A DNA stretch of 23,211 bases, taken from a virus. The notes under the pieces are model-generated. The model did no database searches. It saw only the letters and a list, made by a program, of their open reading frames with translations, and was not told the DNA's origin. Numbering within the stretch: the stretch's first letter is position 1; each line of letters opens with the position of its first letter. This document shows positions 1-23,211 of the stretch, in pieces. The stretch lies in the IMG/VR virus record IMGVR_UViG_3300025532_000017, positions 1 through 23,211 of that record; one strand, 5' to 3'. Both the position numbers and the translations under genes were made by a program.

Positions 1-110
1 GGAGCGTTCTGCCATTGCGTGGTGCGTGGAGATGGCCGAGACGACCGCCACAGAATGCGACGAAGAGTTGGCGGCTTTGCGGGGATTGCTGGCACGGTTT
101 GAGTGTGAAC
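1..110 (+). repeat. 110-bp perfect direct repeat, copy 1 (truncated by the window edge)
   Basis: All 110 bases match 1538-1647 without a mismatch (offset 1537). The match stops directly after GAAC at 107-110: the next bases are ACGCAGGATC here and GCCAAAGATG in the other copy. The left end is cut by the window, so the repeat may be longer. The right end coincides with the first box of the hairpin repeats. Confidence 0.97.
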
Positions 111-142
111 ACGCAGGATCAGGAGCATCGCATGACAGATGA
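2..142 (+). CDS. 3' end of a small cassette protein (partial copy of the gene at 1380-1658)
   Basis: The frame is open from the window edge and stops with TGA at 140-142. Its visible part, starting ERSAIAWCVEMAETTATECD, is identical over 36 residues to the C-terminal half of the 92-aa protein at 1380-1658. Identity ends at the GAAC box (107-110); after it the reading frame runs about 10 codons into the hairpin repeat and ends, so the two copies differ only in their last residues. The true start lies outside the window. The TGA overlaps the next start (132) by 11 bases. Function is unknown: it is a short, acidic, helix-forming segment with no recognised motif. The exact duplication suggests two cassettes carrying the same gene. 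Confidence 0.75.
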   Translation, partial: ERSAIAWCVEMAETTATECDEELAALRGLLARFECEHAGSGASHDR

Positions 143-192
143 AACTACACCGCAGGACGGCAAGGCGATGTCTCCTGCATCCGCTGGTTCTC
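107..192 (+). repeat. attC-like hairpin repeat R1 (86 bp)
   Basis: The copy runs from GAAC (107-110) to GTTC (187-190) plus TC. Seen pairings: GAAC with GTTC; unpaired spacers 111-115 and 183-186; GGAT 116-119 with ATCC 179-182; unpaired C178; CAGGAG 120-125 with CTCCTG 172-177; unpaired T171; CATCGC 126-131 with GCGATG 165-170; apical loop 132-164. The start codon of the next gene (132) is the first base triplet of the loop, and its Shine-Dalgarno AGGAG (121-125) lies in the second stem. The order of paired box, unpaired spacer, stem, extrahelical base, stem, extrahelical base, variable end is that of integron attC sites. The boxes keep the AAC/GTT triplets but do not fit RYYYAAC/GTTRRRY fully. 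Confidence 0.8.
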
Positions 193-341
193 AAGGCTAC
201 GATCCGCCGTGCCTCTCCGAGCACCTACAGACTTGCAAGGTGTGCGAGCCTGAATCGGAGAAAAGGCTGGGATACCCGTCTCTTGCGTCGTACTGCCCAG
301 AGGCGCTAGACATTCTGATTGAGGAGTTGAGCAATGAGTGA
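132..341 (+). CDS. Small cassette protein of unknown function, four Cys (69 aa)
   Basis: ATG at 132 follows AGGAG (121-125) at six bases. The protein has a Thr/Ser/Pro-rich N-terminus encoded inside hairpin repeat R1, then a segment with Cys residues (PPCLSEHLQTCKVCEPESEK, then SYCPEAL) that includes one CxxC. The spacing could hold a metal ion or disulfides, but no family is recognised. The C-terminus is acidic and helical (ALDILIEELSNE). The stop overlaps the next start (334) by eight bases, so both are probably translated together and belong to one cassette (about 110-594). The start codon sits at the foot of the apical loop of R1, so RNA folding could limit translation. Confidence 0.75.
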   Translation: MTDETTPQDGKAMSPASAGSQGYDPPCLSEHLQTCKVCEPESEKRLGYPSLASYCPEALDILIEELSNE

Positions 342-591
342 TACCCATGAGCCGCTGGCGTGGGTGGCGCTCGCCGCAGACGCAAGCGAGTCGCGGGCGC
401 TGTTCCTGACGCGCGATGCTGCGGAGCGAGCAGCCAGAAAACACGGCTGGTTCGTTGCAGAGTTGTTTGCAAGGCCCACGCTCACCGACGAGGAGCGCAA
501 GGTATTGATCCGCGTCGCGGACGACGCCGCCTACCGGGCGATGGGCTTTACGGAGCGCGTGGTGCTAGGATTGCTTGAACGGACGAAGTGA
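334..591 (+). CDS. Small cassette protein with LTDEER motif, unknown function (85 aa)
   Basis: ATG at 334 follows GAGGAG (319-324) and overlaps the previous gene by eight bases. The N-terminal half (PLAWVALAADASESRALFLT, then AAERAARKHGW) looks like the small phage proteins that describe a residue-rich beta strand followed by a helix; no Pfam family is claimed. The C-terminal part begins PTLTDEERKVLIRVADDAAY and resembles the corresponding ATLTDAERSAIAWCVEMAE segment of the gene at 1380, so the two cassette proteins share a short LTD-x-ER helical module. The stop (589-591) lies immediately before GAAC of hairpin repeat R2. Confidence 0.75.
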   Translation: MSDTHEPLAWVALAADASESRALFLTRDAAERAARKHGWFVAELFARPTLTDEERKVLIRVADDAAYRAMGFTERVVLGLLERTK

Positions 592-677
592 GAACACCAG
601 AGATGAATGGCTGCGAACACAGGAGCATGACACCATGAGCGACAACGCCGAGCAGTCCATTCCATCGCGTGGTTCTG
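592..677 (+). repeat. attC-like hairpin repeat R2 (86 bp)
   Basis: It runs from GAAC 592-595 to GTTC 672-675 plus TG. Pairings: (A)GAAC with GTTC(T); unpaired spacers 596-601 and 667-671; GATG 602-605 with CATC 663-666; unpaired C662; AATGG 606-610 with CCATT 657-661; unpaired T656; CTGC 611-614 with GCAG 652-655; loop 615-651. The loop contains AGGAG (621-625) and the start codon (635) of the following gene. Bases 590-676 are about 91 percent identical to 1335-1421, the closest pair in the array. Confidence 0.82.
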
Positions 678-943
678 TGGCGAACCATTCGGCTTTTCCG
701 AATAGTTGGATTCCGGTGACGGAGCGACTTCCGAAGGAATACGAGACAGTGCTTGTGGCAACCGACGGAGCGGTGTCGGCCGGGGAGATTCGGTTCCCAT
801 TCGAATCCGAAGGGCCGGAAGAGCCTTGGTGGATGGTGTTCAAGGACAGACGAGACACGTCGCCGTCATGGGCTGGGATGGTGTCTCTAAACGATGTCAC
901 GCACTGGATGCCGCTCCCGGCCCCGCCAACGGACTGCAAGTAG
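635..943 (+). CDS. DUF551-like protein (102 aa)
   Basis: ATG at 635 follows AGGAG (621-625). The first 14 residues (MSDNAEQSIPSRGS) are encoded by hairpin repeat R2 and recur almost unchanged in the gene at 1380. From about residue 25 the protein reads WIPVTERLPKEYETVLVATD, then a region ending THWMPLPAPP. The W-IPV-x-ERLP opening and the HWMPLP-x-PP ending are the hallmarks of the DUF551 family (PF04448), common in phages and prophages of Proteobacteria. The biochemical role of that family is not known. It forms a one-gene cassette between R2 and R3. The N-terminal extension relative to the DUF551 core seems to be contributed by the repeat. Confidence 0.85.
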   Translation: MSDNAEQSIPSRGSVANHSAFPNSWIPVTERLPKEYETVLVATDGAVSAGEIRFPFESEGPEEPWWMVFKDRRDTSPSWAGMVSLNDVTHWMPLPAPPTDCK

Positions 944-948
944 CCACA

Positions 949-1000
949 GAACACGCAGGATAAGCGGCGGCTCCGCCGTCCGCTTCATCCGCTGGTTCTC
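949..1000 (+). repeat. attC-like hairpin repeat R3 (52 bp, short loop)
   Basis: It runs from GAAC 949-952 to GTTC 995-998 plus TC. Pairings: (A)GAAC with GTTC(T); unpaired spacers 953-957 and 991-994; GGAT 958-961 with ATCC 987-990; unpaired C986; AAGCGG 962-967 with CCGCTT 980-985; unpaired T979; CGGC 968-971 with GCCG 975-978; loop TCC 972-974. It lacks the 34-nt loop of the other copies and carries no start codon; the next gene starts 35 bases downstream. This short form shows that the stem design, not the start codon, defines the repeat. Confidence 0.85.
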
Positions 1001-1034
1001 TTGCGGCACAATACCAAGCAAAGGAGACAACCAG

Positions 1035-1328
1035 ATGAGCCAGAGGCTTCATGTCGGAGCCACCGACGATCCCGTATATGACGCCGTCATCGCCAGCGAA
1101 GCCGATGCGACCGAAGATCGGATGGCCGATTGGCTTCAGGCAGGCCCGTGGAAAATCCGCATCGGCGACATCGACTTGTGGGACAAGGTCAAGTCAGCGA
1201 TTGCCGAACTATTTCCGGGCCTGTTCCCAAACGACGTATGGGCGTTTTACATGGGCGAGCGGAACATCCAGCACCCGACGGCGGATGAACTCCGCGAGTG
1301 GTTGGACGCTGGGCGAGGGCATGCGTAG
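1035..1328 (+). CDS. Cassette protein of unknown function (97 aa)
   Basis: ATG at 1035 follows AAAGGAG (1019-1025) at nine bases. Unlike its neighbours, it starts outside the hairpin repeat. The protein is acidic and aromatic, with segments such as RMADWLQAGPWKIRIGDIDL and LFPGLFPNDVWAFYMGERN. It looks like one small alpha/beta domain; I recognise no family and see no membrane segment or signal peptide. The stop (1326-1328) precedes GAAC of R4 by eight bases. It is the only gene of the R3-R4 cassette. Confidence 0.75.
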   Translation: MSQRLHVGATDDPVYDAVIASEADATEDRMADWLQAGPWKIRIGDIDLWDKVKSAIAELFPGLFPNDVWAFYMGERNIQHPTADELREWLDAGRGHA

Positions 1329-1336
1329 GGTCGAGA

Positions 1337-1422
1337 GAACGCCAAAGATGAATGGCTGCGAGCAAAGGAGCATGACACCATGACAGACGAAGCCGAGCAG
1401 TCCATTCCATCGCGTGGTTCTC
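1337..1422 (+). repeat. attC-like hairpin repeat R4 (86 bp)
   Basis: It runs from GAAC 1337-1340 to GTTC 1417-1420 plus TC. Pairings: GAGAAC with GTTCTC; unpaired spacers 1341-1346 and 1412-1416; GATG 1347-1350 with CATC 1408-1411; unpaired C1407; AATGG 1351-1355 with CCATT 1402-1406; unpaired T1401; CTGC 1356-1359 with GCAG 1397-1400; loop 1360-1396. AAGGAG (1365-1370) and the start codon at 1380 lie in the loop. Confidence 0.82.
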
Positions 1423-1658
1423 GCGGGGGCATACTGGAGGAGGCCCGCGAGTGGCTGGCACGGTCGCGCGCTGCGAAGCCTCTGCCATCGGAAAGGATCA
1501 TTGCGGGCGTGCTGGTTCACGCCACTCTCACCGACGCGGAGCGTTCTGCCATTGCGTGGTGCGTGGAGATGGCCGAGACGACCGCCACAGAATGCGACGA
1601 AGAGTTGGCGGCTTTGCGGGGATTGCTGGCACGGTTTGAGTGTGAACGCCAAAGATGA
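1380..1658 (+). CDS. Small cassette protein, complete copy of the gene cut by the left edge (92 aa)
   Basis: ATG at 1380 lies in the apical loop of R4, nine bases after AAGGAG. The first 14 residues (MTDEAEQSIPSRGS) come from the repeat and match the DUF551-like protein at 635. The body is mostly helical: GGILEEAREWLARSRAAKPL, then an LTDAER module like that at 334, then CVEMAETTATECDEELAALR. No family is recognised. The last 36 codons before the GAAC box are identical at the DNA level to 2-109. The stop TGA (1656-1658) falls inside R5. Confidence 0.78.
   Translation: MTDEAEQSIPSRGSRGGILEEAREWLARSRAAKPLPSERIIAGVLVHATLTDAERSAIAWCVEMAETTATECDEELAALRGLLARFECERQR
1538..1647 (+). repeat. 110-bp perfect direct repeat, copy 2
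   Basis: It is identical to bases 1-110. It covers the 3' part of the 92-aa gene and stops at GAAC (1644-1647), the first box of R5. No drift is seen even at third codon positions, so the duplication is recent or maintained by recombination. Confidence 0.97.
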
Positions 1659-1729
1659 GCAGCCCGCAGCCACAGGGAGATTCCATCATGAAAGACGTTG
1701 ACGCGGGTCTGCTCCATCGTGTGGTTCTC
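1644..1729 (+). repeat. attC-like hairpin repeat R5 (86 bp), last of the array
   Basis: It runs from GAAC 1644-1647 to GTTC 1724-1727 plus TC. Pairings: GAAC with GTTC; unpaired spacers 1648-1653 and 1719-1723; GATG 1654-1657 with CATC 1715-1718; unpaired C1714; AGCAG 1658-1662 with CTGCT 1709-1713; unpaired T1708; CCCGC 1663-1667 with GCGGG 1703-1707; loop 1668-1702. The loop contains AGGGAG (1674-1679) and the start codon at 1688. Stems two and three differ from the other copies on both arms, giving compensatory support for the fold. Confidence 0.82.
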
Positions 1730-1861
1730 GTCGCGACGATGCTGGTGATGGCCGGATACATCATGCACCGAATTGGACGCATTGAAGCCGTTGTTGAAAA
1801 CCTTGTGGTCGTTGCTCAGAGCGATAACCGAAGGCTCTCTGAACTGGAGGCCAAGCGATAA
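1688..1861 (+). CDS. Small single-pass membrane protein (57 aa)
   Basis: ATG at 1688 follows AGGGAG (1674-1679) and lies in the loop of R5. An in-frame ATG at 1655 exists but has no good ribosome-binding site. Residues 8-26 (LLHRVVLVATMLVMAGYIM) form one membrane helix, followed by a short charged coiled-coil-like tail (RIGRIEAVVENL, SDNRRLSELEAKR). This shape is seen in many small phage membrane proteins, including some holins and superinfection proteins, but no assignment is possible. The next gene starts on the last base of its stop codon (TAATG). Confidence 0.7.
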   Translation: MKDVDAGLLHRVVLVATMLVMAGYIMHRIGRIEAVVENLVVVAQSDNRRLSELEAKR

Positions 1862-2028
1862 TGGCAGGCCCAGACGGTGGCGGTCTTCCGCCGACAGACG
1901 AATGGGATGACACCGACAGAGTCATGGTGTTGCTGGCTGTCTTGGCCGTTCCTGCGGCATTGCTGGCTTACGCGGTGCTGCGAGTGGTCGTAGTGCCACT
2001 GATTTTTCAGTGGATTGTGGGTCAGTAG
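1861..2028 (+). CDS. Small membrane protein (55 aa)
   Basis: ATG at 1861 overlaps the previous TAA by one base, so translation is probably coupled. The first 20 residues are polar and glycine/acid-rich (MAGPDGGGLPPTDEWDDTDR). They are followed by a hydrophobic stretch of about 33 residues (starting VMVLLAVLAVPAALLAYAVL), enough for one long or two short membrane helices, and a short tail. No family is recognised. Paired with the preceding membrane protein it could form a two-component membrane system; this is inference from position only. Confidence 0.65.
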   Translation: MAGPDGGGLPPTDEWDDTDRVMVLLAVLAVPAALLAYAVLRVVVVPLIFQWIVGQ

Positions 2029-2227
2029 TCCGAGAACCAATGTTTATGCGGTTCCCGATAGCAGCCCTTCGTGCTGCATAGTACGCCGCCGATTCGCGCC
2101 GCACGGCCGCTAAACGCTGAACGCCGCCGCTATCACGTTCCGCATAACACGCCGCCAGTGATCGCTTGACACGCTTGGCATCCTGCGTGAGTCCCGGCAG
2201 ATACCGGGAGTTCACGGAGGATGATTC
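2029..2227 (+). other. 199-bp non-coding, probably structured region
   Basis: No convincing frame is present. The sequence can fold: TTATGCGG (2044-2051) pairs with CCGCATAA (2140-2147), enclosing GATAGC (2057-2062) with GCTATC (2129-2134) and an inner hairpin GCAGC/GCTGC (2061-2065, 2073-2077). The octamer ACGCCGCC occurs three times (about 2083, 2121 and 2149). A second hairpin, TCCCGG/CCGGGA (2192-2197, 2204-2209), stands just before the ribosome-binding site of the next gene. GAGAACCA at 2032-2039 is the reverse complement of the box ending repeats R1-R5, but no matching partner arm is found. TTGACA at 2166 has no good -10 partner. It could be a small RNA, leader or origin; none is proven. 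Confidence 0.4.
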
Positions 2228-2524
2228 ATGCGTTTCGTTTTGCTGCTCGCCGCCCTGGCGTTCGCGTCCGTTGTCAACGCCGATACCACCGTGGTGGCTC
2301 GTCGCGGCTCTGTCATCAGTGCCCAAGATCACGCCGTCGTGATCGCTCGCCGTGGCTCGCTGGTACACAGCAACTGCGGCAAGTACGAGGGCATCGGCAC
2401 AGGCTCAACGCCTGAGCAGGCCCGGCGCAACTGCTGCTTCTTCGGGAAGCGTGTCATCGTCGAGGAAGGCGTGGCGTACTCGCCCGTGGCTCGTCGCTGG
2501 TTCGCCGTCATCCGCTATCGGTGA
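2228..2524 (+). CDS. Secreted Cys-containing small protein, unknown function (98 aa)
   Basis: ATG at 2228 is preceded by ACGGAGG (2214-2220). Residues 1-19 are a clear Sec signal peptide (Arg, then LLLAALAFASVVNA, cleavage likely after NA). The mature part has a repeated VVARRGS / VVIARRGS motif, then HSNCGKYEGIGTGSTPEQAR and NCCFFGKR. The three Cys and the GSTPEQA-x3-CC pattern suggest a small disulfide-bonded extracytoplasmic domain. I do not recognise a named family. As a phage gene it could act in the envelope, for example in lysis or exclusion, but there is no direct evidence. Confidence 0.75.
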   Translation: MRFVLLLAALAFASVVNADTTVVARRGSVISAQDHAVVIARRGSLVHSNCGKYEGIGTGSTPEQARRNCCFFGKRVIVEEGVAYSPVARRWFAVIRYR

Positions 2525-2527
2525 GCC

Positions 2528-2926
2528 TTGGCCGTCACGTTCACTGTCGCCGGGCAGCCCGTCCCGCAACCGAGGCCACGAGTCTCGACTGCGGGCGGGT
2601 TCGCCCGTGCGTACGTGCCAGGCAAGCACCCAGTGCATGCGTACCGGCAGTCGCTGGCAGCAGCTGCTCGAGGTGCTGGGCTCACGACAACCGGCGAGGT
2701 GCTGAACGTGGTGATTGATGCTGTCTTTGAGCGGCCGAAGTCCCACATGCGAAAGACCGGCGTGAAGGCCGACGCACCAAAGTTGCCCAGGCCCGACGTG
2801 GACAACATCGCCAAGGCCGTGCTTGACGCACTGCAGGACGTGATGGGCGATGACTCGTTCGTGGGTCGCCTGGTGGTTGAGAAGTCGTACGGCCAGGAGG
2901 CACGGACTACCGTGAGAGTGTCGTGA
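2528..2926 (+). CDS. rusA: RusA-family Holliday junction resolvase (132 aa)
   Basis: RusA-type endonucleases (PF05866) are homodimers that cut Holliday junctions and branched DNA in lambdoid and other phages, resolving replication or recombination intermediates before packaging. The protein opens with the family N-terminus (FTVAGQPVPQPRPRV) and carries the catalytic PDVDN motif (Asp90 and Asp92), followed by KAVLDALQ and a second acidic pair Asp108-Asp109. Length fits the family (about 120-140 aa). The start is TTG at 2528: an in-frame TGA at 2522-2524 excludes anything longer, and starting here preserves the family N-terminus. It overlaps the next gene by four bases (GTGA). Confidence 0.92.
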   Translation: MAVTFTVAGQPVPQPRPRVSTAGGFARAYVPGKHPVHAYRQSLAAAARGAGLTTTGEVLNVVIDAVFERPKSHMRKTGVKADAPKLPRPDVDNIAKAVLDALQDVMGDDSFVGRLVVEKSYGQEARTTVRVS

Positions 2927-3696
2927 AGTTTGGTGTCAGCGTCTACATTCCGAATCGAAACCACGCCGCCACGCTAGGTGCTGCAATCTATTCTGCAGCG
3001 TCTCAAAGCCCAGTTGAGGTGGCCGTGATTGACGATGCCAGCACGGATGACAGCATGGCCGTGGCCGACGCTGCCGCGATGACTCACGACTGCGTATGGG
3101 TGCAGCGCAATGCCGAGAAGGCTCAGTGCTGGGAACAGAAGGCAGCGGAAGAGTTTTCGCTTTTAGGCGGCTCGCATGTCGTTAGCCTCAGTGCAGATGA
3201 CGAGCTGATGCCAGGCGTGGTTCAGAGTGTCATGCGTCACCGGCAGGCTGCCGTGATTTTTCACGACTACTACTGCCGCAAGCCAGGTAAGTGGCCGCAT
3301 GGCATCGTCAGGTGTGCTGAGCCTTCACAGCAGGTGACGCTGCCTGCGTTGTTTGTTCGTGAACGCCTGTTAAGCGATGCCCTACCAGTTGAGACGGGCA
3401 TTGGCTCAGCCATCAGGCATGACTGGCTGATGCGTCTTTGCGAGCTTGAATACTGGCGAATGGGGCCATGGGCTGACGCCGTTGGATACGCCGTCGTGGC
3501 CGCTCTCGGTGGTGCCGTGTACGTTCCGCAGCCTGGGGCGATCTTCACGGAAGACGATGCCGGCTACGGCGAGAAGTCTAGAACCGGCCCGGACGCTTCT
3601 CGGTACATGGTGGAAGTCTGGGCCTTTCTCAAGCGGGCAGAAGTTCCGCCAGACGTGGCGGCAGCCCTGTGTGCAAAGCGAGGCGTGCATGCCTGA
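2923..3696 (+). CDS. Glycosyltransferase family 2-like (GT-A) protein (257 aa)
   Basis: The protein begins with the GT2 Rossmann-like opening VSVYIPNRNHAATLG and VEVAVIDDASTDDS (Asp37-Asp38 bind the nucleotide in this fold). VVSLSADDELMPG around residue 92 supplies the DxD-like metal-binding acidic cluster. No membrane segment is seen, so a soluble enzyme is expected, transferring a sugar from a nucleotide donor; donor and acceptor are unknown. GTG at 2923 overlaps the rusA stop, indicating one transcript. A second glycosyltransferase-like gene follows with an eight-base overlap, so the pair may modify the same target, for example phage DNA, a virion protein or a host surface glycan. Confidence 0.85.
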   Translation: MKFGVSVYIPNRNHAATLGAAIYSAASQSPVEVAVIDDASTDDSMAVADAAAMTHDCVWVQRNAEKAQCWEQKAAEEFSLLGGSHVVSLSADDELMPGVVQSVMRHRQAAVIFHDYYCRKPGKWPHGIVRCAEPSQQVTLPALFVRERLLSDALPVETGIGSAIRHDWLMRLCELEYWRMGPWADAVGYAVVAALGGAVYVPQPGAIFTEDDAGYGEKSRTGPDASRYMVEVWAFLKRAEVPPDVAAALCAKRGVHA

Positions 3697-4579
3697 GATG
3701 CCATCAAGGCTGTGGAAGCCGCACGAGCCCTTCTCGCAGGACTACGCCCAGCGTGCCGAAGAGGGCGCGGCCCGGCTGCGAAACTCGCGGGTGGCTTTTG
3801 TGGGCTTGGCCCGAAACTGTGCCGTGCGTCTCTCCCAGAATCTTGGCCACCTCGAGCAACTGCAGGATCTCTGCGGCTCGTGGTCGCTTCACATTGAGAG
3901 CAACGACTGCGAAGACGCCACGCTGGACGTGCTGCATAACTACTGCCGCGAGAAGCCACAGGCGACGTTTCACTACCAGATCCTGGGCCGCGACAGTTAC
4001 GGGGCCGAGTTCGCCGGCCGTCGCACGATCGCCATGGCTGAGTACCGAGACTCATGCCAGCGGTGGGTGCGTTCGTGCTCGCCAGACGCGGACTATGTGG
4101 TTGTCATTGACTGGGATGCGTGGGGTGGGTGGAGCCACAGTGGCGTGCTCAACGGATTCGGCTGGTTCGTGGAGTTGCCCGGTGCGTACGGCATGGCTAG
4201 CACCAGTTTGTTTCAGTACGACTTTGGCAACGGTCCGTCGTGGCACCATTACGACTTGTGGGCGCTGCGTGGCGTAGGGCAGGCCGGCTGCTACTTCGAC
4301 ACATACCAAAACGGGTATGGCGGCTTTGGCTATACGTGGCTGCCGCCGGTTGGCTCGCCGCCCGTGCTCGTCTCGTCTGCGTTCGGCGGCATGGCGATCT
4401 ATCGCACCGACGCCTACCTGCGTGGAACGTACGACGGCACGACGGACTGCGAGCACGTTCCGTTTCACCAGAGCATTGCGAGAGCGACGGGCCAACATCT
4501 GTTTTTGAACCCGGCGCAGCGAATGCTGATGAGTTGGATGGAGACTGCACATGCGGCGAACAGTCTCGACGGCGTGTAA
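3689..4579 (+). CDS. Glycosyltransferase-like protein with DxD motif (296 aa)
   Basis: ATG at 3689 overlaps the preceding glycosyltransferase gene by eight bases. The core reads VAFVGLARNCAVRLSQNLGH with SWSLHIESNDCEDATLDVL, an arrangement of a beta strand, helix and acidic loop like GT-A enzymes. DYVVVIDWDAWGG carries a D-W-D triplet at residues 141-143 matching the metal-binding DxD. The layout resembles fungal capsule-type mannosyltransferases (GT69/CAP59) more than GT2, but this is a pattern judgement. The C-terminal half is rich in Tyr, Trp and Gly. The first about 30 residues are charged and may be an extension. Acceptor and sugar are unknown. Confidence 0.7.
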   Translation: MPEMPSRLWKPHEPFSQDYAQRAEEGAARLRNSRVAFVGLARNCAVRLSQNLGHLEQLQDLCGSWSLHIESNDCEDATLDVLHNYCREKPQATFHYQILGRDSYGAEFAGRRTIAMAEYRDSCQRWVRSCSPDADYVVVIDWDAWGGWSHSGVLNGFGWFVELPGAYGMASTSLFQYDFGNGPSWHHYDLWALRGVGQAGCYFDTYQNGYGGFGYTWLPPVGSPPVLVSSAFGGMAIYRTDAYLRGTYDGTTDCEHVPFHQSIARATGQHLFLNPAQRMLMSWMETAHAANSLDGV

Positions 4580-4940
4580 GTCATTCCAAAGTTTGCTGAC
4601 AAGCGTGTGGGCGTCTGGTTCCACATACGCCGAGATGACATCGTTTCTTGGTGTGAGCCGAGATCAGATCATCCGGCTGCGTGACAGGCTGCACCTGCCG
4701 CTACGCCTGGACCGCAGCAAGCGGAAGAAGGGGCCACGGCACGGCGACCCGACGCCTGCAGAGATTCGCCAGCAGTGTGCTGCCATCAGGGCCAAGCACC
4801 TAGCCGACAGGCTGGCTGAGCCAACCGACAAGGCTTACCGCAAGACCGAAACGGACTTCATTCGGTTTCGGTTCGACGCACCGCACGAACGTGGTGACGA
4901 TCCGATTGAAGGGCTCATCGACGGAATGGGGGGCGAGTGA
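4551..4940 (+). CDS. Putative helix-turn-helix protein, GcrA-like fold (129 aa)
   Basis: ATG at 4551 overlaps the preceding gene by 29 bases. Residues 12-46, LLTSVWASGSTYAEMTSFLG then VSRDQIIRLRDRLHLP, look like a helix-turn-helix of the GcrA/resolvase-like type: a short helix, a Tyr-Ala-Glu turn, and a recognition helix with Arg residues. A basic stretch, RSKRKKGPRHG, follows and could contact DNA. The C-terminal half is charged with no motif. It may regulate phage genes or be a small terminase-like DNA binder, although a P27-type small terminase is present at 9860. The exact start is uncertain because of the long overlap. Confidence 0.6.
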   Translation: MRRTVSTACKSFQSLLTSVWASGSTYAEMTSFLGVSRDQIIRLRDRLHLPLRLDRSKRKKGPRHGDPTPAEIRQQCAAIRAKHLADRLAEPTDKAYRKTETDFIRFRFDAPHERGDDPIEGLIDGMGGE

Positions 4941-5200
4941 TGGCAAAAGAAAAAAACGCAATCGTTCGCCGCATCGTCGTGGAGTGTGGGCGGCTGTACG
5001 TGTACGCCTACTACACGGATGGCAATGCCAAAGTGCTAGAGGAAGAGGTGTGGCAGCAGCCCTTTCGCTTGGACGCCAAAGACGCACACGACGAGGCCAA
5101 GGACATTTGGCAGTTTCTCTACCAAGAACTGCAGGACACCGTGCTGCACTCAACTGCAAGGAGTGACGAGGACGAGGCAGAATCAGACCAGGAGGACTGA
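4940..5200 (+). CDS. Hypothetical acidic protein (86 aa)
   Basis: ATG at 4940 shares a base with the preceding TGA (TGATG). A GTG three bases earlier is in frame, but the ATG after the G-rich GGGGGGCGA stretch is preferred. A basic N-terminus (MAKEKNAIVRRIV) precedes a beta-rich part (ECGRLYVYAYYTDGNAKVL), then a helix (AKDIWQFLYQELQDTVL) and a very acidic tail (SDEDEAESDQED). No family is recognised. The next gene starts three bases after its stop behind AGGAGG, so both are likely co-transcribed. Confidence 0.65.
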   Translation: MAKEKNAIVRRIVVECGRLYVYAYYTDGNAKVLEEEVWQQPFRLDAKDAHDEAKDIWQFLYQELQDTVLHSTARSDEDEAESDQED

Positions 5201-5202
5201 TC

Positions 5203-5505
5203 ATGCCCGCATACGAAGCAACGCCCGCCGAGCTCGAACAGTACGGTGCCAACCTCAACATCTGGCAGCAGATCGCCCTGCTTAACGCATGGAGCCCGCT
5301 GATTGGTTACGGCCAGCGGCTCGTCAACGAGTCGGACCCGTACAAAAAATCGCTGATTGTGGCCGAAGCCCTGGAATGGTTGGCCAGCAAAACCGACGCA
5401 AAACTTGACGATCAGCTGGTGAAGCTGCTGGGCGACATCGTTCGAGCACCGCAGGGCGAAGCCCTCGTGCGCTGGGCGTTGCTCCAAGTGGAGGCCGTCC
5501 GTTGA
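5203..5505 (+). CDS. Hypothetical helical protein (100 aa)
   Basis: ATG at 5203 follows a strong AGGAGG (5191-5196). The protein is all-helical in appearance: NIWQQIALLNAWSPLIGYGQ, KKSLIVAEALEWLASKTDAK, LDDQLVKLLGDIVRAPQGEA. No membrane segment or signal peptide is evident and I recognise no family. It overlaps the next start by four bases (TTGA), so it is translationally coupled to the membrane protein at 5502. Confidence 0.7.
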   Translation: MPAYEATPAELEQYGANLNIWQQIALLNAWSPLIGYGQRLVNESDPYKKSLIVAEALEWLASKTDAKLDDQLVKLLGDIVRAPQGEALVRWALLQVEAVR

Positions 5506-6110
5506 ACGATGAGTCCCTCATACGCCTTGCTGCCGTGGTGGCGGCGGTTGCTCTGCTGGCCGCCCCGTACCGGGACACCGTTGCAGGCTGGCTCTCTGCG
5601 GCCACCGAAGCCGCCAAGCAACACCGAGCCGGCATCGCCCGGTTCGCAGCCGCAGGGCTCTTGATCGCCGCTGCGTGGGGCAAGATCCCCATGCCACGCA
5701 TGCCAGAAGGTGCCGTGCCAACGATTGTCGTGGAGACGCCGAGCGTGGAGATGCAGGCCGTGGTGGCTCCGATTGCCCTGGCGATGAAAGGCATGCCGGC
5801 AGGCGACCGGCTTCTGTGGGCTCAGACTTGGACTAAGGCCGGCGTCGTTGTCGCCGGGGACGCTGTTACCACTGAGGTGGTCTTCACTGACACCCGCAGC
5901 CTCCGAGCCTTCACGGCGCTGGCCTTGGATATTGCGTGGCGGCGAATCGGGCAGCACGCCGCAGGCAGCAACGAGCCGCTGCGGGCCGCCGTTGAGGCCG
6001 CCTACGGCCAGGTGCTGGGAAAGGACGTTGTGCCGGTGACGGCTGACATGCGAGCCCGGTACGTCGAGCTCGCCAAGGCGATTGCGTGGGCCGGGCAAAA
6101 CAAGGGTTGA
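5502..6110 (+). CDS. Two-pass membrane protein of unknown function (202 aa)
   Basis: The TTG at 5502 overlaps the previous stop and is the only start that keeps the N-terminal helix. Two hydrophobic segments are visible: residues about 6-22 (LIRLAAVVAAVALLAAPY) and about 43-59 (AGIARFAAAGLLIAAAWG). The remaining 140 residues are soluble (PAGDRLLWAQTWTKAGVVVA, then RSLRAFTALALDIAWRRIGQ). It sits directly before the papain-like peptidase gene, three bases apart. It could anchor an envelope function or deliver the peptidase, but no family is recognised. Confidence 0.65.
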   Translation: MNDESLIRLAAVVAAVALLAAPYRDTVAGWLSAATEAAKQHRAGIARFAAAGLLIAAAWGKIPMPRMPEGAVPTIVVETPSVEMQAVVAPIALAMKGMPAGDRLLWAQTWTKAGVVVAGDAVTTEVVFTDTRSLRAFTALALDIAWRRIGQHAAGSNEPLRAAVEAAYGQVLGKDVVPVTADMRARYVELAKAIAWAGQNKG

Positions 6111-6113
6111 ACG

Positions 6114-7028
6114 ATGAAGGGATTCGTTCCACTCTTCGGCTATCAGCCCAACCGTGCCGGCACCGATGCGTTTCTGTCCACGCTCGACAAGCCAACGCTG
6201 GCACTTGCAGGGCCTGATCTCGCCCTGGACGAGTCCAAGGACGTTTTTCTTGGCAACGCCCTGCTGCAGGTGAATCCCGGCTGGAAGCGTGGGGCTCAAA
6301 CGATAGGCAGCTGCGTCGGCTGGGGCTGGAGCCTGTCGGTAGACGTGCTCGCCGCCTGCGACGTGGTTCTGAGGAACGAGCCCGAGGCGTACGGCGGTGA
6401 CACGTTGTGCGCGAGCGTCTACGGGTTCAGCCGCGTTGAAGTGCGTGGCCAAAAGAACTATGGCGGCGACGGTTCCTACGGCGGTGCTGCGGCCAAGGCC
6501 GTGAGCCAATACGGCACGCTGCACCTTAGCCAGGCGTACGGCACAAAGACGTACACAGAGCAAAGCGGCACGCTTGAAAAGTCGTGGGGCCGAGATGGCG
6601 TGCCCGACAACCTCGAGCCGTTTGCCAAGCAGCACAAGGTGGCCAACGTCACGCTGGTGCGGACGTTTGAAGAAGCCGCCACGGCCATTCAAAACGGTTA
6701 CCCGGTTGCTGTGTGCAGCGGCCAAGGGTTCAGCATGACGCTCAAGGATGGCTACCTCACGCCGTCTGGCTCGTGGGCTCACTGCATGATGTTTCTCGGC
6801 GTCCGCTGGAAGCCCTACCCGGCCTTGTACTGCGAAAATAGCTGGGGCAACTGCTACACGGGTACGCCAGACAAGAATGTGCCGAAGCCGTTTCAGCTAA
6901 GCGGCGGGTGGGTGAAGGCCGCCACATGCACCAGCATGCTTTCCGGCGAAGACTCTTTTGCCCTCGCGGGCTTTGAAGGCTTCAAGCCGCGTGAACTTCC
7001 AAGTGATTGGCTTAAGGGGATTCTCTGA
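6114..7028 (+). CDS. Papain-like (C1-type) cysteine peptidase (304 aa)
   Basis: The three catalytic blocks of papain-fold peptidases are present in order. Gln62 and Cys67 lie in AQTIGSCVGWGWS (compare the QGSCGSCWAFS block of papain). His223 lies in SGSWAHCMMFLG. Asn242 lies in YCENSWGNCY (compare the NSWG block). GGDGSYGGAAAKAVSQYG resembles the Gly-rich segment between them. It lacks a signal peptide and an obvious propeptide: about 60 residues precede the active Cys. It could cleave a phage protein, a host protein or act in lysis after release by a holin. The next gene starts on its stop codon (TGATG) and encodes a lipoprotein. Confidence 0.85.
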   Translation: MKGFVPLFGYQPNRAGTDAFLSTLDKPTLALAGPDLALDESKDVFLGNALLQVNPGWKRGAQTIGSCVGWGWSLSVDVLAACDVVLRNEPEAYGGDTLCASVYGFSRVEVRGQKNYGGDGSYGGAAAKAVSQYGTLHLSQAYGTKTYTEQSGTLEKSWGRDGVPDNLEPFAKQHKVANVTLVRTFEEAATAIQNGYPVAVCSGQGFSMTLKDGYLTPSGSWAHCMMFLGVRWKPYPALYCENSWGNCYTGTPDKNVPKPFQLSGGWVKAATCTSMLSGEDSFALAGFEGFKPRELPSDWLKGIL

Positions 7029-7294
7029 TGCGTTTTCTTGTCTGCCTGCTCGTCGTGTCCGGTTGCGTCATGGCGTCCATGCCACCGGATGACGGCTTGA
7101 CTGCTGATCTAGCTTGCGAGACGGCCCGCATGGTGACGCAGCTGCGGCAGGAGATTGCCCCGACGCCCGTGACAGACGAGTGCGAGAACTGCCACGGCAA
7201 GGGCACTCTCGGTGACGGGAAGATCAGCACAACTTGTCCGGTTTGCGGCGGCACCGGAAAGAAGCCAAAGAGCGTCTGCACGAACTGCAAATGA
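7028..7294 (+). CDS. Putative lipoprotein with DnaJ-type zinc motifs (88 aa)
   Basis: ATG at 7028 uses the last base of the peptidase stop. The N-terminus (MRFLVCLLVVSGC) ends in a plausible lipobox, VSGC, with Cys13 as the lipidated residue. The C-terminal half has three CxxC pairs: Cys52/55, Cys70/73 and Cys84/87. The first two have the CxxCxGxG form (CENCHGKG, CPVCGGTG) of the DnaJ zinc finger. A zinc-binding domain exported on a lipoprotein is unusual. It may act as an envelope-side adaptor. The stop overlaps the next start by four bases (ATGA). Confidence 0.72.
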   Translation: MRFLVCLLVVSGCVMASMPPDDGLTADLACETARMVTQLRQEIAPTPVTDECENCHGKGTLGDGKISTTCPVCGGTGKKPKSVCTNCK

Positions 7295-7611
7295 CACTTG
7301 AAGAGCTTCACGAATCTGTGTGGAACGACTTGCCGCTCACCAAGCGGGTGGCAGGCCGTGCCCGCGTTGCTCGCATCATCAACCGAGCGCTGAAGAAATG
7401 GCCCGTGGCTGTGCTTCGCCAGTGCGACGAGAAAAAAGCTGAAGTTGTGGGCGTCCACTTGGCTCGCAGCATCAAGCGAGAAGAGCAGCACGAGGTAGGC
7501 ATGGGGTTCATCGCTGCCATCATTCTCGGAACGCTCATCAGCGAAATCATCAAGCAGCTGCTGAAAAAGTGGTGGGCAAACCACGAAGAAATGACGGAGT
7601 TGTGCCGATGA
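7291..7611 (+). CDS. Small basic protein with a C-terminal membrane segment (106 aa)
   Basis: ATG at 7291 overlaps the preceding stop as ATGA; the in-frame ATG at 7234 would overlap the lipoprotein gene by 61 bases. The N-terminal about 70 residues are basic and helical (PLTKRVAGRARVARIINRAL). Residues about 74-92 (GFIAAIILGTLISEIIKQLL) form one hydrophobic helix, followed by KKWWANHEEMTE. It could be an antiholin- or spanin-like membrane protein, but no family is recognised. It is coupled to the next membrane protein by another ATGA overlap. Confidence 0.65.
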   Translation: MTLEELHESVWNDLPLTKRVAGRARVARIINRALKKWPVAVLRQCDEKKAEVVGVHLARSIKREEQHEVGMGFIAAIILGTLISEIIKQLLKKWWANHEEMTELCR

Positions 7612-7850
7612 CGGACGCTGCGAAAGACACGCTCTACAGCATCATTGAGAGGTGGGGATTTCCCACTTTGGTAGCCATTGCCTGCGGCTGGGTGCTTCGC
7701 CAGGACGTGCTGCTGCCGCTCGTAGAAGAGCACCGCACCTTCGTGAAAAGCCTGAGCGAGACGCAGCGCGAGATCAGCCGGGCCGTGACTGAGCAGACAC
7801 GGTTGCTGTACGCCCTGCAGCCTCGAGCAGCGGAACAGCAGGAGAACTAG
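7608..7850 (+). CDS. Small membrane protein with coiled coil, holin candidate (80 aa)
   Basis: ATG at 7608 overlaps the preceding stop by four bases. Residues about 16-35 (WGFPTLVAIACGWVLRQDVL) form a single membrane helix, followed by a long amphipathic helix (EEHRTFVKSLSETQREISRA) with heptad spacing. Size and shape fit small phage membrane proteins from holin regions, but no holin family is assigned. Its place after the peptidase, lipoprotein and a second membrane protein suggests a lysis or envelope module. This is inference. Confidence 0.6.
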   Translation: MTDAAKDTLYSIIERWGFPTLVAIACGWVLRQDVLLPLVEEHRTFVKSLSETQREISRAVTEQTRLLYALQPRAAEQQEN

Positions 7851-7851
7851 C

Positions 7852-8697
7852 GTGGGAATGAATCCGAGACTGCTGAGGCCGACTCAGAACTTGCACCCAG
7901 ACGCTGCAAGTTGGGCCGCCCGTGTGTCAGCAAATGGGGCCGGCTACACAGCAGCCACCATCAAGGCCGTCAATCAGTTCTGCAAAAACATCGCGGCGGC
8001 TGGCATTCGTGATCGGTTCTATCGGCTCAATCTATTCTGCGGCACGGGACTCAACGCCTGCCTCGTTCCGCTGTTTCGAGGGCCGTCTCTTGGTGGAACT
8101 CAGTACGGGAACACCACGGACACCAATGTTGGCGGGCTGTTTATTTCCGGCGATTACGTGGAAACACAAACCGGCGGCGGGCTTGTAGGAAACGCCAGCA
8201 CCAAATATCTGCGAACTGGGTTTATCCACAACACGCTGCCGCAGAACGATTCGCATATTGCGTCATACGAGACTAGCCGAGCGACGGCGACATTCCGCAC
8301 AAGCGTTGGGTGCCGAGCCACCGGGTCAACAGGCTGTTTTATCGTTGGAACTTGGGCTAGCACTTCGCAGTATGCTTTGGTTGGCTACGAGAGCAACTCA
8401 AGCCTTGCGTTGTCCAACAACGCCGGCGGCTTTTACGTCGGCACCATTACCGGCGCATCAACGTCAGCGTTGTATCGCAATGGCACTGGAAAAGTTACCG
8501 CGACGTTGACAACCAGGACGCCTGGTTCGCAAGAAATTTTTGTTTTTGCGCTGAACGACGGCGGATCGTTTAGCGTCCCAACAGACGCGAGGCTAGGCGG
8601 CTACTCGTTTGGCTTGCAGATGACCGATGCTCAAGTAACGTCGTACAACACGGCAATGCAGGCGTTTCAGACGGCCCTAAACAGGAACGTCGGATGA
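7852..8697 (+). CDS. Large extracellular-type or tail-associated protein, LamG-like candidate (281 aa)
   Basis: GTG at 7852 is preferred because AGGAG (7840-7844) stands seven bases before it; ATG at 7858 is too far. The first 60 residues are helical (ATIKAVNQFCKNIAAAGIRD). The rest is Gly/Ser/Thr/Asn-rich with repeated short beta strands (GGLFISGDYVETQTGGGLVG, SNNAGGFYVGTITGASTSAL). The ending, QMTDAQVTSYNTAMQAFQTA, is like the C-termini of phage proteins with concanavalin-like (LamG) jelly-roll folds. A role in virion decoration or surface binding is likely but unproved. The next gene overlaps by four bases. Confidence 0.6.
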   Translation: MGMNPRLLRPTQNLHPDAASWAARVSANGAGYTAATIKAVNQFCKNIAAAGIRDRFYRLNLFCGTGLNACLVPLFRGPSLGGTQYGNTTDTNVGGLFISGDYVETQTGGGLVGNASTKYLRTGFIHNTLPQNDSHIASYETSRATATFRTSVGCRATGSTGCFIVGTWASTSQYALVGYESNSSLALSNNAGGFYVGTITGASTSALYRNGTGKVTATLTTRTPGSQEIFVFALNDGGSFSVPTDARLGGYSFGLQMTDAQVTSYNTAMQAFQTALNRNVG

Positions 8698-9008
8698 TTC
8701 TGTCTGAGGTCTCGTTGCCGCTGCCGTACACAGAGTGCAAGCACCTTGCGCTTGTTTACCCGTATGAGGTGGCCGTGTTGTGGTACTTCATACAACAGCA
8801 GCACGGCGACCCAAGGCACGTTGCTGATGGAAGACAACTCACAGACGGCCGATGGATGCTGGACGGAGATTTGCTCAGCGAAATGCACCCTGCCGGCATT
8901 CTCGGATGGGCCTTACATCACCTGACGCCAGAGATCATGGCGCAGATTGAAGTAGTGCCGATGAGCGAGGTGGCTTCGCTTGTGCCGTCCGTGCCATTTG
9001 TGCCGTAA
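8694..9008 (+). CDS. Hypothetical protein (104 aa)
   Basis: ATG at 8694 overlaps the preceding stop as ATGA. The sequence includes LPYTECKHLALVYPYEVAVL and WYFIQQQHGDPRHVADGRQL, then a helical ending (GILGWALHHLTPEIMAQIEV). No signal peptide, membrane helix or known motif stands out. It is probably co-translated with the larger protein upstream. An 83-base gap follows with a small hairpin (TCGGG/CCCGA at 9056-9060 and 9066-9070) and the GAGGAG site of the next gene. Confidence 0.65.
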   Translation: MILSEVSLPLPYTECKHLALVYPYEVAVLWYFIQQQHGDPRHVADGRQLTDGRWMLDGDLLSEMHPAGILGWALHHLTPEIMAQIEVVPMSEVASLVPSVPFVP

Positions 9009-9091
9009 CTGCAAGAAACACCACGCCGTAGCGTACGTTGACGGCAGGCCACGATTCGGGCACGACCCGAGCCACACACTGAGGAGCGAGC

Positions 9092-9445
9092 ATGAGCCAG
9101 GTACGCATCCGCCGAAGCTTTCGCGTTGTCACCGCCACGGTTGCGACGGCCACGGCCAGCTGCACGACGCTGCGGCTCGAGGACATGGCAGGGGCTGTGA
9201 TGCAGCTGACCACGATCACCACGAATGCCGCGACGATCAACGTCTGGGGAAACACCACGGACGCCGGCACGTTCGCTCAGCTGTACGGCTCTGACGGCTC
9301 GGTGGCGTCTATTACGCTGGCCCCCAGCACCACGAACCAAACGATGTACGCCCTGCCCGATGCGTCGTATGCCGTGCCATACGTCAAGCTGGTGGCAGCC
9401 AACACGAACGCCACGGCGACTGTGTCGATCGTGATGAAGTCTTAG
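9092..9445 (+). CDS. Small beta-rich virion-type protein, unknown (117 aa)
   Basis: ATG at 9092 follows GAGGAG (9081-9086). The sequence is rich in Thr, Ala, Ser and Val and alternates polar and hydrophobic residues (SFRVVTATVATATASCTTLR, then AVMQLTTITTNAATINVWGN), which suggests a beta sandwich. TTDAGTFAQLYGSDGSVAS and KLVAANTNATATVSIVM fit phage decoration or accessory structural proteins. No named family is claimed. The next gene (HNH) begins two bases after its stop, linking it to the packaging module. Confidence 0.65.
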   Translation: MSQVRIRRSFRVVTATVATATASCTTLRLEDMAGAVMQLTTITTNAATINVWGNTTDAGTFAQLYGSDGSVASITLAPSTTNQTMYALPDASYAVPYVKLVAANTNATATVSIVMKS

Positions 9446-9446
9446 C

Positions 9447-9794
9447 GTGCCACAACGTATTCCAATCCACAGGCCGCTGCGTTTGCGTCCCGCACGCAAG
9501 AGGGACGAGAGCACACGCCCGAATGCGGCAGCCCGTGGGTATTGCAGCAGGGCTCACCGAGCGTGGCGTCAGGCTGTGCTGACTCGAGATGCTTGGACGT
9601 GCAGGGAATGCGGCCGCGTCTGTGGTGGCCCCAAGGAGGCCCAGGCTGACCACGTAACGCCCATTAGCCAAGGTGGCGAGCGGTACGACGTAGGGAACGG
9701 GCAATGCCTCTGTATCGCGTGTCACGCACGCAAGACGCTGCGAGAACGCGGCGACCCGGGGCGGGTCGGAAGTATCGGCGAGCCGGTTATATAA
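9447..9794 (+). CDS. HNH endonuclease (115 aa)
   Basis: GTG at 9447 starts two bases after the preceding stop. The HNH core is complete: zinc ligands Cys52/Cys55 (CRECG) and Cys89/Cys92 (CLCIACH), the metal/catalytic Asp68-His69 (ADHVTPISQGG), Asn84 and His93 followed by ARK. HNH proteins encoded next to the terminase genes of HK97-like phages assist terminase in cutting DNA at packaging; position directly before the small terminase supports that role. The N-terminal 35 residues are very basic and likely contact DNA. A homing role is less likely because the gene sits in its usual place in the packaging module. Confidence 0.92.
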   Translation: MPQRIPIHRPLRLRPARKRDESTRPNAAARGYCSRAHRAWRQAVLTRDAWTCRECGRVCGGPKEAQADHVTPISQGGERYDVGNGQCLCIACHARKTLRERGDPGRVGSIGEPVI

Positions 9795-9859
9795 ACCCCG
9801 TGGTATCTCTCTGCGTGCGTGTGAGAGAAATCCGACGCCGTTTTTCAGAGCCAAACGCA

Positions 9860-10321
9860 ATGGGCCGAAAACCAAAGCCAACCGCCATCAAGATTCTGGA
9901 AGGCACCCAACGCGGCCCGGCCAAACGCGAACCGTCCGCGCCGCCAGGCACGCCGCCGATGCCGGAACGCCTGGCCGTTGAGCCGATTGCCGTGGCCAAG
10001 TGGCACGAACTCGTTGACATCCTTGCGAGCATGGGAGTGCTCACGACCGGAGACGGCGAAGCCTTGGCCACGCTGTGTGAAGTCCACGCAGCTGCTCAAG
10101 CCTGCCTGCTTGAACTCAGGGCCAGCGGGCCGACGATCAAAACGGATCTCGGTGGCGTGAAGCCGAATCCCGCCGGCAGTCTGTATCGCGGGCTCGTCGT
10201 GCTGCAGGCCAGCCTGATGGGTGACTTCGGACTGACACCGAGCAGTAGGGTGCGACTTGGGACGAAAGCCGAAACGCCCAAAGACGATCTTGAAGCGTTC
10301 TTCGCCTCCGAAGGTGCCTAG
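9860..10321 (+). CDS. terS: Terminase small subunit, P27 family (153 aa)
   Basis: The protein opens MGRKPKPTAIKILEGTQRGP, the typical start of the P27-type small terminase (PF05119), followed by the Pro-rich stretch and AVAKWHELVDILASMGVLTT plus GDGEALATLCEVHAAAQACL. It binds the packaging-start site and recruits the large subunit. ATG at 9860 gives the family N-terminus; an in-frame ATG at 9704 would overlap the HNH gene. The ribosome-binding site is weak (CAGAG, 9846-9850). A 65-base gap separates it from the HNH gene. The large terminase frame starts before its stop. Confidence 0.9.
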   Translation: MGRKPKPTAIKILEGTQRGPAKREPSAPPGTPPMPERLAVEPIAVAKWHELVDILASMGVLTTGDGEALATLCEVHAAAQACLLELRASGPTIKTDLGGVKPNPAGSLYRGLVVLQASLMGDFGLTPSSRVRLGTKAETPKDDLEAFFASEGA

Positions 10322-11923
10322 TCTTTCGCCGGCTGGCGAGGCTAAGTACCGGCGAGTAGTGCGGTTCTTTGAGGGCGTGCTGCGTCACTCAAAGGGCCAG
10401 CACGCAGGCGAGCGATTCACGCTACTGCCGTGGCAACACGACATCTTCCGCGAGCTCTTCGGCAGGCTGAAGCCTGATGGCATGCGGCAGCGCCGCGTGG
10501 CCTACATTGAGGTGCCCAAAAAAAATGGCGTCTTGGCCCCTGCGGCTGGATGCCGTGGGGGCCAAGGCGACAAGGCAAATCGACACTGCTTGCTGGCATC
10601 GCCCTGTACATGCTCCTGGCCGACGAGGAGCCAGGAGCCGAAGTGTACGGGGCATGCACTGACCGTGAATCCGCAGGCATCATCTACCGCGAAGCCGCCG
10701 CGATGGTGCGGGCATCGCCTGCTCTGTCCAAGGTGCTCGAGGTGGTGGACAGCCGGAAAACGATCATTCACAGGGCAAGCAACTCGTTCTACCGAGTTCT
10801 GTCTGCCGATGCGTTTCGGGCTGAAGGGCTGAACATTCACGCCCTGCTCTTTGACGAACTTCACGCTCAGCGTGATCGCCGCCTGTGGGACGCGCTCAGG
10901 TACGGCGGTGCTTCCCGCCGGCAGCCGCTGCTACTGTCCATCACCACGGCCGGGGAGTTGGACCGCAAAGCTCTGTGGTGGGAACAGCGAACGTATGCCG
11001 AGCGGTGTGCCGCAGACCCGAAGCTGGACCCGGCTTTCTTCGGCTGTGTGTTCAAGGCCGATGAGACGGATGACCCGTTTGCAGAGGCGACGTGGCACAA
11101 GGCAAACCCGTCACTTGGGCACACCATCACGCTGGAGTCATTTGCGGCAGACGCCCTAGAAGCGAAAAATAGTCCTTCAAAACTTAATTCTTTCTTGAGA
11201 TATCGGCTTGACGTAGCCACGGCGTCAGACGTTAGGTGGATTCTGCCCGACAAGTGGGCTGCGTGCGGTGGCGAGTTGCGACCACTTGACGGCCGCCAGG
11301 CGTACGTTGGGCTGGACTTGTCAAGCACCACAGACCTGACGTGCGCTGTGTATCTCTTCCCTGATGAGGACGGCACCTTTGACGTGCTGCCTTTCTTCTG
11401 GGCTGCGTCCGAGAACGCCCAAGGCCGGGCACACCGGGACAAGGTGCCCTATCTCGACTGGGCCAAAGAACGCACTGAGTACGGGCCGCTGCTGCGGCTC
11501 ACGGATGGAAACGCCACCGACTACGACACTGTGCGGCGAGACATCAACGAAATCAGCAAGCGTTTCGTGATTCGGCAGATGGGCATTGACCCGTGGAACG
11601 CTCAGCACATCTCGCAGCAACTGCAAGGAGACGGCTTTGAAATCGTAGAGTTCAGGCAGGGTTTCGGCTCAATGTCGAGCCCTGCCAAGTTCCTAGAGAC
11701 GCTGGTGCTTTCGGGCAAGCTGCGGCACGCCAACAACCCGCTGCTGTCGTGGATGGCCAGTTCCGTGGCAATCGAAATGAACCACGCAGGCGACATCAAA
11801 CTAAGCAAGAGCAAGAGCACAGAACGCATCGACGGCATGGTTGGGCTCGTTGAAGCCGTTGGGCTCTGGCAGAAGGCGACGGCACCGAAGCCAGAACAAA
11901 CCTGGGAAATCCACACCATATGA
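10314..11923 (+). CDS. terL: Terminase large subunit, interrupted at Walker A by a 47-nt gap
   Basis: HK97-type packaging ATPase/nuclease. The first part (GTG at 10314, or TTG at 10257) encodes KYRRVVRFFEGVLRHSKGQH, LLPWQHDIFRELFG and RVAYIEVPKKNG in frame up to 10529. The rest is in the -1 frame from 10577: KSTLLAGIALYMLLADEEPG, Walker B ALLFDELHAQ, coupling SITTAGE, nuclease acidic motifs VGLDLSSTTD, MGIDPW and ERIDGMVGLVEAV. Omitting 10530-10576 gives VPKKNGKSTLLAG, the family Walker A, and a continuous 520-aa protein of normal length. The frame as written is therefore broken. Bypass, -1 frameshift on the A8 run, mutation or sequence error are all possible. Its stop overlaps the portal start by four bases. 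Confidence 0.88.
10529..10569 (+). promoter_or_regulatory. 18-bp RNA hairpin in the large-terminase coding gap
   Basis: Bases 10529-10546 pair without interruption with 10552-10569 around the loop TGGAT (10547-10551); 15 pairs are Watson-Crick and three are G-U type. The core is CTTGGCCCC (10532-10540) against GGGGCCAAG (10558-10566). It begins at the last base of GGC (10527-10529) and ends shortly before another GGC (10574-10576). A run of eight A (10518-10525) lies directly upstream. The arrangement resembles the take-off codon, hairpin and matching landing codon of T4 gene 60 bypassing, and also a slippery run plus stimulatory hairpin. Confidence 0.75.
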
Positions 11924-13272
11924 TCGCCAACGCCGAGACGCCCGAGAAGTCCTACCGCATCATTGATCTGCGCGGCTCGTACGGTGACGGCTGGAGCGAG
12001 TCGCCGGCTCGAGGCCCGGCCGGGGTTCGCATCACGCCCGAGACGGCGCTGATGTGCTCGGCGGTGCTGGCCTGCGTGCGGTTGATTGCCGAGAACGTGG
12101 CGACGATTCCGCTGCACCTGTACCGGCGTCTGGCAGAGGGCGGCAAAGAGCGTGCCCGTGATTTGCCGCTGTACCGGATTCTCTCGCAGGCACCCAACGG
12201 CTGGCAAACGTCGTTTGAGTTCCGCGAGATGCTGACGGCTCACTGCCTACTGTACGGCAACGCCTACGCCGAGATCCGCAGCGGTTCCGCTGGGGCTGTC
12301 ACTGAGCTCTGGCCGCTGCATCCGTCGCGCATGAAGGTGACGCAGCTGGAAGACGGCACGCTGCGGTACTGCTACCGCGAGCAGAACGGAAGCGAAACGT
12401 ACTACCGACAGGATCAGATTTTCCACCTGCGTTGGCTGAGCCAGGACGGCGTGACCGGCATGCTGCCTATCACGCTCTCGCGTGACGCTATCGCCCTGGC
12501 CCAAGCCCTTGAGGCTCATGGCGGCTCGTACTTCGGCAACGCCTGCCGGCTGTCGGGGCTCATGGAGTCCGACAACCCGATCACGGTTGAGACTGCCGAG
12601 CGGCTGCGTGAGCAGTTTGAAAGAATTCACAGGGGCGCTGACAGGGCTCATAGGACGGCTGTGCTGCCGCAGGGCGTGCATTGGAAGGACGTGCAGGCGT
12701 CCAACGAGGCGAGCCAGTTCCTTGAGACGCGGGCGTATCAGACGGTTGAGATTTGCCGTGCGTACCGGGTGGACCCGTCGTACGTGCAGGACAAGACCAA
12801 GGTTGGCTACGCGAGCCAGGAGCAGGCCGCCATTGACTTGGTGCAGCAGACGCTGCTGCCGTGGTTCCGCCGTTGGGAATCCGCGATCACCCGCGACTTG
12901 GTGACGCAGGATGACGTGTACTTTGCTGAGTTTGATACCCGTGGTCTGCTGCGTGGCGACTTGGCCGCCCAGGGTGCGTGGCTGCAAACGATGCTCACCA
13001 CCGGCATCTACAGCGTGAACGAGTGCCGTGAGGTGCTCAACATGAACCCGATTGGCCCCGAGGGCGATCAGCGGTACATGCAGATGAACCTGACCACGAT
13101 GCAGGGCATCGCTGCCACGGCCGCCGTTGGCAACGCTGGCGAGCCAGCCCCGGCGGACAACCTGCCGCAGTCGTACACAGACAAGCTGCTTGCCGGGCCG
13201 CCGGTTGAGCCCGAGGCACCCAAGCCCGTAAGCCCACTGCCACGCTCTCGCAAGCCACGAAAGGAGAAATGA
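11920..13272 (+). CDS. Portal protein, HK97 family (450 aa)
   Basis: The protein forms the dodecameric portal through which DNA is packaged. Family features (PF04860) are seen in order: ALMCSAVLACVRLIAENVAT IPLHLYRR near the N-terminus, SQAPNGWQTSFEFREMLTAH, LLYGNAYAEI, LWPLHPSRM, DQIFHLRWLSQDGVTGMLPI, and FLETRAYQTVEICRAYRVDP with the YASQEQAAIDLVQQTLLPWF segment. The C-terminus has GIYSVNECREVLNMNPIGP and a Pro-rich basic tail. Length is typical. ATG at 11920 overlaps the terminase stop as ATGA. The gene for a Gly-rich protein follows four bases after its stop. Confidence 0.95.
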   Translation: MIANAETPEKSYRIIDLRGSYGDGWSESPARGPAGVRITPETALMCSAVLACVRLIAENVATIPLHLYRRLAEGGKERARDLPLYRILSQAPNGWQTSFEFREMLTAHCLLYGNAYAEIRSGSAGAVTELWPLHPSRMKVTQLEDGTLRYCYREQNGSETYYRQDQIFHLRWLSQDGVTGMLPITLSRDAIALAQALEAHGGSYFGNACRLSGLMESDNPITVETAERLREQFERIHRGADRAHRTAVLPQGVHWKDVQASNEASQFLETRAYQTVEICRAYRVDPSYVQDKTKVGYASQEQAAIDLVQQTLLPWFRRWESAITRDLVTQDDVYFAEFDTRGLLRGDLAAQGAWLQTMLTTGIYSVNECREVLNMNPIGPEGDQRYMQMNLTTMQGIAATAAVGNAGEPAPADNLPQSYTDKLLAGPPVEPEAPKPVSPLPRSRKPRKEK

Positions 13273-13276
13273 TTTT

Positions 13277-13678
13277 ATGAGCACGCTTTTTAAGTCAGAG
13301 CAATTTCGGTTTCGTCTCACGGAATGGATGCTTCGGGCGTTCGAGGAATCAAAACACCCAAGAGATCCTGATGGCAAGTTTGGTAGCGGCGGCGGTGGTG
13401 GCGGTGGTGGCGGTGGAGCCAAGAAGCCAAGAACTCCAGCTCATAACAAAAAGGGCAATGGAGAAAAAACCAAATCCAAGCTGATTGCTGCTCACGAAGC
13501 ACACAAAAAGGCTTATCAGGACTACAAGAAGGCAAACACGTTTTTTGGCAACAAGCAAAAGAAAAAAGAAGCGTTTGAAAACTACAAAAAGGCACAGATG
13601 GAGCACACCAAGGCACTTGCAGAGCATTTGTCTGGCGGTCGCCCGTTCGTGCTGAACCCTTCAAAATATGGAAAGTGA
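13277..13678 (+). CDS. Lys-rich protein with a run of ten glycines (133 aa)
   Basis: ATG at 13277 follows GGAGAA (13262-13267). Residues 27-34 (HPRDPDGKF) match the RDPDGKF motif found in various phage minor head proteins. A run of ten Gly (residues 38-47, bases 13388-13417) follows. The C-terminal two thirds are Lys/Ala-rich and helical (NYKKAQMEHTKALAEH), with repeated YKKA units at about 75, 97 and similar spacing. Base composition is more AT-rich than in neighbouring genes, which suggests separate acquisition. Position between portal and protease allows a scaffold or head accessory role; this is inference. Confidence 0.7.
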   Translation: MSTLFKSEQFRFRLTEWMLRAFEESKHPRDPDGKFGSGGGGGGGGGGAKKPRTPAHNKKGNGEKTKSKLIAAHEAHKKAYQDYKKANTFFGNKQKKKEAFENYKKAQMEHTKALAEHLSGGRPFVLNPSKYGK

Positions 13679-13682
13679 CGCC

Positions 13683-14321
13683 ATGGACAACCTTGAACGC
13701 CGCTGCGTTGCCTTGCCGTTGACGATGGAAACCCGAGACGCCGGAAAGGCGTACATCGGGGGCTATGCGGCGAAGTACAACGTACGCAGCACGATGCTTG
13801 GCACGTTCCGCGAGCAGATCATGCCGGGGGCATTCACCCGCGCTCTCAAGGAGCAGGCGCACCCCGTCGTTGCCCTGTGGAACCATGATCCCAACTACGT
13901 GCTGGGCTCAACTCGCAGCGGCACGCTGACGGTGGACACGGATGACGAGGGCATGCGGTACAGCGTTGAGGTGCCAGACACGCAGTTGGGCAGGGATCTC
14001 TCTACGCTCATCGCTCGAGGTGACGTGTGGGGCTCAAGTTTCGCATTTGTTTTAGGGCGTGGCCCAAGTGCTGAATCTTGGGACAAGGATGAAGACGGCG
14101 TTGCGCTGCGGACTGTCCACGAAGTCCAAGGCATCTACGACGTTTCTCCAGTTCTGACGCCAGCGTATGAGCAGGCCACCACTGGCGTGGCGGTTCGCAG
14201 CTATGAGCGGTTTCTACAATCGCACCGACCGGCGCTGAAGCTGCCGGAACTTCGACGGGACGCGAAGTCAGAGAAAGCGATTCGTAGGTTTCTGAGGCAG
14301 CATGGCCACAAAGTCGGGTGA
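13683..14321 (+). CDS. HK97-type prohead protease (212 aa)
   Basis: The serine protease (PF04586) matures the capsid by removing the N-terminal delta domain of the major capsid protein. Seen features: GYAAKYNVRSTMLGTFREQI and MPGAF near the start, catalytic His68 in VALWNHDPNYVLG, TRSGTLTV, and the catalytic Ser (119) in ARGDVWGSSFAF. The C-terminal region (VHEVQGIYDVSPVLTPAY) is also typical. ATG at 13683 follows GGAAAG (13670-13675); ATG at 13668 is possible but poorer and overlaps the preceding gene. A small zinc-ribbon gene overlaps its 3' end by 20 bases. Confidence 0.94.
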   Translation: MDNLERRCVALPLTMETRDAGKAYIGGYAAKYNVRSTMLGTFREQIMPGAFTRALKEQAHPVVALWNHDPNYVLGSTRSGTLTVDTDDEGMRYSVEVPDTQLGRDLSTLIARGDVWGSSFAFVLGRGPSAESWDKDEDGVALRTVHEVQGIYDVSPVLTPAYEQATTGVAVRSYERFLQSHRPALKLPELRRDAKSEKAIRRFLRQHGHKVG

Positions 14322-14478
14322 TGTTTGCGGCCACTGCCGCTCTGCACGTCTTGGCGTGTATGCGTCTGTGGAAAAGGCGAACGTCTGCACGCGGTATCTG
14401 CGGTGCCCAAACTGCCGGCACACCGCCAAGCAATGCGTGAAGTCGTGCGACATACGCCGACGCTCGTTACCTAACTAG
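14302..14478 (+). CDS. Small zinc-ribbon protein (58 aa)
   Basis: This gene is short and overlaps the protease gene by 20 bases. ATG at 14302 follows GAGG (14294-14297). Cys pairs are visible: SGDVCGHCRSARLGVY (Cys9/Cys12) and YLRCPNCRHTAKQ (Cys35/Cys38), with Cys46 and Cys50 near the basic C-terminus (CDIRRRSLPN). The two CxxC pairs and the intervening beta-like segment fit a zinc ribbon, similar in outline to Ogr/Delta-type transcription activators. It could regulate late genes. The stop lies in a palindrome (14466-14483). Confidence 0.7.
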   Translation: MATKSGDVCGHCRSARLGVYASVEKANVCTRYLRCPNCRHTAKQCVKSCDIRRRSLPN

Positions 14479-14483
14479 GTAAC
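14466..14483 (+). promoter_or_regulatory. Palindrome before the major capsid gene
   Basis: GTTACCT (14466-14472) and AGGTAAC (14477-14483) are perfect inverted repeats around AACT. A second, shorter one (TAGGT/ACCTA at 14537-14541 and 14546-14550) follows 50 bases later. No T-run is present, so a protein-binding operator or leader hairpin is more likely than a terminator. The stretch 14479-14571 before the capsid gene has no gene and ends in CAGGAG (14559-14564). Confidence 0.4.
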
Positions 14484-14571
14484 TACTCAACGCACGCAAT
14501 CTGCAAGGAGTGCCCGGCCCGGCTCTACCGTGCGAATAGGTCACCACCTACCGCACACAGGAGCCACGCAC

Positions 14572-15969
14572 ATGGCCGCCAGCAAGGTCAAGGAACTTCT
14601 CGACGAACTCGCCGCCACTCTCGCTGAGCTCGGCATGCTCGATGAAGAGGGCGCTGCGGAAGAGGAAGGCGAGAACACGGACGGCACGCCCGTTGAAGGC
14701 GAGCGATCCGCCGTTGAGGCCGTTGAGGCCCGACAGGCCAAGTACGACGCCCTGCTTGCCAAGGCCGAGCGGATCAAGGCCGCCATTGCCAAGAGCGAGG
14801 CCGCCGAGGCCCGCAAGGCCGAACTGCTCAAGGTTCTGCACCGCGCTGCACCCGTGGAGACAACCGACGTGAAGCCCCGCATTGAGCCGATTTCGACCCG
14901 TGGCTACAAGTCCGGCATTTTCGAGTCGCCCGAAATGGCGCACCGCTGCGGCCAGTGGCTCAAGGCTCACTTCGGTGACCGGAACGCCCGGCAGTGGTGC
15001 TCGGACCACCTCGGCACTGAGTACCGCGACATGGGCGGCCAGGTGAACAGCCTCGGCGGCAACCTCGTGTTTGAGGACTTCAGCAACACCATCATCCGAC
15101 TTGTCGAGAAGTTCGGCGTGGCGATGAATGTTTTTCAGAACGTCACCATGTCGAGCGATACCCTTCTCGTCCCGCGCAGATTGACGGGCGTGTCCTCGTA
15201 TTGGCTGGGTGAAAACTCCACCATCACGACGAGCGACCCGACCGCGACGATGGTGCAGCTGGTTGCCAAGAAGCTGGCGTGTGCCACGAAGGTTTCTAAC
15301 GAGTTGCTTTCCGATAACGCAATCTCTGTCGCATCGTGGCTGGCCCAGGAATACGCCACCTCGCTGTCTGCCGCCATCGACGATGCGGCGTTCAACGGAA
15401 CCGGCACCAGCACCTACGGCGGCATCCGTGGCCTCGCCCAGATTGACGATGGCACGCACACCGCTTCGATTCAGTCGGCCGCGACCGGCAACACCACGGT
15501 TGCCAGCCTGGACATTGATGACTACGTGGCCTGCCTCGCCAAGCTTCCCCGCTACGCGATCGGCACCTCGGCTTTCTACATGCACCCGAGCGTCTATCAC
15601 AACAGCGTGCAGCGTCTGATGCTGTCGAGTGGCACGGCTGGCAGCGGCACCATCGGCGCTCTGTCGGGCGGCAACACTGCGGCCAATCTCGCCCAGGGCA
15701 CACCCAACACGTTCCTTGGCCTGCCTGTGGTGTGGGTGCTCAAGATGAACTCTGCTCCCACCACTGGCCAGATCGCGGCCTACGTTGGTGACCTGTCGCT
15801 GGCCGGCATCATGGCGGTGAAGTCCGACATGCAGGTTGCGACGAGCACCGATCGCTACTTTGAAGCGGATCAGACTGCCTTCCGTGCGATTCAGCGGCTC
15901 GACATCAATGTGCATTCGCTCGGCTCAACCACCGAAGCCGGCCCGGTTGTGGCTCTCAAGCTCGCCTGA
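14572..15969 (+). CDS. Major capsid protein, HK97 fold (465 aa)
   Basis: ATG at 14572 follows CAGGAG. The first about 110 residues are an acidic/alanine-rich coiled coil (VKELLDELAATLAELGMLDE, then KYDALLAKAERIKAAIAKSE) typical of the delta scaffolding domain cut off by the prohead protease. The mature part follows (GGNLVFEDFSNTIIRLVEKF, TLLVPRRLTGVSSYWLGENS, KLACATKVSNELLSDNAISV, then DDAAFNGTGTSTYGGIRGL). Strand and loop order, including the E-loop and P-domain stretches, fits PF05065. The ending GPVVALKLA is also typical. The length of 465 aa is slightly long for the family, mainly because of the long N-terminal scaffold domain. Confidence 0.95.
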   Translation: MAASKVKELLDELAATLAELGMLDEEGAAEEEGENTDGTPVEGERSAVEAVEARQAKYDALLAKAERIKAAIAKSEAAEARKAELLKVLHRAAPVETTDVKPRIEPISTRGYKSGIFESPEMAHRCGQWLKAHFGDRNARQWCSDHLGTEYRDMGGQVNSLGGNLVFEDFSNTIIRLVEKFGVAMNVFQNVTMSSDTLLVPRRLTGVSSYWLGENSTITTSDPTATMVQLVAKKLACATKVSNELLSDNAISVASWLAQEYATSLSAAIDDAAFNGTGTSTYGGIRGLAQIDDGTHTASIQSAATGNTTVASLDIDDYVACLAKLPRYAIGTSAFYMHPSVYHNSVQRLMLSSGTAGSGTIGALSGGNTAANLAQGTPNTFLGLPVVWVLKMNSAPTTGQIAAYVGDLSLAGIMAVKSDMQVATSTDRYFEADQTAFRAIQRLDINVHSLGSTTEAGPVVALKLA

Positions 15970-16003
15970 ACCTGACTCACCCTTCCCTGGAGAACTTTGA
16001 ACC

Positions 16004-16435
16004 ATGAACCATGCCAGCGGTAATAAGAGCGTGACGAAGGCTGCGGCGAGCGTCGCGGCTTCGGCCACGCACTCGCACGAGATCGACACGCTCGGTTTCA
16101 AGTATGCGGCCATTGACGTGATCTTTAGCCCGTTCACGTCTGCCACGTCGGCTTACGCCAGCGTGCTGAAGGTGCAAGAGTCGGACGCCAGCGGCTCAGG
16201 CCAGGCTGACATCAGCGGCCTTTCGGTGACGGCTGGTGCCGGCAGCACAACCGGCGCGAACGTCGGTGCTGTGGCTCGGTTCAACATCGACCTGCGTGGC
16301 CGCAAGCGCTACCTGACGGTTGTGACGAGCCCCGGCAACACGGTGGCGGTTGTTACCAACGCCCGGCTGACCAAGGCTGAGCAGGCTGCGTACGACGCCA
16401 CCACGGCCAACGTGAACGACTACAAGTCGCTCTGA
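16004..16435 (+). CDS. Putative head decoration or accessory virion protein (143 aa)
   Basis: ATG at 16004 lies 34 bases after the capsid stop; TGGAGAA (15988-15994) is the likely ribosome-binding site. The protein is Ser/Thr/Ala-rich with beta-type segments (EIDTLGFKYAAIDVIFSPFT, YASVLKVQESDASGSGQADI, GRKRYLTVVTSPGNTVAVVT). Position directly after the capsid gene and before the terminator indicates a virion protein made at high level, and decoration proteins often occupy this slot. I do not recognise a named family. Confidence 0.7.
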   Translation: MNHASGNKSVTKAAASVAASATHSHEIDTLGFKYAAIDVIFSPFTSATSAYASVLKVQESDASGSGQADISGLSVTAGAGSTTGANVGAVARFNIDLRGRKRYLTVVTSPGNTVAVVTNARLTKAEQAAYDATTANVNDYKSL

Positions 16436-16453
16436 CGCTTGACGCCAATAGTA

Positions 16454-16504
16454 AAACGCCCAAGAGCGGGCGGCTGGGTTCGCCCGGCCGCCCGTTTGGC
16501 GTTT
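16454..16504 (+). terminator. Strong rho-independent-type terminator after the capsid module
   Basis: GGGCGGC (16468-16474) pairs with GCCGCCC (16487-16493), continued by T-G and GGG/CCC around a TTCG loop (16479-16482), and outward by C16467-G16494. An outer pair, AAACGCC (16454-16460) with GGCGTTT (16498-16504), surrounds it. A short T-run (16495-16497) follows the main stem. It separates capsid and decoration genes from the connector genes. Confidence 0.8.
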
Positions 16505-16518
16505 ACCAAGGAGCACTT

Positions 16519-17280
16519 GTGAAGTTTCGCGTTGGCAACATCGAGCACGATCTGCGAGTTGAAGCGGCGTTCTCTGTACCCCGCTTAGGCTTTCAAGACA
16601 ACTTCTTCTGCACGATGCAGTCGCTGCTTCCGCTGAACATTCGCCCTACGAAGTTCACGGGTGCCTTTTGGGAACAGTGCCTAGATCGCGTCCTGCTGGA
16701 CATGATTGAACGCACCGACTGGGTTCTGGTGGTGGACTTCGACAGCGTGTACGAGGCCGACACCATCCAGCGGCTGATGACGGCGGCCCTGATCAGCGGG
16801 TATGACGCCGTGGCCCCGCTGCAGACTAAGAGAGACGAGGGCGTGCCTATGTTCACGCCCGAGGGCCACGACGGCACCATTGGAACCGTGCAACTGCCAA
16901 ACGCATGGTTTGAGGCGGTGATTCAGCCCGTTGAAACTGCCCACTTTGGCTGCACGCTCATTCGCTCGTCAGCACTCAAGCGGACGGCAACGCCTTGGTT
17001 TCTCGGCACGCCCCGGCCGGATGGGCACTGGGGTGACGCCCCTGCCGGCGAAGTGACGCGGACAGATCCGGATATTCACTTCTGGCGGCAGTTCAAGGCC
17101 GCCGGCAACACGCTTGGCATCGCCCCGCAGGTGGCGATTGGCCACGCGGAACTCAAGTTCACTTGGCCGGGAAGAGACCTCAAACCCGTCTACCAATCGC
17201 CTAGCGACTACTGGAACAAGGGTGGCCGCAGGCCGCCCGAGGCGTGGGGAAGCATCGAGCACGGAGAAATGAACGCATGA
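16519..17280 (+). CDS. Glycosyltransferase-like (GT-A) protein inside the head module (253 aa)
   Basis: GTG at 16519 follows AAGGAG (16508-16513). DWVLVVDFDSVYEADTIQRL carries a D-F-D triplet (residues 73-75) after a beta strand, the DxD signature of GT-A enzymes. The C-terminal half (VETAHFGCTLIRSSALKR, DPDIHFWRQFKAAGNTLGIA, VAIGHAELKF) resembles the acceptor-side part and a late His used for metal binding in such folds. A phage glycosyltransferase encoded between head and connector genes is a good candidate for glycosylating virion proteins. Two other glycosyltransferase-like genes lie at 2923 and 3689. It overlaps the next gene by four bases. Confidence 0.78.
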   Translation: MKFRVGNIEHDLRVEAAFSVPRLGFQDNFFCTMQSLLPLNIRPTKFTGAFWEQCLDRVLLDMIERTDWVLVVDFDSVYEADTIQRLMTAALISGYDAVAPLQTKRDEGVPMFTPEGHDGTIGTVQLPNAWFEAVIQPVETAHFGCTLIRSSALKRTATPWFLGTPRPDGHWGDAPAGEVTRTDPDIHFWRQFKAAGNTLGIAPQVAIGHAELKFTWPGRDLKPVYQSPSDYWNKGGRRPPEAWGSIEHGEMNA

Positions 17281-17492
17281 GAGATGACCAAGCCCGTATC
17301 CGGTTCGTGCGGCCCTACCAAGCGTACAGGCGTGGTGACGTGATCGTGATGGACAAAGGGCCTGCCAAGAGCCTTGTGCTGCATGGCTACGCCGTCAATC
17401 ACGTTGAGGAGCAGCCATTGCTTGAGGTGGCGACCGTTGAGCACCGCGACGTGGAAACCGCAGACGCACCGCGTAGGAGAAAGCGCCGATGA
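17277..17492 (+). CDS. Small basic hypothetical protein (71 aa)
   Basis: ATG at 17277 overlaps the previous stop as ATGA. The first half is beta-like (ARIRFVRPYQAYRRGDVIVM, then DKGPAKSLVLHGYAVNHVEE), ending in a basic tail (DAPRRRKRR). Small proteins of this kind (RFvRpYqaYrrGDViv) are common directly before head-tail connector genes, but no function is assigned. The stop overlaps the connector start by four bases. Confidence 0.72.
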   Translation: MRDDQARIRFVRPYQAYRRGDVIVMDKGPAKSLVLHGYAVNHVEEQPLLEVATVEHRDVETADAPRRRKRR

Positions 17493-18169
17493 GATACCGC
17501 AGCCTCGTACGTGCCACTGAGCCGGCCAGCAACCCGGTGACGCTGGCAGAGGCAAAACTGCACCTACGCATTGACTCCACCGACGACGACGCCCTCATTG
17601 GCAACCTCGTCACGGCGGCTACCCGCTGGGCAGAGGACTACTGCGACCGGACGTTTTGCAATACGCGGTGGCAGATGCGGGTGGATTCGTTCTACGGGGC
17701 CATCGGAAGCCCTGTGCAGTTCGGGTTGAAGGCGGACGGCAACAACATTGAAGGCCGGCAAGGCACCGTGCCGCAGTTGGATCTGGAGTTGCCACGTCCG
17801 CCGATGGTGACGGCCGGCACGGCCACCGCCGTCACGATCACGTACACGCCCGCCGTGAGCGGCACCACGGCCACACTGGACGCCACAACCTACCGAGTGG
17901 ACCGTCAGGCCACGCCGGGGGTTTGTCGGCCGCTATACGGCCAGACGTGGCCCTCGCACCTCGTGGACCAGAACAGCGTCACTGTAACGTGGTGGGCTGG
18001 CTACTCCGCAGACGGCACGAGCGTCCCGGCCCCAGTTAAGTCCGCGATCTTGATGATCGTTTCGCACCTGTGGAGCAACCGTGACGCAGCCCAAGAATCG
18101 GCTTTGAACGAAGTGCCTTTTGGCGTCAAGGCGATGCTCGACACGCTGCGGTGGGGGAGTTATCGCTGA
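17489..18169 (+). CDS. Head-tail connector (adaptor) protein, gp6-like (226 aa)
   Basis: The N-terminus PVTLAEAKLHLRIDSTDDDA LIGNLVTAATRWAEDYCDR is the hallmark of the phage head-tail connector family (PF05135, HK97 gp6 / phiE125 gp8), which forms a ring under the portal. The middle part is beta-rich (TAGTATAVTITYTPAVSG) and the end has a helix (PAPVKSAILMIVSHLWSNRD) followed by the typical ALNEVPFGVKAMLDTLRWG. ATG at 17489 overlaps the upstream stop. The next gene starts on its stop codon (TGATG). Confidence 0.92.
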   Translation: MRYRSLVRATEPASNPVTLAEAKLHLRIDSTDDDALIGNLVTAATRWAEDYCDRTFCNTRWQMRVDSFYGAIGSPVQFGLKADGNNIEGRQGTVPQLDLELPRPPMVTAGTATAVTITYTPAVSGTTATLDATTYRVDRQATPGVCRPLYGQTWPSHLVDQNSVTVTWWAGYSADGTSVPAPVKSAILMIVSHLWSNRDAAQESALNEVPFGVKAMLDTLRWGSYR

Positions 18170-18759
18170 TGACGCTTCCGGCTGGAAAAATGTGGACCCG
18201 CGTGACGATTCAGCAACCGTCTCCAACTGCGAACGAAGTTGGCGAGCCGGTGCTGACGTGGTCAACCTTCGCCACCGTGTGGGCTGACGTGCAGCCGCTG
18301 TCGGCTCGAGAGACTGAGCGGTACGCCGAAGCAATTGGCTTTATGAGCCACAAGGTTCAAATTCGTTATCTTAACGGGCTCACGTCAGCCATGCGGATTG
18401 TGTACCGAACCAGAGTTCTTGAGATCGGCCAGATAACGGAACAGGACAGGCTATGGCGTCAGGAAATAATCTGCACTGAAAAAAGGGACGCATCTTTCGT
18501 ACCCACTGTCCCATCTGCTCCAGTGATTGAGGAGGCTAAAGACGAAGGGCCCATTTCTTGGACAACTCCCAGTGATGGCGGCTCTGCTCTCACGTCATAC
18601 AAGCTCTACAGAAACGGTGCGCAGGTCGAGCCTGACGACCTAAACAATCCGTGGACGCAATCTAGTTGGGATACGTATGCAGTCGGGTCCGTAATGCAAG
18701 TCCGCGCCGTAAACGCCGTTGGCGACGGGCCGCTTTCAAATCCGGTTACGGTGTCATGA
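18169..18759 (+). CDS. Head-tail stopper protein fused to a fibronectin type III domain (196 aa)
   Basis: Residues 1-105 match the SPP1 gp16 / HK97 gp7-like head closure family (PF05521): VTIQQPSPTANEVGEPVLTW, WADVQPLSARETERYAEAIG, KVQIRYLNGLTSAMRIVYRT, ILEIGQIT-like and QEIICTE. These proteins are usually about 110 aa. Here residues 113-196 add a fibronectin type III domain (PSAPVIEEAKDEGPISWTTP, SDGGSALTSYKLYRNG, VMQVRAVNAVGDGPLSNPVT). The added domain probably lies on the neck exterior and may bind host surface glycans. ATG at 18169 shares a base with the upstream stop. Confidence 0.9.
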   Translation: MTLPAGKMWTRVTIQQPSPTANEVGEPVLTWSTFATVWADVQPLSARETERYAEAIGFMSHKVQIRYLNGLTSAMRIVYRTRVLEIGQITEQDRLWRQEIICTEKRDASFVPTVPSAPVIEEAKDEGPISWTTPSDGGSALTSYKLYRNGAQVEPDDLNNPWTQSSWDTYAVGSVMQVRAVNAVGDGPLSNPVTVS

Positions 18760-18769
18760 GAAACACGCC

Positions 18770-19192
18770 ATGAGCCTTCCCGAAGCACCAGAAGCTTTTC
18801 TGTACGCCCGGCTGACGAGCCAGACGGCTGTATCGTCGCTCATCAGCACGCGAGTGTATCCGCTCATTGCCCCACAGGGCACGCCCCTGCCGCTTGTCGT
18901 GTACCAGCGGACTGCGGTGGAGCGTCCGCAGTCGCTCGCCGGCAACGTCGGCAATCCCGTGGTGACGCTGCAGCTGACCACCTACGGCACGTCGTACACG
19001 TCTGTGAAGTCTATTGCTCGAGCGGTACGCCTGGCGGTGGACGGCTGGACGGGCACGACGGCAGGCGTGACGATCCAGCGGAGCACGCTACAGACTGAGG
19101 CCGATGGCGTGGACTTGCCTGCCGATGACCAGATGCTGCCGTACTACTCGGTACAGCAAACGTTTGATTTCCGAATCAATGAGGCGACGTAA
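18770..19192 (+). CDS. Tail completion/terminator protein, DUF3168-like (140 aa)
   Basis: ATG at 18770 gives a protein with the DUF3168 pattern: EAFLYARLTSQTAVSSLIST RVYPLIAPQGTPLPLVVYQR, then VVTLQLTTYGTSYTSVKSIA and a final YYSVQQTFDFRI. Members (PF11367, HK97 gp10-neighbourhood) cap the tail tube and join it to the head. Size and position after the stopper and before a gp10-type protein fit. The ribosome-binding site is weak (GAGAAA, 18758-18763), and the preceding stop is close, so translational coupling is likely. The next ATG uses the last base of the TAA. Confidence 0.88.
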   Translation: MSLPEAPEAFLYARLTSQTAVSSLISTRVYPLIAPQGTPLPLVVYQRTAVERPQSLAGNVGNPVVTLQLTTYGTSYTSVKSIARAVRLAVDGWTGTTAGVTIQRSTLQTEADGVDLPADDQMLPYYSVQQTFDFRINEAT

Positions 19193-19644
19193 TGGCACGC
19201 GAAGTCACGTTCAAGATCAACACGACCCAGAAGGATGCCCGCTGGCTCAAAGAAAAGGCGTTGGCTGCGGCCTTTCAGGTTGAGCCGTCTGAGGTGGTGG
19301 AGGCCGTAGAGCACGCACTGCAGCCTGCCCTGTGGGCTCTTCGCAAGAACGTCTCAACGGTCAAGGCTCGCACTGGCAGGCTTCGTGCATCGCCTGGGAC
19401 TGTGGTGCGGAAATATGGTGGCAAGTCCAGGCTCACGGTTGTGGGACTTGTTGGCTACAAGTCAGGCGTGGCCCCGCACAGCCCGTACCTAGAACTTGGC
19501 ACGCCCCCTCGTGCAGGCCGTGGGAAAGTTGTGGCCCGCCGGTTTGCGTGGCTGGCCTACTACCAGAACAAGGCGGCCATGAAGGCAACACTTCAAGCCA
19601 ACCTTGAAGCCGTCATGCAGAATGCCATTGACGGCGTCGAGTAA
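19192..19644 (+). CDS. HK97 gp10-like tail/head-tail joining protein (150 aa)
   Basis: ATG at 19192 overlaps the previous stop by one base. The features ALQPALWALRKNVSTVKART GRLRASPGTVVRK, VGYKSGVAPHSPYLELGTPP and the final helix (KAAMKATLQANLEAVMQNAI) match the HK97 gp10-type tail completion proteins (PF04883), with the conserved GxxHxxxLExGT-like stretch (APHSPYLELGT). Its partner genes flank it in the normal order: connector, stopper, this pair, then tail tube. The 75-base gap downstream contains a hairpin before the tail tube gene. Confidence 0.88.
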   Translation: MAREVTFKINTTQKDARWLKEKALAAAFQVEPSEVVEAVEHALQPALWALRKNVSTVKARTGRLRASPGTVVRKYGGKSRLTVVGLVGYKSGVAPHSPYLELGTPPRAGRGKVVARRFAWLAYYQNKAAMKATLQANLEAVMQNAIDGVE

Positions 19645-19675
19645 CTGCAAGGGTTGCCACGTCGTGGCCTAGTTT

Positions 19676-19705
19676 GTGAGTAGGGCTTTGCCGCCCGCAA
19701 CTCAC
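19676..19705 (+). promoter_or_regulatory. Hairpin in the leader of the tail-tube gene
   Basis: GTGAGT (19676-19681) pairs with ACTCAC (19700-19705) and GGGC (19683-19686) with GCCC (19693-19696). It stands just before AGGAGAGG (19707-19714) and ATG 19720. No T-run follows, so it is more likely an mRNA leader or stabilising structure for a highly expressed gene than a terminator. Confidence 0.45.
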
Positions 19706-19719
19706 TAGGAGAGGCCACA

Positions 19720-20052
19720 ATGCCAGCCGATTCGCAAGGCACAAACTTCGTTTTTGGCGGTTCGACCTACACCGTCACCAGCGTCACCGTCACCCCCGGC
19801 GGCGATCTCCTAGATTTCACGCACTTGGGCGTTGCCAGCGGCAAGAATCGCCTGTACCAAACGCCTGCCTTGCGAGATGACGAGATTAGCATTGAGTGCT
19901 TCGCGGCCACCAACTCAACGGTGACGATTGGAAGCACTGGCACGCTAAGTCTCGCAAGCGTGGCCTACACCGCCACCGTTTCTTCCGTGAGCGTTTCGTA
20001 CGCCGTGGGCGAGCTCGTCAAAACCAGCTACACCTTCAAAGTGCAGTCGTAA
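19720..20052 (+). CDS. Tail tube-type protein, first of two related genes (110 aa)
   Basis: ATG at 19720 follows AGGAG. The protein is beta-rich: GTNFVFGGSTYTVTSVTVTP GGDLLDFTHLG, ending in SSVSVSYAVGELVKTSYTFK. The FGGSTYTVTSV start, the central LRDDEISIECF and the end VKTSYTFKVQ fit phage major tail proteins and resemble the following 117-aa protein. Such proteins polymerise into the tail tube. With 110 aa it is short for the family. Two consecutive tube-like proteins are noted as a finding. Confidence 0.75.
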   Translation: MPADSQGTNFVFGGSTYTVTSVTVTPGGDLLDFTHLGVASGKNRLYQTPALRDDEISIECFAATNSTVTIGSTGTLSLASVAYTATVSSVSVSYAVGELVKTSYTFKVQS

Positions 20053-20067
20053 CGACGGGAGGCCGTC

Positions 20068-20421
20068 GTGGCGTTTGTCTCGCAAGGCACGACCGTCACT
20101 TGGAGAAGCACTGCGCTCTCTGAGGTGGTTTCTGTCTCGGTTGATGGCGTGTCTTCGGACGTTGTTGAGATAACGTCCAAGTCCTACCAAGGACGAGACA
20201 AGCGGTTTCGATCCGCAGACGGCGACTATGGCACCGTCACCGTGCGATGTCGTGGCACAGCGTCAATGAATACGTCGTACGTCACGACCACGGGCGCTCT
20301 TTCAATCATTGCGCCTGGTGCGACGTGGACTTCAAGCAAGTCCATCCTTCAGTCGCTTGCCTGGAATGCTAGCGTAGGCGAACTGCAGGAATGGACTGCA
20401 GTGTTCAAGATCACGGAGTAG
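20068..20421 (+). CDS. Tail tube-type protein, second of two related genes (117 aa)
   Basis: GTG at 20068 follows GGGAGG (20057-20062). The pattern parallels the preceding protein: FVSQGTTVTWRSTALSEVVS VSVDGVSSDVVEITSK, then YGTVTVRCRG and an ending LQEWTAVFKITE. SVDGVSSDVVEITSKS is typical of phage tail tube proteins that begin with a substrate-like strand pair. It may be the main tube protein or a neck/decoration variant. The tail chaperone gene starts after a two-base gap. Confidence 0.75.
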   Translation: MAFVSQGTTVTWRSTALSEVVSVSVDGVSSDVVEITSKSYQGRDKRFRSADGDYGTVTVRCRGTASMNTSYVTTTGALSIIAPGATWTSSKSILQSLAWNASVGELQEWTAVFKITE

Positions 20422-20423
20422 CT

Positions 20424-20771
20424 ATGCCATCCCTCACGAAAGACCAGATTCTCGCCGCTGACGATTTGGGAATGCTCAAGCTCACCGTGCCCGAGTGGGG
20501 CGGTGACGTGTACATCCGCGTGATGAGCGTGGGCGAGCGAGACGCATACGAAAACGAATGGATGCGAAAGAAAGAGACGGGCGTGGACGATTTCCGCTCA
20601 AAGTTTCTTGTGCGGTGCCTTGTGGACGAGAAGGGCAATCGGCTCTTTGACAACGGCGACGTGGCCCGGCTGGCGTCTAAGTCTGCTCGAGTAGTGAATC
20701 GAGTCTGGCAGGCCGCGATGGAGCACAACAACCTTTCCGATGAGTCGATTGAGGAACTGGCAAAAAACTGA
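20424..20771 (+). CDS. Tail assembly chaperone, short form (G-like, 115 aa)
   Basis: ATG at 20424 starts two bases after the preceding stop. The protein (TKDQILAADDLGMLKLTVPE, GERDAYENEWMRKKETGVDD, LVRCLVDEKGNRLFDNGD, IEELAKN) has the acidic helical form and conserved LVRCLVDExGxxLF-like segment of tail assembly chaperones that bind the tape measure. It ends GCA AAA AAC TGA, a perfect A_AAA_AAC slippery heptamer at 20762-20768 just before the stop. In phage lambda and relatives the short and frameshifted (G and GT) forms are both required in a fixed ratio. Confidence 0.9.
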   Translation: MPSLTKDQILAADDLGMLKLTVPEWGGDVYIRVMSVGERDAYENEWMRKKETGVDDFRSKFLVRCLVDEKGNRLFDNGDVARLASKSARVVNRVWQAAMEHNNLSDESIEELAKN

Positions 20772-21076
20772 GAGCCCGGCCAGACCGGGCCTTCCTGTTT
20801 CGTTTGGCATTAGCGACTGGCTGGACGTGGGAATACATCAACGCACTGCCGGTGACATTGCTGCGTGAGTGGATGGCGTTTGACAGGTATGTGGAACCAT
20901 TCGGAAGAGAGTGGGAACAGACAGGAACACTTGCGGCGTTGACGATTGCCCCGCACGTCAAAGGCAGGACACCAAAGCCCGAAGACTTCATGCCGATTCG
21001 TCGGCCGCCGATGACAGGTGCCGAGATTGCCGCAGAGCTTGGAAAGCTAAGACCGCAACCACATGGCCAAACTTGA
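20424..21076 (+). CDS. Tail assembly chaperone, -1 frameshift product (GT-like)
   Basis: Slipping back one base on A AAA AAC (20762-20768) continues through 20768-21076 in the -1 frame: the join reads EELAKKLRARPDRAFLFR, then LALATGWTWEYINALPVTLL and REWMAFDRYVEPFGREW, ending before the tape measure. The second frame has an ATG at 20804 in frame but no ribosome-binding site, and its useful coding begins upstream. A hairpin (20774-20790) five bases after the slippery site supports frameshifting. The fused form overlaps the tape measure start by 14 bases, as in lambda-like phages. Confidence 0.88.
20762..20790 (+). promoter_or_regulatory. Programmed -1 frameshift signal of the tail chaperone
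   Basis: Heptamer A_AAA_AAC (20762-20768) is in the correct register of the short form. After a five-base spacer, GCCCGG (20774-20779) pairs with CCGGGC (20785-20790) around a CCAGA loop. Heptamer, spacer length and hairpin match bacterial -1 signals such as in dnaX and tail genes. Confidence 0.9.
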
Positions 21077-22946
21077 CCTAGCATTTCAGCTGAGTGCAAA
21101 CGCCGATGGCGTAGCAGCTGGCGTTGCGCAGGCAGACCGCGAGCTGTCCAAGGTTGGGGCCAGTGCGAAGGCGACGGCCGCTGAGTTTCGCCAGGCTGCG
21201 AAGATCACGGCGGAACTGCGGACGCCCACCGAGAAGTACGCCGACACGATCGGCAGGCTCGACGCAATGATGCAGAAGGGCATTTTGTCGCAAGAAGTTT
21301 ACGGCAGGGCCGTTGCCAAGGCCGACGCCGAACTCAAGGCGGCCACCTCAAGTGCCGACGATATGGCTCGGGCGGCCAGCGTCACTGAGCGAGTCGTGAA
21401 CGGGCTCAGCGGCGCGATTGGTGGGATTGGCGATGCCACCAAGAGCGTGGCCGATGCTGGAATTAGCGTCATTGCGTTTGGCAAAGACATTGCCTACACC
21501 TACGTCCAGTGGAAACTGTTCAGTGCCATCCGCAATCCAGCAGGGTTGAAGGATTTTGCCATCGGTGCTCTTAAGGGGGCCATGGCCGCCCGCATAATGA
21601 TTTTGGCCGCCAAGGCTCTTGGCATCGGCCTAGCCCTCGGCGGCGGTGCCGCAGGCACTGCCGCAGCTGCTGTGCTCGGGCTGAGCAACCCGCTCATCGG
21701 CGGTGCATTGCTTGCGGTGAATCTTGGCAAGGCGTTCTTGAATGCCAAAGACCGGGCCTTTGAGATGGCCGCAGGAATCACTGCCGGAACCGTCGCGTTG
21801 GAATCGCTGAACGCTGAGCTCGGCCAGGTGCAGGCCCAGCAGGTGGACAACCTTGCCTTTGCGATGGAGGAGGCGACTGCTGCCGGCGAGCGTTCCGAGA
21901 GTGCTTTTGCCGGGCTGGCCGACGTGTTCGTAACGCCTTTCGTTGGTGCGTTCGCTGCCATTCAGTCTGGGCTTGCTGGCTTCACGGACGGCATCAGCGG
22001 CATGGTTGAGGGCATCACGTCGATTCTATCGCCAATCGCTCAGGTGATCGCCCCAGTATTCACGCTCATCGGCACGCTCGTGGAAGGCGTCCTGAAGTTT
22101 GTGGGCGTCATGGCTGAAGCCCTTGGCGTCGTACTCAAAGTCGCCGGGGCCGTTGTCCACACCTTCCTTTCGCCGTTCATTGTCGGCCTCACAAACGTCG
22201 TGGAAGCCATCCGCAGCGGGATGAATGCGGCATTTGGATACATCGGGGAGCAGATTGATTGGGCCAGCCAGAAGATCAAGGACTTCTACGCCTTCATGGC
22301 TAAGGTGCCAATCATCGGCCGGGCGTTTGCGAGCGGCGAAAGCCCTGCCGCCGGTGCGGCGGCCAATGCCGCAGAGGCACAAGGACCGGCCGAAGCCAAA
22401 GACACGCTTGATGCAGATTTGAAGATTTACAACGCCAGGCTGGCCAATCAGCAAGCGATTGCTGACGCAAACAAAAAGGCTGCTCAAGAACGCATTGACA
22501 TGGAGCAGCAAATCTTTGAGGCACAGAGGGCCAACGAAGAATCAATAGATGCCGCACGGAAGAAAGCGGAGCAGGAGAAGTTTGACTTCGAAATGCAGCT
22601 GCTTGCCGCCCAACGTGAGAATGAGCAGAAGCTGATTGAAGCGGACCGAAAGCGGGCAGAGGACGCTGGCAAGGTTGACGAGAAGATGGCCGCTAAACAG
22701 GAAGACATCGACAAGGTAGTTGCCGAGCGTGCTGCCGCCCTCGGCGGCAAGTCCAACGAAGCACTTAAGGCCAACGACGTTCGCAGCAGCGAGGGCATGG
22801 CCCAGTTCCTGGCCCTAGCCACCGGCCGCGAAGATCCCGCCATTGCTGAGTACCGCAAGCAGACGCAGAAGTTGGACGAGATCCGTGCTGAGCTTCGGGC
22901 GCTGCAGACTGAGAAAGTCACCATTCTCAACGGGGCTGGTGCCTAA
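21063..22946 (+). CDS. Tail tape measure protein (627 aa)
   Basis: ATG at 21063 overlaps the chaperone's stop. The N-terminus (LDLAFQLSANADGVAAGVAQ ADRELSKVG) is typical of tape measure proteins, followed by a helical domain, a long Ala/Gly-rich hydrophobic stretch (residues about 135-235 and 290-380, for example GIGLALGGGAAGTAAAAVLG) that may insert in the host membrane, and a charged coiled coil near the C-terminus (NKKAAQERIDMEQQIFEAQR then AQRENEQKLIEADRKRAEDA). The protein sets tail length and is ejected during infection. At 627 aa a tail of moderate length is expected. The next gene starts on the last base of the TAA. Confidence 0.93.
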   Translation: MAKLDLAFQLSANADGVAAGVAQADRELSKVGASAKATAAEFRQAAKITAELRTPTEKYADTIGRLDAMMQKGILSQEVYGRAVAKADAELKAATSSADDMARAASVTERVVNGLSGAIGGIGDATKSVADAGISVIAFGKDIAYTYVQWKLFSAIRNPAGLKDFAIGALKGAMAARIMILAAKALGIGLALGGGAAGTAAAAVLGLSNPLIGGALLAVNLGKAFLNAKDRAFEMAAGITAGTVALESLNAELGQVQAQQVDNLAFAMEEATAAGERSESAFAGLADVFVTPFVGAFAAIQSGLAGFTDGISGMVEGITSILSPIAQVIAPVFTLIGTLVEGVLKFVGVMAEALGVVLKVAGAVVHTFLSPFIVGLTNVVEAIRSGMNAAFGYIGEQIDWASQKIKDFYAFMAKVPIIGRAFASGESPAAGAAANAAEAQGPAEAKDTLDADLKIYNARLANQQAIADANKKAAQERIDMEQQIFEAQRANEESIDAARKKAEQEKFDFEMQLLAAQRENEQKLIEADRKRAEDAGKVDEKMAAKQEDIDKVVAERAAALGGKSNEALKANDVRSSEGMAQFLALATGREDPAIAEYRKQTQKLDEIRAELRALQTEKVTILNGAGA

Positions 22947-23211
22947 TGGGAATCCTTTCCTACACCGAGCTCGCCACTGTCGCCGCTTCGCGAAAGTTTG
23001 GCGAAGCGCCCACCTTTCAACGCAAGTTCGTTGTTGAGGTGGATGACCCAACGACGCAACAGACCACGATTGCCAACGCTCCTGGCGTGTCGTTTCTGAG
23101 TCCACACCCAGAAGCGTCCTACTGCAAGGCGATGAACGTCAGCGTGAGCAACTACAACGGCTCGCGCTGGCACTACGAAGTGACGTGGGACTACGAACTG
23201 CCCAAGCAGCA
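22946..23211 (+). CDS. Distal tail protein, N-terminal part (cut by the right edge)
   Basis: ATG at 22946 uses the last base of the tape measure stop (TAATG). The frame is open for 88 codons to the window end. It begins MGILSYTELATVAASRKFGE APTFQRKFVVEVDDPTTQQT and continues VSNYNGSRWHYEVTWDYELP, beta-rich like proteins that follow the tape measure in tailed phages (tail tip or baseplate components). The rest of the gene is outside the window, so the family cannot be fixed. Confidence 0.72.
   Translation, partial: MGILSYTELATVAASRKFGEAPTFQRKFVVEVDDPTTQQTTIANAPGVSFLSPHPEASYCKAMNVSVSNYNGSRWHYEVTWDYELPKQ

Follow-up and report, generated by a model that had tools for sequence, protein, structure and literature searches.

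A probable phage-borne integron cassette array without an integrase gene, most of whose attC-type sites encode gene starts

Results

Main finding

Integrons are the classical gene-capture platform of bacteria. Here we report that the beginning of a viral DNA record (IMG/VR IMGVR_UViG_3300025532_000017; the window is the whole stretch of 23,211 nucleotides that was analyzed) probably represents a phage-borne integron cassette array without an integrase gene; an integron integrase acting in trans would recombine it, and this enzyme is most likely the IntI encoded on the chromosome of a Planctomycetota host. An earlier note had proposed a mobile cassette array of integron type, and this reading is supported by a covariance model, by kinship with sites adjacent to intI and by cassette shuffling in relatives. 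It had to be corrected in that the + strand corresponds to the attC bottom strand, the genes are reversed with respect to classical cassettes and start within the site, and an attI-like end is also present.

Organization of the array

The record is that of a phage, as genes for TerL, portal, protease, capsid and tape measure proteins are present. Five hairpins with the anatomy of attC bottom strands were found on the + strand, which is the folded strand, at positions 107-1727. All five lie where the earlier note had placed them (107-1729) and their starts were correct, but the hairpins proper end two bases earlier on the 3' side. That note had overlooked the attI-like end closing the array at 2031-2061, the pairing of R arms across each cassette and the gene starts encoded in the hairpins.

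The array opens with the tail of a cassette cut by the contig start (1-106, +); positions 1-126 share 95% identity with 1538-1663, and both stretches end in GTGTGAAC, followed by different attC sites. Site 1 (107-190; R' GTGTGAAC, R'' GTTCTCAA) scored 82 bits, site 2 (592-675; R' GTGAGAAC, R'' GTTCTGTGGC) 81.5 bits, site 4 (1337-1420) 84.8 bits and site 5 (1644-1727; R'' GTTCTCG) 73.7 bits. Site 3 (949-998), a short-loop form of 50 nt, was outside the training set of the covariance model and was still recovered (51.7 bits, E 1.8e-13). At the array end (2031-2061, +), the R' sequence CGAGAAC, complementary to R'' of site 5 over 7 bp, precedes the attI-like CAATGTTTATGCGGTTCCCGATAG.

The cassette genes also lie on the + strand. 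Cassette 1 contains an ORF starting inside site 1 (132-341), with the attC-encoded leader MTDETTPQDGKAMSPASAGS and no match in the family search, and a second ORF with its own start (334-591), encoding a small phage protein of the PLAW...PTLTDEER type. The ORF of cassette 2 (635-943) begins with the attC-derived leader MSDNAEQSIPSRGS and continues into a DUF551 domain (PF04448, 46.2 bits, cut-off 22). Cassette 3 (ORF 1035-1328, no match in the family search) relies on an RBS and a start of its own, its short attC supplying neither, and the ORF of cassette 4 (1380-1658) takes its leader MTDEAEQSIPSRGS from attC. In cassette 5, a first ORF (1655-1861) is followed by a second one (1861-2028) that stops just short of the attI-like end. 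The start of the first is likely the ATG at 1688, behind GGGAG inside site 5; read from there, it shows a leader in an alternative frame, MKDVDAGLLHRVVL, then a hydrophobic stretch. The window gave no match in Rfam and no tRNA in a tRNA scan, and the array (1-2100) had no DNA match among the 50,697 phage records of INPHARED.

Anatomy and covariation of the sites

Each element of the window consists of GAAC/GTTC, an unpaired 6/5-nt spacer, a GAT/ATC stem, an unpaired C, a 6-bp stem, an unpaired T and a stem of 4-6 bp; the common order with a constant unpaired T and C described earlier was thus seen in all five. Single-sequence folding was only partly better than for shuffled sequences (z of -3.7, -1.7, -5.1, -2.1 and -0.8 for sites 1 to 5), is weak evidence alone and was not relied on. 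The evidence for paired hairpins from the family goes far beyond chance. A pattern without any pairing requirement gave 193 distinct matches, 179 of which showed 6/6 pairing of the L stem, and this number fell to 45 when the 5' halves were swapped. Changes on both sides were observed in 12 of the 19 pairs, and the covariation score reached 0.310, versus 0.082 when shuffled and at most 0.084 when slid. Among elements outside the search trigger, the unpaired T was kept in 140/156 and the unpaired C in 152/156; they lie 6 nt apart, both on the R''-L'' arm. Members of the family occur in viral contigs (at least 119 stretches) and in MAGs (25 stretches, mostly from Planctomycetota). The covariance-model search suggested in the earlier note returned many further copies with conserved unpaired bases, among them arrays beside genuine intI genes.

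These sites share with attC an imperfect palindrome with paired R and L stems, an unpaired central spacer, a variable terminal structure, and extrahelical bases on one arm with a conserved T and a spacing within 6-8 nt. The correspondence of the extrahelical T with the conserved T of attC, proposed earlier, agrees with its conservation. The extrahelical base nearest R is a C, not a G. As most of the listed host sites adjacent to intI also have C, this looks like a lineage trait. The R boxes do not follow RYYYAAC/GTTRRRY and keep AAC/GTT alone, as the earlier note had stated; phage pairs include TGAGAAC/GTTCTCA, ACAGAAC/GTTCTGT and GCATAAC/GTTATGC, and host sites deviate as well (e.g., GCCGAAC). 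The sites break two rules taken as general, the fixed R-box sequence and the gene orientation, and retain R-arm pairing in the circle.

Kinship with Planctomycetota integrons

In Planctomycetota MAGs, the covariance model (R1), built from phage copies only, recovered regular arrays of sites (E to 1e-20) that neighbour full-length integron integrases, so that the same site family adjoins an integron integrase. The search for IntI in hosts, another check proposed earlier, gave intI over cut-off in 10 of the 16 element-bearing MAGs tested, against 0/14 controls, and the folded strand points at intI in all six host contigs whose geometry was read. The phage arrays close with a conserved site, and an R' partner was found 3' of 63/110 last sites (control 0). 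In 6 host contigs, a matrix made from 33 phage array ends gave scores of 11-32 at a spot lying 142-269 bp from intI, which is the position of attI. By position and sequence, the phage array end thus appears attI-like and would represent an attI beside the first cassette. The assignment to a Planctomycetota host rests on the sites, since terminase comparison gave no specific pointer to this phylum.

Cassette shuffling

Relatives in which the repeats bound gene gain, loss and reshuffling, which would have been missing had the integron reading been wrong, were found. Contigs L092 and L103 share two cassettes, of 348 and 709 nt, which are 100% identical between them but stand in the opposite order. 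One cassette, with 94-100% identity among its copies, recurs in seven viral contigs and has different upstream neighbours there. In 38 pairs, identity jumps from about 0.3 to 1.0 at AAC, which points to a crossover in the AAC of R', as in attC. A second breakpoint was observed at R'' in 25 pairs, where leaders are exchanged; classical bottom-strand recombination alone does not predict it.

Outward of AAC/GTT, the two ends of one cassette match at 91, 91, 85, 70 and 63% (shuffle 74, 60, 43, 26 and 34), whereas the arms of one hairpin in the array match at 81, 76, 45, 32 and 36% (shuffle 78, 63, 42, 27 and 33), much nearer the shuffle. The end matches of window cassettes 1, 2, 3 and 5 are of 7, 10, 7 and 7 bases, and that of cassette 4 of just 4. 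R-arm complementarity thus joins the two ends of one cassette, as needed by a circular intermediate, and the units would behave as mobile cassettes: a gene plus an attC, circularisable, with core sites complementary in the predicted circle.

Reversed genes and attC-encoded leaders

In the phages, it is the folded strand that carries the cassette genes, which start inside attC; this orientation is opposite to that of the host cassettes examined. The forward ORF was longer by 1.3x in 72 viral cassettes versus 11, DUF551 proteins and methyltransferases are encoded on this strand, and the third-position excess was 457/265/196. Consequently, attC is not at the 3' end of the gene, and the genes do not read away from attI as in classical cassettes. 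Most phage sites hold a Shine-Dalgarno sequence, an ATG and an in-frame leader of 14-20 amino acids fused to unrelated proteins, so that a captured cassette would bring its own translation start. An ATG-started frame running through R'' was present in 161/208 viral sites, whereas host sites rarely have one (2/43 MAG sites).

Discussion

Proposed mechanism

We propose that a cassette comprises small phage genes, one or two in number, and one attC-type site, whose + strand, once single-stranded, would fold into the attC bottom-strand hairpin. IntI, presumably of the host, would cut in the AAC of the 5' arm. The circle thus released, with an R stem fully paired between its own ends, would then be inserted elsewhere, either into another attC or into the attI-like array end (2031-2061). 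The phage gene would read from the folded strand toward attI, unlike in classical cassettes, and phage transcription through the array could express the captured cassette, which carries its own translation start. Such cassettes may confer an advantage in interactions with hosts or rivals. On a broader view, which we consider slightly more likely than not, Planctomycetota phages have domesticated the integron, keeping attI and attC without an integrase, borrowing host IntI, reversing the genes and making attC at once a recombination site, an RBS, a start codon and a fixed-frame leader; exchange at R' would move whole genes and exchange at R'' would swap leaders in frame. Several observations fit the IntI model less well: the R boxes off consensus, the C in place of the G by which the strand is selected in IntI1/VCR-type sites, the other tyrosine recombinases in some records, the R'' breakpoints, the short match of cassette 4 and the unspecific terminase.

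Alternative explanations

Searches of the window record for a tyrosine recombinase and for IntI found neither, in agreement with the earlier statement that the window has no integrase, and no IntI was over cut-off in the 50 viral records tested, although these contigs are fragments and absence is not proof. With intI missing, the array is not a complete integron; it corresponds to a CALIN (at least 2 attC without nearby intI), but one with an attI-like site. It is conceivable that a tyrosine recombinase encoded by the phages, and not host IntI, mobilizes the cassettes, as PF00589 matches occurred in 7 of 21 viral records, five of them over cut-off. We regard this as unlikely: such enzymes are lacking in the window and in most of the records, those found sit kilobases from the arrays by coordinates, and both the attC-type sites and the array ends of the phages match their counterparts near host intI. 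The PF00589 proteins, patchy, distant and without an IntI match over cut-off, were thus rejected as the likely array enzyme. A RusA-like resolvase was frequent near the arrays (30 loci, in a neighbourhood survey blurred by shadow ORFs); it is common in phages and was not accepted as the array enzyme either.

The hairpins hold an RBS, an ATG and a leader, and their 3' arms are alike enough for homologous exchange, from which the R'' breakpoints could arise. They might then be dispersed intergenic repeats, acting as translation-start or RNA elements and shuffled solely by homologous recombination between similar copies. This explanation is already largely refuted and very improbable, as the exchange edges lie at AAC with no homology upstream of it, complementarity links two cassette ends and not the arms of one hairpin, the unpaired T and C are fixed on one arm, and the arrays are akin to those adjoining intI and attI. 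Even less credible is an origin by transduction from a host chromosome, the array then being a dead integron relic without phage adaptation. The shared site family and the missing intI would suit it, but the phage cassettes are reversed and leader-encoding in the proportions given above, carry phage-type genes (DUF551, methyltransferases), occur in many contigs (with a portal gene in 17/49) and were recently shuffled, 100% identical cassettes being found in new contexts.

Significance and comparison with known systems

Under the preferred reading of an array served by host IntI, phages appear to operate an integron without owning its integrase. Infection could therefore make use of the host capture system, and small phage genes, DNA methyltransferases included, could be shuffled between phages through it. 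Here, the recombination site is itself a coding sequence.

Phage integron clusters are already known. The parts of Qi et al. (2023, PMC9892861) considered here report CALINs and integrons in phage genomes, including attC clusters without intI, and recombination by IntI1 of 5 of the 6 phage attC sites tested. Those CALINs resemble the present arrays in lacking intI and in carrying DNA methyltransferase cassettes, but their R boxes are GTTRRRY, unlike the window sites, and these parts of the article describe no leader-encoding or reversed cassettes and no conserved attI-like array end. The leader-encoding, attI-bearing, integrase-free form is new.

In attC sites of the class 1/VCR type, the T lies 6-8 nt from the other extrahelical base and the recombination point is the AAC of R' (Bouvier et al., 2009, PMC2727003). 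The phage sites share their R/UCS/L/VTS order and the extrahelical bases on the R''-L'' arm, and differ by an R sequence free except for AAC/GTT, an extrahelical C for G and a UCS fixed at 6/5. Planctomycetota chromosomal integrons (intI, attI and attC array; MAG contigs L178-L189) have, by covariance model, the same attC family, with the same polarity of the folded strand toward intI/attI, the same unpaired T and C and a matching attI-like site; unlike the phage arrays, they possess intI, and in L178, the only host array examined gene by gene, the genes, which code for toxin-like proteins and DUFs, are carried by the opposite strand. Finally, ORF-11 of attI1 and short ORFs in attC, whose peptide terminates before re-initiation follows (reviewed in PMC8876359), also let an integron recombination site provide translation initiation to a cassette gene. 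In the phage arrays, by contrast, the peptide encoded by attC is joined in frame to the protein of the cassette and moves along with it.

Results

The complete IMG/VR record (23,211 bp) carries the phage genes TerL, portal, protease, capsid and tape-measure, and the five + strand hairpins claimed in the earlier note are present where it placed them, the hairpins proper spanning 107-190 (site 1), 592-675 (site 2), 949-998 (site 3), 1337-1420 (site 4) and 1644-1727 (site 5). A first pattern scan found such elements in 20 viral contigs, and a broader one in at least 119 viral stretches and 25 MAG stretches, these MAGs being nearly all Planctomycetota. Among the matches listed, a script counted 312 occurrences, 273 distinct elements and 147 loci, never with elements on both strands of one locus, and with an unpaired central spacer of 6/5 in 271 of the 273. 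The scan pattern made no demand for pairing; the inner L stem was paired 6/6 in 179 of 193 pattern hits, against 45 once the stem halves had been exchanged between hits. The unpaired T was kept in 140/156 and the unpaired C in 152/156 (one trigger per locus left out). Covariation in 50 diverse phage sites reached 0.310 vs 0.082 after shuffling, with both-sided changes in 12 of 19 stem pairs; these rows were picked by a script requiring pairing, a choice that biases the percentage paired in this set but affects the double changes far less.

In agreement with the integron kinship that had been proposed, a covariance model made from phage sites only found arrays on MAG contigs bearing the integrase gene intI. 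On L180, more than 12 sites, all on one strand, begin about 400 bp from intI, and arrays were likewise found in L178, L179, L181, L182 and L186; sites and intI share a contig in several MAGs (L178, L179, L180, L181). The folded strand was directed at intI in all six contigs read, which is the attC bottom-strand geometry. Model hits occurred in at least 17 of 149 genomes drawn from Planctomycetota, and full-length integron integrases, scoring 397-465 bits and thereby passing the TIGR02249 cut-off, in 10 of 16 element-bearing MAGs vs 0 of 14 controls. In the L178 array, genes lie opposite to the folded strand, the classical orientation, and products over cut-off were ParE-like, PemK, DUF2442, DUF4345 and DUF6883; ORF length alone gave a mostly ambiguous gene strand for the host arrays, being opposite in 11, folded in 4 and undecided in 14. 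A second array was seen on the other strand of one MAG contig (G025:C6:397471-400590), adjoining a partial intI (401832-402359).

The earlier note had also suggested looking for relatives with other cassette orders, and two viral contigs (L092, L103) carry one pair of cassettes, of 348 and 709 nt and with 100% identity, in opposite orders. One cassette is 94-100% identical across seven viral contigs with differing upstream neighbours, the sequences diverging from the base just before AAC; over 38 cassette pairs of this kind, identity rose from about 0.3 in the preceding sequence to 1.0 at AAC and beyond. In the window, a 126-nt direct repeat (1-126 and 1538-1663, 95% identical) is a cassette end present twice in the array; its copies have a gene end in common as far as GAAC (1-110 and 1538-1647) and continue into different attC sites. 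Three contigs, each from another metagenome (L009, L016 and L021, of 146, 205 and 48 kb), have one three-cassette array in common at 100% identity.

The two ends of one cassette were complementary outward of AAC/GTT at 91, 91, 85, 70 and 63% (shuffle 74, 60, 43, 26 and 34%). Within a single hairpin as arrayed, the values were much nearer the shuffle level (81, 76, 45, 32 and 36% vs 78, 63, 42, 27 and 33%), exceeding the highest shuffle at the second base alone. The outer R stem, nearly free in sequence, would therefore be complete only in the excised circle. The end match spans 7, 10, 7 and 7 bases in window cassettes 1, 2, 3 and 5, and 4 bases in cassette 4.

An R' partner stands behind the last site in 63 of 110 phage arrays (control 0), and roughly half of the distinct ends then continue with CAGTGnTTMTRCGG...ATAA; in the window, CGAGAAC then CAATGTTTATGCGGTTCCCGATAG lie at 2031-2061. 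With a matrix built from 33 phage ends, the best score fell 142-269 bp from intI in 6 of 12 host contigs (11.4-32.3), while only 2 of 305,536 shuffled positions scored above 8. The phage arrays also have a second type of end, which is similar to the L186 host site. The phage end is therefore attI-like by position and sequence. No integron integrase over cut-off was found in the 50 viral records searched, these contigs being fragments.

The longer ORF (1.3x margin) of viral cassettes lay on the folded strand in 72 cases vs 11, and substitutions in that reading frame favour third positions (457/265/196). Folded-strand products include DUF551 (10/103), C5-methyltransferases, N4/N6-methyltransferases and Dam. 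A Shine-Dalgarno with a start was present in 170 of 258 long sites (complementary strand, 19), and an ATG-started GGT-TCN frame crossed R'' and stayed open for 75 nt or more past it in 161 of 208 viral vs 2 of 43 MAG sites; a second frame through R'', open in 53 of the 208, partly overlaps the first set. Proteins unrelated to one another carry the resulting leaders, e.g., MTDENEQSIPSRGS, MSDETTPQDGKAMSPASAGS and MSDTNERSVASAGS, as fusions.

A shared gene body follows differing attC sites in 25 pairs, with the rise in identity located at TG|GTT of R'', and the leader is in frame in both members of 24; for example, MNDTDERSCASRGS and MTDENEQSIPSRGS each precede the same HGEPCAWAVVLAD. This breakpoint may come from top-strand recombination (in VCR, losing the extrahelical bases moves the top-strand point to R''; PMC2727003), or it may come from homologous exchange.

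Downstream of the window array lies a RusA-like Holliday junction resolvase (2528-2926), whose homologous ORF cluster is near arrays in 30 loci; a role in resolving junctions is possible. A family 2 glycosyltransferase (PF00535, 2923-3696) adjoins the array, and the structural module contains another glycosyltransferase-like ORF (16519-17280, by eye). By eye, a 304 aa ORF (6114-7028) without Pfam or PHROG match has papain-like Cys/His/Asn motifs (GSCVGWG, SWAHCMMF, ENSWG), and a small ORF (7028-7294) a DnaJ-like CxxCxGxG zinc motif.

Discussion

The best supported reading is that the phage carries an integron platform lacking an integrase. Host IntI would recombine the cassettes in trans, the phage would transcribe the array, and a translation start would arrive with each leader-encoding cassette. 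Anatomy, kinship, shuffling, end complementarity, the attI-like end and coding are shown by comparison of sequences; host IntI as the enzyme and single-strand folding in vivo, as well as the identity of the host and a benefit, are inferred.

The array DNA had no match among 50,697 phage records, and the literature searched, of incomplete coverage, described no array in a phage that ends in an attI-like site of its own, whose genes are reversed or whose attC sites encode fused leaders. Phage CALINs and the recognition of phage attC by IntI1 (PMC9892861), planctomycete intI (PMC2426708) and the aid given to translation by ORF-11 of attI1 (PMC8876359) have been published.
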